NCBI RefSeq assembly: GCF_033547095.1
Contig: NZ_CP137852.1
Location: forward strand, 558,001-622,000
Reading direction: 5' to 3'
DNA length: 64,000 nucleotides
Source: Sediminicoccus rosea
GTDB lineage: Bacteria; Pseudomonadota; Alphaproteobacteria; Acetobacterales; Acetobacteraceae
Made by a program: the position numbers and the translations under genes. Under the pieces are notes generated by a model. The model saw only the letters and a program-made list of their open reading frames with translations, searched no databases and had not been told where the DNA came from. Each line of letters begins with the position of its first letter. Within the stretch, counting starts at the first letter, position 1. Shown here in pieces: positions 1 to 64,000 of the stretch.

Positions 1-1196
1 CCGGCGGCCTTCACCGCGGCCACCATCTGCTTCATCTGGTCGGCGTTGAAGTTGGGCTGGCCCATGTCGGTCCCGCCCAGATAGGGCTGCGTCTGGCCGC
101 CGGTACGCGTCTGGTTCGAGCCGTCGCCCACGATCTTCACGCCGTAGAGCATGAGCAGCGAATTGGGCAGCTGCGCCGCGCGCGGGCCGAGGCCGAGACT
201 GCGATAGGGCGCGAAGCCCGCCATGTCCTCGTACATCAGGCTCGCGCTGAGGCGCAGCGGCGCCGTCGCCGCGATCTGGCTGAAGCCCTCGATCCATTCG
301 GACTTCATCGTGCCCGGCTCGTGCAGCAGCGTGTTGCCGGTGGCGGCGGCGGCCTGCATGTAGCGGTTGATCGCCTGGGTCGCGAGCTGCGGCGTGATGC
401 GCGGCAGGCCGACCGAGACCACCTTCAGCATCGCGCTCATCTCGAAGACGCGGCCGTCCAGCCTGCCGTCCGGCCCGCGCCCGAAATGGCCGCCGCCGGG
501 CAGCGCGCCGATATCCTCCGGGATGTTCGCGGCGCGCAAGGCGGCGCTGTTCACCGCCGCGTCATGGCCGTTCGTGTACCAGACGAAGATCGGCCGCGTG
601 GTCGAGATGCCGTCCAGCTCGGTGCGCGAGAGGTCGCCGCCCTGCAGCAGGTTGTCGAAGTTCGACACCATCACCCACTGGCCTTCCGGCGTATTGGCGA
701 CGAGCTGGCGGAGATTGGCGAGCAGGTCCGCGCGGGTGCGGTTCTTCAGGTAGCCGATGTCGGTCAGCAGCTCGAGGTAGAGCGAGGAGAGGGCCGTGTG
801 GTTGTGCGGGTCGATCAGGCCGGGCAGCAGCGTGCGGCCCTGCAGGTTCACGATCCGCGTGTCGCGCGTGGCGAGCGCCATGACATCGGCCGCCGCGCCG
901 ACGGCGGTGATCCGCCCTCCGGTGACGGCGATGGCCTCGGCCATGGTGTCCCCGGCCATGGTGACGATGTTGCCGCCGCGGAAGATGGTCTCGGGGCCGG
1001 TGGGGGCGGGCGCATTGGCGGGCGTATTGGCCCAGGGCACGGTCTGCGCCTGGCCGGCCAGCGGGGCGGCGGCGGCCGATACCGCGACGGCCATGAAGCC
1101 GCGGCGGGTGGGCGGCTTGAACAATCCGGCGAGCCCGCCGGGCTGGCTGAAGAGCGAGGGATGGGCGATCAGCGGGCTGACGCAGGCGCGGCACAT
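1..1196 (-). CDS. Tat-exported amidohydrolase (YtcJ/Amidohydrolase_3-like), 3' end cut
   Basis: The frame starts at an ATG at 1196 and runs off the left edge without a stop, so about 398 residues are visible. Residues ~31-35 read RRGFM, followed by a hydrophobic stretch and a GQAQT-type cleavage region, which looks like a twin-arginine signal peptide. The mature part has the amidohydrolase start: a beta-sandwich piece ending in LLPGLIDPHNHTA, where the HxH-type pair (HNH) would bind metal. Near the window edge comes GVKIVGDGSNQTRTGG, resembling the K...DGS region of YtcJ-like Amidohydrolase_3 proteins. The substrate is unknown; the family hydrolyses amides, imides and related bonds. The Tat signal places it in the periplasm, perhaps with its metal loaded before export. 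The N-terminus before the Arg pair is long and contains a CxxC (MCRAC), so a later start is possible. Confidence 0.8.
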   Translation of the reverse strand, partial: MCRACVSPLIAHPSLFSQPGGLAGLFKPPTRRGFMAVAVSAAAAPLAGQAQTVPWANTPANAPAPTGPETIFRGGNIVTMAGDTMAEAIAVTGGRITAVGAAADVMALATRDTRIVNLQGRTLLPGLIDPHNHTALSSLYLELLTDIGYLKNRTRADLLANLRQLVANTPEGQWVMVSNFDNLLQGGDLSRTELDGISTTRPIFVWYTNGHDAAVNSAALRAANIPEDIGALPGGGHFGRGPDGRLDGRVFEMSAMLKVVSVGLPRITPQLATQAINRYMQAAAATGNTLLHEPGTMKSEWIEGFSQIAATAPLRLSASLMYEDMAGFAPYRSLGLGPRAAQLPNSLLMLYGVKIVGDGSNQTRTGGQTQPYLGGTDMGQPNFNADQMKQMVAAVKAA

Positions 1197-1514
1197 GGCG
1201 TTGGCTTTCCTTCGGCCGGATTGGCGGAGATCTGGGCGCTCCGCTCGACCATCACGCTAGATGTCGTCGCATGCGCCGCGCAACACGCGCTTGCGGGCGG
1301 CGAGATGGGGCGTACATGACGAATCGTTCAGAAAATCCCCGCAAAAGCGCCAAGACCGCGTGAAACGGGAGGTCTTCCGCCGCGGAAAACATGGCCTGCG
1401 CGTCAGTCCCCGACAAAACTCCACAATTCGCGCGGCATGGGAAGGCGCGGTTTGGGTCTGGCCGCGAATGGGTGTAGCGAGGGCGCTTCTTTCTGCCCGC
1501 CGCCCGGAATCCCC
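1197..1514. other. Intergenic region between divergent genes
   Basis: This 318-bp stretch separates the amidohydrolase (minus) from prmA (plus). It must hold both promoters. I see no convincing -35/-10 pair, no strong hairpin and no credible gene. Open frames crossing it on both strands have arginine-rich, low-complexity translations typical of GC-rich antisense frames. Confidence 0.5.
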
Positions 1515-2399
1515 ATGAAGAAACAGCCCGCGCCGCTCGAAACCCTGGTGCTGGACCAGCTGCCCGATGAGGCGATGCCGGCCTATGAGGCCGCGCTGCT
1601 CTCGGTCAGCGCCACCGTCGCGCTGTTCCTGGACGAGGAGACGGGGAATTGGCGCATCGAGGCGGTGCGCGAGGCGCAGGCCGACGCGGACGCGCTGCAG
1701 GCGGCGCTCGCGCTGGCCGCCGGGCTGACGGGGCATGAGGCGCCGCTGACCCGCCACGCCACGGAATCCGAGGGCTGGCTGGCCCGCACGGTGGAAGCCT
1801 TCCCCGAGCAGGAGATCGGCCGCCGCTTCCTGATCCGCCCCACCCATGTGGCGCCGCGCCCGACCTATGGCCGCATCGCGCTGACGCTGGATGCGGGCCT
1901 CGCCTTCGGCTCGGGCGAGCATGCCTCCACGCAAGGCTGCCTGATGGCGCTGGAGCGGCTGCCGAAGCGCCTGCCGCGCGTGCTGGATGTGGGCACGGGC
2001 AGCGGCATCCTCGCCATGGGTGCGGCCAAGCTCTGGCATGTGAAGGCGCTGGCGAGCGACCTCGACCCCTGGTCGGTCCGGGTCACGCGGGAGAATGCGG
2101 CGATGAACGGGCTCGCGCCGCGGCTGCGCGCCGTGCTGGCCACCGGCTACGCGCATAACGCCATCACGCGCGGCGCGCCCTATGACCTGATCTTCGCGAA
2201 CATCCTGGCGCGGCCGCTCTGCGCCATGGCGAAGGACCTCGCGGCGCATCTGCGCCCCGGCGGGCGGGCCATCCTGGCCGGGCTGCTGGGCAAGCAGGTG
2301 CGGATGGTGCTGGCCGCGCATCGCAGGGCCGGGCTGGTGCTGGAGCGTCGCATCAGCCTCGACCCCTGGGCGACGCTGGTGCTGCGGAAGCCCGGTTGA
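1515..2399 (+). CDS. prmA: Ribosomal protein L11 methyltransferase PrmA
   Basis: A cytoplasmic SAM-dependent enzyme that trimethylates lysines of ribosomal protein L11. The 294-residue length fits the family. The N-terminal half is the substrate-recognition region. From residue ~155 it shows the Rossmann methyltransferase core: VLDVGTGSGILAMGAAKL is the SAM-binding motif I, followed by ASDLDPWSVRV. The DLIFANILARPL stretch matches the NxLA/NIxA motif of PrmA that contacts the target amine. The ATG at 1515 is chosen because upstream codons in the same frame are unconserved in type, although no strong ribosome-binding site precedes it. The stop overlaps the region just before the thioesterase gene, which starts 17 bp later, so the two are probably co-transcribed. 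Confidence 0.9.
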   Translation: MKKQPAPLETLVLDQLPDEAMPAYEAALLSVSATVALFLDEETGNWRIEAVREAQADADALQAALALAAGLTGHEAPLTRHATESEGWLARTVEAFPEQEIGRRFLIRPTHVAPRPTYGRIALTLDAGLAFGSGEHASTQGCLMALERLPKRLPRVLDVGTGSGILAMGAAKLWHVKALASDLDPWSVRVTRENAAMNGLAPRLRAVLATGYAHNAITRGAPYDLIFANILARPLCAMAKDLAAHLRPGGRAILAGLLGKQVRMVLAAHRRAGLVLERRISLDPWATLVLRKPG

Positions 2400-2416
2400 G
2401 ACGAGAGGACACGCAC

Positions 2417-2899
2417 ATGCCCACCCGCAGCCACACCGTCACCTGGGAAAGCCTGGACGGTCCCTCGCCCTATGCCGGGCTGCCCGGGCTGGAGGCGATG
2501 CAGCGCTCCATCGCGGATGGGGTGCAGCGCAGCCCGATGTTCGCGCTGATGGGCATCCGCCTGGTCCGCGCCGAGGAAGGTCTCGCCGTGATGGAGGGCG
2601 AGATCGGCGAGCAGTTCTACAACGGCATCGGCATCGCCCATGGCGGCTATGCGGCCACCATCCTGGATGCCGCGCTGTGGAACGCGGTGCGCACGGTGAT
2701 GGAGGCGGGCCGCGCGCACACCACCCTGGATCTCAAGGTGAACTATGCCCGGCCGCTGACGGTCGCCTCGGGCCGCGTCTCCTGCGAGGGGCGCGTCGTG
2801 CATCGCGGCGGCCGCACCGCCATCGCGGAAGCGCGGCTGACCGGCGAGGGGGGCGCGAAGCTCTACGCCCATGGCACCTCGACGCTGATGATCCTCTAG
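2417..2899 (+). CDS. PaaI-family hotdog-fold thioesterase
   Basis: A 160-residue single hotdog domain, predicted to hydrolyse acyl- or aryl-CoA thioesters in the cytoplasm. The signature HGGYAATILDAALWNAV (residues ~74-90) gives the HGG oxyanion-hole motif and the downstream acidic catalytic residue typical of the PaaI/YbgC-like subgroup. The C-terminus has the usual strands with KLYAHGTSTLMIL. The ATG at 2417 is preceded by an AGAGG ribosome-binding site about 8 bp upstream; an in-frame TTG at 2396 overlapping the prmA stop is less likely. The CoA substrate cannot be deduced from sequence or neighbours. Confidence 0.85.
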   Translation: MPTRSHTVTWESLDGPSPYAGLPGLEAMQRSIADGVQRSPMFALMGIRLVRAEEGLAVMEGEIGEQFYNGIGIAHGGYAATILDAALWNAVRTVMEAGRAHTTLDLKVNYARPLTVASGRVSCEGRVVHRGGRTAIAEARLTGEGGAKLYAHGTSTLMIL

Positions 2900-2909
2900 A
2901 GAGGACGCC

Positions 2910-3818
2910 TCACGCTTTCGTGAGCCATTTCTTCGCCACCCGGCATGCCACCGTATAGGCCGGGTTGAACACGTTGCCGACGTCGTAGCGCACCACCATG
3001 CCCATCAGGTGGCTCGCGGCGCGCGCATCCAGGCCGTAATCCTCGCCCAGCCAGCGCTGCATCTCCGTCGTCGCGTGCTGCAGCGCCTGGTCCAGCGGGC
3101 GGGCATTGCCGATGGTGATGATCTCCTCGGCCGTCTCGGCGCGCGGCCAGGTGATGCGGCGCTTCAGCACGGACAACCGCACCTCCATCTCGAAGGAGGT
3201 CTCGATGCCCGTTCCGGTGATTTCGCCATCGCCCTGCGCGGCATGGCCATCGCCCAGGTAGAACAGCGCGCCGGGCACCGAGACGGGGAACCAGGCCGTC
3301 GTGCCGGGCGCGAAGCGGCGGTAATCCATGTTGCCGCCATGCGCGCCGCTGGTGGCGGTCGAGATCGCCTCGCCACCCGCCGGCGCCACGCCGAAGCAGC
3401 CGATCATGGGCGCGAGCGGCGGCGTAAAGCCGGCCAGAGCGGCGGGCGCGTCCCGCAGCCGCACCGTGCCCTCATTCGCGTTGATCTCCCAGATGGCGCG
3501 CTCCTGCTTCGGGCGGTCCAGGATGGCGGCGGGGTCGAGCACGGTCAGCGCCAGCGGCGAATAGGTCCAGCCCGTCCGGCGATTGGGCGTGAGGCGGATG
3601 ATCTCGACGGCGAGCGTGTCGCCCGGTTCGGCGCCCTCGACGAAGAAGGGGCCGGTCATCGGGTTCGGGCGGGCGGCCACCGCCACCTCGTTGGCATCGA
3701 GGCCGGAGGCGTCCACCGTCTCGGCCACCAGCGTGTCGCCATCGGCGATGCGCAGGCAGGGTTCCGCCGTGCCGAGCGTGTTGTGGTAGCGGGTCGGGCG
3801 GAAGATGTGGCGGGCCAT
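2910..3818 (-). CDS. Acetamidase/formamidase family protein
   Basis: A 302-residue member of the FmdA/AmdA family, which hydrolyses short-chain amides to ammonia and the carboxylate. Family landmarks include NPMTGPFFVEGAEPGD (residues ~52-67), FTPPLAPMIGCFGVAP, the SGAHGGNMDYR stretch with candidate metal ligands His and Asp, and FYLGDGHAAQGDGE, where the GDxHAxxGDGE motif is the strongest family signature. It is shorter than the roughly 400-residue FmdA of Methylophilus and is closer to the compact acetamidase subgroup. It converges on the thioesterase gene with a 10-bp gap and lies downstream of sbtAB on the same strand (64 bp). An operon link to sbtAB is possible but unproven. Confidence 0.85.
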   Translation of the reverse strand: MARHIFRPTRYHNTLGTAEPCLRIADGDTLVAETVDASGLDANEVAVAARPNPMTGPFFVEGAEPGDTLAVEIIRLTPNRRTGWTYSPLALTVLDPAAILDRPKQERAIWEINANEGTVRLRDAPAALAGFTPPLAPMIGCFGVAPAGGEAISTATSGAHGGNMDYRRFAPGTTAWFPVSVPGALFYLGDGHAAQGDGEITGTGIETSFEMEVRLSVLKRRITWPRAETAEEIITIGNARPLDQALQHATTEMQRWLGEDYGLDARAASHLMGMVVRYDVGNVFNPAYTVACRVAKKWLTKA

Positions 3819-3882
3819 GGTGTCCTCGGGCGATGTGCGCGGCCGAGGCTAGGGCATGTGCGGCCCGGCGGGAACTTGCGCC

Positions 3883-4188
3883 TCAGAAATGCTCGGCGCG
3901 CAGCACCTGGCAATCGGTGATGTTCACGATGGCGGGGCGGGCCCCCAGCAATTCCTCGCGCGCCTCGATCACGCGCTCGGCCACGGTGGCGCCGCAGATG
4001 CAGATGATGACCACATTGTCGAGCACGCCCGAAAGGTCGCCGCCGCGGCGCACGCCCTGGCGGCCGCGCCCGGCCAGGACGGGAAGCTGCGTCCAGCCGG
4101 TGGCGCCCAGCCGGTCCAGCAGGTCCGTCACCTCGGCGGCGCGGACGGCCTCCACCACGATTTCGATGCGCTTGCGCTGATGCGTCAT
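3883..4188 (-). CDS. sbtB: SbtB-like PII-family regulator
   Basis: A 101-residue PII-superfamily protein. Nitrogen PII proteins are about 112 residues. The N-terminal beta strand RIEIVVEAVRAAEVTDLLDRLGATG is the PII ferredoxin-like start, and VVIICICGATVAERVIEAREELL is the second beta-alpha unit. It lacks the canonical GlnB T-loop tyrosine motif. In cyanobacteria SbtB is a cAMP/AMP/ADP-sensing trimer that binds and closes SbtA; the same role at the inner membrane is inferred here from position. The ATG at 4188 overlaps the sbtA stop by four bases (ATGA) and has a GGTGGGA-like ribosome-binding site. The C-terminus ends CQVLRAEHF and has no paired-cysteine extension like the redox loop of some cyanobacterial SbtB proteins. 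Confidence 0.82.
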   Translation of the reverse strand: MTHQRKRIEIVVEAVRAAEVTDLLDRLGATGWTQLPVLAGRGRQGVRRGGDLSGVLDNVVIICICGATVAERVIEAREELLGARPAIVNITDCQVLRAEHF

Positions 4189-5150
4189 GTTCCCACCCCG
4201 GCGAGGCGAATCCACAGGGGAATGCCCACCAGGATATTGAAGGGGAAGGAGATGGCGACGGAAAGGGTGACGTAGATGCCCGCATCCGCGCGCGGCAGGG
4301 CAAGGCGCATGGCGGCGGGGACGGCGATGTAGCTGGCCGAGCCGGCGAGCACGGCGAAGAGCGCCACGCCGCCCGTCGAAAGCCCGATGAACTGGCCCGT
4401 CACCAGCCCCGCCGCGCCCCCGATCAGCGGCATGAGGATGCCGAAGCCGATCAGCGCCACCGGCAGCCCCTTGCCGCCGGCGCGCAGCTGCCGCACCGCC
4501 ATCAGCCCCATCTCGAGCAGGAAGAGGCAGAGCGCGCCGGGAAACAGCGCCTCGGTGAAGGGGGCGAGCTGGCGGCGGCCCGGTTCGCCCGCGAGATAGC
4601 CGATCAGGAAGCTGCCCATGAGCAGCACCACGGGGCCGTTCAGCAGCACCTCGCGCGCCAGCTTGCGGGCGTTGAGCTTCGGCGCATCGCCGCCACCGCC
4701 CAGGCGGGCCAGCAGCAGCGCCGTCAGGATGGCGGGCGTCTCCATCACCGCCAGGACCGCCGGCATGAACCCCTCCTGCGGGACGCCCAGCGTCACCAGC
4801 GTGCCCGAGGCGGCGGCGAAGGTGACCACGCTGACCGAGCCGTAATGGCCCGAGACGGCGGCCGCCGTCTCACGGTCCAGCTTGGTGCCCAGGCGCAGCA
4901 GCAGGAAGGCGGGCAGCGGCAGCAGGAAGGAGAGCAGGATGCCGGCGGTGAGCGCGGCCCAGAGCCCCTCGGAGGCGCCGGGCATGGCCAGCGCCGCGCC
5001 CCCCTTCAGCCCGATCGCGACCATCAGGTAGAGCGAAAGGCTGCGCGCCAGCGCCTCGGGCACGGACAGCTCGGCGCGCACGGCCCCGGCCCCGAAGCCG
5101 AGGGCGAAGAACATGACGGGGGGCGGGATCAGGGAGAGGAAGCTCGACAC
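4185..5150 (-). CDS. sbtA: Sodium-dependent bicarbonate transporter SbtA
   Basis: A 321-residue, strongly hydrophobic inner-membrane protein of the SbtA (formerly DUF897) family, which imports bicarbonate with sodium. About ten membrane segments can be read. The SGHYGSVSVVTFAAASGTL stretch (residues ~100-118) and VMETPAILTALLLARL match the first half-repeat of the family. ALCLFLLEMGLMA and FAVLAGSASYIAVPAAMRLALP match the second, where the GSASYIAVPAA motif lines the substrate site. The start is a GTG at 5150 with no clear ribosome-binding site. Translation is coupled to sbtB by an ATGA overlap. It forms one of two inorganic-carbon uptake systems in this window. Confidence 0.88.
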   Translation of the reverse strand: MSSFLSLIPPPVMFFALGFGAGAVRAELSVPEALARSLSLYLMVAIGLKGGAALAMPGASEGLWAALTAGILLSFLLPLPAFLLLRLGTKLDRETAAAVSGHYGSVSVVTFAAASGTLVTLGVPQEGFMPAVLAVMETPAILTALLLARLGGGGDAPKLNARKLAREVLLNGPVVLLMGSFLIGYLAGEPGRRQLAPFTEALFPGALCLFLLEMGLMAVRQLRAGGKGLPVALIGFGILMPLIGGAAGLVTGQFIGLSTGGVALFAVLAGSASYIAVPAAMRLALPRADAGIYVTLSVAISFPFNILVGIPLWIRLAGVGT

Positions 5151-5204
5151 GCGCTGCGTCTAGAACAGGACGCGCCGGGGTGGAAACTCTGGCGCGATGA
5201 TTTC

Positions 5205-5232
5205 TTGCATTTCGTTCACGTTGGTGCATATC
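5205..5232 (+). promoter_or_regulatory. Possible sigma-70-type promoter
   Basis: TTGCAT (5205-5210) and CATATC (5227-5232) are separated by 16 bp in a locally AT-richer patch between sbtA (minus) and the small hypothetical gene (plus). This is a weak match, read by eye only. Confidence 0.3.
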
Positions 5233-5319
5233 GCCCTGGATCGTAACGGTTGACCGGGAGGCGGGGCGCGGCGGAGCATGTGCCGGGCCCGCGGGTCCGC
5301 CATGACACCGGAGGAAACC

Positions 5320-5697
5320 ATGCCCGATGCGGGCCTCTCGCTCTCGCCCGACGCCATGCGCAGCCGCGCGCTGGAGACGCTCGCCTCCCTGGTGGGGGGC
5401 ACCTTCTGGGAGAAGATGCGGATCGAGGCCGCGGCGCGGATCATCGTGACCGCCCGGCGCGTGGCGCTGCTGGCCGAGGAGGGCCTGCTGGCCGGGCAGA
5501 CCCCGGCGGGCGTGATCCACCCCACCGCCGCCCGCTGGGACGCGGCGGCGATGACCGCCAATGAGTTCGCCGAGACGCTGGAGACCGCCGAGATCGTCGC
5601 CATCCTGGAGGAGGCGCCGGGCTGGTCGGAAGCGGTCTGGGCGCAGCAGACCCAGCTTTCCGAGCCGGAGAAGGCGCGGCTGCTGCAGCGCGTCTAG
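5320..5697 (+). CDS. Conserved-type hypothetical protein, 125 aa
   Basis: I do not recognise a family. The 125-residue product is acidic and alanine/glutamate-rich, with no signal peptide or membrane segment. It is predicted to be mostly alpha-helical (MRSRALETLASLVGGTFWEK, AARIIVTARRVALLAEEG, ANEFAETLETAEIVAILEEA). The ATG at 5320 is picked over upstream in-frame ATGs because GGAGGAA lies at the right distance before it. It is transcribed divergently from sbtA and convergently with fahA. Codon use matches its neighbours, so it looks like a real gene and not an antisense frame. Confidence 0.6.
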   Translation: MPDAGLSLSPDAMRSRALETLASLVGGTFWEKMRIEAAARIIVTARRVALLAEEGLLAGQTPAGVIHPTAARWDAAAMTANEFAETLETAEIVAILEEAPGWSEAVWAQQTQLSEPEKARLLQRV

Positions 5698-5732
5698 GCG
5701 GTGCTCCGCCGGGGTGGCGTGACCGCGGCGCC

Positions 5733-6983
5733 TCAGCCCGCCGGCAGCACCCGCCCGCGGCATTCGCCGAAGCCGATGGTGACGAAGCCCGCGCGCCGGG
5801 CGGTGGCGCGCAGGATCACCTCGTCGCCATCCTCCAGGAAGCGGCGCTCCTCGCCCGAGGCGAGTTTCAGCGGCTCGCGCCCGCCCTGCGTCGCCTCCAG
5901 CAGGCTCGCATAGCCGTCCCGCTCCGGGCCCGAGATGGTGCCCGAGCCGAAGAGATCGCCCGGGTTCAGGTTGCAGCCATTGGAGCTGTGATGCGCCACC
6001 ATCTGCGCGGCGGTCCAGTACATGTGGCGCGCATTGCTGTCGGCGATGCGGTGCGGCGGCAGGCCTTGGGCCGCGAGGCCGGGCGTGACCAGCCAGGCCT
6101 CCAGCGCCAGGTCCAGGCCGCCCGCCGCCGCATCCGCCGCGTCCCGCAGATAGGGCAGGGGGGCGGGGTCGCCTGCGGGCCGCGCGGGCGGCGCGATGCG
6201 GAAGGGTTCCAGCGCCTCGGGCGAGATGATCCAGGGGCTGATGCTGGTGGCGAAGCTCTTGCCGAGGAAGGGGCCGAGCGGCTGGTACTCCCAGGCCTGG
6301 ATGTCGCGCGCCGACCAGTCGTTCAGCAGGCAGAAGCCGGCGATGTGTTGGGCCGCCTCGCGGATCGGGATGGGCGCGCCCTGCGCGTTGCCGGGACCGA
6401 TCCAGATGCCGAGCTCGAGCTCGTAGTCCAGCCGCTCGCAGGGGCCGAAGGCCGGGCCCTCCGGCCGTGGCAATTGCCCGGCGGGCCGGCGGAAGGCCGT
6501 GCCCGAGGCGATGATGGAGGAGGCGCGGCCGTGATAGCCGATGGGCACATGCTTGTAGTTGGGCAGTAGCGGATTGTCCGGCCGGAACAGCTTGCCCACC
6601 GCCGTCGCGTGGTGGATGCCCACGTAGAAATCCGTGTAGTCGCCGATGCGGGCGGGCACGTGCAGCGTGCAGGCGGCGGCCGGGTGCAGGCGGAGGGCGA
6701 GGCGCGATTGCGCCGCACTCCCCTCGGCCAGCTCCTCCGAGAGGCGGGCGCGCAGCGCGCGGCGCCACGGCGCCCCCTGGGCCAGCAGCGCGTTCAGCGT
6801 GCCGTCGGGCAGCGCCTCCTCCAGCTCCAGGATGGCGTCGCCGATGGCGACCCCGGCGCGCGGTGCGCCCCCGCCCGGCGGGGTGAAGAGGCCAAGCGGC
6901 AGGTTCTGGATCGGGAAATCGGGGTGGCCATTGGCCGAGGGGACCCAGCTCCGGCGGGCGGGGTCATGGGTGGCATCGGGCAT
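5733..6983 (-). CDS. fahA: Fumarylacetoacetase
   Basis: Hydrolyses fumarylacetoacetate to fumarate and acetoacetate, the last step of tyrosine/homogentisate breakdown, in the cytoplasm. The 416-residue product matches the family length. The N-terminal SH3-like domain is followed by the FAH barrel. YTDFYVGIHHATAVGKLFRP holds the catalytic His and a metal-site Asp. DYELELGIWIG supplies the paired acidic metal ligands. LLNDWSARDIQAWEYQPLGPFLGKSFATSISPW is the hallmark of fumarylacetoacetase, and HHSSNGCNLNPGDLFGSGTISG is the C-terminal signature. The ATG at 6983 is preceded by GGAGGAG. The gene follows a sensor kinase gene on the same strand after 81 bp and is separated from hmgA by the signalling block. 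Confidence 0.95.
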   Translation of the reverse strand: MPDATHDPARRSWVPSANGHPDFPIQNLPLGLFTPPGGGAPRAGVAIGDAILELEEALPDGTLNALLAQGAPWRRALRARLSEELAEGSAAQSRLALRLHPAAACTLHVPARIGDYTDFYVGIHHATAVGKLFRPDNPLLPNYKHVPIGYHGRASSIIASGTAFRRPAGQLPRPEGPAFGPCERLDYELELGIWIGPGNAQGAPIPIREAAQHIAGFCLLNDWSARDIQAWEYQPLGPFLGKSFATSISPWIISPEALEPFRIAPPARPAGDPAPLPYLRDAADAAAGGLDLALEAWLVTPGLAAQGLPPHRIADSNARHMYWTAAQMVAHHSSNGCNLNPGDLFGSGTISGPERDGYASLLEATQGGREPLKLASGEERRFLEDGDEVILRATARRAGFVTIGFGECRGRVLPAG

Positions 6984-7064
6984 GGGCGTCTCCTCCGGCA
7001 GCGGCGCGAGCTTGCTCGGCTTCGCGGCAAAGGCCAATGGCGCCGGCGGGCGTCGCGTGCGGGC

Positions 7065-9200
7065 CTAGCCGGTGGGCGTGGCGACCGCCGGGGCCGCGGG
7101 CGCGCCTTGCGCCGCGCCTTCGGCTTGGGCCACGGGCAGGCGGATTTCGGCCTCCGCGCCGCCCTCGGGGTGGTTGCGCAGCGTGATGCTGCCGCCGAAG
7201 CCGGTCACCGTCCCATGCGCGATGGAAAGGCCGAGGCCGGTCCCCTTGCCGACCGGCTTGGTGGTGAAGAAGGGCTCGAAGCTGCGCTCCAGCGCCTCCC
7301 GCGGGAGGCCGGTGCCGTGGTCGCGCAGGCGCAGGACGACCGAGGCGCCATCCTCCGTCGTGGCGGCGGTGATGCGGACCACGCGCTCGGCCTCCGGCAC
7401 CTCCTCCATGGCGTCGCGCGCGTTGACCAGGAGGTTGACCAGCACCTGTTCCAGCGCGACCAGGCTGCCCCGCACCGCGGGCAGGCCAGGTGGCAGCGCC
7501 GCTTCGACCGTGACGCCCGCGGCCGCCATGGTGCCGCCCGCGATGGTGCGCGCCCCGGCCAGGGCTTCCGCCCAGTCCACCGCCGTCTCGCCGCCATGGT
7601 CCACCCGGGCGAAGAGGCGGAAATGGTCGATCACGCTGCGCATCCGCAACGTCTGCCGGGCGATCTCGTCCAGCCGCTGCCGGGCGGTGGCGAGGCGATC
7701 GGGGCCGCCCATCTCCAGCTCCAGCGACGCCAGGTCGGCGGCGAGGGTGATGGCGGCACAGGGCTGGTTCAGCTCATGCGCGACGCCGGCCGCCATCTCG
7801 CCCAAGGTCGCCAGCCGCGCGGCGGAGAGCGCCTGCGCCTTGAGGTTGCGCTCGGCCGTGATGTCGGTGATCAGCCCCACCACCTCGACGCGGCCATCGG
7901 GCAGCGTGCTGATGACCCGGCAGTCATCGCGCACCCAGATCGGGCCCGCGGCGCCCTTGATGCTGTATTCCATGGTGCCGTGCCCCGCCTGCCGGACGTC
8001 CTGGAAGAAGCCGCGGCGCAGCCCGCGGAACTCCGCCTCGATGATGGCGTTGTAGGAGCCCGCGGGGGCGAAGCGCTCGAGCGGCCAGCCGGTGATGCGC
8101 GCGATGGCGGGCGAGAGGTGCAGGCGCGTCAGCTCTCCCTCGGTCGAGATATGGCTGCGATAGGCGGCCCCCGGCAGGCCGTTCAGCAGGCGGCTGATCT
8201 CGGCGCGCGAGGCCTCCACCGCCGCCATCGTCTCGCGGGCGGCGCGGCGGGCGCGCAGTTCGATCAGCAGCAGGCCGCCGATCGCCACGGCGGCGAGCGC
8301 CACCACCAGAAGGACGTAGAGATCCTGCGCGTGGCGGGCCGAATCCTGCATCGCCGATTCGGAATCGATCGCGAAGGTGACGGCGAGCGGCCAGCCGGCG
8401 ATCTGCCGCCAGGCGAGGAAGATGGGCCGGCCGGAGATCGGCCCCTCGGTAATCTTCTGCCCGACCGGCTCTTCCTGGATGCGCGGCAGGTCGGGCCCCG
8501 CGCGCAGCACGCCCAGCATATCGGCCGTCTGCTGGCTGCGCGCCAGCACGATGCCGTCCCGGCGCAGCAGGTTCACGGTGACGCCGGCGGCGAATTGCAG
8601 CTCCCCCATGCTGGCCGAGAGCAGCAGCGGGTCCACCGAGACCACGGCCACGCCCATGAAGCCGCCATCGGCATCGCGGATCCCGCTGGTGATGTTGAGG
8701 CTCCAGCGTCCCGAGGCGCGGCCGATGAGCGGCACGCTGACGAAGGCGCCGTGCCAGCCATCCGCATGGACGCGGAAATGCTCGCGGTCGGCCAGGTCCA
8801 CGCCCACGAAGCCCGGTGCGGTGGACCAGGTGAGGTATCCCTCCCGGTCGATCAGCGCGACCTGCAGGATGCCGAAGCGCTCCTGCGTCGCGACATCGCG
8901 CAGCAGGCCCTCGATCACGCGCCGCTCCGGTGCGCCCGGCTCGGCGTAGCTGAGGGCGAGCGAGGCGGCGAGGCTCTGCATGGAGCTCACCGCCTCCAAC
9001 GTCTGGCGCAGGCCATGCGTGGCGGCCTGGGCGCCGACGGCGACGAGGCGGAGATTCTCGGCCTCGGCCCCATGCTGCAGCCGCATCGCCTCGCTGCGCA
9101 CCAGCAGGAATCCGCCGGCGCCCAGCATCAGCAGCACGCCCAACAGGACCGCATAGGCCCCGCCGCGCAGCCGGCGCCCGTTGGCGCGGGCCTCCGTCAC
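7065..9200 (-). CDS. Membrane sensor histidine kinase (Cache-PAS-HisKA-HATPase)
   Basis: A 711-residue transmembrane kinase. TM1 is at residues ~13-33, followed by a periplasmic region of about 260 residues resembling a double-Cache sensor (LIDREGYLTWSTAPGFVGVDLADREHF, SGIRDADGGFMGVAVVSVD). TM2 is at ~293-313 and a PAS domain at ~330-450 ends in GLITDITAERN. The kinase core has the H-box GEMAAGVAHELNQP with the phospho-acceptor His, the N-box NLLVNARDAMEE, the G1 box DHGTGLP, FEPFFTTKPVGKGTGLGLSI and a C-terminal G2 region, so it should be active. The GTG start at 9200 overlaps the stop of the upstream receiver-kinase gene (GTGA), indicating translational coupling. The C-terminal tail after the ATPase is alanine-rich and probably disordered. 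The ligand is unknown; Cache domains often bind amino or carboxylic acids. Confidence 0.9.
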   Translation of the reverse strand: MTEARANGRRLRGGAYAVLLGVLLMLGAGGFLLVRSEAMRLQHGAEAENLRLVAVGAQAATHGLRQTLEAVSSMQSLAASLALSYAEPGAPERRVIEGLLRDVATQERFGILQVALIDREGYLTWSTAPGFVGVDLADREHFRVHADGWHGAFVSVPLIGRASGRWSLNITSGIRDADGGFMGVAVVSVDPLLLSASMGELQFAAGVTVNLLRRDGIVLARSQQTADMLGVLRAGPDLPRIQEEPVGQKITEGPISGRPIFLAWRQIAGWPLAVTFAIDSESAMQDSARHAQDLYVLLVVALAAVAIGGLLLIELRARRAARETMAAVEASRAEISRLLNGLPGAAYRSHISTEGELTRLHLSPAIARITGWPLERFAPAGSYNAIIEAEFRGLRRGFFQDVRQAGHGTMEYSIKGAAGPIWVRDDCRVISTLPDGRVEVVGLITDITAERNLKAQALSAARLATLGEMAAGVAHELNQPCAAITLAADLASLELEMGGPDRLATARQRLDEIARQTLRMRSVIDHFRLFARVDHGGETAVDWAEALAGARTIAGGTMAAAGVTVEAALPPGLPAVRGSLVALEQVLVNLLVNARDAMEEVPEAERVVRITAATTEDGASVVLRLRDHGTGLPREALERSFEPFFTTKPVGKGTGLGLSIAHGTVTGFGGSITLRNHPEGGAEAEIRLPVAQAEGAAQGAPAAPAVATPTG

Positions 9201-10435
9201 AGCCTCAATGCGAGCCGGATCGCCATGCAGCCCGGGCCGCCATTCCAGGAGGTGAGCTGCCCGCCATGCTGCTCGGCGATGCGGCGTGCGATGGCGAAGT
9301 GCAGCGATTCCTGCGTGCGGCCATGGGCGGTGCCGCTGGCCGGCAGGGCGAGGCCCGGGGGCGGCGCCTCCAGCCCATCGGCCGGGCCGGCGAGCAGCGT
9401 CACCAGCGCCCAGGCGGCGCCGCCCTCCTCATGGCGCTCCAGCATGGCCAGCACGTCGCCGCCCTCGGTGCACCAGTCCACCGCCGCGTTCACGCATTGC
9501 TCGACGGCGCGGCGCAGGCGGGAGGGGATGCCCTGGGGCGCCAGCTCGGGCAGGCTGGGCGTCGTGCCGAGGCGCAGCCGCTTGGCCTCCGCCACCGGGC
9601 GCGCGGCCGCCACCGCGGCGCGCAGCGCGGCGGCCATGGGCACCGGGGCCGGCGCCTCGCCGGCCGCCGGGCGCTCGATGCGGTGCAGTTCCTCGACCAG
9701 TTCCACCGCCTGGACCACGCGCTGCACGCCGCCGCGCAGCAGGTCATGATATTCGGCTTCATGGCTGCGGGAGAGGCCGCCATGCGCCAGCAGCTCGGCC
9801 CCGCCGGAAATGGCGATGAGCGGCGTGCGGAGCGCGTGCGAAATGGCGGCCATGTCGCGCTCGATGGCGGCGGTGGCGGCGGGGGGGGCGGATTGGGCGG
9901 AGAGCCGCTCGCCCAGGGCGCGCATCTGGTCCTGCAGGGCGGCGCGCTCCTGCTCCATGCGGGCCATGCGGTCGGAGGCGGCGGCGCGCTCGGTCGCTTC
10001 CTGGCGGTTGGTGACGACGCGCGCCATCGCCTTGGTCACGGCCTGCGCCGCCTCGGCCAGGCGGAAGGGCTTGCGGAGGAAATCGGCCACGCCGGTGCGG
10101 ACGGCGGCCGTCGCGTCCTCGATCGTCGCGTGGCCGGTGATCATGATGACCTCGACCGCCGCGCTGGCCGGGCGCTGGGCGAGGATCTTCTGCGCGAGGC
10201 CGAGGCCATCCCCGCCCGGCATGCGGATGTCGGTCACCACCACGCCGATCCCGGGGTCCGCGTCCAGCTGGGCGAGCGCGTCGGCCGCGCTGTGGACGAA
10301 GCCGGTGCGCATGCCATGCGCGGCCAGGCCCTGGGCCAGCTGCTCCGCCACCACCGGCTCGTCATCCACGACGAGGACGCCGATCGTCGAACCATCGGCC
10401 CAGGTGACGGGGCCCGGGTTGGTGGCGTGCGACAT
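9197..10435 (-). CDS. Receiver domain fused to degenerate histidine kinase core
   Basis: A soluble 412-residue protein. Residues ~18-135 form a CheY-like receiver: VLVVDDEPVVAEQL (acidic pair), VVVTDIRMPGGDG (phospho-acceptor Asp), VIMITGHA (Thr switch) and FLRKPFR (Lys). A coiled-coil-like linker follows, then a dimerisation segment with SHALRTPLIAISGGAELL, a complete H-box. The ATP-binding part keeps an N-box-like RRAVEQCVNAAVDWC but has no recognisable DxGxG or GTGLGL box; the equivalent region is Pro/Ala-rich. It may therefore be a phosphotransfer or scaffold protein and not a kinase. There is no DNA-binding output. The ATG at 10435 follows GGAGGGGGA. It is the first gene of a coupled pair with the membrane kinase and diverges from a second kinase gene. 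Confidence 0.82.
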   Translation of the reverse strand: MSHATNPGPVTWADGSTIGVLVVDDEPVVAEQLAQGLAAHGMRTGFVHSAADALAQLDADPGIGVVVTDIRMPGGDGLGLAQKILAQRPASAAVEVIMITGHATIEDATAAVRTGVADFLRKPFRLAEAAQAVTKAMARVVTNRQEATERAAASDRMARMEQERAALQDQMRALGERLSAQSAPPAATAAIERDMAAISHALRTPLIAISGGAELLAHGGLSRSHEAEYHDLLRGGVQRVVQAVELVEELHRIERPAAGEAPAPVPMAAALRAAVAAARPVAEAKRLRLGTTPSLPELAPQGIPSRLRRAVEQCVNAAVDWCTEGGDVLAMLERHEEGGAAWALVTLLAGPADGLEAPPPGLALPASGTAHGRTQESLHFAIARRIAEQHGGQLTSWNGGPGCMAIRLALRL

Positions 10436-10592
10436 GGGCTCCCCCTCCTGCGGGATGGTTCTGGCGGCCGCGTGGTGCGACCCTCTCGCTCCTGTAACCA
10501 ATCACAAATGGCCCCCCAAGTCACGCCGGGCCGTGCCAAGCCCGGCCGGCCGGTGCTAAGGTCCGCCAGCCCGCCAGGAATTGTCCGAGCCC

Positions 10593-12695
<2,103 letters not shown>

Positions 12696-12801
12696 CGCCC
12701 TCAGACGCCGGGCGCGGCCTCCGGCCGCTTGGCTTCGCCGCGCCGCGGTCGCGTTGGGCCATACGGGCGGTTGGGCGGCGCCGGCCGCTGTGCGGCCGGA
12801 T
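12696..12801 (+). repeat. Stop-codon-linked palindromic repeat, copy A
   Basis: A 106-bp GC-rich element that begins directly after the TAA of the kinase gene. In gene-sense order it has CGCCCTCAGACGCCGGGCGC, a short palindrome (GGCCTCCGGCC), TTGGCTTCGCCGCGC, a variable middle of about 30 bp, TTGGGCGGCGCCGG and the hairpin GGCCGC-TGT-GCGGCC followed by GGAT. Related copies occur at 25205, 33020, 39872, 54874 and, diverged, at 44700. It lies between convergent genes here. Confidence 0.85.
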
Positions 12802-12833
12802 GGATCTGGGAGGTGTGGCCTGATGGGCGCTCC

Positions 12834-14135
12834 CTAGGGCCGGGATGGGTCGAAGTTGCGGCGCAGGGCGGCGCCGTAATCCGGGTAGTCCTGCTGCAAT
12901 TGCGCCACGCCGGCCGCGAAGGCCGTGACGCGCTGCGGGAAGCGCGTCTCGAACATGAAGGCCAGCGTGCCGGTCAGCTTGTGCGGCTTCAGATCCACGC
13001 GGCTCGCCGCCTCGAAGGCGTCCATGTCGGGGCCGTGCGGCAGCATGGTGTTGTGCAACGAGAAGCCGCCCGGCGCGAAGCCGCCGCCGGTCTTCGCGTC
13101 ATAGACGCCATAGATCAGCCCCATGAACTCGCTCATCACGTTCATGTGGTACCAGGGCGGGCGGAAGGTGTTCTCGGCCACCATCCAGCGCTCGGGGAAG
13201 ATCACGAAATCGATGTTCGCCGTGCCCGGCGTCTCGGAGGCGGAGGTCAGCACGGTGAAGATGCTGGGATCCGCATGGTCGAACAGCAGCGGGCCGACCG
13301 GCGAGTAGCGGCGCAGATCGTATTTGTAGGGCGCGTAATTGCCGTGCCAGGCGACGACATCGAGCGGCGAATGGCCGATCTCCGCCGCCCAGAGGCCGCC
13401 GCCCCATTTCACCATCAGCTTCGTGGCCGCGTCGCGATCCTCATAGGCGGCGACGGGGGTGAGGAAGTCGCGCGGATTGGCCAGGCAATTGGCGCCGATC
13501 GGCCCGCGCTCGGGCAGGGTCAGGCCGCCGCCGTAATTCTCGCAGATGTAGCCGCGCGCCGGGCCGTCCGGCAGCTCGGCGCGGAACTTCACGCCGCGCG
13601 GGATGACGGCGATCTCGCCCGGCGCCGCGTCGATCACGCCGAATTCGGTGACGAGGCGAAGCGCGCCCTGCTGCGGCACGATCAGCATCTCGCCATCGGC
13701 GTTGTAGAAGACCTCATCCGCCATGGAGCGGGTGGCGAGGTAGATGTGCGCGGCCATGCCCGCCATGGACCCGGCATCGCCAGCCGTCGTGATGGTATGG
13801 ATGCCCTCGATGAAGGAGAGGCTCTCCCCCGGAATCGGCAGCGGGTCCCAGCGCAGCGGCGCGGGGGCCATGGCGACCTCGGCGCAGGGGGCGGTGCGCC
13901 AGTGGCGCGTGTCCATCGGCTGGAAGCGGCCCCAGTGGGCCACGGTCGGGCGGATGCGGTAGAGCCAGGAGCGCTCGTTGCTCGCGCGCGGCGCGGTGAA
14001 GGGCGAGCCCGAGAGCTGCTCGGCATAGAGGCCATAGGCGCAACGCTGGGGCGAGTTGCGGCCGACCGGCAGGGCGCCGGGCAGCGCCTCCGTCTCGAAG
14101 CCGTTGCCGAAGCCGCTCATGTAGCCGGGCGTCAT
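12834..14135 (-). CDS. hmgA: Homogentisate 1,2-dioxygenase
   Basis: An iron(II) ring-cleaving dioxygenase that converts homogentisate to maleylacetoacetate. The 433-residue length and motifs are canonical: the N-terminal [19 protein letters not shown] signature, [16 protein letters not shown] carrying the His and Glu iron ligands, and NTMLPHGPD with the second His ligand. It should work in the cytoplasm upstream of FahA; no maleylacetoacetate isomerase is seen in this window. It starts 4 bp after the stop of the DsbA-like gene on the same strand, so the two are very likely co-transcribed. Its 3' end faces repeat copy A. Confidence 0.96.
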
Positions 14136-14139
14136 GGGG

Positions 14140-14874
14140 TCAGCTCCGCTGGGCGGCCGTCAGCCGCTGGAGGGTGGCGAGGTCCACGGCGCCGGGGATG
14201 AGCGTGGTGCCGGCGACCAGCGCGGGCGTGCCCTGGATGCCCAGCGCGCGGGCCAGTTCCAGGTTGCGCTCGATGCGCGCCGTGGTGGCGGGGTCTTCCA
14301 TGTCGCGGCGCAGGCGCGCCCAGTCGAGGCGCAGGCGCTCGGCCTCGCGGCGCAGCACGGGCTCGGTCGGTTCCTCGCGCAGGCGCATCAGCGCGTCATA
14401 GAGGGCGCCATACTGGTTCTGCCGCTGCGCCGCGATGAGCGCGCGGGAAGCCAGGACGGAATTGGGGCCGAGGATCGGCAGGTCCTTCATCACCACGCGC
14501 ACGTCGCGCTCGCGCTGGATCAGCTGCTCCATGGTGGGGTGCAGCTGCTTGCAGTAGCCGCAGCGCGCGTCGAAGAACTCGACGATCGTGACGCGGCCCT
14601 GCGGGTTGCCCTTCACCGCGTCATTCGGGTCCCGGAAAAGGGCCTCGGCGCGGCTCGCGATGGCGCGGGTCTGCGCGGCGGCGCGCTCCGTCTCCTCGGC
14701 GAGCTCCAGGCTGGAGAGGGCGTCGCGCAGGATGGAGGGGTCCTGGCGGAGCGAATCGCGCAGGATCTGCACCACCTCGGCCCGCTGCTCGGGGGTGAGC
14801 CCCTGGGCCATGGCGGTGCCCGGGACCAGGGCTGCGAGCGCCAGCAGGCCGCGCCGCTTCGTTGTCTGTCTCAT
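14140..14874 (-). CDS. Periplasmic DsbA/Com1-like thiol-disulfide oxidoreductase
   Basis: A 244-residue exported protein. [25 protein letters not shown] is a typical Arg-rich signal peptide with an AMA-Q cleavage site. A helical N-terminal domain (residues ~25-85) is followed by a thioredoxin fold. [16 protein letters not shown] contains the CGYC redox pair, and GIQGTPALV has the cis-proline. This matches the DsbA/Com1-like subgroup with an N-terminal extension. The start at 14874 is used because the in-frame extension upstream has no signal-peptide character. The tight spacing to hmgA (4 bp) suggests one transcript, although there is no known functional tie between disulfide exchange and homogentisate oxidation. 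Confidence 0.85.
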
Positions 14875-15037
14875 GCCTTTTACGGCTCCTCTTCCGGGGC
14901 ATGGTATAGCCGATCCCGGTGGCGCCGTCCCGCGCGCGGCGAAAAAACCGGCCCGGCGTTGCTTGGGGGGGCGAAGGCGTCTATCCCAGGTGACCCGCCG
15001 GAGGGTCCGGCAGCTTGAGGAACAGAGCGTCGAACGC

Positions 15038-16507
15038 ATGAGCAACACCGCGCGGCACATGAAGCGACCGATCCGCATGCTGGCCCTGCTGCTGGGCGGC
15101 CTCACGCTGGCCGGCTGCGAGGCCACGCGCAACGCCACCAACGCGATGCTGGGCGGCTCATCCGTGCCGGCGGGCACGCCGGGCTTCGTCCGCGGCTTCC
15201 TGGGCGGCGTCGCGGCCGAGGAGCCGGTGGCGGCCGCCGTGGCGCGGGACATCCTCTCGGCCGGCGGCAATGCGGCGGATGCGGCGGTGGCGGCGGCCTT
15301 CACCATGACGGTGACGCTGCCCTCGCGCGTCGGCCTTGGCGGCGGCGGCGCCTGCATCCTTTACGACGTGCGCCGCAACGACCCCGAGGCGCTGGTCTTC
15401 CTGCCCGGCCCGCGCGCCGGCATCCCGCCCAATGCCGACCGCCCGGCCGCCGTGCCGCTGATGGCGCGCGGCCTCTTCGCCGTGCAGGCCCGCATGCCGC
15501 GCGGCCGCCCCTTCGAGGAACTGATCGCGCCCGCCGAGCAGCTGGCCCGCTTCGGCGCGCCCATGTCGCGCGCGCTCTACAATGACCTGATCGCGGTTCA
15601 GGCACCGCTCTTTGCCGACCCGCAGGCGCGCGCCGTCTTCGCCGGGCCGGATGGGCGGCCCGTCCAGGTGGGCGACCGCTTCCAGAACCCGCCGCTGGGC
15701 GGCACGCTGACGGCGCTGCGCGTGGCCGGCGTGGGTGACCTGCACCAGGGCGCACTGGCCCGCCGGATCGAGGAGGCGTCCGCGCAGATCGGCGCCGGCA
15801 CGATCAGCGTGGGCGAGATGCGCGCGGCCCTGCCCGAAGTGGTGCGGCCGGTCTTCGTCAATGCCCGCTCGGGCGACCGGATCGCCTTCCTGCCGCCGCC
15901 GGCCGATGGCGGGCTGGCCGCCGCCGCCGCCTTCCAGGCGCTGCAGGCCAACCAGCGGCTGGAAGAGGCGCAGGCGCGTGCGCTGGCCGTGGCCGCCGCC
16001 TGGCGCCAGCGCGGGGGCGACCCACAGGCCCTGCTGGCCGAGGAAGGGCTGCCCGGCGGCCTGCCCGGCAACCTGCCGGCCAGCGCCGGCCTCATGGTCT
16101 ATGACCGCGACGGCAATGCGGTGAGCTGCGCCTTCACCATGAACAACCTCTTCGGCACCGGGCGCATCGCGCCGGGCATGGGCTTCCTGATGGCGGCGGC
16201 GCCGAATATCGGCCGCGTGCAGCCGCCGCTGCTGGCCGCCGCCGTGGGCTGGAACCCGAATCTGCGCGCCTTCCGCATGGCGGCCGCGGGCTCGGGCCAG
16301 GAAGGGGCGGCGATGGCCGTGGCCGGGCCGCTCGCCGCGCAGATGCTGCGCGACGCCAGCGCCGAGGCGGCGGTGCAGATCGTGCCCGAGCCGGGCCGCG
16401 CGCAGATCGGCATGTGCCCGCGCTACCTGCCGGGCTGGCCCTCGCTCTGCACCACGCTCTCCGATCCGCGCGGGACGGGCGTGGCGATGGGCGCCACCGA
16501 CAGGTGA
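15038..16507 (+). CDS. Lipoprotein gamma-glutamyltransferase homologue with altered nucleophile
   Basis: A 489-residue Ntn-hydrolase of the gamma-glutamyltransferase family, shorter than the usual ~560-580. The start MLALLLGGLTLAGCEATR has a lipobox (LAGC), so it is probably a membrane-anchored lipoprotein. AGGNAADAAVAAAFTMTVTLPSRVGLGGGGACILYD matches the large-subunit signature. The autoprocessing point normally reads TTH before VVD.DGNAV. Here the aligned residues before VYDRDGNAVSC are SAG, so Ser replaces the Thr nucleophile by my alignment. The FREMAP arginine region is also not conserved (VFLPGPRAG). Activity, and whether it self-cleaves, is therefore doubtful. ATG at 15038 or 15059 are both possible starts. 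The stop overlaps the next gene (GTGA). Confidence 0.78.
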   Translation: MSNTARHMKRPIRMLALLLGGLTLAGCEATRNATNAMLGGSSVPAGTPGFVRGFLGGVAAEEPVAAAVARDILSAGGNAADAAVAAAFTMTVTLPSRVGLGGGGACILYDVRRNDPEALVFLPGPRAGIPPNADRPAAVPLMARGLFAVQARMPRGRPFEELIAPAEQLARFGAPMSRALYNDLIAVQAPLFADPQARAVFAGPDGRPVQVGDRFQNPPLGGTLTALRVAGVGDLHQGALARRIEEASAQIGAGTISVGEMRAALPEVVRPVFVNARSGDRIAFLPPPADGGLAAAAAFQALQANQRLEEAQARALAVAAAWRQRGGDPQALLAEEGLPGGLPGNLPASAGLMVYDRDGNAVSCAFTMNNLFGTGRIAPGMGFLMAAAPNIGRVQPPLLAAAVGWNPNLRAFRMAAAGSGQEGAAMAVAGPLAAQMLRDASAEAAVQIVPEPGRAQIGMCPRYLPGWPSLCTTLSDPRGTGVAMGATDR

Positions 16508-17673
16508 GCCTGAAGGTTGGCCGGGGGGCGGAAGCGCCGCCCTTCCTCGTGATGGATGTGATCGCGGCCGCCAATGCGCGCGCCGCGAGCCTGCCCGCCG
16601 GCGCGCCCGGCATCCTGCGCATGGAGGTGGGGCAGCCCGGCACCGCCGCACCGGCCGGCGCGGTGGCCGCCGCCATGGCCGCGCTGCAATCGGGCGCGCC
16701 GCTGGGCTATACCGAGGCCTTCGGGCTGCCGGACCTGCGCGAGCGGATCGCGCGCCACTACCTCGAGCATTACGGGCTGCGCGTACCGGCCGCGCGCATC
16801 GCGGTCACGGTGGGGGCGTCCGGCGCCTTTCCGCTGGCCTTCCTGGCGGCGTTCGACCGCGGCGACCGGGTGGCGATGGCCGCCCCCTTCTATCCGCCCT
16901 ATGCGAATATCCTGACGGCGCTCGGCATGGATCCGGTGCTGCTGGAATGCGGGCCGGAGACGCGCTTCCAGCCGAGCCTGGCCATGCTGGAAAAGCTGGA
17001 CCCGCTGCCGGATGGCCTCGTGATCGCGAGCCCGTGCAACCCGGCGGGGACGATGCTGGCGCCGGAGGAACTCGCGGCGATCGCGGCCTGGTGCCATGCG
17101 AAGGGCGTCAGGCTGATCTCCGATGAGATCTATCACGGCCTTTCCTGGGGCAGCGTGGCCGAGAGCAGTGCGGCGGCGTTTTCCGAGAGTGCGGTCATCG
17201 TCAACAGCTTCAGCAAATACTGGTGCATGACGGGCTGGCGCATCGGCTGGCTGGTGCTGCCGCAGGATCTGGTGCGGCCGGTGGAATGCCTGGCGCAGAA
17301 CATGTTCATCTCGGCGCCGCATGTGGCGCAGGTGGCGGCGCGGGCGGCGATGGATTGCGTGGAGGAACTCGAGGCGAAGAAGGCCGCCTATGCGCGCAGC
17401 CGTTCGCGCCTGCTGGAGGGGCTGCCGCAAGCGGGGTTTGACCGGATCGCGGCGGCGGATGGCGCATTCTATCTCTGGTGCGACGTCTCGCACCTGACCA
17501 ATGACAGCGTGGCGTTTGCGGCACGGATGCTCGAGGGCGCCGGCATCGCGGCCACGCCCGGCGTGGATTTCGACCGCACGCGCGGCGCGCGGTTTTTGCG
17601 GTTCAGCTATTGCGGCGACGAAGCCGCGATGGCGGAGGCTCCAGCGCGCCTGTCGGCTTGGTTGGGGCGCTAA
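16504..17673 (+). CDS. Class I/II PLP-dependent aminotransferase
   Basis: A 389-residue fold-type I aminotransferase, probably acting on an amino acid in the cytoplasm. Landmarks are GYTEAFGLPDLRERIARHY (N-terminal), TVGASGAFPLAFLA, SPCNPAGTMLAPEEL (the Asn that contacts the pyridine ring region), LISDEIYHGLSW (Asp and Tyr cofactor contacts) and NSFSKYWCMTGWRIGWLV with the Schiff-base Lys. The C-terminal Arg for the substrate carboxylate is in RFLRFSYC. The GTG start at 16504 overlaps the upstream stop as GTGA, giving a coupled pair with the gamma-glutamyltransferase homologue. The substrate cannot be assigned from sequence; it resembles the aspartate-type subgroup. Confidence 0.88.
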   Translation: MSLKVGRGAEAPPFLVMDVIAAANARAASLPAGAPGILRMEVGQPGTAAPAGAVAAAMAALQSGAPLGYTEAFGLPDLRERIARHYLEHYGLRVPAARIAVTVGASGAFPLAFLAAFDRGDRVAMAAPFYPPYANILTALGMDPVLLECGPETRFQPSLAMLEKLDPLPDGLVIASPCNPAGTMLAPEELAAIAAWCHAKGVRLISDEIYHGLSWGSVAESSAAAFSESAVIVNSFSKYWCMTGWRIGWLVLPQDLVRPVECLAQNMFISAPHVAQVAARAAMDCVEELEAKKAAYARSRSRLLEGLPQAGFDRIAAADGAFYLWCDVSHLTNDSVAFAARMLEGAGIAATPGVDFDRTRGARFLRFSYCGDEAAMAEAPARLSAWLGR

Positions 17674-17683
17674 TTCCTGGGGT

Positions 17684-17726
17684 CCGGGGCCTTTCGGCCC
17701 CGGCGGGTCCAGGGCGGAGCCCTGGA
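17684..17726. terminator. Double-hairpin region between convergent genes
   Basis: Two strong hairpins lie between the class I aminotransferase (plus) and ilvE (minus). One is CCGGGGCC-TTTC-GGCCCCGG at 17684-17703 and the other TCCAGGGC-GGA-GCCCTGGA at 17708-17726. Neither is followed by a T tract, so this would be a stem-only or bidirectional terminator, or another type of dispersed palindromic repeat. Confidence 0.6.
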
Positions 17727-17748
17727 TTCAGTCCGTCTCCTGCCGCGA

Positions 17749-18837
17749 TCAGGCGTTCCCGGCGCCGGGCCGCTTCACCACGCTCATCCAGCCATGCGGA
17801 TCGGGGGCGCGGCCGTACTGGATGCCCATGATGGCGTCGTAGAGGCGCTGCGTCAGCAGGCCGGTGTGGCCATTGCCGATGCGGATGACGTCGCCCTTGT
17901 AGCCGAGCTCGCCCACGGGCGAGACCACGGCGGCGGTGCCCGTGCCCCAGACTTCGCGCAGCGTGCCGTCGCGGCCGGCCTGCATGACCTCGTCGATGCT
18001 GATCTTGCGTTCGGAGACGCGCAGTCCCCAGTCGCGCATCAGCGCCAGCGCCGAGTTCCGCGTGACACCGTCGAGGATGGTGCCGGCCAGCGGCGGCGTG
18101 ATCACCTCGTCGCCGATCTGCATCATGATGTTCATGGTGCCGACCTCGTCGATGTATTTGCGCTCCACGCCATCGAGCCAGAGCACCTGGGTGTAGCCGG
18201 CCTCGGCCGCCTCCTTCTGCGCGGAGAGCGAGGCGGCGTAGTTCGCGGCCGTCTTCGCCTCGCCAAGCCCGCCTTGCACCGCGCGCACATGGTTGTCGCT
18301 GGCGAGGATACGGATCGGCTTCACGCCCTCCCTGTAATAGGCGCCGACCGGCGAGCAGATCACGAAATAGATGTAGCTGTGGGACGGATGCACGCCGAGC
18401 ATCACGTCCGTGGCGACCACGGTGGGCCGGATGTAGAGCGAGGTGCCGGGCGCGCGCGGCACCCAGTCATGGTCGGCGGCGACCACGGCCTCGAAGGATT
18501 CGCGGATCAGCCCGGGATCCATCTCGGGGATGCAGAGGGCACGGCAGGATTTGTTGAGGCGCTGCGCATGCCGCTCGGCGCGGAACAGGCGGATCTGGCC
18601 ATCCTCGCCGCGGAACGCCTTCAGCCCGTCGAACACCGCCTGGCCGTAATGCAGCACTGAGGTGGCGGGGTCCATCGAGAGCGGCGCATAGGGCACCACG
18701 CGCGGGTCATGCCAGCCGCGCCCTTCCTCGTAATTCATCATGAACATGTGGTCGGTCAGGACCTTGCCGAAGGCGAGCGAGGCATCATCCGGCTTCGGGC
18801 GGGGCGAGCGGGTCGGGGTGAAGGGGATGTCGGTCAT
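17749..18837 (-). CDS. ilvE: Branched-chain amino acid aminotransferase
   Basis: A fold-type IV PLP enzyme of 362 residues that interconverts Val, Leu and Ile with their 2-oxo acids. The length and motifs fit the BCAT class with an N-terminal extension: MNYEEGRGWHDPRVVPY, SVLHYGQAVFDGLKAFR, the LYIRPTVVATD region, GGLGEAKTAANYAASL with the Lys for PLP, LDGVERKYIDEVGTMNI, and WGTGTAAVVSPVG near the C-terminus. The ATG at 18837 begins MTDIPFTPTRSPRP; upstream codons lack coding character. The 130-bp region up to the Bug-receptor gene is AT-rich and must hold its promoter. The gene ends at the convergent double hairpin. Confidence 0.94.
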   Translation of the reverse strand: MTDIPFTPTRSPRPKPDDASLAFGKVLTDHMFMMNYEEGRGWHDPRVVPYAPLSMDPATSVLHYGQAVFDGLKAFRGEDGQIRLFRAERHAQRLNKSCRALCIPEMDPGLIRESFEAVVAADHDWVPRAPGTSLYIRPTVVATDVMLGVHPSHSYIYFVICSPVGAYYREGVKPIRILASDNHVRAVQGGLGEAKTAANYAASLSAQKEAAEAGYTQVLWLDGVERKYIDEVGTMNIMMQIGDEVITPPLAGTILDGVTRNSALALMRDWGLRVSERKISIDEVMQAGRDGTLREVWGTGTAAVVSPVGELGYKGDVIRIGNGHTGLLTQRLYDAIMGIQYGRAPDPHGWMSVVKRPGAGNA

Positions 18838-18969
18838 GCGCGCGATCCAGCAATAATGTTGCGTGTGGCGCGAGTGTATTGAAATGATCCATGGGTGAAA
18901 TACCGGAATTCGGCAACACACCCATGCGTGCCACGCAGATTGGGTCAGCTATCCTGTCGTTGTGGCCGA

Positions 18970-19932
18970 TCAGTCGGCGTATTGCCCTGCGGCCACGATG
19001 AGCGGCCTGAGGCGGGTGATTTCGCTCGCCAGGAAGCTCGCGTGGTAGTCCGGGTTCACCTCGTTCTCGGCGGCGACGGTGGTCAGCGTCTCGGCGTAGC
19101 GCGCGCGCAGGCGCTCCTCGCGCAGGGCGGCGCGCATCGCCTGGGCGAGGCGCGCCTGGATCTCGGGCGGCGTGCCGGCGGCGGCGTAGAGGCCATGCCA
19201 GGCGGACATGATGAGGTCCACGCCCTGTTCGCGCGTGGTGGGCAGGTCCAGGCCTGGGATGCGCTCGGGCAGCGTCACGGCGAAGCCCTTGATCCGGTTG
19301 TCGCGGATGAACGGGGCGGCGACGGTCGCCTGCTCGCAGCTGATGTCCAGGCGCCCGGCCATCATCTCGGTCATGGCCGGCGCCGAGCCGCGGAAGACGA
19401 TGGTGGTGGCGCTGCGCCCGGCCGCGTGCTGCAGCAACATGCCGCAGAGCTGGTTGGACCCACCGAGGCCGCTATGGCCGAGGTTCAGCGCGTCGCCGCG
19501 CTCACGGAGCTGGGCGATGTAGCCGCGCAGGTCATTCGCCGGGAAATCCGGGCGGGCCACCAGCGTCATGCCGGTGTGGGAGACGAGGCCGAGCGGCGCC
19601 AGGCCGCGCTCGATGCTGAAGGGCAGCTGCCGGTAGAGGGTGGCAGCGGCGGCCAGGCCGATATGGTGGATCAGCAGCGTGTGGCCATCGGGGCGGGAGG
19701 CGGCGACGCGCGCGGCCGCGATGGTGCCGCCCGCGCCGGTCACGTTCTCGGCCGCCACGGGCTGGCCAAGCTCCTTCGACATGCCCTCGGCCATGAGGCG
19801 CGCGATCATGTCGGTCGGGCCGCCGGCGGCGAAGGGGATCATCAGCGTCAGCGGCCGCGAGGGGAAACCACCCTGGGCGAGCGCGGGCGTGGCGAGAAGC
19901 GGCAGGGCCAGCGTGGCGCGGCGGGTCAGCAT
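18970..19932 (-). CDS. Bug-type tripartite tricarboxylate transporter receptor
   Basis: A 320-residue periplasmic binding protein. MLTRRATLALPLLATPALAQGG is the signal peptide. The mature start FPSRPLTLMIPFAAGGPTDMIAR carries the P-x-AAGG-D motif that binds dicarboxylates through two water molecules in Bug proteins. NVTGAGGTIAAARVAASRPDGHTLL is the second family signature. No TctA/TctB membrane partner is present nearby, as is usual for orphan Bug receptors. It lies 36 bp downstream of the tartrate dehydrogenase gene on the same strand, so tartrate, malate or a related acid is a reasonable but untested ligand. Confidence 0.88.
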   Translation of the reverse strand: MLTRRATLALPLLATPALAQGGFPSRPLTLMIPFAAGGPTDMIARLMAEGMSKELGQPVAAENVTGAGGTIAAARVAASRPDGHTLLIHHIGLAAAATLYRQLPFSIERGLAPLGLVSHTGMTLVARPDFPANDLRGYIAQLRERGDALNLGHSGLGGSNQLCGMLLQHAAGRSATTIVFRGSAPAMTEMMAGRLDISCEQATVAAPFIRDNRIKGFAVTLPERIPGLDLPTTREQGVDLIMSAWHGLYAAAGTPPEIQARLAQAMRAALREERLRARYAETLTTVAAENEVNPDYHASFLASEITRLRPLIVAAGQYAD

Positions 19933-19968
19933 GAACGTGTTCCTCGATAGTGGATTATTGCCAAGCGG

Positions 19969-21042
19969 TTATTGATTATCCGCACGGATAGCCTCGACCA
20001 CCGCCGCCGTCACGTCCTTTGTCGTCGCCGTGCCGCCGAGATCGGGCGTGAGCACGCCCTTGGCCGTCGCCATCTCGATCGCGCGCATGAGGCGGGCGGC
20101 GGCGGGTTTCTCGCCCAGATGCTCCAGCATCATGCAGGCGGTCCAGAAGGTGGCGATGGGGTTGGCGATGCCCTTGCCCGTGATGTCGAAGGCCGAGCCA
20201 TGGATGGGCTCGAACATCGAGGGGCGGTGGCGCGAGGGGTCCAGGTTCGCGGTGGGCGCCACGCCGAGCGAGCCGGCGAGCGCACCGGCCAGATCGGACA
20301 GGATGTCGGCGTGCAGGTTGGTGGCGACGACGGTGTCGATGCTGGCGGGCTTGCGGACCATGCGCGCGGCCATCGCGTCCACCAGCTCCTTCTCCATGGT
20401 CACGTCGGGGAAGTCCTTCGCCACTTCGGCGGCGATCTCGTCCCAGAAGACCATGCCGTGGCGCTGCGCGTTGGACTTGGTAACGACGGTGAGCAGCTTG
20501 CGCGGCCTGCTCTGCGCGATCTGGAACGCGGTGCGCATGATCCGCTCGACGCCCACGCGGGTGAAGATCGAGGTCTCGGTCGCGATCTCGATCGCGTGGC
20601 CGCGATGGGCACGGCCGCCATGGCCGGCATATTCGCCCTCGCTGTTCTCACGGACGATCACCCAGTCCAGGCCGCCCGGCGCCAGGTGGCGCAGCGGGGA
20701 TTCGAGGCCGGGGAGGACGCGCGTCGGGCGGATATTCGCGTATTGGTCGAAGCCCTGGCAGATGTTCAGCCGCAGCCCCCAGAGGGTCAGGCTGTCCGGC
20801 AGATGCGGGTCACCCACCGCGCCGAAATAGATGGCGTCGAAGCCTTCGAGGGTCTTCAGCCCGTCCTCGGGCATCATGCGGCCGGTGGCGCGGTAGAAAT
20901 CGCTGCCCCAGGGGAATTCCTCCACCTCCAGCGCGAAGTCGCCGGCGCGTTCGGTCAGCGCGCGCAGCACCTCGAGGCCGGCGGGGATCACTTCCTGGCC
21001 GATTCCATCACCCGGGATGGCGGCGATCTTGTGCGTGCGCAT
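19969..21042 (-). CDS. ttuC: Tartrate dehydrogenase/decarboxylase (D-malate dehydrogenase type)
   Basis: A 357-residue beta-decarboxylating dehydrogenase of the isocitrate/isopropylmalate family. KIAAIPGDGIGQEVIP is the N-terminal signature. VIVRENSEGEYAGHGG carries the substrate-loop pattern of TtuC/DmlA and not LeuB. VVTKSNAQRHGMVFWDE provides the catalytic Lys, and DILSDLAGALAGSLGVAPTANL contains the Asp residues for the divalent cation. FEPIHGSAFDITGKGIANP is the NAD-site motif. The expected reactions are NAD-dependent oxidation of tartrate, D-malate or both. The ATG at 21042 follows AGAAGGAAA. It diverges from the GntR gene with only 42 bp between start codons, and the Bug receptor follows it. 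Confidence 0.88.
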   Translation of the reverse strand: MRTHKIAAIPGDGIGQEVIPAGLEVLRALTERAGDFALEVEEFPWGSDFYRATGRMMPEDGLKTLEGFDAIYFGAVGDPHLPDSLTLWGLRLNICQGFDQYANIRPTRVLPGLESPLRHLAPGGLDWVIVRENSEGEYAGHGGRAHRGHAIEIATETSIFTRVGVERIMRTAFQIAQSRPRKLLTVVTKSNAQRHGMVFWDEIAAEVAKDFPDVTMEKELVDAMAARMVRKPASIDTVVATNLHADILSDLAGALAGSLGVAPTANLDPSRHRPSMFEPIHGSAFDITGKGIANPIATFWTACMMLEHLGEKPAAARLMRAIEMATAKGVLTPDLGGTATTKDVTAAVVEAIRADNQ

Positions 21043-21067
21043 GTGCGGTTTCCTTCTGCTGGGGTTA

Positions 21068-21091
21068 CTGGTATGGAAGCTGGTATGGAAG
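21068..21091. repeat. 12-bp tandem duplication with TGGTAT half-sites at the GntR start
   Basis: CTGGTATGGAAG occurs twice head to tail (21068-21079 and 21080-21091). Each copy contains an ATG in the GntR frame and a GGAAG. The duplication therefore makes two in-frame start codons, or it forms an operator in the 42-bp divergent ttuC/GntR promoter region. TGGTAT resembles half-sites of FadR-type GntR operators. Confidence 0.6.
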
Positions 21092-21774
21092 TCAATCCCC
21101 CTCCCTTGCGCGTCACCGCGACGGCCCCCGCGCCCCAGCGCGAAAAGCTCGCGGATGCGGCCTATGCCGCGCTGAAGGCCAGCATCCTGGAGGGGCTGCT
21201 GCCGCCGGGGGTGGAGACCGCCGAGCAGGCCATCGCCGACCAGCTCGGCATGAGCCGGACGCCGGTGCATGAGGCGGCGCTGCGCCTGCAGCATGAGGGG
21301 ATGCTGCAGGTGCTGCCGCGCAAGGGCGTGCGCGTCCTGCCGCTGGACCCGGAGGATCTGCGCCAGACCTATGAGGTGCTGATCGCGCTGGAGGGCGCGG
21401 CCGCCGCGCTGCTGGCGATGCAGGCGCAACCCGCTGCGCTGGCGGCGCTGTCGCGCGCCACGGCGGAGATGGGTGCCGCGCTCACGGCCGGCGACCGCGC
21501 CGCCTGGGCGGCGGCGGATGACCGCTTCCACCGCGCTTTGGTCGAGGGCTGCGGCAACCCCAAGCTCGCGCGCCTCGCCGCCACGGCGACCGACCAGGCG
21601 CAGCGCGCCCGCGCGCTGACCGCCGCGCGCCGGCCGGAGCCGGTGGTGTCGGCCGAGGAGCACGCCGCCATCCTGGCCGCGCTCCAGGCCGGCGATGCCG
21701 AGGCGGCACGGGCCGCCACCGCCGCGCATCGCGCGCGGGCGAGTGCGGAAATCCTGGCGGTGCTGCGGGGGTGA
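21085..21774 (+). CDS. GntR-family (FadR subgroup) transcriptional regulator
   Basis: A 229-residue cytoplasmic repressor or activator. The winged helix lies at residues ~20-85: AYAALKASILEGLLPPGVE, AIADQLGMSRTPVHEAALRLQHEGML as the recognition region, and KGVRVLPL as the wing. The C-terminal all-helical FCD domain contains the Asp/His metal-site pattern (DDRFHRALVEGCGN, EEHAAILAALQAGD, AAHRAR). The start at 21085 is favoured by GGAAG five bases upstream, but the ATG at 21073 is also in frame because of a 12-bp duplication. Position between the divergent ttuC-Bug operon and the downstream glycerate kinase suggests it controls tartrate/glycerate use. Confidence 0.88.
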   Translation: MEVNPPPLRVTATAPAPQREKLADAAYAALKASILEGLLPPGVETAEQAIADQLGMSRTPVHEAALRLQHEGMLQVLPRKGVRVLPLDPEDLRQTYEVLIALEGAAAALLAMQAQPAALAALSRATAEMGAALTAGDRAAWAAADDRFHRALVEGCGNPKLARLAATATDQAQRARALTAARRPEPVVSAEEHAAILAALQAGDAEAARAATAAHRARASAEILAVLRG

Positions 21775-21817
21775 CGCCCTGGCCACGCCCGCCCATGATG
21801 GCGCAAAGGACACGCCC

Positions 21818-23104
21818 ATGACCCACTGGACCGACGCCACCGCCACCGCCGCGCTGCGCGACCTCTATGCCGCCGCGGTGCGCGCGGCCGATCCGCTGGC
21901 CGTGCTGGCCGCGCACCTGCCGCAGCCGCCGAGCAAGGGCCGCGTCCTCGTCGTCGGCGTCGGCAAGGCGGCGGCGAAGATGGCGCAGGCGGTGGAGGCG
22001 GCCTGGGCGCATCTGCCGCTCTCGGGCCTGGTCATCGCGCCCCATGGGGCGGGGCTGCCGCTGAGCCGCATCGCGCTGCGCTTCGGCAAGCACCCGACGC
22101 CGGATGCCGGTGGCGCCGCCGCGGCGGCCGAGATGCTGGCCATGGTCCAGGGGCTGACGGAAGACGATCTCGTGCTGGCGCTGATCTCGGGCGGCGGCTC
22201 CTCGCTCTCCACGCTGCCGGCGCCGGGGCTCTCCCTTGAGGACCTGATTGCCACCAACCAGGCGCTGCTCGCCTCGGGCGCGGTGATCGGGGAGATGAAC
22301 TGCATCCGCAAGCATCTTTCCGCCTTCTCGGGCGGGCGGCTGGCAGCGGCGGCGCATCCGGCGCGGGTGGTGACGCTGGCGATCTCGGACGTGCCGGGGG
22401 ATGACCCGGAGGTCATCGCCTCCGGTCCCACCGTGGCGGACCCGACAAGCTTCGCCGAGGCCCGCGCCATCGTGGCCCGTTACGGGATGGAACTGCCGCC
22501 GGCCGTGGTGGCGCATCTCGCCGCGGGGGTGGAGGAATCGCCCAAGCCGGGCGACCCCCGCCTCGCGCGTGCGGAGCTTCGGATGATCGCCACCCCCATG
22601 ATGGCGCTGGCCGCCATGGCGGAGGCGGCGCGGGGGATGGGCCTGACGCCGCTCATCCTGGGCGATGCGCTGGAGGGCGAGGCGCGGCATGTCGGCACGG
22701 TGCTGGGCGGGATGGCGCGCAGCGTGGCGGCGCATGGCCTGCCGTTGCCGGGCCCCTGCGTGCTGCTCTCGGGCGGTGAATGCACGGTGACCATGGCCAA
22801 GGGTGCGGGCGGCGCGGGCGGGCGGAACACCGAATGCCTGCTGGGGATCGCGCTCGCGCTGAATGGCGCGCCGGGCGTCTGGGCGCTCTGCGCCGATACG
22901 GATGGCATCGACGGCAAGTCCGCGCATGCCGGCGCCATCGCGGGGCCGGGCACGCTGGCGGCGGCGCGGGCGGCGGGGCTCGATCCGCAGGGGCTGCTGG
23001 CGGCGCATCGCAGCCTGGATGTGTTCGCCGCATCCGGCGGGCTGCTCACGCCCGGGCCGACGCTGACCAATGTGAATGACGTGCGGGCAATCCTTGTAGC
23101 TTAG
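21818..23104 (+). CDS. ttuD: Glycerate 2-kinase / TtuD (MOFRL family)
   Basis: A 428-residue member of the GckA/TtuD family. It is often annotated hydroxypyruvate reductase but biochemically is usually an ATP-dependent glycerate 2-kinase. Motifs: VLVVGVGKAAAKMAQAVE, ALISGGGSSLSTLPAPG, NCIRKHLSAFSGGRLA, TLAISDVPGDDPEVIASGPTV, and the MOFRL C-terminus CVLLSGGECTVTMAKGAGGAGGRNTE with ALCADTDGIDGKSAHAGA. Glycerate formed from tartrate would be converted to 2-phosphoglycerate. The ATG at 21818 follows AAAGGA. It starts 44 bp after the GntR gene and precedes pyruvate kinase, an order that mirrors ttuD-ttuE of Agrobacterium. Confidence 0.9.
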   Translation: MTHWTDATATAALRDLYAAAVRAADPLAVLAAHLPQPPSKGRVLVVGVGKAAAKMAQAVEAAWAHLPLSGLVIAPHGAGLPLSRIALRFGKHPTPDAGGAAAAAEMLAMVQGLTEDDLVLALISGGGSSLSTLPAPGLSLEDLIATNQALLASGAVIGEMNCIRKHLSAFSGGRLAAAAHPARVVTLAISDVPGDDPEVIASGPTVADPTSFAEARAIVARYGMELPPAVVAHLAAGVEESPKPGDPRLARAELRMIATPMMALAAMAEAARGMGLTPLILGDALEGEARHVGTVLGGMARSVAAHGLPLPGPCVLLSGGECTVTMAKGAGGAGGRNTECLLGIALALNGAPGVWALCADTDGIDGKSAHAGAIAGPGTLAAARAAGLDPQGLLAAHRSLDVFAASGGLLTPGPTLTNVNDVRAILVA

Positions 23105-23120
23105 CAATGATAAGCTACAA
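23094..23120. promoter_or_regulatory. Perfect inverted repeat over the ttuD stop codon
   Basis: TTGTAGCTTA at 23094-23103 and TAAGCTACAA at 23111-23120 form a perfect 10-bp inverted repeat with a 7-bp spacer that includes the end of the TAG stop. It is AT-rich in a GC-rich genome. It could be a factor-dependent terminator hairpin or an operator for the helix-turn-helix encoded 44 bp downstream. No T tract follows. Confidence 0.65.
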
Positions 23121-23128
23121 AACCGTCA

Positions 23129-23157
23129 TTGGCGTTGCGACTTACCTTGTGTAAGTT
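23129..23157 (+). promoter_or_regulatory. Candidate promoter overlapping a second inverted repeat
   Basis: ACTTAC (23140-23145), a 5-bp spacer and GTAAGT (23151-23156) form a perfect inverted repeat. TTGGCG (23129-23134) and TAAGTT (23152-23157) are 17 bp apart and could be a -35/-10 pair. Transcription would then begin at about the ATG at 23164. The overlap of operator and promoter would suit repression by the encoded helix-turn-helix; this is inference. Confidence 0.4.
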
Positions 23158-23163
23158 AAGCCC

Positions 23164-24813
23164 ATGCGCGACCCTGCCCTTGAAGACATCCTTGCCCGCC
23201 GCGGTGCCGTCACCCGCATCGCTTCGGCGCTCAACATCTCCACCGCCGCCGTCAGCCAATGGAAGCGCATCCCGCCGGATCGCGTGGCCGATGTCGCGCG
23301 CCTGTTCAACCTGCCGCCCGAGCGGCTTGCGCCCCCCGGCACCAAGCCGGCCCCGGCCCCCGAAGGATTGCCCCGCATGGCCTCCCGCATCCCGCTGCGC
23401 CGGCACCGCCGCACCAAGATCATCGCCACCCTCGGCCCCGCCAGCGCCACGGTCGAGATGATCGAGAAGCTGTTCCGCCAGGGCGCCGATGTCTTCCGCC
23501 TCAACTTCAGCCACGGCACGCATGAGGACCACGCAAGCCGCATCCAGATGATCCGTGAGGTGGAGCGCAAGACCGGCCGGCCCATCGGAATCCTGGCCGA
23601 TGTCCAGGGGCCCAAGCTGCGCGTCGGCAAATTCGCCGCCGGGCGCGTTCAGCTCACCACCGGCGCCCGCTTCCGCCTCGACCTCAACCCGACGCCGGGC
23701 GATGTGAAGCGCGTCCAGCTGCCCCACCCCGAGATCATCAACGCGGCCCGCATCGGCACCACGCTCCTGCTCGATGACGGCAAGCTGAAGCTGCGCGTGG
23801 TGCGCCAGGTGGCGAATGACCACCTGGAGACCGAGGTGGTGGTGGGCGGCGCCCTCTCCGACCGCAAGGGCGTGAATGTGCCCGACGTGGCGCTCCCCAT
23901 CCCGGCACTGACCGAGAAGGACCGTGCCGACCTCGATTTCGTCCTGCCGCTCGGCATCGAATATGTCGGCCTCTCCTTCGTGCAGCGGCCGGAGGATGTG
24001 GCCGAGGCCAAGGCGATCGCGGCCGGCCGCGCCTGGATCATGGTGAAGATGGAAAAGCCCCAGGCCGTCGAGAATCTCGATGCCATCCTGGAGCTCTGCG
24101 ACTGCGTGATGGTGGCGCGCGGCGACCTCGGCGTGGAAATGCCGACGGAGGAGGTGCCGCTGGTGCAGAAGCGCATCGTCCGCGCCGCCCGGCAGCTCGG
24201 CAAGCCCGTGGTGGTCGCGACCCAGATGCTGGAGAGCATGATCACCGCGCCCTCGCCGACCCGCGCGGAGGCGAGCGACGTCTCCAACGCCGTCTTCGAC
24301 GGCGCCGATGCGGTGATGCTCTCGGCCGAGACGGCGGCCGGGCAATACCCGCTGGAAGCCGTGAACATCATGGACCGCATCGTCGGTCGGGTGGAGCAGG
24401 ACCCGGGCTGGCGGGCCCAGACCGATGCGAACCGCCCCGCGCCCGAACCCACCAGCGCCGGCGCCATCGCCGCCGCCGCCGCCCAGGTGGCGCATACGGT
24501 GCACGCCCAGGTCATCGCGACCTTCACCAGCACCGCCTCCACCACGCTGCGCGTGGCGCGCGAGCGGCCCGACTGCCCGATCCTCGGCCTGACGGCGGAG
24601 CTGCAGGCGGCGCGGCGGCTCGCCGTGGTCTGGGGGGTGCATCCGCTGGTGGTTCAGGATATCCACTCGATGACGGAAATGGTGGCGCGCGCCAGCCGGG
24701 CCGCGCAGCAGGAGGGTTTCGCCCGCCTCGGCGAGGAGCTGGTGGTGACAGCGGGCGTGCCCTTTGGCACACCGGGCACCACCAATGCGCTCAGGGTGGC
24801 CACGGTGAAGTGA
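23164..24813 (+). CDS. pyk: Pyruvate kinase with N-terminal Cro/YdaS-like HTH extension
   Basis: The open frame encodes 549 residues. From Met72 (ATG 23377) it is a normal pyruvate kinase of 478 residues that makes pyruvate and ATP from phosphoenolpyruvate. RRTKIIATLGPAS, VFRLNFSHG, the active-site Lys region WIMVKMEKPQAVENLD, MVARGDLGVEMP and TQMLESMI are all present. Residues ~11-57 before it (GAVTRIASALNISTAAVSQW, then VADVARLFNLPPERL) look like a Cro/CI or YdaS-type DNA-binding helix-turn-helix, with no stop codon in between. GAAGGA nine bases before the internal ATG could allow separate translation of the enzyme. Two inverted repeats lie just upstream. It follows ttuD by 59 bp, matching ttuE in the Agrobacterium tartrate operon. 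Confidence 0.85.
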   Translation: MRDPALEDILARRGAVTRIASALNISTAAVSQWKRIPPDRVADVARLFNLPPERLAPPGTKPAPAPEGLPRMASRIPLRRHRRTKIIATLGPASATVEMIEKLFRQGADVFRLNFSHGTHEDHASRIQMIREVERKTGRPIGILADVQGPKLRVGKFAAGRVQLTTGARFRLDLNPTPGDVKRVQLPHPEIINAARIGTTLLLDDGKLKLRVVRQVANDHLETEVVVGGALSDRKGVNVPDVALPIPALTEKDRADLDFVLPLGIEYVGLSFVQRPEDVAEAKAIAAGRAWIMVKMEKPQAVENLDAILELCDCVMVARGDLGVEMPTEEVPLVQKRIVRAARQLGKPVVVATQMLESMITAPSPTRAEASDVSNAVFDGADAVMLSAETAAGQYPLEAVNIMDRIVGRVEQDPGWRAQTDANRPAPEPTSAGAIAAAAAQVAHTVHAQVIATFTSTASTTLRVARERPDCPILGLTAELQAARRLAVVWGVHPLVVQDIHSMTEMVARASRAAQQEGFARLGEELVVTAGVPFGTPGTTNALRVATVK

Positions 24814-24837
24814 GCCGCCCCAACGGAGACGAGCCTG

Positions 24838-25200
24838 ATGACGCGTATCTTCCTGGCCGCCTGCCTCGCTGTCTCGGTGGCCGCCGCACCGGCCCAGGCC
24901 CAGCGGAGCGGCACCTATGACGTCACGGGCACCAATCCGGATGGCAGCGCCTATACCGGCACGCTGGAGCTGGAGCAGATCGGCCTGCTCTCCTTCCGCC
25001 TGCGCTGGAACATCGGCCCGGACGTGATCGAGGGCGTGGGGATGGTGAGCGGCCTCAGCTTTGCCACCGCCTTCAGCCTGGGTGGGGGCAGCAGCCCGAG
25101 CATGGGCGTCTATGAGCTGCGCCCCAATGGCCAGCTGGTGGGTCAATGGACCACCATCGGCGCCTTCGCCGCCGGCACCGAGACGGCAACGCCGAGATAG
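24838..25200 (+). CDS. Small secreted hypothetical protein
   Basis: A 120-residue protein with a clear Sec signal peptide (MTRIFLAACLAVSVAAAPAQAQ). The mature part of about 98 residues is glycine-rich with alternating polar and hydrophobic residues: YDVTGTNPDGSAYTGTLELEQ, FRLRWNIGPDVIEGVGM, YELRPNGQLVGQW. This suggests a small all-beta, possibly lipocalin-like, periplasmic domain. I do not recognise a family with certainty. The ATG at 24838 follows GGAGACGAG. It starts 24 bp after pyruvate kinase on the same strand, and repeat copy B follows its stop. Confidence 0.75.
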   Translation: MTRIFLAACLAVSVAAAPAQAQRSGTYDVTGTNPDGSAYTGTLELEQIGLLSFRLRWNIGPDVIEGVGMVSGLSFATAFSLGGGSSPSMGVYELRPNGQLVGQWTTIGAFAAGTETATPR

Positions 25201-25204
25201 GTTT

Positions 25205-25310
25205 GGCGCCCTCGGCGCCTGTCGCGCGCTCCGCGCCTTTGGCTTCGCCGCGCCGAGGCGGCGCGGGGCCATGCGCCCGGTTGGGCGGCGCCGGCCGCGT
25301 TGCGGCCGGT
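25205..25310 (+). repeat. Stop-codon-linked palindromic repeat, copy B
   Basis: Same architecture and orientation as copy A, starting 5 bp after the TAG of the small secreted protein gene: GGCGCCCTCGGCGCC, a GCGCGCTCCGCGC palindrome, TTTGGCTTCGCCGCGCC, a variable middle, GGTTGGGCGGCGCCGG and GGCCGC-GTT-GCGGCCGG. Here it separates convergent genes. Confidence 0.82.
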
Positions 25311-25363
25311 TTCTCCGAAGGTCGCCTATGATCTGATCCGGTGCGGGCTGCGCCTGCCCGCCG

Positions 25364-26161
25364 CTACCCCAGGGCCCAGCTCGGCTTGCGCTTCTCGCGG
25401 AAGGCGGCGATGCCCTCGGCGGCCTCGGGGCCGGCGGCGGTGCGGCCAAAGGCCTGGGCGCCGGCCTCGGCATAGCCCTCGGGCGAGAGTGGGCCCAGCG
25501 CGGCCAGCAGCTTCTTCGTCTCCGCCAGCGCGCCGGGCGCGCCCTCCAGCAGCTGCGCGATGCTGGCAGCCACCAGCGCATCCAGGCCCGCACGATCCGG
25601 CGCCACCTCATGCACCAGGCCGCGGCGGACGGCCTCCTCGGCGGTGATCACGCCACCCTCGAGCACCATCCGCGCCGCATTTGGCCGCCCCATGCGGCGG
25701 GCCAGCCAGGGCAGGATCTGCGCGGGGACCAGGCCGCGCCTTGCCTCGGGCGCGGCGAAGCGCGCATCGGCGGTGGCGAAGGCGATGTCGGCGCTGCACA
25801 GGAAGCCGAGGCCGCCGGCATGCGCCGCGCCTTCGACGGCGGCGATCACCACCTGCGGCAGGGCGGAGATCTCGGCATAACGGGCGCCGAGGCGCCGGTT
25901 GCGGAGCTGCATCGCGGCCAGCCGCTCCTCCGGCGTGCCGGCGACGACCTCGGTCAGGTCGAGCCCGGCGCAGAAATGCCCGCCGGCGCCGCGGAGCACC
26001 ACGATGCGCGCCGTGGCATGGCCGCGCAGCTCGTCGAGCAGTTCGTCCAGCGCCTCGCCCATCCCGCCGCCAATGGCGTTGCGGCGGGCGGGGCGGTTCA
26101 GCGTGACGTGAACCACCGGGCCCTCGCGCTGGACGAGGACCGGGGGTTCGGCCTGGCTCAC
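25364..26161 (-). CDS. Enoyl-CoA hydratase/isomerase family protein
   Basis: A 265-residue crotonase-fold protein. VHVTLNRPARRNAIGGGMGEAL is the N-terminal signature. VVLRGAGGHFCAGLDLTEV forms the first oxyanion-hole element, and AAVEGAAHAGGLGFLCSADIAFATADARFAAPEARRGLVP the second. The usual catalytic Glu of hydratases (at the position before G in EG/GE..P) is not obvious; Glu at APEARRG may serve. The specific acyl-CoA is unknown. It begins with GTG at 26161 overlapping the rne stop (GTGA), or with GTG at 26170, so it is coupled to rne translation, an odd pairing. Confidence 0.85.
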   Translation of the reverse strand: MSQAEPPVLVQREGPVVHVTLNRPARRNAIGGGMGEALDELLDELRGHATARIVVLRGAGGHFCAGLDLTEVVAGTPEERLAAMQLRNRRLGARYAEISALPQVVIAAVEGAAHAGGLGFLCSADIAFATADARFAAPEARRGLVPAQILPWLARRMGRPNAARMVLEGGVITAEEAVRRGLVHEVAPDRAGLDALVAASIAQLLEGAPGALAETKKLLAALGPLSPEGYAEAGAQAFGRTAAGPEAAEGIAAFREKRKPSWALG

Positions 26162-28980
26162 CGCTTCCACCAGCCGCCACGGCGGGGAGCGGCGGCCGCC
26201 ACTTCCTCGACCGTCTTGGGCAGGATGGCGGGCCCGATCACCGGCTCGGCCGGGGCGGGCGCCGGGGCGGGGGCCGGTGCAGGGTCAGGCGCCACGGCGA
26301 CCGGCTCAGGCACCGGGGCGGTTTCGGCCACGGGCGTCTCGGCGGGCGCGGCCTCGGCGACGGGCGCGTCGGTGGGGACCGCTACGGCGGCAGGGGCCTC
26401 CACGGGAGCCTCCACGGCGGGGGCGGCCTCGGGCGCCGGGCGGCGGCGGGCGGCTTCGGCCGCGGCTTCGGCGGCGGCTTCGGCAGCCTCCATCGCGGCC
26501 ATCAGCGAATCCGGCGCACCGCCGAAGGGGTCGGCCGGTGTCGGGCCGGCATAGGCGGGGGCGGGGCTCGCCACCGGCTCGGCGGCGTCTTCCGTGGCGT
26601 CGGTGGCGGGCTCGCCCTCGCGGCGGCGGCGGCCACCGCGGCGGCCACGGCGGCGCGGGCCGCGTTCCTCGCCATCACCAGCGGGGCCATCACCAGCGGG
26701 GCCATCACCAGCGGGGCCGTCACCGGCGGGGCCATCGGCCGCCTCGGTGGCGGGCGCCTCGGCATCCTCGGCGCTGGCGGAGGCCTCGGCCTCACCCTCG
26801 CCCTCGGCGGCTTCGGCCTCGCCGGCTTCACCCCGCTCGGGCGCGCCGCCTTCGCGGCGGCCATTGCGGCCACGGCGGCGGCGGCGGGGACGGCGGGCGC
26901 GTTCCTCGGCGGTGCCGCCCTCGGCGGCCTCGGCGGCGCTTTCCTCGGCCGTGTCATCGCCCAAATCCTCGGGCTCCTCCTCGGCATAATCCATGCGGAG
27001 CGCGGCCGGGCGTTCGCTCACCGGGGCAGGCGGCGTCTTGCTGCGCTCGATGCGCGTCTCGGCGCCGTGCAGCGTGTCGTCCGGATCGAACAGCACGGTC
27101 ACACCCCAGCGGCTCTCGATATCGGCCAGGCGGTCGCGCTTCTTGTTCAGCAGGTAGAGGGCGGCGGGCGAGTTCACGCGCACCGTGATCTCGGCGGCGC
27201 GGCGCTTGGCGCACTCCTCCTCGACCGCGCGCAGCACGGCCAGCGCGCTGCTCTCCAGCCCACGGACGGTGCCGCGGCCCAGGCAATGCGGGCAGGTGAC
27301 GAAGGTGGTCTCGGCCAGCGAGGGGCGCAGCCGCTGGCGCGACATCTCGAGCAGGCCGAAATGGCTGATGCGGCCCACCTGGATGCGCGCGCGGTCATTG
27401 CGCAGCGCATCCTTCATGCGCTTCTCCACCATCGCGTTGTGGCGGTTCGCGTCCATGTCGATGAAGTCGACGACGATGAGGCCGGCGAGGTCGCGCAGGC
27501 GCAGCTGGCGGGCGATTTCCTCCGCCGCTTCCAGGTTGGTGCGCAGCGCCGTGTCCTCGATGTTCCGCTCGCGCGTCGAGCGGCCGGAGTTCACGTCGAT
27601 GGCGACCAGCGCCTCGGTCTGGTTGATGACGATATAGCCGCCGGAGCGCAGCTGCACGGTCGGCTCGTGCATCGCATCGAGCTGCGCCTCGGCATTGTAG
27701 CGCGAGAAGAGCGGCACGGTGCCGTCGCGATAGGCCTGGATCTTGCGGACATGCTCGGGCATGAGCATCCGCATGAATTCGCGGGCCGTGGAATAGGCCT
27801 CGTCGCCCTCGACCAGGATCTCGTCCATGTCGCGCGCATAGCCGTCGCGGATGGAGCGCTTGATGAGGTCGGCTTCCTCATAGATCAGCGCGGGCGCGGT
27901 GCTGGCCAGCGTGCGCTCGCGGATGTGGTTCCACAGGCCCAGCAGGTATTCGCAGTCGCGCCGGATCTCGGGCTTGGGCCGCTGGGCGCCCGCGGTGCGG
28001 ACGATGAGCGACATGCCCGGCGGCATGTCCAGCTCGTCAATGACCTCGCGCAGGCGGCGCCGGTCGGAGCTGGAGGTGATCTTGCGGGAGACGCCGCCGC
28101 CGCGGGGCGAGTTCGGCATCAGCACGGAGAAGCGGCCGGCAAGCGAGATGTAGGTGGTGAGGGCGGCGCCCTTGGTGCCGCGCTCTTCCTTCACGACCTG
28201 GATGAGGATGATCTGCCGGCGGCGGATCACCTCCTGGATCTTGTAGTTGCGCAGGAAGCGCGGCGTCGGCCGGCGCTCGCGCATGCGCTCCTCGGTGTCG
28301 GCCTCGGTCTCGCCATCGGGCGTGCCGACCAGCTCGGGCATGGGGGCGGGGGCGTCGTCGCCTTCGGATTCGCCCTCGGCCCGGTCCTCGGCGGCGGCCT
28401 CGGCGCTGGCGTCGTCGCGGGCTTCCTGGCGCGCTTCCTCGCGGGCGGCCTGCTCGGCCTCCAGCTCGGCGGCGAGGTCGGCGGCGATCTCGGCGGCGGT
28501 GGGGGCGACTTCGCCGGCCAGGTCCTCGGGCGCCTCGAGCACGGCGTCATCGCTCACCTGGCGGGGGTCGGCCTCCTCGGCCTCCTCGGCGGGGGCGGGA
28601 CGGCCGGCCTTGACGGCGGCGGCGGCGCGGGCGGCCTGGGCCTGGGCGCGGCGCTCATCCTCGCGCGCCTCGGCCTCGGCCTCCTCGCGCGCTTCCTGCT
28701 GCTGCGCCTCGATCAGCCGCTGCCGGTCGGCGACGGGGATCTGGTAATAGTCGGGGTGGATCTCGCCGAAGGCGAGGAAGCCGTGGCGGTTGCCGCCATA
28801 TTCCACGAAGGCCGCCTGGAGGCTGGGTTCCACCCGGACCACGCGGGCCAGGTAGATATTGCCCTTCAGCGGGAGGCGGTTGGCGGCCTCCAGGTCGAAT
28901 TCGTCAACCCGGTGACCATCCATCACGACCACCCGGGTTTCTTCCGGATGGGCCGCGTCGATCAACATGCGCTTGGTCAT
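26158..28980 (-). CDS. rne: Ribonuclease E/G
   Basis: A 940-residue endoribonuclease that starts mRNA decay and processes rRNA and tRNA. The N-terminal half is the catalytic part: MTKRMLIDAAHPEETRVVV, an S1 domain (GNIYLARVVRVEPSLQAAFVEYG) split by an Ala/Glu-rich acidic insertion of about 150 residues typical of alphaproteobacteria. Then come the 5'-sensor and the DNase I-like domain with VAIDVNSGRST and VVDFIDMD (Mg ligands). CPHCLGRG is the Zn-link. The C-terminal ~300 residues are disordered, with Arg-rich RNA-binding blocks (RRPRRRRRGRNGRR), acidic blocks and a GPAGD tandem repeat. It probably scaffolds a degradosome. The start at 28980 opens a 609-bp gap upstream, which may be an autoregulatory leader. 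Confidence 0.93.
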   Translation of the reverse strand: MTKRMLIDAAHPEETRVVVMDGHRVDEFDLEAANRLPLKGNIYLARVVRVEPSLQAAFVEYGGNRHGFLAFGEIHPDYYQIPVADRQRLIEAQQQEAREEAEAEAREDERRAQAQAARAAAAVKAGRPAPAEEAEEADPRQVSDDAVLEAPEDLAGEVAPTAAEIAADLAAELEAEQAAREEARQEARDDASAEAAAEDRAEGESEGDDAPAPMPELVGTPDGETEADTEERMRERRPTPRFLRNYKIQEVIRRRQIILIQVVKEERGTKGAALTTYISLAGRFSVLMPNSPRGGGVSRKITSSSDRRRLREVIDELDMPPGMSLIVRTAGAQRPKPEIRRDCEYLLGLWNHIRERTLASTAPALIYEEADLIKRSIRDGYARDMDEILVEGDEAYSTAREFMRMLMPEHVRKIQAYRDGTVPLFSRYNAEAQLDAMHEPTVQLRSGGYIVINQTEALVAIDVNSGRSTRERNIEDTALRTNLEAAEEIARQLRLRDLAGLIVVDFIDMDANRHNAMVEKRMKDALRNDRARIQVGRISHFGLLEMSRQRLRPSLAETTFVTCPHCLGRGTVRGLESSALAVLRAVEEECAKRRAAEITVRVNSPAALYLLNKKRDRLADIESRWGVTVLFDPDDTLHGAETRIERSKTPPAPVSERPAALRMDYAEEEPEDLGDDTAEESAAEAAEGGTAEERARRPRRRRRGRNGRREGGAPERGEAGEAEAAEGEGEAEASASAEDAEAPATEAADGPAGDGPAGDGPAGDGPAGDGEERGPRRRGRRGGRRRREGEPATDATEDAAEPVASPAPAYAGPTPADPFGGAPDSLMAAMEAAEAAAEAAAEAARRRPAPEAAPAVEAPVEAPAAVAVPTDAPVAEAAPAETPVAETAPVPEPVAVAPDPAPAPAPAPAPAEPVIGPAILPKTVEEVAAAAPRRGGWWKR
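26671..26730. repeat. 15-bp tandem repeat inside rne
   Basis: Four head-to-tail 15-bp units (26671-26685, 26686-26700, 26701-26715, 26716-26730). The first three are identical and the fourth differs at two positions. They encode repeated GPAGD blocks in the disordered tail of RNase E. The number of units is likely to vary between strains through slippage. Confidence 0.9.
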
Positions 28981-29589
28981 GCAAGGAACACTCCGCACCG
29001 CGACGGGAAGGGGCAGGGCCCGGTTCCGGCCCGCGGCGGAAAAGAGAGAGGGAATCCGGGCGGGGGCCGATCGGCGGCGATGTCGGTGACATGCGCTTTC
29101 GTCCTCACTCGGGGGCGTGGCGCCCGCTGGAACCTGCGCCCAATGGGGCGGCAGGGGCGGGGCGTCGTGCCCAATGGCTCCACCCCCACGGATGTGCGCC
29201 CTTCGCGGGCGGGCGATATCGCGGCAGTCCAGGGGCGCGGAGGTCGAGGGACGACGCGGGCCGGGCTGCACCGCTGGCGCGCTGGCGAAACCGGCCGGCT
29301 GACCGCCAGGTGCCACCCAAGGGGCGTCCATCCGGCGGGATCTGGCCAGGGCCCGGCGCGAACCACACGCGCCCTCTGCCCCTTGTCTCGCCCGCAGCAC
29401 CTATCGCTGGGGCAGGTCACCATACGCGGAAGGGGGGGGGCTCACAACCCGCCTGTTACGATATGTCGCCCGCCCGATGGCCCAAATGGCCGATGATGGG
29501 CCCGCGCTGCCCAAGCGGATGGCACGGAATGCTGGATTTTCGTGCGGATTTCGGTAGAAGGGGCGCGTCGCGGTGGGGGTCGCGGCAGG
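28981..29589. other. Long intergenic region, candidate rne 5' leader
   Basis: This 609-bp region separates rne (minus) from the amidase gene (plus). I find no credible gene. Frames across it are Arg/Gly/Pro-rich shadows. It is very GC-rich, with many G runs, including a run of about ten G near 29433-29442, and can form several stems. RNase E genes commonly carry long structured leaders that the enzyme cleaves to control its own mRNA; that role is an inference here. The amidase promoter should also lie within it. Confidence 0.5.
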
Positions 29590-30378
29590 ATGCAGGGGTT
29601 CCATCGCCGTTTCTTTCTCGCGGGTCTCGCCGGGCTTGGTCTGGCGCCGGCCGCACACGCGCAGGTTGCGCGCGGTCGCCCGCCGCTGCCGCTGGTGGTG
29701 CTCGACCCCGGCCATGGCGGGGCCGATCCGGGTGCCATCGGCCCTGGCGGCACGCAGGAAAAGCGCATCACCCTGCCCATCGCCCTGGAACTGAAGCGCC
29801 TGCTGGAGCAGGGCGGCCGCTGCCGCGTGGCGCTGACCCGCACGCGGGACGTCTTCGTGCCACTGGCCCGCCGGGTGGACCTGGCGCGCGAGCGGGAGGC
29901 CGCGCTGCTGCTCTCCATCCATGCCGATGCCATGCCGGCCGGGCAGGGCCAGGGGCTGCGCGGCGCCTCTGTCTATACCCTGGCCGAAACCGCGACCGAC
30001 CCGCTGGCCGCGGCGCTGGCCCGGCGCGAGAACCTGGCCGACCGCGCGGGTGGCCTGCGCCTGCCCTCCGTCTCGCCCGAGGTGCAGCGCATCCTGCTCA
30101 GCCTCATGCGGCAGGAGACCCGGGCGGGGTCGGAGCGACTCGCGCGCCTCACCGTGAATGCGCTGGATGGCGACGTGCCGCTGCTGAACCAGCCGTTGCG
30201 GCGGGCGCAGTTCGTGGTGCTCAAGGCGCCGGACGTGCCCTCGGCCCTGGTGGAATGCGGCTTCCTCTCGAACCCGGCGGAGGAGGCGCTGCTGCGCCGG
30301 CCGGAGCATCGCGCGCGCATCGCGACCGCGCTGGCCGAGGCGGTGAACGGATTTCTCGGCCGGCGGGTGGCCGCCTAG
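29590..30378 (+). CDS. amiC: Tat-exported N-acetylmuramoyl-L-alanine amidase (AmiC type)
   Basis: A 262-residue periplasmic zinc amidase that cuts the bond between N-acetylmuramic acid and the peptide stem during cell separation. Residues ~5-25 (FHRRFFLAGLAGLGLAPAAHA) form a twin-arginine signal peptide, as in E. coli AmiA and AmiC. The Amidase_3 domain shows VVLDPGHGGADPGAIG with the first Zn His, LLLSIHADAMP with another Zn His, and VPSALVECGFLSNPAEE with the catalytic Glu. There is no N-terminal AMIN domain, unlike E. coli AmiC. The ATG at 29590 is used because the Tat motif follows at once. Its stop overlaps the stop of the convergent xylanase gene by three bases. Confidence 0.88.
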   Translation: MQGFHRRFFLAGLAGLGLAPAAHAQVARGRPPLPLVVLDPGHGGADPGAIGPGGTQEKRITLPIALELKRLLEQGGRCRVALTRTRDVFVPLARRVDLAREREAALLLSIHADAMPAGQGQGLRGASVYTLAETATDPLAAALARRENLADRAGGLRLPSVSPEVQRILLSLMRQETRAGSERLARLTVNALDGDVPLLNQPLRRAQFVVLKAPDVPSALVECGFLSNPAEEALLRRPEHRARIATALAEAVNGFLGRRVAA

Positions 30379-31496
30379 TTCCCCGCGAGCACCTGCGCGA
30401 TCCGCTCGCGCAGGGCCTTGGGGCGCAGCTCCGCATCATAGGGCAGGCCGCGGGTCAGCTGGCCGTCGCGCCGCGCCACGGCGGGTTCCTGCACCAGCCA
30501 GGAATCGCGGTCGGTCAGGCCCCAGGTGAGGATGCTGCGCGCCCCGCCTTCCAGCGCCGCGCGCAGGAATTGCCCGGCGTAATCCGCCACCGCCGCGTCA
30601 CGCAGCGCGAGCGTCGGCGCCAGCACATCTGGCTCGCGCACATCCAGCTCGGTGATGAGGGTGGCGAGGCCGAGGCCGCGCAGCTCCTGCAGGAAGGCCA
30701 CGAAGGGCTCGGGCCGGAAGGGCTCGCGCATCTGCAGATGTGCCTGGATGCCGATGGCGTCGAGCGGGCAGCGCCGGTCCAGCAGGCCGCGCACCACGCG
30801 CAGCAGCCGGGCGCGCTTGATGGCGGCGGCGGGTGTGTCGGCCTCGATGCCGTAGTCGTTCATCGTCAGTCGCAGCGTCGGGTCCACCGAGCGCGCGATG
30901 CGAAGGGCGCGCTCGGGGTAGGAGGGGCCGAGGGCGGCGAGCCAGGGCGTGGGGCGGAGATCCCCATCGGTCGGGTCCGGATTGTCGCTGCCGGGCGGGT
31001 TGCTGATGATCTCGTTCAGCACGTCCCAGTCGCGGATCGAGTCGCGCGTCTCCCGAAGGACGGTGGTGATGTGCTCCTCCAGGATGGCGGCGGCCTGGGC
31101 CGGCCCCTCGGCGATGGCGGGCGCCAGCCAGGCCGGCATGGCGACATGCCAGAGCAGCGCATGGCCACGGACGCGCTGGTTGTGGGCCTGGGCGAAGCGC
31201 AGGATGGGGCGGAGCTGCGCGAAGTCGAAGCGGCCGCGCTCGGGCTGCAGCGCGTCCCACTTGCCCTCCCACTCCGGGACGATGACATCGGCCTCGCGCG
31301 CCACCAGGGCGGCGAGGGCCTGGTCGCTCTCGAGCACCTGGCCGCGCACGGCGGTGCCGAAGCTGAGGCCCCGCGCGCGGGCGATCTGCCGCAGCGACAG
31401 CCCCGGGGCCGGCGCTTGCGCCTGGGCGCAGCCGGGGAGGGCGGCCGCGAGGGCCGCCGTGAGCAGGGGGCGGCGGCCGGGCATGGGCGCGCTCAC
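30375..31496 (-). CDS. GH10 endo-1,4-beta-xylanase
   Basis: A 373-residue exported glycoside hydrolase family 10 protein. The signal peptide ends LAAALPGCAQAQ. Its Cys has Pro two residues before it, so it is not a good lipobox. The barrel motifs are GHALLWHVAMPAWL, RDWDVLNEIIS with the acid/base Glu, MNDYGIEAD, IGIQAHLQM, and ATLITELDVREPD with the nucleophile Glu, then ILTWGLTDRDSWL. It should hydrolyse xylan-type beta-1,4 chains, though GH10 members vary. The GTG start at 31496 overlaps the stop of the desaturase homologue (GTGA); an ATG at 31484 is the alternative. A xylanase is unusual beside a desaturase. Confidence 0.9.
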   Translation of the reverse strand: MSAPMPGRRPLLTAALAAALPGCAQAQAPAPGLSLRQIARARGLSFGTAVRGQVLESDQALAALVAREADVIVPEWEGKWDALQPERGRFDFAQLRPILRFAQAHNQRVRGHALLWHVAMPAWLAPAIAEGPAQAAAILEEHITTVLRETRDSIRDWDVLNEIISNPPGSDNPDPTDGDLRPTPWLAALGPSYPERALRIARSVDPTLRLTMNDYGIEADTPAAAIKRARLLRVVRGLLDRRCPLDAIGIQAHLQMREPFRPEPFVAFLQELRGLGLATLITELDVREPDVLAPTLALRDAAVADYAGQFLRAALEGGARSILTWGLTDRDSWLVQEPAVARRDGQLTRGLPYDAELRPKALRERIAQVLAGN

Positions 31497-32344
31497 GCCG
31501 CGCGGGCGTAAACGGGCTGCGCCTCCCGCGCCAATTGCTGGCGGAACTTCTCCCGCCGCCAGCAGAGCAGGCGCCAGGCGCCGCGCGCGGCGAGGTCCGA
31601 CATGCGGCCGCGCGGCTCCAGGCCGATCGCCTTGAAGATCATGCCCATGCTGCGCTCGATGTGGTGGTAGCGGTAATAGCCCATCGCCCGGCCCATATAG
31701 CCGGCCGAGCAGCGGGCATGCTCATAGGCGACGCCCGGTGGGTCATTGCTGCAATGGAAGGCGAAGGCCAGCTCGTCATCCTCCGTCTCGCCGACGCGGC
31801 CGAGCGCCACCCGCAGCCGGCGCGGGAAGGAGAGGTTCTCGCGCGCCAGGTAGCGCTTCATGTGGTCATAGAAGAGCTTGAAGTGGCGGTATTCGTCGGC
31901 GGCGATGAGGCGGCAGACCTGCTTCAGCACCGGCTCTTCCGAGGCCTCGCCGAGCGCGGTGTAGTAGCTGGAGGTGCCCGTCTCGACCATGCAGCGGGCG
32001 ATGAGCTCGCCGGTGCGCGACCCGCGGATGGAGGCATCCGCCTTCACGTCGATCTTGTAGCCCGCGCGGTAGCGGGCGAAGCTTTCCATGTACTGGAAGG
32101 ACGGGTCGGCCAGCATGGCCCAGCGGCCGAGCGCGTCCCCGTGCTGGTTCTCCTCGACCGCCCAGTTGTCGGCGGCGGCCTGGAAATCCGGATCGTCATG
32201 GAAGACGGATTTGAGATAGGCCGCGTAGTCGTCGCCATTGCGCTCGACCATGGCGGCGGCCTTCACGAGGGGGATGACCTCGGGCTCGACCTTGGAAGGG
32301 TCGAAGCTGTCCCAGGCGATCTGCTCGATATGCCAGTGCTTCAT
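31493..32344 (-). CDS. Ferritin-like di-iron protein of the acyl-ACP desaturase family
   Basis: A 283-residue soluble four-helix-bundle protein. NWAVEENQHGDALGRW (residues ~59-74) closely resembles the EENRHGDLL motif of plant stearoyl-ACP desaturases, and IAADEYRHFKLFYDHM resembles the second DExRH motif. With upstream ETGTSSYY and acidic residues these supply a carboxylate-bridged di-iron site. It may insert a double bond into an acyl carrier-bound chain, or be a related oxidase; plant enzymes are about 360 residues. The gene is translationally coupled to the xylanase gene by a GTGA overlap. It is followed upstream by a 210-bp gap that contains the end of the atp operon. Confidence 0.75.
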   Translation of the reverse strand: MKHWHIEQIAWDSFDPSKVEPEVIPLVKAAAMVERNGDDYAAYLKSVFHDDPDFQAAADNWAVEENQHGDALGRWAMLADPSFQYMESFARYRAGYKIDVKADASIRGSRTGELIARCMVETGTSSYYTALGEASEEPVLKQVCRLIAADEYRHFKLFYDHMKRYLARENLSFPRRLRVALGRVGETEDDELAFAFHCSNDPPGVAYEHARCSAGYMGRAMGYYRYHHIERSMGMIFKAIGLEPRGRMSDLAARGAWRLLCWRREKFRQQLAREAQPVYARAA

Positions 32345-32485
32345 CGTTCCGTCACGGCCTCCATGCGCCAGACATGCGCGCCCGGCGGCATGAGATCAAG
32401 CGGCAGGTGGCGGAAAAGACACGGGATGTGGCGCGGAGGACGCGGGGGAAGAGCGAACTTCCCAGGAGGGGAACCGGGATCGGAG

Positions 32486-32521
32486 CATCTGGCCGCATGT
32501 GCGGCCGGCCCCGTCGCCTGA
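32486..32521 (-). repeat. Partial relative of the palindromic repeat (copy G)
   Basis: On the minus strand, after atpC, CCTCAGGCGACGG runs into GGCCGGCCGC-ACAT-GCGGCC-AGAT. This resembles the first and last parts of the 105-bp repeats with the middle missing. The hairpin GGCCGC-ATGT-GCGGCC lies at 32491-32506 on the plus strand. Relationship is likely but not certain. Confidence 0.45.
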
Positions 32522-32523
32522 GG

Positions 32524-32548
32524 GGCATCACGGCGAAGCCGTGATGCC
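32524..32548 (-). terminator. Terminator hairpin after atpC
   Basis: A perfect 11-bp stem (GGCATCACGGC / GCCGTGATGCC) with a 3-base loop lies 7 bp behind the atpC stop on the minus strand. There is no T tract. It probably ends or stabilises the atp operon transcript. Confidence 0.6.
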
Positions 32549-32554
32549 GAGACA

Positions 32555-32965
32555 TCACGCCGCTTCGGCGACCTCACGCATGGCGCGCATGGCGAGCAGC
32601 GTGGCCATGGCGGCGTCGCGCTTCTCGGGCGTGTCCATCGCGGCCGCATTGTAGGCGGCTTCCGCGGTGGCGATGCGGCGATCGGCCTCGGCCTTGGAGA
32701 GTTCGGCGACGGGCGTCGCCTCATCGGCGAGGATGGTGACGCGCTCGGGCGTCACTTCGGCGAAGCCGCCGGCGACGAAGAGGCGATCAGTGTCGCGGCC
32801 GCCCTCGGTCACGCGGATGGTGCCGCCACGCAGGGCGACGATCATCGGCGCATGGCCGGGCAGGACGCCCATCTCACCCTCGGCGGCGGGAATGACGACC
32901 ATCTCCACCGGACGGGAGAGCAGGAGCTTCTCCGGCGAGACGAGTTCAAGCTGAAACGTGGCCAT
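32555..32965 (-). CDS. atpC: ATP synthase F1 epsilon subunit
   Basis: A 136-residue epsilon subunit of F1, which sits on the gamma stalk at the membrane and inhibits ATP hydrolysis. The N-terminal beta-sandwich shows FQLELVSPEKLLLSRPVEMVVIPAAEGEMGVLPGHAPMI, the family signature. The C-terminal helical hairpin is Ala/Glu-rich. The ATG at 32965 follows GGGGAAG; a TTG one codon earlier is discounted. It is the last gene of atpHAGDC but is separated from atpD by about 190 bp holding palindromic repeat copy C, so its expression may differ from that of the other subunits. Confidence 0.95.
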   Translation of the reverse strand: MATFQLELVSPEKLLLSRPVEMVVIPAAEGEMGVLPGHAPMIVALRGGTIRVTEGGRDTDRLFVAGGFAEVTPERVTILADEATPVAELSKAEADRRIATAEAAYNAAAMDTPEKRDAAMATLLAMRAMREVAEAA

Positions 32966-33019
32966 CAATCTTCCCCGTCAAACCGCGGGCAGCCAGCGTG
33001 TCTGCGCTGCCCCAGGAGG

Positions 33020-33126
33020 ATCCGGCCGCAACGCGGCCGGCGCCGCCCAACTGAGTTACCAACCCGCGCGACAGCCGCGCGGCGAAGCCAAGCGGCCGGA
33101 GGCCGCGCCCGGCGCCTGAGGGCGCC
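33020..33126 (-). repeat. Stop-codon-linked palindromic repeat, copy C (inside atp operon)
   Basis: A 107-bp copy between atpD and atpC. Read on the minus strand (gene sense) from 26 bp after the atpD stop: GGCGCCCTCAGGCGCCGGGC, GGCCTCCGGCC, TTGGCTTCGCCGCGC, a variable middle, TTGGGCGGCGCCGG, then GGCCGC-GTT-GCGGCCGGAT. It is nearly identical to copy A at both ends. Confidence 0.85.
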
Positions 33127-33152
33127 AAAAACAAACGATTGAAGAGGCTGCC

Positions 33153-34595
<1,443 letters not shown>

Positions 34596-35468
34596 TTAAA
34601 GGGCTTCAGCGCCGGAGATGATCTCGATCAGCTCACGGGTGATGTTGGCCTGACGCGTGCGGTTGTAGTTCAGCGTCAGCTTGTTGATCATCTCGCCCGC
34701 ATTGCGCGTGGCGTTGTCCATCGCGGTCATCTGGCTGCCGTAGAAGCCGGCCGCATTGTCCAGCAGCGCGCGGTAGAGCTGGATGGCGAGGTTCTGCGGC
34801 AGGATGCGCGCGAGAATTTCCTCTTCCGTCGGCTCGAACTCGTACTGCATGCCGCCATCCGCCGCGGCTTCCGGCATCGGCGCCGGGATGAGCTGCTGGC
34901 CGGTCGGCGTCTGGCTGATGACGTTCTTGAAGCGGTTGTAGATGAGGGTGCAGACGTCGAACTCGCCCGCCTCCAGCATCTCGCTGATGCGCGCCGTCAC
35001 CTCGGCCGCGTCCTCGAAGCCGATGCGCTTCTTGTTGGCGAAGCTATACTCGCCCACGAAGCGGCTCGCGAATTCGCGCTTGAGATAGACCGCGCCCTTG
35101 CGGCCGACGGTGATGATCTTCACCGTCTTGCCCTCGGCCTCCAGCGCACGCACTGTCGTGCGCGTGAAGCGGCCGACATTGGTGTTGAAGCCGCCGCAGA
35201 GACCGCGCTCGGCCGTCACCACCACCAGCAGGTGCACCTTGTCCGCGCCGGTGCCGACCAGCAGCTTCGGCGCATCCGGCGAACCGGCGACGGAGGCGCC
35301 GAGCGAGGCGAGCATGCGCTCCATGCGCTCGGCATAGGGGCGGGCGGCCTCGGCCTGGGTCTGCGCGCGGCGCAGCTTGGCGGCGGCCACCATCTTCATG
35401 GCCTGCGTGATCTTCCGCGTGGACTTCACGCTGTTGATCCGCAGGCGCAGGCTTTTCAACGTGGCCAT
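34596..35468 (-). CDS. atpG: ATP synthase F1 gamma subunit
   Basis: The 290-residue central stalk subunit that rotates inside alpha3beta3. The N-terminal [36 protein letters not shown] and the C-terminal [38 protein letters not shown] are the two long coiled-coil helices and are canonical. The middle Rossmann-like part contains [15 protein letters not shown]. It starts 9 bp after atpA and precedes atpD by 15 bp. No unusual features are seen. Confidence 0.97.
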
Positions 35469-35477
35469 GTCAGGAGC

Positions 35478-37010
35478 TCAGCCGAAGGTCTTCACGAAGC
35501 CGTCGAGGAAGGCCACCAGCTTCGCTTCCGTCTCCTTCTTGATCTCGCGATCATTGCGGATGCTGGCGACGATGTCCGGGGCCGCGGCCTTCAGCTCGCT
35601 GAGCAGGCGGCTCTCGAACTCGCCGACCTTGTTCAGCGGCAGCTTGTCGAGATAGCCGCGCGTGCCGGCGAAGATCGCGATCACCTGCTCCTCGACCGGA
35701 ACCGGCTTGAACTGCGGCTGCTTCAGCAGCTCGGTCAGGCGGGCGCCGCGGTTCAGCAGGGCCTGGGTGGAGGCGTCGAGATCCGAGGAGAACTGGGCGA
35801 AGGCCGCCATCTCACGGTACTGCGCCAGCTCCAGCTTGATCTTGCCGGCCACCTGCTTCATCGCCTTGATCTGCGCGGCGGAACCCACGCGCGAGACCGA
35901 GAGGCCAACGTTCACGGCGGGGCGGATACCCTTGAAGAAGAGCTCCGTCTCCAGGAAGATCTGGCCGTCCGTGATCGAGATCACGTTGGTCGGGATGTAG
36001 GCGGACACGTCACCGGCCTGGGTCTCGATGACCGGCAGCGCGGTGAGCGAGCCATTGCCGGCCTCGTCGCCCATCTTCGCCGCGCGCTCGAGCAGGCGGG
36101 AGTGCAGGTAGAACACGTCGCCCGGATAGGCCTCGCGGCCCGGCGGACGGCGCAGCAGCAGCGACATCTGGCGGTAAGCCACGGCCTGCTTGGAAAGGTC
36201 GTCGTAGAAGATGACCGCGTGCATGCCGTTGTCGCGGAAGAACTCGCCCATGGCGCAGCCGGTGTAGGGCGCCAGGAACTGCATCGGCGCCGGGTCGGAG
36301 GCGGTGGCGGCCACGATGATGGAGTACTCGAGCGCGCCCTGCTCCTCCAGCGTCTTCACGAGCTGGGCGACGGTGGAGCGCTTCTGGCCGATGGCGACGT
36401 AGATGCAGTAGAGCTTCTTGCTCTCGTCATCGCCGGCGTTGATGGTCTTTTGGTTGATGATGGTGTCCACGATCACGGCGGTCTTGCCGGTCTGGCGGTC
36501 ACCGATGATCAGCTCGCGCTGGCCACGGCCGATGGGGATCAGGGCGTCGATCGCCTTGATGCCGGTCTGCATCGGCTCATGCACGGACTTGCGCGGGATG
36601 ATGCCCGGCGCCTTCAGCTCGGCGCGCATGCGGACCACGTCGGTCAGCGGGCCCTTGCCGTCGATCGGGTTGCCGAGGCCGTCCACGACGCGGCCCAGCA
36701 GGCCCTTGCCGACGGGAACGTCCACGATGGCGCCGGTGCGGCTGACCGTGTCGCCTTCCTTCACCGAAAGGTCGGAGCCGAAGATCACGACGCCGACATT
36801 GTCGGTCTCGAGGTTCAGCGCCATGCCCTTCACGCCGGAGGCGGGGAAATCCACCAGCTCGCCGGCCATCACGTTCTGCAGGCCATAGACGCGCGCGATG
36901 CCGTCACCCACCGTCAGCACGGTGCCGACCTCGGCCACGTTGGCGGAAGCGTCGAAGCTCGCGATCTGCTGCTTCAGGATTTCGGAAATTTCGGCCGGAC
37001 GGATTTCCAT
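35478..37010 (-). CDS. atpA: ATP synthase F1 alpha subunit
   Basis: The 510-residue non-catalytic nucleotide-binding subunit. Landmarks: [19 protein letters not shown] (P-loop), [47 protein letters not shown] with the signature region, and [41 protein letters not shown]. The ATG at 37010 follows the atpH stop by a single base. This matches the alphaproteobacterial split arrangement, in which atpHAGDC is separate from the F0 genes, none of which is in this window. Confidence 0.97.
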
Positions 37011-37011
37011 C

Positions 37012-37602
37012 TCAGGCGGCTCCCTTCATGGCATATTGCAAACGCTGCAGTTTCGACTTGAGGCTGTTGTCGTAGAGCCGCGATCCGATGCGGACGATCA
37101 GCCCGCCCAGGATGGTGCTGTCCACGGTCTCGGCCAGCTTGACGCCCGAGAAACCGGCCTCGGTCAGGCGCGCGGTGATCTGCGCGCGCTGCGTGTCGGT
37201 CAGCGGGAAGGCGGTGGTGACGGCGGCGACCTGCTGGCCGCGGCGCTCGGCGAGCTTGGCGCCGAAGGCGGCGGCCACGTTCGGGAACTGGCTGAGGCGG
37301 CGATTGGCGATCAGCACGCCCATCAGCTTGCGCACCTCGTCGCCGATCCCGGAATTCTCGATGATGGCGAAGATCGCCTTCTGCTGCTCGGCCGCGCCAC
37401 GGCGCGGATCGGCCAGGAAGGCACGGAATTCGGGATCGTTCCGATAGACGGAGAACAGCCCCTCCATGTCGGCCGCGATGCGGTCCAGCGCCGCGGCGTC
37501 GCTCGCGCGCGCGTCATCGGCGATGCTGAGGAGGGCGAGCGCGTAGCGCTCGGCAACTCCACCGGTCTGGTGGGCGTTCAAGGAAATGGTTTCGGCAGCC
37601 AC
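37012..37602 (-). CDS. atpH: ATP synthase F1 delta subunit
   Basis: The 196-residue peripheral-stalk subunit joining F1 to F0 b subunits. The N-terminal helical domain ([20 protein letters not shown]) and the C-terminal [33 protein letters not shown] are the family signatures. The proposed start is a GTG at 37602, giving a short unconserved leader before the SGVAxRYAxAL motif; no strong ribosome-binding site is visible. It is the first gene of the operon, so the promoter should lie in 37603-37728, where I see no clear -35/-10. Confidence 0.93.
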
Positions 37603-37728
37603 CTGGGGTCCCGGTCCTGTTCCTGGGGTTAGCCGCCAAGAGCATCCTGGCAAGGCGAGGGCGCACTACCACAGGCTTTTCCGCACCGCAACCAAGCGCC
37701 CGGCGGATTCAGCCCCGCGGCGCGGCCA

Positions 37729-39159
37729 TTATTTTCCGCCCTTGTCCTCGCGCCGCAGCAGCCCGCGCACCACGCCCCAGCCGCCGCGCAGCGCCTGCCC
37801 CGCCTCGGCCGCCAGGCTGGGCGCCGCCGCCTCCTCCAGCAGCCGCTCATGGCGGGACAGGCGGGCCGCATCCCGCACCGAAAGCAGCGCGGTCCAGAGC
37901 GGCTCGATATCGCCGCCGGGCAGGCGGACGGGGATCACCGATTCCTCGGGCAGGGCCAGCGCATGGGCCAGTGCCTCGGGCGTCGCGGCCGGCGCCAGGT
38001 CGCCGCGCGTCATCGCCACCAGCACGGGCGGCGGGCGCAGCCGGGCCTTCTGCCCGGCCCAGGCGGCGAGCGCGGCCAGCGCCGCCTGGTCGGGCGCGCG
38101 GTCCGGCGCATCAGCCGCCGCGACATACAGGATCACATCCGCCCGCGCCGCCTCGCGCAGGAAGGCGGCGGGCGTGGTGAGCGAGGGCATGTCGGCGATG
38201 TTCAGCGCCGGCCGGCCCGGCGCTTCCACCCGATGCTCCAGCACGCGCTTGCCGGGGCGGGCGCGCGGCGTGCCGGCCAGCGCGTTCAGCAGCGCGCTCT
38301 TCCCCGCGCCGGCCTGGCCGGCCAGCAACAGGCGCAGCGGCGCCTCCGGCTCGGCATCGGCCGCATCGGCGCGGGCCAGCGCCGCGAGCTCGCTGGCGGA
38401 GAGGCGCAGGCGCCCGGAATAGAGGTCGATCGCCGCGCGCCCCGTCTCCTGGATGAGCTGGGTGGTGGCGCGGCGGCGCATGTTCTCGCTGAGGAAGCTG
38501 CCGGTGGCGCCGGTCGCGTAGCGCGCCGCCTCCTGGGCCGCGGCCTGCAGCGGGTTCACCATGCGGCCCACGCGATACAGCGTCTCGCCGATCGTATAGG
38601 CGGCGCGGGCACCGGCGCCGTAGCGGTCCACCATGCGCTGGGCCCAGAGCGCATCGCTGATGCGAATCCGCCGCGCACCGGGCCATTGGATCACCCAGCG
38701 GCGGAGTCGCCCGGCCACCTGCTCGGTCAGCAGCAGCGCCTCGGGCAGGGTGACGCGGGCCATGGGGTCGGGCTGGCCAGGGTGGAAATGGTTGGCGACC
38801 AGCTCCACCACCTCCCAGGCCAGGGTCTCGGCCCGGGCGCGGTCATCGAGGTCGAGCGGCTCGGTGCGGCGGGCCAGCGCCTGGACCTTGGCCCAGGCCT
38901 CGGTCTCCTCGGTGTTCCAGCCATCGGTCGGGAAGGCGTCCGCGGCCTTCATCTCGGCCATGCGGGCCTCGGCGCGGCGGCGCACCAGGATGCGAAGCGG
39001 CACGCCCAGCAGGCCGAGCACGGCCGAGGCCAGCGCCCAGAGCAGAACGCCGCCATTCTGCCAGAGCCAGAGGAAGCCGAGGCCGAACAGCGCCAGCCAG
39101 GGCAACGCCAGCAGCGTCGCCAGCGTCACCTCCAGCCAGTAGCGCCTCAGCCAGGCCAT
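37729..39159 (-). CDS. Membrane-anchored P-loop GTPase
   Basis: A 476-residue protein with two membrane segments at the N-terminus (residues ~10-32 and ~36-55). A helical middle region follows, then a GTPase domain starting near residue 275. LLLAGQAGAGKSALLNALAG is the P-loop (G1), NIADMPSLTT resembles G3 (D..G/S), and VAMTRGDL stands in for the N/TKxD G4 motif. I do not recognise a named family; it resembles the dynamin- or Era-like membrane GTPases of unknown role. It starts 7 bp after the scoB stop on the same strand, so it is probably co-transcribed with the CoA-transferase genes, although no functional link is evident. Confidence 0.75.
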   Translation of the reverse strand: MAWLRRYWLEVTLATLLALPWLALFGLGFLWLWQNGGVLLWALASAVLGLLGVPLRILVRRRAEARMAEMKAADAFPTDGWNTEETEAWAKVQALARRTEPLDLDDRARAETLAWEVVELVANHFHPGQPDPMARVTLPEALLLTEQVAGRLRRWVIQWPGARRIRISDALWAQRMVDRYGAGARAAYTIGETLYRVGRMVNPLQAAAQEAARYATGATGSFLSENMRRRATTQLIQETGRAAIDLYSGRLRLSASELAALARADAADAEPEAPLRLLLAGQAGAGKSALLNALAGTPRARPGKRVLEHRVEAPGRPALNIADMPSLTTPAAFLREAARADVILYVAAADAPDRAPDQAALAALAAWAGQKARLRPPPVLVAMTRGDLAPAATPEALAHALALPEESVIPVRLPGGDIEPLWTALLSVRDAARLSRHERLLEEAAAPSLAAEAGQALRGGWGVVRGLLRREDKGGK

Positions 39160-39166
39160 GCGGCCG

Positions 39167-39805
39167 TCAGTTGGCGTGGAAATCCGCCGCCGTCTTGGCG
39201 CGCAGCTCCTCCAGCGTCACCTCGGGCGCGAGCTCCACGAGGCGCATGCCGGCATCGCCGCGCCGATCAATGGTGAAGACGGCGAGTTCGGTGACCACCA
39301 TGTCCACCACGCGCTGGCCGGTCAGCGGCAGCTCGCAGGACTTCAGCAGCTTGGGCTTGCCGCCGGCGGTGTGCTCCATCAGCACGATCACGCGCTTCAC
39401 GCCGGCGACGAGGTCCATGGCGCCGCCCATGCCCTTCACCATCTTGCCCGGGATCATCCAGTTCGCGAGATCGCCGTTCTGGGCGACCTGCAGCGCGCCG
39501 AGGATCGAGAGGTCGATGTGGCCGCCGCGGATCATCGCGAAGCTGTCGGCGCTGCTGAAGATGCTGGTGGTGGGCAGCATGGAGACGGTCTGCTTGCCGG
39601 CGTTGATGATGTCGGCGTCCTCGGTGCCTTCCTCGGGGAAGGGGCCGATGCCGAGCATGCCGTTCTCGCTTTGCAGCTGGACGGAGATGCCGGGGGGGAT
39701 GTGGTTGGCCACCAGCGTCGGGATGCCGATGCCGAGATTGACGTAGAAGCCATCCTGCAATTCGCGGGCCGCGCGGGCGGCCATCTGGTCACGGGTCCAG
39801 GGCAT
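39167..39805 (-). CDS. scoB: 3-oxoacid CoA-transferase subunit B
   Basis: A 212-residue beta subunit of succinyl-CoA:3-ketoacid CoA-transferase. It activates acetoacetate using succinyl-CoA. [19 protein letters not shown] and [14 protein letters not shown] carry the family motif; the Glu of SENGMLG is the catalytic residue that forms the CoA thioester. [41 protein letters not shown] matches the subunit B signature. In this window it would accept acetoacetate released by FahA. It is separated from scoA by 180 bp containing repeat copy D, and precedes the membrane GTPase gene by 7 bp. Confidence 0.95.
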
Positions 39806-39871
39806 GGGAGGGGTCCTCAGAAAAGGAGAAAGGGGAGGGCGCCGCCACCAGGCGGGGCGCCGCGAAGGGAG

Positions 39872-39978
39872 AATGCGGCCGCAGAGCGGCCGCCGCGCCC
39901 AGACGCCGTGGGCAGCCCGCGCGCCAGTGGCGGCGCGAAGCCAAGCCGGCGGAGCCGGCGCCCGGCGCTTGAGGGCGC
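39872..39978 (-). repeat. Stop-codon-linked palindromic repeat, copy D (between scoA and scoB)
   Basis: A 107-bp copy read on the minus strand from 7 bp after the scoA stop: GCGCCCTCAAGCGCCGGGCG, CCGGCTCCGCCGG, CTTGGCTTCGCGCCGCC, a variable middle, then GGGCGCGGCGGCCGC-TCT-GCGGCCGC. Stem sequences differ from copies A and C, but pairing is kept, suggesting compensatory change. Confidence 0.8.
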
Positions 39979-39985
39979 AAAAACA

Positions 39986-40690
39986 TCAGGCCGCTTTGCG
40001 GACCGTGCGGTTTTCGATCAGCTTCTCGTAGTCCGCGGGCAGCTGGATGATGCGCTTCACGAAGACGCCGGGGGTGATGATGTGGTCGGGGTCGATCTCG
40101 CCCGGCTTCACCAGGTGCTCGACCTGCGCGACGGTGACCTTGGCGGCGGTGGCCATCATCGGGTTGAAGTTCCGCGCGGTGCGGCGATAGACGAGGTTGC
40201 CTTCGGTGTCGCCCTTCCAGGCGTGAACCAGGGCGAGGTCGGCGAAGATGCCGCGCTCCATCAGATAGGTCTCGCCATCGAAGACCTGGGTGGGCTTGCC
40301 CTCGGCGACAGCGGTGCCCACGCCGGTCTTGGTGAAGAAGGCCGGGATGCCGGCGCCGCCGGCGCGGATGCGCTCGGCCAGGGTGCCCTGCGGGTTGAAC
40401 TCGATCTCCAGCTCGCCGGCCAGGAACTGGCGGGCGAATTCGGCGTTCTCGCCCACATAGCTCGCGATCATCTTCTTGATCTGGCGGGTGCGGAGCAGCT
40501 TGCCGAGGCCCACATCGTCAATGCCGCAATTGTTGGAGACGATGGTGAGATCCTTCACGCCGGATTCCTTCACGGCGTCGATCAGCAGGGCGGGGATGCC
40601 GCAAAGCCCGAAGCCGCCGGAATGGATCACCATCCCGTCGCGCAGCAGCCCGGCCAGGGCGGCCGTGGCGTCGGCATAAACCTTTCGCAT
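39986..40690 (-). CDS. scoA: 3-oxoacid CoA-transferase subunit A
   Basis: The 234-residue alpha subunit of the same transferase. MVIHSGGFGLCGIPALLIDAV contains the family GGFGxxGxP motif. LTIVSNNCGIDDVGLGKLL, EIEFNPQGTLAERIRAGGAGIPAFFT and PMMATAAKVTVAQVEHLV are standard. The ATG at 40690 is preceded by GAGGAAG at the right distance. Together with scoB it would form the cytoplasmic heterotetramer. The promoter should lie in the 180 bp before the divergent tRNA gene. Confidence 0.95.
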   Translation of the reverse strand: MRKVYADATAALAGLLRDGMVIHSGGFGLCGIPALLIDAVKESGVKDLTIVSNNCGIDDVGLGKLLRTRQIKKMIASYVGENAEFARQFLAGELEIEFNPQGTLAERIRAGGAGIPAFFTKTGVGTAVAEGKPTQVFDGETYLMERGIFADLALVHAWKGDTEGNLVYRRTARNFNPMMATAAKVTVAQVEHLVKPGEIDPDHIITPGVFVKRIIQLPADYEKLIENRTVRKAA

Positions 40691-40800
40691 CGTCACTTCC
40701 TCATCATGGGGTGGCGGCAAACTAACCGCGCGGCGAGGCGTGCGAAAGGGCACAGGGGAGGCATGCGAAAGCGGGGGGCGAAAAAGCGCGGGGGGGTGGG

Positions 40801-40829
40801 TTGCGGGGCGCGCGCGGGGTGGTTATACG
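40801..40829 (+). promoter_or_regulatory. Probable promoter of tRNA-Ala
   Basis: TTGCGG (40801-40806) and TATACG (40824-40829) are 17 bp apart and end 41 bp before the tRNA. The match to a sigma-70-type promoter is moderate. Confidence 0.45.
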
Positions 40830-40870
40830 GCCGCACTCCCGACGGGGTGACTTCCGCAAGGAAGCCTTGG

Positions 40871-40946
40871 GGGGCCATAGCTCAGTTGGTAGAGCGCTTG
40901 AATGGCATTCAAGAGGTCGGCGGTTCGATTCCGCCTGGCTCCACCA
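40871..40946 (+). tRNA. tRNA-Ala(GGC)
   Basis: A 76-base cloverleaf. The acceptor GGGGCCA (40871-40877) pairs with TGGCTCC (40936-40942), with one G-T pair. The anticodon stem is CTTGA/TCAAG with GGC at 40904-40906, and the T arm has GGTTCGATTCC. The discriminator is A, and the 3' CCA (40944-40946) is encoded. It reads GCC alanine codons, the dominant alanine codon in this genome. Confidence 0.97.
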
Positions 40947-41003
40947 CCCGCCCCGCTTCCTGGACATCGCCGATAACCTGATCCGCCTGCGGCGGACCGC
41001 GCG

Positions 41004-41078
41004 TCAGCGCAGCCCGAAGAAGCTCAGGATGGCGATGACGATGACGACCGCGCCGACGATGTAAACGATGCTGTTCAT
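41004..41078 (-). CDS. 24-residue single-span membrane microprotein
   Basis: A 24-codon gene starting at ATG 41078 with an excellent AGGAGG ribosome-binding site 6 bp upstream. The product is a short polar start (MNSI) followed by an uninterrupted hydrophobic stretch of about 16 residues (VYIVGAVVIVIAILSFFG) and a final LR. It is a single transmembrane helix with a positive C-terminus. I do not know its function; such tiny hydrophobic proteins are often dimer-forming or partner-binding. It lies between the tRNA and the DUF4096 gene. Confidence 0.65.
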   Translation of the reverse strand: MNSIVYIVGAVVIVIAILSFFGLR

Positions 41079-41198
41079 GGGGAGCCTCCTGGGGTTGTCC
41101 GGTGACAACGCGCGGGGGCGGGGAAGGTGACGCGGTGGTCTCGCCGCAGGGCCCCAAGGATCGCAGGGGTTCGGGGAGCCCGTGGCATCCCAATTTCC

Positions 41199-41226
41199 TT
41201 GACTTTTTCGCGCTTTGCGGTATATT
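41199..41226 (+). promoter_or_regulatory. Strong sigma-70-type promoter of the DUF4096 gene
   Basis: TTGACT (41199-41204) and TATATT (41221-41226) are 16 bp apart in an AT-rich patch. Transcription should start near 41233, two bases before the ATG at 41235, so the mRNA would be leaderless or nearly so. Confidence 0.7.
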
Positions 41227-41234
41227 TTCCTAGG

Positions 41235-41825
41235 ATGAAGCAGCGCGTCCCCTTCACCGCCCTCTCCGACCGCCAATGGGATGCCCTGCGGCCCTATGTC
41301 CTGGCGCAGAAGGCCAGCCCCGCCGGCCGCAAGACGGCCGACCTGCGCGAGCGGATGAACGCCATCCTCTTCCTGCTTTCCACCGACGCCCCCTGGCGGG
41401 AGCTGCCCGAACGCTACGGTTCCGCGGGGACGGTCGCGCGGCATTTCCGCCGGCTGACGCATGGCGGGCTGTGGGAGCACCTGCTGGAAGCCCTGCACGA
41501 TCTCGGGCCGCGCCATCCGCTGCAGCAGCTTCGCCGCGTGATCTTCCGCGGCGCCAGGCGGGCCGCGAAACTGGTCGGACTCGGCATCATCGTGCTGGCG
41601 CGGCGATTGAACCTTCTCGAGGCCCTGCCTGGGCCGCCCTGGCTGGTGGCCGATCCCGATTTGTCCAAAACCCTGGTGGGCCTGTTCCAACGCGAATTCG
41701 AACATCCTGACCCAGGCCGGTTCCGGCGCTGGTGGCGTGAGAAGGGCCGCGCCTTCATCCAGGTCTTCGCCATCGCGGGCGGGCGGCCCCACATGCCGCG
41801 CTGCGTCAGGCTGGCCATGCCGTGA
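41235..41825 (+). CDS. DUF4096 domain protein (transposase-derived)
   Basis: A 196-residue protein. Residues ~6-75 match the DUF4096 domain found at the N-terminus of IS5-type transposases: [71 protein letters not shown]. The remaining ~120 residues have no DDE catalytic motif and are Arg-rich ([26 protein letters not shown]). No inverted repeats or target-site duplications are seen around it, so it is not a mobile element now. It looks domesticated, perhaps as a DNA-binding protein. It has its own strong promoter and its stop overlaps the purL start (TGATG). Confidence 0.7.
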
Positions 41826-44071
41826 TGCGGCTGGACAAGCCGCCCGCCCCGCCCGACAAACGCCGGATGACAACCGATCGCGTCCCCCCCCTGGCTGATG
41901 AGCGCGCCGCGCAGCTCGCCGGCGAATTCGGCCTCAAGCCGGATGAATACCAGCGCGCCCTGGCCATCCTCGGCCGCACGCCGACCCTGACCGAGCTTGG
42001 CATCTTCTCGGTCATGTGGAGCGAGCATTGCTCCTACAAGTCCAGCCGCGTCTGGCTGCGCGAGCTGCCGACCAAGGCGCCCTGGGTCCTGGTGGGGCCG
42101 GGCGAGAATGCGGGCGTCATCGCCATCGGCGAAGGCCTCGCCGCCGTCTTCAAGATGGAAAGCCACAACCACCCGAGCTTCATCGAGCCCTATAACGGCG
42201 CGGCCACGGGCGTCGGCGGCATCCTGCGCGATGTCTTCACCATGGGCGCGCGCCCCATCGCCAACCTCAACGCGCTGCGCTTCGGCGACCCCAGCCTGCC
42301 GCGCACCCGGCGCATCCTGGATGGCGTGGTCCGCGGCATCGGCGGCTATGGCAATTGCGTGGGCGTGCCCACGGTGGGCGGCGAGGTGAACTTCCACCCG
42401 GCCTACAATGGCAACCCGCTGGTGAACGCCATGACGGTCGGCATCCTGAAGGAGGACCGGATCTTCACGGCGGCGGCGACCGGCGTGGGCAATCCGGTGG
42501 TCTATGTCGGCTCCAAGACGGGGCGGGACGGCATCCATGGCGCCACCATGTCCAGCACTGAATTCTCGGCCGATTCCGAGGAGAAGCGCCCCACGGTGCA
42601 GATCGGCGACCCGTTTGCCGAAAAGCTGCTGATCGAGGCCTGCCTGGAGCTGATGGCGACGGATGCCATCGTCGCCATCCAGGACATGGGGGCGGCCGGC
42701 CTCACTTCCTCCGGCGTCGAGATGGCCGGCAAGGGCGGCATGGGCATCGAGATGGACATGGGCGCCGTGCCGCAGCGCGAAGCCGGCATGTCCGCCTACG
42801 AGATGATGCTGAGCGAAAGCCAGGAGCGCATGCTCATGGTGCTCAAGCCGGGCCGTGAAGCCCAGGCCGAGGCCATCTTCCACAAATGGGAGCTGGATTT
42901 CGCCGTGGTCGGCAAGCTGACCGATACGGGGCGCATCGTCATCACCCATCACGGGAAGATCGAGGCCGACATCCCGCTGGCGCCGCTCGAATCGGAGGCG
43001 CCGCTCTACCGCCGCCCGACCGCCGAGACGCCGAAGCTGCCGGTGCTCAAGGCCAGCGAGATCGCGGACCCCATGGGCCCGATCGCCGCGCTGGAGAAGC
43101 TGGTGGCCTGCCCCGACCTCTGCTCCCGCCGCTGGATCTGGGACCAGTATGACGCCCAGGTGGGCGGGCAGACGGCCAAGCGCCCGGGCCAGGCGGATGC
43201 CGCCGTGGTCCGCATCGAGGATCATGTCCGCGCGCTCGCCATGACCACGGATTGCACGCCGCGCTATTGCCAGGCGGACCCGCATGCGGGCGGGATGCAG
43301 GCGGTGGCCGAGGCCTGGCGGAACATCACCGCCGTCGGCGCCCTGCCGCGCGCCATCACCGACAACATGAATTTCGGCAATCCCGAGAAGCCCGAGATCA
43401 TGGGGCAGTTCGCCTCGGCCGTGCGCGGCATGGCCGCCGCCTGCACCGCGCTCGACTTCCCGGTGATCAGCGGCAATGTCTCGCTCTACAACGAGACGGA
43501 AGGCCGCGCGATCCTGCCGACGCCGGCCATCGGCGGCGTGGGCGTGCTGGAGGATGTGGCCCAGGCGGTGGGCCTCGCCATGCCGCAGGGGGCTGCGATC
43601 ATCCTGGTGGGCGAGACGGAAGGCTGGCTCGGCCAGTCCCTCTGGCTGCGTGAGGTCGCGGGCCGGGAGGAGGGGGCGCCGCCCCCGGTGGACCTGGCCG
43701 CCGAGCGCCGCAACGGCGATTTCGTGCGCGGGCAGATCCTGGCCGGCGCCGTGGCCGCCTGCCATGACTGCGCGGATGGCGGCCTGCTGGTGACGGTGGC
43801 CGAGATGTGCATGGCCTCGGGCGTCGGCGCCAGGCTGGAGGCCACGGGGGATCACGGCTTCTGGTTCGGCGAGGACCAGTCGCGCTACGTCGTGGCCGTG
43901 CGGGACGGCGCGGCCTTCCTGGCGGCGGCGCAGGCGGCCGGGGTGCCGGCGCGCAAGCTCGGAGAATCCGGGGGAGGGGACTTGGTTCTCGCCGGAAAGG
44001 GGACCATATCGGTCTCCAATCTGGTGGCGGCGCATGAGGCGACGCTGCCGAAACTGATGCAAGACGCGTGA
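41825..44071 (+). CDS. purL: Phosphoribosylformylglycinamidine synthase subunit PurL
   Basis: The 748-residue small-type PurL that, with PurS and PurQ, converts FGAR to FGAM in purine synthesis using ATP and glutamine-derived ammonia. [15 protein letters not shown] holds the catalytic His. [27 protein letters not shown] is the ATP/Mg motif, and [33 protein letters not shown] and [10 protein letters not shown] are typical of the family. The ATG at 41825 overlaps the DUF4096 stop; an ATG at 41867 is also possible. BolA and glutaredoxin follow. PurS and PurQ are not in this window. Confidence 0.95.
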
Positions 44072-44090
44072 ACCGGGGGGTCTGAACACC

Positions 44091-44324
44091 ATGCCGATGC
44101 AACCGGCCGAAATCGAGGCGCTGATCAAATCGGCCCTGCCCGACGCCCAGGTGACGATCGAGGACCTGGCCGGCGATGGCGACCACTACGCCGCGAAGGT
44201 CATCTCCGAGAGCTTCCGGGGCGTCTCGCGCGTCAAGCAGCACCAGATCGTCTATGCCGCGCTGCAGGGCCGGATGGGCGGCGTGCTGCATGCCCTCGCG
44301 CTGCAGACCAGCGCGCCCGACTGA
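44091..44324 (+). CDS. BolA-family protein
   Basis: A 77-residue cytoplasmic BolA/IbaG-like protein. The KH-like fold is recognised from [51 protein letters not shown], with the invariant His in the RVKQHQIVY segment that binds a [2Fe-2S] cluster together with a CGFS glutaredoxin. It starts 20 bp after purL and 32 bp before grxD, and the BolA-glutaredoxin pairing supports a shared role in iron-sulfur handling. ATG at 44091 or 44097 are both possible starts. Confidence 0.92.
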
Positions 44325-44355
44325 ACGCGACCACTTGCCAGAAGGAACTTCCAGG

Positions 44356-44694
44356 ATGAGCGACGACGTCACCGCCCGCATCGAGGCGGACATCAAGTCC
44401 AACCCCGTGGTGCTCTACATGAAGGGCACGCCGGTCTTTCCGCAGTGCGGCTTCTCGGCCCGGGTCGTGCAGATCCTCAGCCATGTGGGCGCGCCCTTCA
44501 AGGGCGTGAACGTGCTGGAGGACATGGAGATCCGTGAGGGCATCAAGGCCTACACCAACTGGCCGACCATCCCGCAGCTCTATGTGCAGGGCGAGTTCGT
44601 GGGCGGCTGCGACATCGTGATGGAGATGTTCCAGTCGGGCGAGCTGCAGGCGATGCTGAAGGAAAAGGGCATCGCGACCAAGGCCGAGGCCTGA
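44356..44694 (+). CDS. grxD: Monothiol glutaredoxin, Grx4 type
   Basis: A 112-residue CGFS-type glutaredoxin that binds and delivers [2Fe-2S] clusters. [25 protein letters not shown] contains the CGFS site, [19 protein letters not shown] contains the TIPQ cis-Pro loop and the GG-C-D glutathione site. The ATG at 44356 is preceded by AGAAGGAA. It is the last gene of the purL-bolA-grxD run and is followed by a diverged copy of the palindromic repeat. Confidence 0.95.
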
Positions 44695-44699
44695 TCCTT

Positions 44700-44806
44700 C
44701 CCTCAGCCGCGTGACGCGGGAGGCGTGTCTTCGGCACGTCACGCGCGTTCCGCGCGGCTGGCTTCCGGTCGCTGACGCGATCCGCCGGGCCGGTTCGGCC
44801 CGGATC
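44700..44806 (+). repeat. Diverged palindromic repeat, copy F
   Basis: A 107-bp region starting 6 bp after the grxD stop with the same order of parts but diverged sequence: CCCTCAGCCGCG, an internal stem CGTGACG...CGTCACG, CGCGCGTTCCGCGCG, GCTGGCTTCCGG, a variable middle, then GGGCCGG-TT-CGGCCCGGAT. Orientation relative to the upstream gene is the same as in the other copies. Confidence 0.6.
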
Positions 44807-44850
44807 CTCGGTGGGTGCCGGTGGCTGGGAGCCTTGCGGCCCCTGGCAAG

Positions 44851-45771
44851 CTACTTGCCGAGCTGCGGCGCGGCCAGGGCGCCGCGCAGCAGGACGATCT
44901 CGTCCAGCGGGTCCTTGAAGGCGATGCCTTGCGCCTCGGAGATCACCCGAGCGCGCAGGTAGCGGTGCACGCCGCGCGTCTGGCCCAGCTCCATCTCCGG
45001 GAAAGGCCCGGGCGGCGCGCCCTCGACCAGGGCGATCGTCACCAGGATCGCGCCGCGCGCCGAGCGGTCCAGCATGTCGGCCGTGTCGGCGAAGGTGGCG
45101 ACGCTGTTCGCGTCCTCCTCCACCACTTGCAGCAGCATCTTGCCGTGCAGGCCACGCAGCGCCTCGCGGAAGCGCAGCGTCGCGCGCTCCAGCGTGGCAT
45201 AGCCCGTCGGGTCCGAGGGGTCGAAGTGGTGGAAGATCGTCTCACCATAGAGCTCGGAGAGGCGGAGGTGGCGGCAGAGATGGCCGTCGCTCTCGGGCGG
45301 GCGCTCCTCCATCGGGATGGGCTCGTATTCGGAGGCCATGAGCAGGCCGGCGCAGTCATCCACGATGGCGTCGCGCACCGCCTCGGCCGGGATGGTCATC
45401 CAGTCGAAGGGGCCGGCCCAGCGGCGCAGCCCGGCGCGCTTGAGCATGCCGGCGACGCGCGGCGTGCAGCCGGCGCCGATGCAGGCGAGCGGCGAGGGAC
45501 GGGAGGCGAGGCCGGGGGCGATGATCGCCTCCATGCCGCGGCCGCCCAGCGTCGTCATCAGGCGGTTCTGCGCCTCGGGGCTGGTGTAGATGATGCGGAT
45601 GAAGTCGGTGACGACCTCATCCAGCGATTCATTGACGCCGCGGCGCGCCAGCTCATCCGTGAAGGCGGCAAGCCAGGTGGGGTCCACCGAACGGCCGAGG
45701 AAGCTGACATGGGTGGCGCGGACCAGCGCCTCCAGGACTTCGCGCTGCGGGATCTGCGGAGGGATGGGCAT
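44851..45771 (-). CDS. DUF1796-type putative cysteine peptidase
   Basis: A 306-residue cytoplasmic protein. Residues ~25-75 (FLGRSVDPTWLAAFTDELARRGVNESLDEVVTDFIR) resemble a DUF4214-like segment. The following CIGAGCTPRVAGMLKRAGLRRWAGPFDWM is the hallmark of the DUF1796/papain-like group: a Gx.C start with a candidate nucleophile Cys and the PFDW motif. A conserved-type HLCRHLRLSELYGETIFHHFDP follows, with His candidates. The C-terminus has GHRYLRA/IAFKDPLDE-like character. Function is unknown; relatives are often linked to glycan or secondary-metabolite loci. It converges on grxD. Confidence 0.65.
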   Translation of the reverse strand: MPIPPQIPQREVLEALVRATHVSFLGRSVDPTWLAAFTDELARRGVNESLDEVVTDFIRIIYTSPEAQNRLMTTLGGRGMEAIIAPGLASRPSPLACIGAGCTPRVAGMLKRAGLRRWAGPFDWMTIPAEAVRDAIVDDCAGLLMASEYEPIPMEERPPESDGHLCRHLRLSELYGETIFHHFDPSDPTGYATLERATLRFREALRGLHGKMLLQVVEEDANSVATFADTADMLDRSARGAILVTIALVEGAPPGPFPEMELGQTRGVHRYLRARVISEAQGIAFKDPLDEIVLLRGALAAPQLGK

Positions 45772-45804
45772 GGCATTGCGTGTGCCGCCGAAGCGGGGGC
45801 GGCG

Positions 45805-46356
45805 TCAACCGGTGCGGGGGCGAGCAGGGTTGCCCATGACGATGGCGCCAGGCGCCACGTCGCGCGTGACCACGCTGCCCGCACCCACGACCGCGCCCTC
45901 GCCGATGGTCACGCCGGGCAGCAGGATGGCGCCGCCACCGATCCAGGCATCGGCGCCGATCCGCACCGGACGGCCGAATTCCAGCCCGGCGCGACGCGTG
46001 GCGGCGTCACGCGGGTGATCGGCCGCGTAGATCTGCACGGCAGGGCCGATCTGTGCGCGGTCGCCGATCGTGACCTCGACCACGTCGAGGATCACCACGT
46101 TGAAATTCAGGAAGGCGCCGGCGCCCAGCCGGATGTTGAAGCCATAGTCGCAATGGAAGGGCGGGCGGATGACGGCGCCGGGGCCGACGGCGCCGAGGCG
46201 CCCGGCCAGCAGGGCGTGGCGGGCTTCGGCGGTGAGGCTGTGGGAGGTGTTGTAGCGGCCAAGCCAAGCGAGGGTCGCGGCCATCTCGGCCTGCAACTCC
46301 GGATCATCGGGCCGGTAGTTCTGGCCCGCGAGCATGCGTTGCTTTTCGCTGGGCAT
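45805..46356 (-). CDS. maa: Maltose/galactoside O-acetyltransferase-type hexapeptide protein
   Basis: A 183-residue left-handed beta-helix acetyltransferase. MPSEKQRMLAGQNYRPDDPELQAEMAATLAWLGRYN is the N-terminal mac domain of maltose/galactoside acetyltransferases. FHCDYGFNIRLGAGAFLNFNVVILD is followed by hexapeptide turns. IYAADHPRDAATRRAGLEFGRPVRIG includes the catalytic His, and GAGSVVTRDVAPGAIVMGNPAR ends the domain. It transfers acetyl from acetyl-CoA to a sugar hydroxyl, though the true substrate is unknown. The ATG at 46356 is chosen from the start of homology; the ribosome-binding site is weak. Confidence 0.88.
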   Translation of the reverse strand: MPSEKQRMLAGQNYRPDDPELQAEMAATLAWLGRYNTSHSLTAEARHALLAGRLGAVGPGAVIRPPFHCDYGFNIRLGAGAFLNFNVVILDVVEVTIGDRAQIGPAVQIYAADHPRDAATRRAGLEFGRPVRIGADAWIGGGAILLPGVTIGEGAVVGAGSVVTRDVAPGAIVMGNPARPRTG

Positions 46357-46398
46357 GGCGAGGTGGTGCGGGCACCGAAGCACCCGCACCAGGCCTGA

Positions 46399-47040
46399 TT
46401 AACGCGAGTAGAACTCGACGACCAGGTTCGGTTCCATCTGCACCGGATACGGCACGTCGCTGAACTTCGGCGTGCGCAGAATGCGGCCGCGCATCGCGCG
46501 GTGATCCACCTCGATGTACTCCGGCACGTCGCGGCCGGCTTCCTGGGCAGCGTCGAGCACCATGGTCAGCTGCTTCGACTTCTCCTTCACCTCGATGGTG
46601 TCGGTGTCGCGCACGCTGTAGCTCGGGATGTTCACGCGCTTCCCGTTCACGAGCACATGGCCGTGGTTCACGAACTGGCGGGCGGCGAAGGGCGTCACCG
46701 CGAACTTCATGCGGTAGATGATGGTGTCCAGCCGGCGCTCCAGCAGGTCGATCAGGTTCTCGGAGGTGTCGCCCTTCCGGCGCACGGCCTCGTCATAATA
46801 CTTGCGGAACTGCTTCTCGCCGATGTTGGCGTAATAGCCCTTCAGCTTCTGCTTCGCCATCAGCTGGATGCCGAAGTCGGTCGGCTTGTTCTTGCGGCGC
46901 TGGCCGTGCTGGCCGGGGCCGTAGGTGCGGGCGCCCTGCTCGCCCTTGCGGGCCTTGACGACCGGGCTCTTGGCGCGACCCCAGAGGTTCTCACCCAGGC
47001 GGCGGTTGATCTTGTACTTGCTGGCAAGGCGCTTGGTCAT
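46399..47040 (-). CDS. rpsD: 30S ribosomal protein S4
   Basis: The 213-residue primary-binding protein of the 30S subunit. [21 protein letters not shown] is the usual start. There are no Zn-binding Cys pairs, so it is the cysteine-free form. The S4 RNA-binding domain is at [45 protein letters not shown]. It is encoded alone, not in the alpha operon, as in many alphaproteobacteria. A strong promoter and a hairpin-containing leader of about 145 bases precede it. Confidence 0.97.
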
Positions 47041-47139
47041 GCGCGGCTTTCCGGCGCCATTGCGGCGTCCGGCCTTCTTCGTGGTGCGGGGCCATTCTCA
47101 GCCCAGCGGGTTGTCCCGGTAGTCCTTCTGGCTTTCGCC

Positions 47140-47168
47140 AAAAAGCGGGCGCACGCCCCGAAGGCGTG
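47140..47168 (-). promoter_or_regulatory. Attenuator-like hairpin in the rpsD leader
   Basis: On the minus strand CACGCC-TTCGG-GGCGTG (47168-47152) is followed by CGCCCGC and TTTTT (47144-47140). A shorter alternative stem GGGC-GTGC-GCCC would end right before the T run. It could be an attenuator or an S4-responsive leader; no experiment supports this. Confidence 0.35.
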
Positions 47169-47191
47169 TCCTCGTTCCCAGGAATGGGGGC

Positions 47192-47220
47192 GGTCTAGGT
47201 CCTTGGGCGGCCCTTGTCAA
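47192..47220 (-). promoter_or_regulatory. Strong promoter of rpsD
   Basis: On the minus strand TTGACA (47220-47215) is followed after 17 bp by TAGACC (47197-47192), which gives a transcription start near 47185. Confidence 0.65.
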
Positions 47221-47248
47221 ACCACGGGCGACACCCCTAGTCGGGCGC

Positions 47249-47449
47249 ATGGCGACGCGCGAAGAAATCCTGGTCCTGGGCCTGACGGCCGGCGTGGTGG
47301 GCAGCCTGGTGGGCGGGCTGATGCTCGGCCTCGGCTTCATCGCCATTTCTCAGGGGGTGCATATGGGCTGGCTGCTGGTCCTGCCCGCCGGTCCGATCGG
47401 CGGGGGGCTCGGCTACCTCCTGGCCCGCAAGCTGGCGAAGAAGGCCTGA
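47249..47449 (+). CDS. Small two-span membrane protein
   Basis: A 66-residue protein with two hydrophobic helices (residues ~8-31 and ~41-58) joined by a short loop (SQGVHMG) and ending in a positively charged tail (ARKLAKKA). It is glycine-rich, including GLTAGVVGSLVGGLMLG and PAGPIGGGLGYLL, as in packed helix pairs. I do not recognise the family. The ATG at 47249 lacks a strong ribosome-binding site. It lies 44 bp upstream of thrC and may share its transcript. Confidence 0.55.
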   Translation: MATREEILVLGLTAGVVGSLVGGLMLGLGFIAISQGVHMGWLLVLPAGPIGGGLGYLLARKLAKKA

Positions 47450-47493
47450 GCACCGCTACCCTTGCGCGCGCCCAGGGACTAAACCTTCCTCCC

Positions 47494-48900
47494 ATGCGCT
47501 ATGTCTCCACCCGTGGCGAAGCCGCCCCGCGCGGCTTCGAGGATGTCCTGCTTGCCGGCCTCGCCGAGGATGGCGGGCTGTTCCTGCCCGAATCCTGGCC
47601 GCTTCTCTCGACCGCCGAATGGCGCGAGCTGCGTGGCCTGCCCTATGCCGAGCTCTCGGCCCGCATCCTGCACCGCTTCGTCGGCGATGCGCTGACGCTG
47701 GAGGAACTGCGTGGCCTGACCACGGCGACTTATTCCAGCTTCCGCCACCCGGCCGTCGTGCCGCTGGTGCAGCTCGGTCCGCGCGACTTCGCGCTGGAGC
47801 TGTTCCATGGGCCCACGCTGGCCTTCAAGGATGTGGCGCTGCAATTGCTCGGTCGCCTGTTCGATCACGTGCTGAAGAAGCGCGGTGAGCGCATCACCAT
47901 CGTGGGTGCGACCAGCGGCGACACCGGCTCCGCCGCCATCGAGGCCTGCCGCGACCGTGCGGCGGTGGACATCGTCATCCTCCACCCCGAGGGCCGCACC
48001 AGCGAGGTGCAGCGCCGGCAGATGACGACGGTGATGTCCGCCAATGTCGCCAACCTCGCCATCCAGGGCAGCTTCGACGACTGCCAGGACCTGGTGAAGG
48101 CGATGTTCGTGGACGCGCCCTTCCGGGGCGAGATGAAGCTCGCCGCCGTCAACTCCATCAACTGGGCGCGCATCGCCGCGCAGATCCCCTATTACGTCGC
48201 CTCGGCCCTGGCGCTCGGCGCGCCGGATCGCGAGGTGGCGGTGAGCGTGCCCACCGGAAATTTCGGCAACGTCCTGGCTGCCTGGGCGGCGAAGCAGATG
48301 GGCCTGCCCATCGCCAAGTTCATCGTTGCGTCCAACCGCAACGACATCCTGACGCGCTTCCTGGTTTCCAACGACATGAGCGCGCGCGCGGTGGAGCCCT
48401 CGCTCTCGCCCTCCATGGACATCCAGGTCAGCAGCAATTTCGAACGCCTGCTCTTCGAGCTGCTGGGCCGCGATCCCAAGGCCACGGCCGCGCAGATGCA
48501 GGGCTTCCGCGCCACCGGCCGCATGCCCATCCCCGATGCGGCCTGGCGCCAGGCCACGCAGCACTTCCAGGGCTTCATGCTGGACGATGCCGGCACACTG
48601 GCCGAGATCGCGCATCTGCATGAGGCCGCGGGCTACCTCGCCGATCCGCACACCGCCATCGGCACCGCCGCCGCCCGGGCCTGCGCGCCCACGGACCCGC
48701 ACATGCCGGTGATCATCGCCGCCACCGCCCATCCGGCGAAGTTCCCGGATGCGGTGCAGCGCGCGACCGGCGTGCATCCGCCGCTGCCCGCGGCGCTGGC
48801 CGATCTCTATGAGCGCCCTGAGCGCTTCACCGTATTGCCCAATGACCTCGCCGCCGCGCAGGGCTTCGTGCGCCAGCACAGCCGCCGCAACGCCGCTTGA
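47494..48900 (+). CDS. thrC: Threonine synthase
   Basis: A 468-residue PLP enzyme that converts O-phospho-L-homoserine to threonine. MRYVSTRGEAAPRGFEDVLLAGLAEDGGLFLPE is the N-terminal signature of the long (gram-negative/yeast type) form. LFHGPTLAFKDVALQLLG carries the PLP Lys. VGATSGDTGSAAIEA is the phosphate-binding motif, and VSVPTGNFGNVLAAW is the cofactor phosphate site. It is 14 bp upstream of the M16 peptidase gene, so they are probably co-transcribed, as in many alphaproteobacteria. Confidence 0.96.
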   Translation: MRYVSTRGEAAPRGFEDVLLAGLAEDGGLFLPESWPLLSTAEWRELRGLPYAELSARILHRFVGDALTLEELRGLTTATYSSFRHPAVVPLVQLGPRDFALELFHGPTLAFKDVALQLLGRLFDHVLKKRGERITIVGATSGDTGSAAIEACRDRAAVDIVILHPEGRTSEVQRRQMTTVMSANVANLAIQGSFDDCQDLVKAMFVDAPFRGEMKLAAVNSINWARIAAQIPYYVASALALGAPDREVAVSVPTGNFGNVLAAWAAKQMGLPIAKFIVASNRNDILTRFLVSNDMSARAVEPSLSPSMDIQVSSNFERLLFELLGRDPKATAAQMQGFRATGRMPIPDAAWRQATQHFQGFMLDDAGTLAEIAHLHEAAGYLADPHTAIGTAAARACAPTDPHMPVIIAATAHPAKFPDAVQRATGVHPPLPAALADLYERPERFTVLPNDLAAAQGFVRQHSRRNAA

Positions 48901-48914
48901 ACCCCAGGAATCGA

Positions 48915-50180
48915 ATGACAGAAACCGTCCGCCTCACCCGCCTGCCCAGCGGCCTGATCGTCGCCAGCGAGCACATGCCCCGCGTCGAGACCGTCTCGAT
49001 CGGCGCCTATGTGCATGCCGGCACGCGCAACGAGACGGCGGAGGAGAATGGCGCCTCCCACTTCCTCGAGCACATGGCCTTCAAGGGCACGGCGCGGCGC
49101 GATGCGCCCGCCATCGCGCGCGAGATCGAGAATGTCGGCGGCCACATCAACGCCTACACGGCGCGTGAGAACACCGCCTATTACTGCAAGGTGCTGAAGG
49201 AGGATGTGGGCCTCGCCGCCGACATCATCGGCGACATCCTCTGCCACTCGACGCTCACCGCGGAGGAACTCGAGCGCGAGCGCGGCGTGATCCTGCAGGA
49301 GATCGGCCAGGCGAACGACACGCCGGACGACATCATCTTCGATCACTTCCAGCATGCCTGCTTCCCCGACCAGGCGATGGGCCGGCCCACGCTCGGCACG
49401 GAGGAGATCATCGCCAAGATGCCGCGCGAGGCGCTGACGCAATACATGGCGCGGCATTACGGCCCCTCGCGCATGGTCGTCGCCGCCGCCGGCGCGGTGG
49501 ATCACGACGCGCTGCTGGAGATGGTGGGCGAGCATTTCCGCGACCTGCCCGCCGTCACGCCGCATGCGCCCGAGCCCGCGCGCTATGCCGGCGGCGAGTT
49601 CCGCGAGGAGCGCGAGCTGGACCAGGTGCACCTGGTGCTGGGCTTCCCCTCGACCCACTACACCGACCCGGACCACTACCCGGCCATGCTGCTCTCCACG
49701 CTGCTGGGCGGGGGCATGTCCTCACGCCTGTTCCAAGAGATCCGGGAGAAGCGCGGCCTGGTCTATTCCATCTATTCCTTCGCGCACCCCTATGACGATG
49801 CCGGCATCTTCGCGCTCTACGCCGGCACGGGCGAGGACCAGGTGGCGGAGCTGCTGCCCGTCGCGATCGAGGAACTGCGCCGCGTGCAGCTGGACGTGAA
49901 TGAGGATGAGCTGAACCGCGCCAAGGCGCAGCTGCGGGCTTCCCTGCTGATGTCATTGGAATCCACGGGCAGCCGCTGCGAGCAGATCGCGCGGCATCTG
50001 CAGGTGCATGGCCGCATCATCCCGACCGAGGAGACGAAGCGGCGCATCGCCGCCGTCACGGTCGAGGATGTGCGCCGTGCCGCGACCCGCATCTTCCGCG
50101 GCAAGCCGACGCTCGCGACCATGGGGCCGATCGGCAAGGTGATGCGGCTCTCGGAGATCGCGGAGAGGATGGCGGCATGA
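48915..50180 (+). CDS. M16-family zinc peptidase (processing-peptidase-like)
   Basis: A 421-residue M16B peptidase similar to the beta subunit of mitochondrial processing peptidase. LPSGLIVASEHMPRVETVSIGAYVHAGTRNE leads into SHFLEHMAFKGTARRD, the inverted HxxEH zinc motif. The downstream Glu for zinc lies in the IENVGGHINAYTARENTAYYCKVL region. The second half-domain includes LLGGGMSSRLFQEIREKRGLVYSIYSF. No signal peptide is seen, so it is cytoplasmic or peripheral. The ATG at 48915 has CAGGAA upstream. It overlaps the next gene as ATGA. Confidence 0.93.
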   Translation: MTETVRLTRLPSGLIVASEHMPRVETVSIGAYVHAGTRNETAEENGASHFLEHMAFKGTARRDAPAIAREIENVGGHINAYTARENTAYYCKVLKEDVGLAADIIGDILCHSTLTAEELERERGVILQEIGQANDTPDDIIFDHFQHACFPDQAMGRPTLGTEEIIAKMPREALTQYMARHYGPSRMVVAAAGAVDHDALLEMVGEHFRDLPAVTPHAPEPARYAGGEFREERELDQVHLVLGFPSTHYTDPDHYPAMLLSTLLGGGMSSRLFQEIREKRGLVYSIYSFAHPYDDAGIFALYAGTGEDQVAELLPVAIEELRRVQLDVNEDELNRAKAQLRASLLMSLESTGSRCEQIARHLQVHGRIIPTEETKRRIAAVTVEDVRRAATRIFRGKPTLATMGPIGKVMRLSEIAERMAA

Positions 50181-51499
50181 GCAACCAGGCGGTTCTGAAC
50201 GCCCTGCTGGAGGCCGCCCGCCGCGCGGGCGCCGAGCAGGCGGATGCGCTGCTGGTGCATTCCGCCTCGCTCTCGGTGCAGCGCCGCCTGGGCGCCATCG
50301 AGGAGCTGGAGCGCGCGGAGAGCACCGATCTCGGCCTGCGCGTCTTCATCGGCAAGCGTGTCGCCATCGTCAGCGGCACGGATGCCTCGCCCTCGGGGTT
50401 CGCGGCGCTGGCGGAGCGTGCGGTGGCCATGGCGCGCGTGGTGCCGGAGGATGCGATGGCGACGCTGCTGGACGCGCCCGCGCCGCAGATCAGCCTCGAC
50501 CTCGGCGATGCGCTGGAGCCCGATGCCGATGCGCTGCTGGCCCGCGCCGCGCTGGCGGAGGAAGCGGCCCTTGCCGTGCCTGGTGTGACCAACAGCGAGG
50601 GCGCCTCGGCCGGCTGGTCGCGCGGGACGCGGGCGCTCGCGACCTCCCGCGGCTTCTTCGGGGAATATGCCCGCGCCTCGCATTCCATCTCCGCCACGGC
50701 GCTGGCCGGCACCGGCACGGGCATGCAGCGCGACTATGACTACGCGAGCGCCGCGCATCTCGCTGACCTCGATGACGCGGCGCTGCTCGGCCGCCGCGCG
50801 GGGGAGCAGGCGGTGGCCCGCCTGAACCCGACGCGGCCGAAGAGCGCGCGCATCCCCGTGGTCTATCACCCGCGCGTCGCCTCCTCGCTGCTCGGCCATC
50901 TGGTCAATGCGATCAACGGCGCCTCCATCGCGCGCGGCACCTCCTTCCTGAAGGATGCGATGGGGCAGCAGATCCTGCCGCGCGGCACCTTCGTCATGGA
51001 TGACCCGCTGCGCCCGCGCGGCCCGCGCTCCCGCCCCTTCGATGGCGAGGGCCAGCCAGGCCAGCGCCGCGCGCTGATCGAGGATGGCGTGCTCACCACC
51101 TGGCTGCTGGATGGCCGCAGCGCGAAGCAATTGGGCCTTGGCACCACCGGGCATGCCTCGCGCGGCACGGGCGGCCCGCCCGGGCCCGCGCCGACCAATC
51201 TCTGGCTGGAGCCGGGGGCGGAGACGCCGGAGGCCCTGATGGCGGACATCAAGGAAGGTCTCTACGTCACCGAGCTCATCGGCATGGGCGTGAACGGCAT
51301 CACGGGCGACTACTCGCGCGGCGCGGCCGGCTTCATGATCCGCGACGGAAAGCTGGCCGAGCCGGTGGGCGAGATCACCATCGCGGGCAAGCTGCCGGAG
51401 ATGTTCCTCGCCATCCGCGCGGCCAATGACCTGGAGTTCCGGCGCGGCACGGATGCCCCGACCATCCGCGTGGATGGAATGACGCTCGCGGGCGCCTAG
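50177..51499 (+). CDS. pmbA: TldD/PmbA-family metalloprotease subunit
   Basis: A 440-residue TldE/PmbA-type protein. TldD-TldE heterodimers trim peptides such as microcins and CcdA. The N-terminal segment with STDLGLRVFIGKRVAIVSGTD and the C-terminal IPVVYHPRVASSLLGHLVNAINGASIARGTSFLKDAMGQQ and LYVTELIGMGVNGITGDYSRGAAGFMI are family signatures. The HExxxH zinc motif of TldD is absent, as expected of the E subunit. A TldD partner is not seen here. Translation is coupled to the M16 gene by an ATGA overlap. Confidence 0.9.
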   Translation: MSNQAVLNALLEAARRAGAEQADALLVHSASLSVQRRLGAIEELERAESTDLGLRVFIGKRVAIVSGTDASPSGFAALAERAVAMARVVPEDAMATLLDAPAPQISLDLGDALEPDADALLARAALAEEAALAVPGVTNSEGASAGWSRGTRALATSRGFFGEYARASHSISATALAGTGTGMQRDYDYASAAHLADLDDAALLGRRAGEQAVARLNPTRPKSARIPVVYHPRVASSLLGHLVNAINGASIARGTSFLKDAMGQQILPRGTFVMDDPLRPRGPRSRPFDGEGQPGQRRALIEDGVLTTWLLDGRSAKQLGLGTTGHASRGTGGPPGPAPTNLWLEPGAETPEALMADIKEGLYVTELIGMGVNGITGDYSRGAAGFMIRDGKLAEPVGEITIAGKLPEMFLAIRAANDLEFRRGTDAPTIRVDGMTLAGA

Positions 51500-51511
51500 A
51501 CCCTGCTGAGA

Positions 51512-51554
51512 GGATGATTCAGCGTTTCGGCGATTCCGCCTCAACGCATCATGC
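51512..51554. terminator. Imperfect hairpin between convergent genes
   Basis: Between the PmbA and J-domain genes GATGATTCAGCGTT can pair imperfectly with AACGCATCATG. It may act as a bidirectional terminator. Pairing is incomplete and no T tract is present. Confidence 0.35.
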
Positions 51555-51555
51555 T

Positions 51556-52242
51556 CTAGCCCAGCAGAAGATCCCGCGCCTCGTTCACGCGGCTGGCCAG
51601 CCAGTCGCTGCCACCGCGATCGGGATGCGCCGACTGCATCAGCCGGCGATGCGCGGCGCGGATCTGCTCCTCGCTCGCACCCTCCTGCAGCCCCAGCACG
51701 GACAGCGCCTCGGCCCGTGTCATCTTGCCGCCCGAGGGTGGCGGCGGGGGCGCCACGTCGCGCCATTCGGGGTCGGTGCGGTCGAGCCAGGCTTCGATCA
51801 GCGGCACGCTTTCCGCATCCATCGCCTGGCAGTCGCTGAGTAGCGTCATGAGCTCGGCGCGGTCCATGGAGGCGAGGTCCCGCCCCTGGAAGGCGCCGCG
51901 CCGCACCCGCCCGGACATGGCGCCGCTGCCGAGATCAAGCCGCATCTCCAGCGTCTCGGTCTCGACGCCGCTCGCCTCGCCGCCCTCGGCCGGGCGGCCG
52001 AAGGTCTGGCGCGCGCGCCAGCCGCGCCAGGCCTGGACCAGCGCCGGGCCGAACATGATGAGCGCCCAGAGCGCGTTCGCGCCACGGCCCGTCAGCAGCA
52101 TGGCGGTGACGCCGACGGCGCCCAGCGTGCCCAGGCCCCAGACCAGCGCGGTCTTCACCGCGGCGGGGCGGGCATGGGCGAAGGCGTAGAGCAGGACGAG
52201 AACGGCGAGCAGAAGCGCGGCGCCGAGGGCGATGGCGAACAT
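51556..52242 (-). CDS. Membrane-anchored J-domain protein
   Basis: A 228-residue protein with two or three N-terminal membrane segments (residues ~2-22, ~30-48, ~55-70). A linker follows, then a C-terminal J domain of about 60 residues (TRAEALSVLGLQEGASEEQIRAAHRRLMQSAHPDRGGSDWLASRVNEARDLLL) with the essential HPD. J-domain placement at the C-terminus after membrane helices resembles DjlA- or Pam18/TIM14-like co-chaperones, which recruit Hsp70 to the membrane. It starts 3 bp after the VWA-like gene, so the two form an operon. Confidence 0.88.
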   Translation of the reverse strand: MFAIALGAALLLAVLVLLYAFAHARPAAVKTALVWGLGTLGAVGVTAMLLTGRGANALWALIMFGPALVQAWRGWRARQTFGRPAEGGEASGVETETLEMRLDLGSGAMSGRVRRGAFQGRDLASMDRAELMTLLSDCQAMDAESVPLIEAWLDRTDPEWRDVAPPPPPSGGKMTRAEALSVLGLQEGASEEQIRAAHRRLMQSAHPDRGGSDWLASRVNEARDLLLG

Positions 52243-52245
52243 GGC

Positions 52246-52947
52246 TCAGCCCTTGGGCGCGGGAAGCTGGCCGGCGATGCGCTGCGCCTCGCGCCCGGGC
52301 AGCCGCGTCAGCGCCGCCCGCCCGCCGGCGGCGAAGACGGCGACGGCGCGCAGCAGGGCGCGCAGCGCCTCTGCGCTGCCGGCATCGAAGGGCGCCCAGG
52401 CGCCGCCCGAGAGCTTGGCGATCTGGCGGAAGCCCTGCTCGGCCGCGCGGTCATTGCCCTCCTGGAAGCAGAAGATGGGCGTGCCGTGCAGGCCGAGCTG
52501 CCCCGCGAGGTGGCAGATCGGGTCCACCGCCTCCTCCAGCGCGTCACCCACCAGGACCAGGGCATTCACGCGCTCGGTTTTGGTTTCGCGCAGCGCATGT
52601 TCCAGCACGCGCAGCACCTGGGTCTGCCCGCCCAGGACGGTGACGCCGGACATGCGGCGCGCGAGTTCGGCCGTGTCGGTCAGGAAGGGGGTGGCCGCGA
52701 ATTCCATGTAGCCGCGCCAATAGGCGAGCTGCACGGCAAGGCCGCCCAGGTCCCGCGTGGCGGAGAACATCTCGGATTGCAGGTGGCAGGCCGTGTCCCA
52801 GGCGGGCTGGCGGGAGGCGGTGGCGTCCACCGCGAAGATCAGCCGGCCGCGCCGGGCCGAGACGGGGCGGACGGCCGGCAGCGACTCCACCTTGGCGAGG
52901 AAGGCGGCGACGGCGGCATTGGCGGGCTTGGCCGGGAGCTGGCTCAT
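52246..52947 (-). CDS. VWA-like domain protein
   Basis: A 233-residue protein without signal peptide. RGRLIFAVDATASRQPAWDTACHLQSEMF resembles the first strand and MIDAS region of a von Willebrand A domain (D-x-T-x-S). LAVQLAYWRGYMEF and VNALVLVGDALEE fit later strands. It is likely cytoplasmic and may bind a metal and a partner protein. The ATG at 52947 is preceded very closely by GGAGG; the in-frame ATG at 52965 is the alternative. It is followed by the J-domain gene, suggesting a shared chaperone-linked role that is not known. Confidence 0.72.
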   Translation of the reverse strand: MSQLPAKPANAAVAAFLAKVESLPAVRPVSARRGRLIFAVDATASRQPAWDTACHLQSEMFSATRDLGGLAVQLAYWRGYMEFAATPFLTDTAELARRMSGVTVLGGQTQVLRVLEHALRETKTERVNALVLVGDALEEAVDPICHLAGQLGLHGTPIFCFQEGNDRAAEQGFRQIAKLSGGAWAPFDAGSAEALRALLRAVAVFAAGGRAALTRLPGREAQRIAGQLPAPKG

Positions 52948-53046
52948 GCCCTCCAGATGGGCCATGGGGGCCGGTTTCGCCAGGGGCGGCGTGGCAGCGT
53001 GCGAGGCGACTGGCGCCGCGCCGTGCGGCCGCGCTAGCCTTGCGGC

Positions 53047-54339
53047 ATGCGCCATCTGCTCCTCGCCGCCCTCCTCTGCCTGTCGCCCGGCCTCGCCCGC
53101 GCGCAGGAGCCCGCCGCCGTCACGCAGCTCCGCCGCATGCTGGGGCCCGAGGTGACGCTGAGCTTCGACCGCGCGACGGCGACCGATGTCGCCGGCAGCG
53201 CCGTGCTGAGCGGCGCCGTGTTGCGCCGCGCGGCCGAGACCATCCGGATCGGCGAGGCCCGGCTGGAGGGGCTGCGCGAGGACGGGGTGGCCCGCCTCTC
53301 ACTGCGCGGCGTGACGATGGAGGGCGGCGACCTGCCGCTGACGCTGGACCGGTTGGACCTGGAGGGCGTGACCGTGCCGCGCCCGGCCCCCGGCAAGACG
53401 CTGATGCCCAGCGAGGTCCGGGTGGACCTGCTCCGGCTGGAGGGCTGGCGCAGCGCGGGCGAGGTGCCGGTGAACATCGGCTCCATCGCCATCGAGAATT
53501 TCGGCGGCGGCCGCACCGGCCAGGCCAGCGTCACGGCCATCGAGGTCCGTGCCGGGATGGGCTTCGCCGACCGGCTGACCATCGCCCGCGTCGCCTATTC
53601 CGGGCTGGACGCGGCCGAGCTTCTGACGGCGAGCATCGAGCAGCGCGCGCCGCGCTGGGAGGCGGGCCGGCAGAGCCTGGAGATCGAGGGCGTCACCCTC
53701 AACCAGGGCGGTGAGGCGCTGGCGCGGCTCTCCGGCCTCACCCTGCGCGGCGAGATCGCGGCGGACCGCGCCCATTCGGGCGATGTGGCGCTGCGCGGGC
53801 TGGAGGTGATGCCCGCGCCGCCGCATGCGGAATGGATGCAGCGCCTGGGCTATTCGACCATCGCGGCCGAGGCGCGGCTGCGCGGCGCGCATGACGTGGC
53901 GCGCCAGGTGCTGGAGCTGCGCGAGTTCGACATCGAGCTGCGCGATGTGGGCGAGCTGCACCTGGATTTCCGTGCCGACCGCGTGCCCGAGGGCATGGGC
54001 GTGGCGACCGCGCCGAATGCGCGGCTGATTGGCGCGCGGCTGCGCTATGCCGATCTCTCGCTGTTCCGGCGCTGGCTGGCGACCCAGGCGGCGCAGGAGC
54101 GCATCAGCGAGGCGGCGCTGCGCCAGCGGCTGATCCAGCAATCCGCCGCCGCCCTGCCGGGCCCTGCGCTGGCCGAGGCGCGGGCGGCGCTGGCGCGCTT
54201 CCTGCGCGGCGAGGCGACGGTGCTGGAACTGGCCTCGCGGCCGCGGGCGCCGCTGGCCTTCTCGCTGGTCACGGCCAAGCCGCAGACCAGCCTGGAGGGC
54301 TGGCGCGACATGTTCGGGCTGACGCTGACGGCGCGCTGA
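53047..54339 (+). CDS. Exported hypothetical protein with repetitive beta structure
   Basis: A 430-residue protein with a Sec signal peptide (MRHLLLAALLCLSPGLARAQ). The mature region is rich in short alternating strands with L.GLxLRG-type segments: LRGVTMEGGDLPLTLDRLDLEGV, IEGVTLNQGGEALARLSGLTLRG, MEVMP-like turns. This suggests a long beta-sheet, AsmA- or DUF945-like architecture in the periplasm. I cannot name a family. The C-terminal ~100 residues are more helical. It diverges from the VWA-like gene and converges on the DUF4149 gene. Confidence 0.7.
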   Translation: MRHLLLAALLCLSPGLARAQEPAAVTQLRRMLGPEVTLSFDRATATDVAGSAVLSGAVLRRAAETIRIGEARLEGLREDGVARLSLRGVTMEGGDLPLTLDRLDLEGVTVPRPAPGKTLMPSEVRVDLLRLEGWRSAGEVPVNIGSIAIENFGGGRTGQASVTAIEVRAGMGFADRLTIARVAYSGLDAAELLTASIEQRAPRWEAGRQSLEIEGVTLNQGGEALARLSGLTLRGEIAADRAHSGDVALRGLEVMPAPPHAEWMQRLGYSTIAAEARLRGAHDVARQVLELREFDIELRDVGELHLDFRADRVPEGMGVATAPNARLIGARLRYADLSLFRRWLATQAAQERISEAALRQRLIQQSAAALPGPALAEARAALARFLRGEATVLELASRPRAPLAFSLVTAKPQTSLEGWRDMFGLTLTAR

Positions 54340-54368
54340 CCGCGCCTGCGGCAGCCGCCGGGCGCGGG

Positions 54369-54794
54369 TCACCCCGCGCCGAACATCGCCAGCACCGCGG
54401 CGATGGCCAGCATCTGCACGAGATTGGCGATGACCGAGAGCCGGTGCATCCGGTCGAACTCGCGCTTGGCGTTGGCGTCGCCGGCCTGGGCGAGGTCGGA
54501 GGCCTGGTTGATGCGCCGCATCAGCACCTGGCGCAGCCAGAAGGTGAGGCCGGCCGAGGCCGCCATGATGCCTGCCGCCTCCTTCGCCAGCGGGAAGAGC
54601 GCCACGGCGGCGGCGGCCGAGCAGGCCAGCACCCAGAGGTAGTAGTTGGGGAAGAGGGCGCGGATGAAGCGCCCCGCATGCTCGAAGGGCAGCTTGGTGA
54701 AAACCATGGGCGCCACCACGGCCGCGAAGAAGACCATGCCGCCCAGGGCGAGCGAGAGCGAGAAGAGCGCGATGAGCGCGAGCGTCGTTTCCAT
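54369..54794 (-). CDS. DUF4149-like four-span membrane protein
   Basis: A 141-residue inner-membrane protein with four hydrophobic segments (residues ~3-28, ~48-67, ~75-93, ~118-138). FFAAVVAPMVFTKLPFEHAGRFIRALFPNYY in the first loop is typical of DUF4149 proteins. Function is unknown. The ATG at 54794 (METTLALIALF) is preceded by AGGTGG; a GTG three codons earlier is possible. Repeat copy E separates it from ahcY on the same strand. Confidence 0.8.
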   Translation of the reverse strand: METTLALIALFSLSLALGGMVFFAAVVAPMVFTKLPFEHAGRFIRALFPNYYLWVLACSAAAAVALFPLAKEAAGIMAASAGLTFWLRQVLMRRINQASDLAQAGDANAKREFDRMHRLSVIANLVQMLAIAAVLAMFGAG

Positions 54795-54873
54795 GGCCGC
54801 CACCTGGGGTGTTTCGCGGAAAGAAAAAGGGCGCGCCCCTCACGGAAGCGCGCCCTGACGTGTTCCCAAGCCC

Positions 54874-54978
54874 ATCCGGCCGCAACGCGGCCGGCGCCGC
54901 CCAACCGGGCGCTGTGTTCAGCGCACCCGTGGCGCGGCGAAGCCAAGCGCGCGGAGCGCGCGCCCGGCGTTTGAGGGC
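54874..54978 (-). repeat. Stop-codon-linked palindromic repeat, copy E
   Basis: A 105-bp copy starting immediately after the ahcY stop on the minus strand: GCCCTCAAACGCCGGGCG, CGCGCTCCGCGCG, CTTGGCTTCGCCGCGCC, a variable middle, GGTTGGGCGGCGCCGG, then GGCCGC-GTT-GCGGCCGGAT. Its ends match copies A, B and C almost exactly. Confidence 0.85.
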
Positions 54979-56382
54979 TTAATACCTATACGCTTCGGCC
55001 TTGAAGGGGCCGGAGGCCGGCACGCCGATGTAGCTCGCCTGGTCGGCGCGCAGCTTGGTCAGCTTCGCACCCACCTTCTCGAGGTGCAGCATCGCCACCT
55101 TCTCGTCCAGGTGCTTCGGCAGCACATAGACCTTCTTCTCGTAGGCGCCCGGCTTCGTCCAGAGCTCGATCTGCGCGAGCGTCTGGTTGGTGAAGCTGGC
55201 CGACATCACGAAGGAGGGATGGCCCGTGGCGTTGCCCAGGTTCACCAAGCGGCCCTCGGAGAGCAGGATGATGCGCTTGCCGTCGGGGAACTCGATCTCG
55301 TCCACCTGCGGCTTCACATTGTCCCACTTGTAGTTGCGCAGCGCGGCCACCTGGATCTCGCTGTCGAAGTGGCCGATGTTGCAGACGATGGCGCGGTGCT
55401 TCATCGCGCGCATGTGGTCGGCGGTGATGACGTCCACATTGCCCGTCGCCGTCACGAAGATGTCGGCCTTGGGTGCCGCGTCTTCCATGGTGACGACCTC
55501 ATAGCCCTCCATCGCGGCCTGCAGCGCGCAGATCGGGTCGATCTCCGTCACCTGCACGCGGCAGCCGGCATTGCGGAGCGAGGCGGCGGAGCCCTTGCCC
55601 ACATCGCCATAGCCGCAGACCACGGCGACCTTGCCGGCCATCATCACGTCCGTGCCGCGGCGGATGGCGTCCACCAGCGACTCGCGGCAGCCATAGAGGT
55701 TGTCGAACTTCGACTTCGTCACGCTGTCGTTCACGTTGATGGCGGGGAAGAGCAGCTTGCCCTCCTTCGCCATGTTGTAGAGGCGGTGAACGCCCGTCGT
55801 CGTCTCCTCGGAGACGCCCTTGATCGCCTTGGCGAGCTTGGCGAACCAGCCCGGCTTCTCGGCCAGGCACTTCTTGATCAGCGCGAAGAAGACGGTCTCT
55901 TCCTCATTCGTCGCCTTCTCCAGGAAGGCCACGTCGCCCTGCTCGGCGCGCAGGCCGTAATGGACCAGCAGCGTCATGTCGCCGCCATCGTCCAGCAGCA
56001 TGTTGGGCTCGCCGCCATCACCCCATTCGAGGGTCTTGCGGACGTAGTCCCAGTATTCCTCCAGCGTCTCGCCCTTCTTGGCGAAGACCGGCACGCCCGC
56101 GGCGGCGATGGCGGCGGCGGCGTGGTCCTGCGTGGAGAAGATGTTGCAGGAGGACCAGCGGACATCGGCGCCGAGCGCCGTCAGCGTCTCGATCAGCACG
56201 CCGGTCTGGATGGTCATGTGCAGGCAGCCGGCGATGCGGGCGCCCTTGAGGGGCTGGGCATTGCCGTATTCCGCGCGGGTCGCCATCAGGCCGGGCATCT
56301 CGTCCTCGGCCATGTTGAGCTCCTTGCGGCCCCAATCAGCGAGCGAGAGATCCTTGACGATGTATTCAGCGGCGACCGGCAT
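54979..56382 (-). CDS. ahcY: Adenosylhomocysteinase
   Basis: A 467-residue NAD-dependent enzyme that splits S-adenosylhomocysteine into homocysteine and adenosine, keeping methylation running. [21 protein letters not shown] contains the substrate-binding segment. [23 protein letters not shown] contains the active-site Lys/Asp residues. [18 protein letters not shown] is the NAD-binding loop, and the C-terminal KAEAYRY is diagnostic. The ATG at 56382 follows GAGGAG. A palindrome about 70 bp upstream may be its operator, and repeat copy E begins at its stop. Confidence 0.97.
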
Positions 56383-56450
56383 GCGGTGGCTCCTCATGGA
56401 ATAGGTGTGGGTGCGGCGGGCCGTAGCATGGCCCGGCCAGCATGCCTAGA

Positions 56451-56472
56451 GGCATAAGGATATCTTTATGCC
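56451..56472. promoter_or_regulatory. 22-bp palindrome upstream of ahcY
   Basis: GGCATAA (56451-56457) and TTATGCC (56466-56472) flank a GATATC centre, giving a palindrome symmetrical at 10 of 11 positions. It is AT-rich against the background and lies 69 bp before the ahcY start. It could be bound by an ArsR-family SahR-type repressor, which controls methionine-cycle genes in proteobacteria, but I cannot confirm the motif. Confidence 0.5.
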
Positions 56473-56487
56473 TTCTGAAGGCGTCCG

Positions 56488-57474
56488 CTACTCCAGCCGC
56501 GTCCCCGAGACCCGGACCAGCTCCGCATGGCGCCTGATCTCGGCATCCAGCAGGGTGGTGAGCCGAGCCGGCGGGCCACCGATGATGTCCAGCCCCTGGG
56601 CGGTGAAGCGCGCCCGGCTCTCGGGCTCGGCCAGGATCTCATTCACCAGGGCGTTCAGCGCCTGGACGATGGGCGCGGGCGTGCCTTTGGGCAGCATCAG
56701 GCAGAACCAGCTGCCGAATTCCATCCCGGGCATGCCGAGTTCGGCCATGGTCGGCACGTCCGGCAGCACGGCGGAGCGCTGGTCGCTCAGCACCGCGATG
56801 GGCGTGACCTGCCCCGCGCGCACCTGGGGCGCGGCACCGGTGACGAGGTTGAACATCACCTGGATTCGGCCGGTGAAGAGATCCGTGAAGCCCTGCTGGA
56901 TGCCGGCATAGGGGATATGCACCATCTCCGTCCCCGTGGCCTGGCGATACAGCTCGCCAGCCAGGTGCATGGAGCTGCCATTGCCGGAGGAGCCATAGGA
57001 AAGCCGCCCCGGATTGGCCCGCACATAGGCGGTGAAGGCCGCGAGGTCGCGGATGCCGAGGCTGTTGTTCACCACCAGGATGTTGGGAACATTGCCCAGC
57101 AGGATCACCGGCTCGAAATCGCGCTGCGGGTTGAAGGCGAGGTCGCGATACAGCGCCGGGCTGGTGGCCATGGTGCCGGCCCAGGTGAAGAGGATGGTGT
57201 GGCCATCCGGCGCCGAGCGCGCGGCGGCGGTGGCGCCCACATTGCCGTTGGCGCCCGGGCGGTTGTCCACCAGGGTGCGCTGCGGCAGGCGCTTGTCCAT
57301 CTCCTGCGCCAGGATGCGGGCCAGCGTATCCGCCGTGCCCGCGCCGCCGGCGGCGGGCAGGATGATGCGCAGCGGCCGCTCGGGCCAGCCGGCAGGGAGC
57401 GTGACATTGGCCTTCGCGGCGCCAGGCATGGCGGCGAGACCGGTGAGCATGAGGCGGCGCGACGGGAAGGGCAT
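56488..57474 (-). CDS. Second Bug-type tricarboxylate receptor
   Basis: A 328-residue periplasmic binding protein with an Arg-pair signal peptide (MPFPSRRLMLTGLAAMPGAAKA). PERPLRIILPAAGGAGTADTLARILAQEM is the family N-terminus and RPGANGNVGATAAARSAPDGHTILF the second motif. The Asp of the ligand motif is kept (TADTLAR), although GGAGTAD differs from the usual GGxxD. It is about 40 % the same pattern as the copy at 18970 by eye, not a recent duplicate. There is no membrane component nearby. It diverges from the FAD oxidoreductase gene and may feed that pathway. A start at 57510 is possible. Confidence 0.86.
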   Translation of the reverse strand: MPFPSRRLMLTGLAAMPGAAKANVTLPAGWPERPLRIILPAAGGAGTADTLARILAQEMDKRLPQRTLVDNRPGANGNVGATAAARSAPDGHTILFTWAGTMATSPALYRDLAFNPQRDFEPVILLGNVPNILVVNNSLGIRDLAAFTAYVRANPGRLSYGSSGNGSSMHLAGELYRQATGTEMVHIPYAGIQQGFTDLFTGRIQVMFNLVTGAAPQVRAGQVTPIAVLSDQRSAVLPDVPTMAELGMPGMEFGSWFCLMLPKGTPAPIVQALNALVNEILAEPESRARFTAQGLDIIGGPPARLTTLLDAEIRRHAELVRVSGTRLE

Positions 57475-57611
57475 GGCGGTCGGTGTCCCCTGGGATGATG
57501 GCGATTTCATGGGGGGAGCGCATCTTTCCGCATCCGCGCGCGCAGCGCCACATGGACAGCGCGGCGGGTGGGTGACACGATGAATGCCGCAATGCAGCAA
57601 AGTGGCGCCGC

Positions 57612-59057
57612 ATGAACCAGACGACGCGGATCATCCCCCGCAACATCCCCGGGGGTCTCGCACGGCACGAGGCGCAGGTGGCGCGGGATCTCGAGATGCT
57701 GAACCTGCCGCCGCGCGCCTGGGTGCCGCCGCTCGCGCGGGACGGCGTGGATGTGCGGGACGTGGTGGTGATCGGCGCCGGCATGAACGGCATCGCCGCC
57801 GCCGGTGCGCTGATCTTCAAGGGTATCCGGAACATCGCCGTGCTGGAGGAAAGCGCGCCCGGCCAGGAAGGCCCCTGGGTGACAACAGCGCGGATGGACA
57901 CGCTGCGCTCGCCCAAGACGCTGCCGGGCCCCTGCTTCGGCATCCCCTCGCTTACCTTCCGCGCCTGGTATGAGGCGAGCTTCGGCCTCGAGGCCTGGGA
58001 GGCGCTCTACAAGATCCACAACGCCACCTGGCAGGATTACCTGAGCTGGCTGCAGCGCGTGCTGCGCCTGCCCGTCAACCATGGCGTGCGCGTCACGCGC
58101 ATCAGCCCGGCCGAGGGGCTGCTGCGCCTCACGCTCTCGGATGGCCGGAGCATGCTCGCCCGCCGCGTGGTGATGGCGACGGGCCGCGCCGGCGCCGGTG
58201 GCCTGCATCGCCCGAATTTCGTGGCACCGGACCTCTTCCCCGAGCTGGCCGCGCTGGCCCCCACGCCGATCGATTTTGCCGCGCTCCGTGGCAAGAGCCT
58301 CGGCCTGATCGGTGGCGGCGCCTCGGCCTGGGACAATGCGGCGACGGCCTTGGAGCAGGGCGCCGCCGAGGCGCACATGTATGTGCGCCGCGCCACCCTG
58401 CCGCAGATCAACAAGGGCCGCGGCAGCGCCGGCCCCGGCTTCCACATGGGCTGGGACGCGCTGAGCCTGGAGGAGCGCTGGAATCTCATCGTCTACATGC
58501 ATGACGCGCAAGCGCCGCCGCCGCATGAAACGGTGAAGCGCGCGCTGAAGCTGCCGGGCTTCCACATCCATCTTTCCAGCCCGACGAAAAGCGCGCGGCG
58601 CGGCGGCCGGGGCGTGGTGATCGAGCTGGCGGACCGCGAGGTCACGCATGACTTCCTCATCATCGGCACCGGCTTCGTCGTGGACATGGACCGCGTGCCG
58701 GAGCTGGCGGATTTCGCGCCGCACATCGCCCGCTGGCAGGATCGCTACACGCCGCCGGAGGCGCTGCAGCGTCCGGAAATGGCGGCCTTCCCCTTCCTCG
58801 GCCCCGGCCTGGAATTGCAGCCGCGCGATGCATCCGCCCCGCCGGAGCTGGGGCTGATCCATCTGATGAATTACGGCGCGCATGCGACCCATGGCGGCAT
58901 CGCGAGCGACATTCCGGGCGTTGCGGTGGCGGGTGAGAAGGTCTCCACCGCCATCCTGCGCCATCTGTTCCAGGCCGAGATCGGCGCGCTGCGGCGCGAG
59001 CTGGAGGCCTTCGACGAGCCGGAGCTGGAAGGCACGCCATTCTTCGTGCCGCGATAA
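57612..59057 (+). CDS. FAD-dependent oxidoreductase, flavin-monooxygenase-like
   Basis: A 481-residue flavoprotein. DVVVIGAGMNGIAAAGALIFKGI (residues ~50-72) is the FAD GxGxxG motif, and KSLGLIGGGASAWDNAATALE is the second Rossmann motif for NAD(P)H. FLIIGTGFVVDMD matches the ATG-like motif near the C-terminal third. The arrangement is that of class B flavin monooxygenases, but the FxGxxxHxxxW/Y fingerprint is not obvious. The substrate is unknown. It is the first gene of a run with two carboxymuconolactone-decarboxylase-like proteins and an aminotransferase, which suggests a small catabolic operon. Confidence 0.82.
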   Translation: MNQTTRIIPRNIPGGLARHEAQVARDLEMLNLPPRAWVPPLARDGVDVRDVVVIGAGMNGIAAAGALIFKGIRNIAVLEESAPGQEGPWVTTARMDTLRSPKTLPGPCFGIPSLTFRAWYEASFGLEAWEALYKIHNATWQDYLSWLQRVLRLPVNHGVRVTRISPAEGLLRLTLSDGRSMLARRVVMATGRAGAGGLHRPNFVAPDLFPELAALAPTPIDFAALRGKSLGLIGGGASAWDNAATALEQGAAEAHMYVRRATLPQINKGRGSAGPGFHMGWDALSLEERWNLIVYMHDAQAPPPHETVKRALKLPGFHIHLSSPTKSARRGGRGVVIELADREVTHDFLIIGTGFVVDMDRVPELADFAPHIARWQDRYTPPEALQRPEMAAFPFLGPGLELQPRDASAPPELGLIHLMNYGAHATHGGIASDIPGVAVAGEKVSTAILRHLFQAEIGALRRELEAFDEPELEGTPFFVPR

Positions 59058-59072
59058 CAAGAGGAAGTGGCC

Positions 59073-59501
59073 ATGCGGGATCTGATTGACGAGTTGGCGG
59101 GCATCACGCCCGGCAGCAGGCTGGACGGGTTGCGCGCGCTGCGCCCCGATGTGCGCGCGAGCCTGGCCGGCTACGAGGCCGCGATCTTCCAGGGCGCAAG
59201 CGGCCTCACCACCGCCGAGCGGCACGCGGTGGCGCGCCATGTGGCCGAGCTGAACGCGGAAGCCGCGCTGGCCGCGCATCATCAGGCCCGCGCCGGAGGG
59301 TCGCCGCGCCTTCCCGTGCTGCTCGACTACGCGACCCTGATCACCCGCACGCCCGACCGCGCCTCGCCCGAGGCGATCGGCACGCTGATGGCCGCCGGCC
59401 TCGCGCCGCGCGACGTGGTGATGCTGGGGCAGCTCATCGCGCATGTGAACATGCAGGCCCGGCTGCTGGCCGGCCTTCGCCTGCTGGAGGACGCGGCATG
59501 A
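59073..59501 (+). CDS. CMD-domain-like small protein
   Basis: A 142-residue all-helical protein resembling the carboxymuconolactone decarboxylase/AhpD fold: LRALRPDVRASLAGYEAAIF, TTAERHAVARHVAELNAE, HHQARAG, GLAPRDVVMLGQLIAHVNMQARLLAGLRLLED. The CxxC pair of AhpD is missing, with His present near the equivalent site, so it may be a structural or auxiliary partner of the next gene. The ATG at 59073 has GAGGAAG just upstream. Its stop overlaps the next start as ATGA. Confidence 0.68.
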   Translation: MRDLIDELAGITPGSRLDGLRALRPDVRASLAGYEAAIFQGASGLTTAERHAVARHVAELNAEAALAAHHQARAGGSPRLPVLLDYATLITRTPDRASPEAIGTLMAAGLAPRDVVMLGQLIAHVNMQARLLAGLRLLEDAA

Positions 59502-60076
59502 AGAGCACCCATGATTTCGGCTTCCCGATGCAGAGCCTGAACTGGAAGGCCTGGGCACCCGTTCTCGACATCGCCAAGGCCACGCCGGACGAGATCAAGG
59601 TGCTGGAGGAGAGCCACGCCAAGGCGAAGGAGAACCCCTACTACCTGCTGCTGGTGCAGGAGGCGGAGGTGCTGCGCCAGCGCTCCAAGCTGTTCAACAC
59701 CATCATGTATGGCCCGCGCGGCGCCTCCCGCGCCGAGCGCGAACTGGCCGCCACCGCCGAATCCCGCCTGAATGGCTGCCCCTATTGCGCCAGCGTGCAC
59801 GCGCTGCGCTACGTGCAGATGAAGGGCGACGCCGACCTGATGCAGCGGCTGATGAAGGATGGCGTGGAGGTGGAGATGCCCTCCCGCCCGCGCGCCATCG
59901 TGGATTTCTCCGTGAAGCTCGCCGCCACGCCTTCCGCCGCCAGCAAGGAGGACGTGCAGCGCCTGCGCGATGAAGGGATGGAGGATGCCGAGATCCTCGA
60001 CATCATCCTCTCGGTCGCCATGTTCGCCAACGCCAACCGCCTGATGCAGACGCTGGGCGAGGCGGTGATGCCATGA
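59498..60076 (+). CDS. AhpD-like peroxidase-related protein
   Basis: A 192-residue CMD-family protein. ESRLNGCPYCASVHALRYVQ contains the CxxC...H active-site pattern of alkylhydroperoxidase D. Surrounding helices (REKELAATAESRLN-like, EEDVQRLRDEGMEDAEILDIILSVAMFANANRLMQTLGE) match the peroxidase-related subgroup. It could reduce a peroxide or act in a decarboxylation step. Overlaps with both neighbours (ATGA at each end) show strict coupling with the CMD-like gene and the aminotransferase. Confidence 0.85.
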   Translation: MKSTHDFGFPMQSLNWKAWAPVLDIAKATPDEIKVLEESHAKAKENPYYLLLVQEAEVLRQRSKLFNTIMYGPRGASRAERELAATAESRLNGCPYCASVHALRYVQMKGDADLMQRLMKDGVEVEMPSRPRAIVDFSVKLAATPSAASKEDVQRLRDEGMEDAEILDIILSVAMFANANRLMQTLGEAVMP

Positions 60077-61124
60077 ACGAGCTGACGCAAATTGCTCACC
60101 GGGTTCTTCCCGCCGGGCATTTCGGCAACCTCGCGAGTGACCTCGCCATGGTGCGCGGCGAGGGCGCCCATGTCTGGGACAGCGAGGGCCGCGAATACAT
60201 CGATTACCTGCTCGGTTCCGGCCCCATGTTCGTGGGCCACGCGCATCCGGAGGTGACGGCAGCGGTGATGGCGCAGGTGCCGCTCGGCACCACCTTCTTC
60301 GCCAATAATCCAGCCGGTATCCAGCTCGCCGCGCGGATCGTGGATGCGATGGCCTGTGCGGACCAGATCCGCTTCGTCAGCTCCGGCTCTGAGGCGGACA
60401 TGTATGCGATGCGCGTGGCCCGCGCCTTCCGCGGGCGGGAGAAAATCCTGAAGTTCGAGGGCGGCTATCACGGCATGAGCGACCACGGGCTGATGAGCCT
60501 CTCGCCCAAGCGCGCCGCCAATTTCCCGCAGGCCATCCCGGACAGCGCCGGCATCTCCGCCCGGGTGCGCGATGAGGTGCTGGTGGCGCGCAGGAATATT
60601 ACGGCGTGACGCCGGATCTCTGCACGCTCGGCAAGATCATCGGCGGTGGCTTCCCGCTCGCCGCCATCGCCGGCCGCGCCGACATCATGGCGCATTTCGA
60701 CCGCGCGCGTGTCGGCGATGACGGCTTCCTGATGCAGGTGGGTACGCTCTCGGGCAATCCGGTCGCCTCGGTCGCGGGGCTGGCCACGCTCGACATCCTG
60801 CAGCGGCCCGGTGCCTATGAGGGCGCCTTCGCGACGGGGCATGCGCTGATGGACGGGCTGACGCGGCTGCTGCGCGATGCCGGCCTGCCCGGCCAGGTGG
60901 TGGGCGAGCCGGTGCTGTTCGACGTGGTCTTCGCCGAGGGCGAGATCCGCAACTATCGCGACATGCAGCGCGCGGATGCGAAGCTGGCGGGCCATTTCAA
61001 CCGGCATCTGCGGCAGGCCGGAATCCTGAAGGGCGACAGCAAGTACTACATCTCGCTCGCGCACACGGCGGACGACATCGCGGCGACGCTTGAGGCCTTC
61101 CAGGGCGCGGTGCGCGCGCTCTAG
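60073..61124 (+). pseudogene. Class III aminotransferase broken by an internal deletion
   Basis: The 5' part (60073-60609) encodes the N-terminal half of a glutamate-1-semialdehyde-aminomutase-like class III aminotransferase: LPAGHFGNL, GRGYIDYLLGSGP-type start, SSGSEADMYAMRVAR, YHGMSDHGLM. It ends in VRDEVLVA. The reading then shifts. The frame of 60606-61124 resumes with [28 protein letters not shown], which contains the PLP Lys. About 90-100 residues normally between these segments, including the DEV Asp that holds the pyridine nitrogen, are missing. The event removed about 290 bp and changed frame. It is the last member of the FAD oxidoreductase operon. Confidence 0.85.
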
Positions 61125-61990
61125 CCGAGCAACTCCGCCAGGAGCGGGTTGGGGAAGCGGCGGCTGCGCGTGATCGCGTAGAACCCCTCCACCAGCCCCG
61201 GCACCTGGCAGCGCTCCACCAGGATTCCCTGGCGCAACTCGTCCCGCACCACCACGGGCGGGACGAGTGCGACGCCCGGGCTTTCGCGCGCCAGCAGGCG
61301 GAGCATCGCCATGTCATCCACCTCGGCCAGGATGATGGGGCGGATGCCGGCCTGGTCCAGCAGCAGGTCGAAGCCCGCGCGGATGGAGCTGCCCAGCGCG
61401 GGCAGCAGGATGGGCGTCTCGCGCAGGTCGTCGGGGAAGCGGAAGGGCCTGGCGCGCCTGGGCTTGCGGCCGACCAGGCTGACCGACTGCTCGTCCAGCA
61501 GGCGGCTGGTCCAGTCCTTCTCGGCATCGCGCGCGACCGGCGCATTGGAGAGGACGGCGTCGAGGGTGAGGGCATCGAGCTGCGCCAGCAGGTCGCGCAG
61601 ATGGCCGGAATGCACCACCAGCTCCACATCGCCACGGCCGATCAGCGGGCGCAGCAATTCGAGCTGGAAGTTGCGCGAGAGGGTGGTGATGGCGCCGATC
61701 CGCAGCACGCGGCGAGCGTCGGGGCCGCGGCCCTTCAGCGTGTCCAGCAGCTCATCGCCCGTCCGGAAGATGGTCTCGGCATGGTCGAGCGCGATGCGCC
61801 CGGCCTCGGTGAGTTCCAGTCGCTTGCCGACGCGCGTGAAGAGCTTCTGGCCGAGCTGCGCCTCCAGCGCGGAGAGCTGCGTGGAGAGCGCGGATTGCGC
61901 GACATTGAGGCGCTGCGCCGCGCGCGTCAGCCCGCCCTCGCGTGCGATGGCCCAGAAATAGCGCAGGTGGTGGTAGTTCAGGCCGGTCAT
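61121..61990 (-). CDS. LysR-family regulator divergent from dabBA
   Basis: A 289-residue LysR-type regulator. The N-terminal helix-turn-helix ([48 protein letters not shown]) is closest in pattern to the NhaR subgroup. The effector domain follows from about residue 90 with [22 protein letters not shown]. It stops inside the 3' end of the broken aminotransferase (4-bp convergent overlap). It diverges from dabB with 102 bp between starts. Regulation of the inorganic-carbon system is therefore likely, as LysR regulators often sit beside such genes. Confidence 0.9.
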
Positions 61991-61992
61991 TC

Positions 61993-62015
61993 ATCGTTCT
62001 CCTGAACCGAACGAT
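61993..62015. promoter_or_regulatory. LysR-type operator in the divergent regulator/dabB region
   Basis: ATCGTTC (61993-61999) and GAACGAT (62009-62015) are a perfect 7-bp inverted repeat with a 9-bp spacer. It contains a T-N11-A LysR box and lies just ahead of the LysR start codon, as expected for autoregulation and control of dabBA. Confidence 0.6.
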
Positions 62016-62092
62016 ACCATCCAATCTTTGAATTTTCCAGAAGCATTGCACCCAGTTAACGAGACCCCCGTCTGACTTCGGAGGTTTCCCGC

Positions 62093-63607
62093 ATGCCCTG
62101 GATCGCCGCACTGGCGCCCGCCCTGCTTGTCCTCGCCGCAGCCCTGCCCGGTGATTCGCGACGCCGCGTCACCCTCGCGGCCATGGGCGCCTTCGCGGCC
62201 GCGCTCATCGTGGCGCTGGGCCTGATGCTGAACGGTGGGGCCAGCGGTTTCCTCCTGCATCTCGATGCCGTCTCGGGCGTGATGCTGCTGCTGGTCGCCT
62301 TCATCGGGATGATCGTGACGCTCTACAGCCGCCGCTATCTCGACGGCGATGCGGGCCAGGCGCGCTTCTTCCGCTGGCTGGGCTATACGCTCGCCTCCGT
62401 GCTGGCGCTCACCATCTCGGGCAACCTGCTCTTCTTCGCCGCCGCCTGGATCGCGACGAGCTTCTGCCTGCACCGGCTGCTGGTCTTCTACCCCGAGCGG
62501 CATGGCGCGCAGCTCGCCGCCCGCAAGAAGTATGTGGCGAGCCGCCTCGGCGATGTCGCGCTGATCGCGGCGCTGCTGCTCATCCTCGGCCGCTTCGGCA
62601 CGCTGGAATTCGGCGCGATCTTCGCGGCCACGGCGGCGCTCTCGGGCAGTGATGATCCGGGCATCGCGATTCACCTCGCGGCCGTGCTCCTCGCCTTCGC
62701 GGCCATCGTGAAATCGGCGCAGTTCCCGTTGCATGGCTGGCTGCCCGAGGTGATGGAAACGCCGACGCCGGTCTCGGCGCTGCTGCATGCCGGCATCATC
62801 AATGCGGGCGGCTTTCTCATCGTGCGCATGGCGGACCTCGTGGCCCTCTCGGCGCAGGCGCTCGACCTGCTGCTCGTGATCGGCGCCGTGACGGCGATCT
62901 TCGGTGCGGCGGTGATGCTGACGCAGACCAGCGTGAAGGTGGCGCTCGCCTGGTCCACCGTCGCGCAGATGGGCTTCATGATCCTGCAATGCGGCCTCGG
63001 CGCCTTCGCCGCCGCCATGCTGCACATCGTGGCGCATGCCATGTACAAGGCGCACGCCTTCCTCTCCGCCGGCTCGGTCATCACGGAGCGCAAGCCGGGC
63101 GCGCAGCCGCCGCTGCCGCTGCGCATGCTCATCCCCGCGCTGGCGGTCGCCGTGCTCATGGTGCTGGTGGTGGGTGCGCTCTTCGGCATGCCCTTCCTGG
63201 AGAAGCCCGGCGTGGCCGTTCTGGGTGCCACGCTGATGATGGGGCTGACGCCCATGCTTGCCGGCGCGCTGATGGCGCGCGATGAGGCGCGCTTCGTGGC
63301 GCTCCGCGTCGGCGGCTTCGCGCTCGCCGTCTGCGTCGCCTATTTCGCGCTCCAGGCCGGTGCCGAGTGGCTGCTCGCCGCGGCCCTGCCGGAGCAGACC
63401 GTGCCGCGCGGCCCCTTCGCGCTCTTCTGGGCCGCCTTCACCGTCCTGGCCTTCGCCACGCTGCTGGTGCTGAACGTGCTGCGCCGGCGCGGCCGCGCAG
63501 GCCCCGCGTTGCAGGCCTTCTACGTCCATCTGTTCAACGGGTTCTACGTCAATGCCTGGTGCAACCGCCTGGTGGCGAGGCACTGGCCGCTCAAGGGAGG
63601 CGTGTGA
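62093..63607 (+). CDS. dabB: DabB, proton-conducting membrane subunit of DIC uptake
   Basis: A 504-residue inner-membrane protein with about 14 helices, from the NuoL/Mrp antiporter superfamily. AAIVKSAQFPLHGWLPEVMETPTPVSALLHAGIINAGGFLI is the diagnostic proton-conducting motif with the key Lys and His. HIVAHAMYKAHAFLSAGSV provides the second conserved His/Lys group. FYVHLFNGFYVNAWCNRLVARHWPLKGG is the C-terminal segment of DabB-type subunits and distinguishes it from Complex I NuoL. It powers the DabA carbonic-anhydrase-like partner, trapping CO2 as bicarbonate. The ATG at 62093 follows GGAGG. It overlaps dabA as TGATG. Confidence 0.88.
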   Translation: MPWIAALAPALLVLAAALPGDSRRRVTLAAMGAFAAALIVALGLMLNGGASGFLLHLDAVSGVMLLLVAFIGMIVTLYSRRYLDGDAGQARFFRWLGYTLASVLALTISGNLLFFAAAWIATSFCLHRLLVFYPERHGAQLAARKKYVASRLGDVALIAALLLILGRFGTLEFGAIFAATAALSGSDDPGIAIHLAAVLLAFAAIVKSAQFPLHGWLPEVMETPTPVSALLHAGIINAGGFLIVRMADLVALSAQALDLLLVIGAVTAIFGAAVMLTQTSVKVALAWSTVAQMGFMILQCGLGAFAAAMLHIVAHAMYKAHAFLSAGSVITERKPGAQPPLPLRMLIPALAVAVLMVLVVGALFGMPFLEKPGVAVLGATLMMGLTPMLAGALMARDEARFVALRVGGFALAVCVAYFALQAGAEWLLAAALPEQTVPRGPFALFWAAFTVLAFATLLVLNVLRRRGRAGPALQAFYVHLFNGFYVNAWCNRLVARHWPLKGGV

Positions 63608-64000
63608 TGACGATGATGGTGACGACGCTGCGGCAGGCCGCGAACCGCATCGCCCCGGTGTGGCCGCTGGCCGATTTCGTGGCGGTGAACCCCTTCCTCG
63701 GCCTCTCGGAACTGCCCTTCGGCGCGGCCCAGGCCATGCTGGGCCAGGTCAGCGGCCGCCCCGCCTTGCCCGAGCGCGCGGTCTTCGCTGAGGCCCTCGC
63801 GCGCGGCCGGATCACCGAGGCCGACCTCGCCGCTGCCATCGCGGCGGCCAGCGCCAGCCTGACGCCCGATGAATTGCGCGCCGTCGCCCAGCAACCCCGC
63901 CCGCCGGCCCCGCTCTCGCCCGCCGCGATGACGGTGAGCGACGTGCTGGACGCGACCCTCGGCACCGACTGGACGCGCGTCACGACGGAGGAAATCGCGA
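63607..64000 (+). CDS. dabA: DabA (UPF0753/DUF2309), 3' end cut
   Basis: The first ~131 residues of DabA. IAPVWPLADFVAVNPFLGLSELPFGAAQAML is the invariant N-terminal signature of the family. DabA is a large (~800-1000 residue) zinc protein with a beta-carbonic-anhydrase-like site that hydrates CO2 in one direction when coupled to DabB. The zinc site lies beyond the window edge. The ATG at 63607 overlaps the dabB stop. Three Met codons occur within the first four codons, so the exact start is uncertain. Confidence 0.88.
   Translation, partial: MTMMVTTLRQAANRIAPVWPLADFVAVNPFLGLSELPFGAAQAMLGQVSGRPALPERAVFAEALARGRITEADLAAAIAAASASLTPDELRAVAQQPRPPAPLSPAAMTVSDVLDATLGTDWTRVTTEEIA

Follow-up and report, generated by a model that had tools for sequence, protein, structure and literature searches.

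Fusion of a Cro/YdaS-type helix-turn-helix domain to pyruvate kinase in Sediminicoccus rosea and its relatives, with upstream palindromes suggestive of self-repression

We analyzed a window of 64,000 nucleotides of Sediminicoccus rosea DNA (contig NZ_CP137852.1). At positions 23164-24813 of the forward strand, this window carries a single open frame of 549 amino acids plus a stop codon, with zero internal stops and with in-frame orthologues elsewhere, in which a helix-turn-helix (HTH) domain precedes pyruvate kinase (PK). An initial annotation had described a stop-free frame of 549 residues holding an HTH-like stretch and a canonical PK, and this was confirmed. The HTH, of the Cro/YdaS type, spans residues 1-58 (23164-23337, forward strand). 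When residues 1-71 were searched alone, the Pfam model P22_Cro (PF14549) matched residues 7-47 with an E-value of 2.8e-9 and 37.0 bits, and in the whole 549-aa protein it scored 33.1 bits, above the gathering cut-off of 30.2. In the same kind of profile search, YdaS (PF15943) reached 25.8 bits on the fusion HTH, under its cut-off of 30. The structure model of the domain (pLDDT 86.7) placed helices at residues 4-10, 15-23, 27-31, 38-47, and 52-55; its top match in the PDB was Xfaso 1 Cro (3bd1), and P22 Cro and YdaS were also among its neighbours. The HTH boundaries originally proposed, residues 11-57, gave a fair outline compared with the Pfam match and the predicted helices.

Residues 59-80 (23338-23403, forward strand) form a variable linker, as judged from the alignment and the model. 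Residues 60-78 had pLDDT values below 50, and the variation among fused relatives was located in the linker, not in the HTH. PK itself, with its barrel and C-terminal domains, occupies residues 82-549 (23407-24810, forward strand), and its nearest solved chain is 7oo1. The barrel (residues 82-400; PF00224, 381.6 bits) and the C-terminal domain (residues 434-545; PF02887, 111.7 bits) both covered their Pfam models almost whole, and the TIGR01064 PK equivalog model scored 503 bits against a cut-off of 306.4. Seven residues, R112, N114, S116, K295, E297, D321, and T353, the presumed catalytic or active-site residues of PK, were invariant in 26 fused PK sequences, and the loop TSTASTTLRVARERP is similar to the loop in 7oo1. 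Because of these invariant columns and this resemblance, the ligand site of the fusion PK, as an enzyme, is likely intact. It was also the sole PK match in its own genome (E ≤ 1e-3).

Upstream of the fusion gene lies a DUF4147/MOFRL protein gene of the glycerate 2-kinase or hydroxypyruvate reductase type by Pfam (21695-23104, forward strand); NCBIfam glycerate 2-kinase models matched this protein below their cut-offs. Just downstream, at 24838-25200, is a 120-aa ORF with an apparent signal peptide and no Pfam match. An open frame of 836 aa runs antisense to the entire fusion gene (23101-25611, minus strand) and probably results from the G+C-rich codon usage.

Between the upstream gene and the fusion gene, we found two palindromes of the form CTTA-N7-TAAG, neither assigned to a strand, which are putative operators. 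The first, op1 (CTTAGCAATGATAAG, 23100-23114), overlaps the stop codon that ends the upstream gene, and the second, op2 (CTTACCTTGTGTAAG, 23141-23155), ends 8 bp before the fusion ATG; their centres are 41 bp apart. The window contained 5 matches to the pattern with at most one mismatch, against 0.64 expected, and none of 100 shuffles reached 5. To judge conservation, we used the 106 fused loci examined in this work, of which 88 were distinct after the removal of 18 duplicates. At -23/-24, op2 matched 7 or 8 of its 8 bases in 83/88 loci (8 bases in 69, 7 in 14, 6 in 3, and 4 in 2). The corresponding level for op1, at -60 to -67, was reached in 68/88 loci, leaving 20/88 without a good op1. Both sites were at 7-8 of 8 in 64/88 loci, with op1 37-42 bp above op2 and start-to-start spacings of 41 (29 loci), 42 (19), 40 (6), 38 (6), 39 (3), and 37 bp (1). 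Among 1056 control windows 120-600 bp upstream, none reached 7 of 8 bases. The palindromes were retained where the upstream gene differs, the DUF4147/MOFRL-type neighbour being recognised in 60/88 loci.

Aligning the 74 loci in which op2 lies exactly at -23 gave a promoter-like footprint. A TAAGnT motif occupied -12 to -7, with T in 86% of loci at -7, and a weaker TTGG stood at -35 to -32 (50-73% per column), 17 bp from TAAGnT. In S. rosea, these columns correspond to a putative -35 box TTGGCG (23129-23134) and a putative -10 box TAAGTT (23152-23157), both on the forward strand, and the TAAG of the latter is the right arm of op2. A strict sigma-70 consensus scan called no promoter at these putative boxes. 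The footprint suggests a leaderless promoter, whose transcript would start near 23164, that is, at the ATG. A leaderless transcript is probable and fits the absence of a Shine-Dalgarno (SD) site before the fusion ATG: an SD core preceded this codon in 17/88 loci, compared with 19/24 unfused PK genes.

The initial annotation had also pointed to an internal ATG at 23377 preceded, nine bases upstream, by GAAGGA, and had proposed that one gene could yield both the fusion and plain enzyme. The sequence feature was described correctly: an SD-like GAAGGA and the codon for Met72 lie at 23362-23379 on the forward strand, a possible second start for plain PK. In the 13 codons ahead of the PK core, we found a start codon with an SD core in 66 of the 88 loci, one without it in 11, and none in the remaining 11. 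As a control, an SD core of this kind preceded 225 of 833 ATGs inside PK (27%); with a stricter core, the numbers were 51/88 internal starts and 136/833 control ATGs. Two products from one gene are therefore plausible here and in many relatives, but not as a general rule. The place of the internal start is also where unfused PK genes begin, and by its position the linker may be a former leader of the PK gene. We considered whether read-through from the upstream gene might supply plain PK and the leaderless promoter the fusion. With the stricter core, internal SD starts were found in 41/60 loci with the recognised neighbour and in 10/28 of the others. The association vanished with the looser core (Fisher p 0.70, 4 independent pairs among 40 scorable fused rows of the PK tree), and the two-promoter idea was dropped.

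The search for HTH-PK fusions in Acetobacteraceae that had been suggested as a check was positive. Whole-length matches in one frame were present in at least 26 of a family sample of 200 genomes, S. rosea included, and covered at least 13 genus codes. Among these fused genomes, 21 had one PK match and 5 had two. We also scanned genome contigs with a profile of the HTH alone, built from an alignment of 25 HTHs. For the best 80 of 96 confirmed relatives, 4 of which end at contig edges, 80/80 ran in frame into PK. The same search, applied to 385 genomes of the class, detected the HTH joined to PK in the S. rosea genome only. The 80 loci belong to Roseomonas, Roseococcus, Rubritepida, Belnapia, Falsiroseomonas, Neoroseomonas, Siccirubricoccus, and similar genera, and the remaining titles read Acetobacteraceae, Rhodospirillales, or Alphaproteobacteria without a genus. 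The stretch A28 A29 V30 S31 Q32 W33 in the recognition-helix region was invariant in 25 fused HTHs. HTH codons had a median pN/pS of 0.43 in frame (400 pairs), whereas the same DNA read in the other two frames gave 1.15 and 2.05 (58 and 53 usable pairs). A chance open frame in G+C-rich DNA was ruled out by the in-frame orthologues and these ratios. None of the 106 loci (26 from the family and 80 from the scan) had a stop between HTH and PK, which likewise ruled out a separate, overlapping HTH gene. The idea of a PK physically linked to a DNA-binding domain is thus supported, with a fusion kept over at least 13 genus codes and operator-like palindromes upstream.

We then compared fused and unfused PK genes using a PK tree with 78 rows, of which 54 were fused and 24 unfused (4 unfused loci from the family search and 20 hand-picked controls); 3 fused rows without an anchor were left out. 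A site matching 7 or 8 of 8 bases lay no more than 400 nt from the PK part in 53/54 fused and 0/24 unfused rows, a count that includes just 3 independent pairs on well-supported (starred) branches and is not a formal test. Fusion state changed 8 times on the tree, against a mean of 20.7 after shuffling, and 3 of these changes were forced by starred branches. This tree, which carries no direction of gain or loss, would be compatible with a single gain close to the base of the Roseomonas group and repeated later losses, or with some transfers. The initial annotation had named close relatives without the extension, with many in-frame stops in its place, as evidence against a fusion. Relatives without the extension exist: at the PK genes of L026 and L031, from the same genus, the HTH and both palindromes are absent, and the ribosome site and ATG of PK come almost directly after the stop of the gene upstream. 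Because the whole stretch is missing, palindromes included, we read the difference as a cassette that is either present or absent, not as a non-coding extension that has decayed.

To see where else the palindrome occurs, we searched whole genomes for it. The 5.1-Mb genome of S. rosea contained 3 exact CTTA-N7-TAAG sites, 2 of them at the fusion gene, compared with 11 for a backward-read control pattern; with up to one mismatch the numbers were 36 (exact sites included) and 466. Composition makes the pattern scarce in genomes of this kind, and its tie to the PK gene is therefore based on position and co-occurrence and not on how rare it is. The third exact site lies on a 16.9-kb contig (C2), where the surroundings resemble type I restriction genes by eye. 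In 25 other fused genomes, 29 of 64 exact sites were at the PK fusion gene, with at least one there in 21 genomes, while 15 unfused genomes had 10 exact sites and none at the PK gene. No recurrent neighbour gene was found near the 35 other exact sites of the fused genomes; 5 locus pairs shared a similar ORF. The initial annotation had further envisaged a direct link from PEP/pyruvate flux to transcription; this is conjecture, and what the palindromes, by their placement, argue for is control of PK's own gene.

Taken together, we consider it probable that HTH-PK represses its own gene and acts as a single-target "trigger enzyme," because the best 80 HTH relatives are all fused to PK, the palindromes stand at a fixed place, the two co-occur, and op2 coincides with a promoter footprint. 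In the mechanism we propose, HTHs would pair through the PK oligomer, and the paired HTHs would bind op2 and op1 of their own promoter. As op2 covers the putative -10 box, the bound protein would block RNA polymerase and turn the gene down. The spacing of 40-42 bp in most species is about four helical turns and could place two HTH pairs on one face of the DNA, both perhaps supplied by one PK tetramer. In our estimate, the chance that DNA binding responds to a ligand of PK, be it PEP, pyruvate, or a sugar phosphate, is about even. The complete picture would be a flux-gated self-repressor: a PK tetramer with two HTH pairs, two helically phased operators on its leaderless promoter, and a ligand-gated grip, in which the C-terminal domain would take up the gating ligand (PEP, pyruvate, or a sugar phosphate), the state of PK would set its amount, and plain PK would dilute the repressor in many species. 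The Cro/YdaS-type HTH would then be a mobile autoregulation cassette of alphaproteobacteria. We put this joint reading forward tentatively, as one that is possible but carries less than an even chance.

A close variant of the proposed self-repression is an autorepressor that responds to amount alone. DNA binding would then follow the protein level, indifferent to PK ligands, and would buffer dose without sensing flux. Dose buffering needs a single conserved target, the protein's own gene, as found here, and the low-confidence, variable linker could uncouple the HTH from PK. This reading met no direct counter-evidence; it shares all the evidence for self-repression as proposed above and differs from that account in the ligand step alone. 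We regard it as a serious contender that falls somewhat short of an even chance. The sign of regulation might instead be the opposite, with the HTH mainly activating its promoter, or op1 activating and op2 repressing in the style of a phage switch. The centre of op1 does lie upstream of the putative -35 box, where activators can sit. However, op2 is the better kept of the two sites (83/88 against 68/88 loci) and includes the putative -10 box, binding over a -10 box normally blocks transcription, and 20/88 loci have no good op1. Activation is accordingly an improbable account.

The remaining alternatives take DNA binding away from the fusion protein. The HTH-like domain might have lost this function and serve as a structural or protein-contact cap, with the palindromes belonging to another regulator. 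The helical domain of HppE/HEPD may be such a cap, and in the structure comparison of the HTH model, HppE and HEPD/MPnS domains scored nearly equal to Cro. It is nevertheless hard to reconcile with a cap that HTH and palindromes come and go together (53/54 against 0/24 rows) and that the recognition-helix stretch is invariant in 25 fused HTHs, and we hold this reading to be quite unlikely. Least likely, with only a very small chance, is that the cell makes plain PK only, from the internal start, with the N-terminal frame being either a remnant or a small repressor in its own right. Internal starts with an SD core are indeed more common than among control ATGs (66/88 loci against 27%), and unfused relatives begin at the matching place, but 11/88 loci are without any start codon in the 13 codons ahead of the PK core, 11 more have one that lacks the SD core, and no stop separates HTH and PK in any of the 106 loci.

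Related HTHs were also seen on other proteins. Outside the window, the S. rosea genome carries a Cro/YdaS-type HTH joined to a TorD/nitrate-reductase-delta-like domain (L002, G000:C1:326299-326487; Pfam YdaS and Nitrate_red_del), and similar HTH-TorD-like fusions occur in other alphaproteobacteria (L123-L126, L128, and L130, with L134-L136 recognised by eye). Two of these, L125 and L126, have CATAG-N7-CTATG palindromes upstream; others do not clearly show such a site, and we do not claim palindromes as a general rule. In L129 (G215; 561 aa searched), a YdaS-type HTH is followed by YjeF_N and NAD(P)H-hydrate dehydratase domains, as in an NAD(P)HX epimerase/dehydratase. A P22_Cro-like HTH stands before a zinc-binding dehydrogenase in L139, L140, and L143 (G512, G430, and G329; L140 and L143 on the basis of Pfam), which by eye resembles crotonyl-CoA carboxylase/reductase. 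In L151 (G040), from the same family, a weak HTH (P22_Cro 20.4 bits, below the cut-off) precedes the carbamoyl-phosphate synthase small subunit, with a 17-bp palindrome upstream. Because related HTHs are fused to these other metabolic proteins in alphaproteobacteria, the principle of an HTH on a metabolic protein (TorD-like, NAD(P)HX repair, zinc dehydrogenase, CarA) may be wider than PK.

In carbon metabolism, PK is a central point of control, and discussion of its regulation usually turns on allostery or separate regulators. If our reading is true, a PK that bears a DNA-binding domain and has dedicated operators would feed its enzyme state directly into its own transcription. The system is compact, with one protein, two sites, and one target; it is conserved in cultured Roseomonas relatives, and close relatives that have neither HTH nor operators are natural knock-outs. 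We found no report of an HTH-PK fusion in the open-access papers searched.

Among known systems, trigger enzymes are described as enzymes with an acquired DNA-binding domain, for example PutA, BirA, and NadR, with PutA listed as a single-target regulator (PMC8249747). Judged from its domains, HTH-PK would belong to this class: it is predicted to be an active metabolic enzyme with a DNA-binding domain, and a single target, like that of PutA, is proposed here. It differs in that none of the five E. coli enzymes listed there is a PK (PMC8249747), and in that its HTH is of the phage Cro/YdaS type, with its own leaderless promoter as the apparent target. BzdR joins an XRE-type HTH through a linker to a shikimate-kinase-like domain, and its DNA-binding domain alone represses its promoter (PMC3602430). 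Both proteins thus place an XRE-superfamily HTH, via a linker, ahead of a kinase or former kinase, but BzdR, which has a kinase-like ligand domain, is dedicated to the regulation of benzoate genes (PMC3602430), whereas HTH-PK keeps the PK active-site columns and is the sole PK match of its genome. For another PK, Bacillus subtilis PykA, a function outside glycolysis has likewise been reported at the DNA level, in DNA replication (PMC9009071, PMC10143966). There the effect is said to be on replication proteins and not on its own promoter, and the available text of these sources mentions no HTH (PMC9009071, PMC10143966). Finally, the fusion HTH scores above the P22_Cro cut-off and has Xfaso 1 Cro as its best structural neighbour, with P22 Cro and YdaS also on the list; these are small stand-alone regulators, whereas the HTH described here sits on a host housekeeping enzyme.
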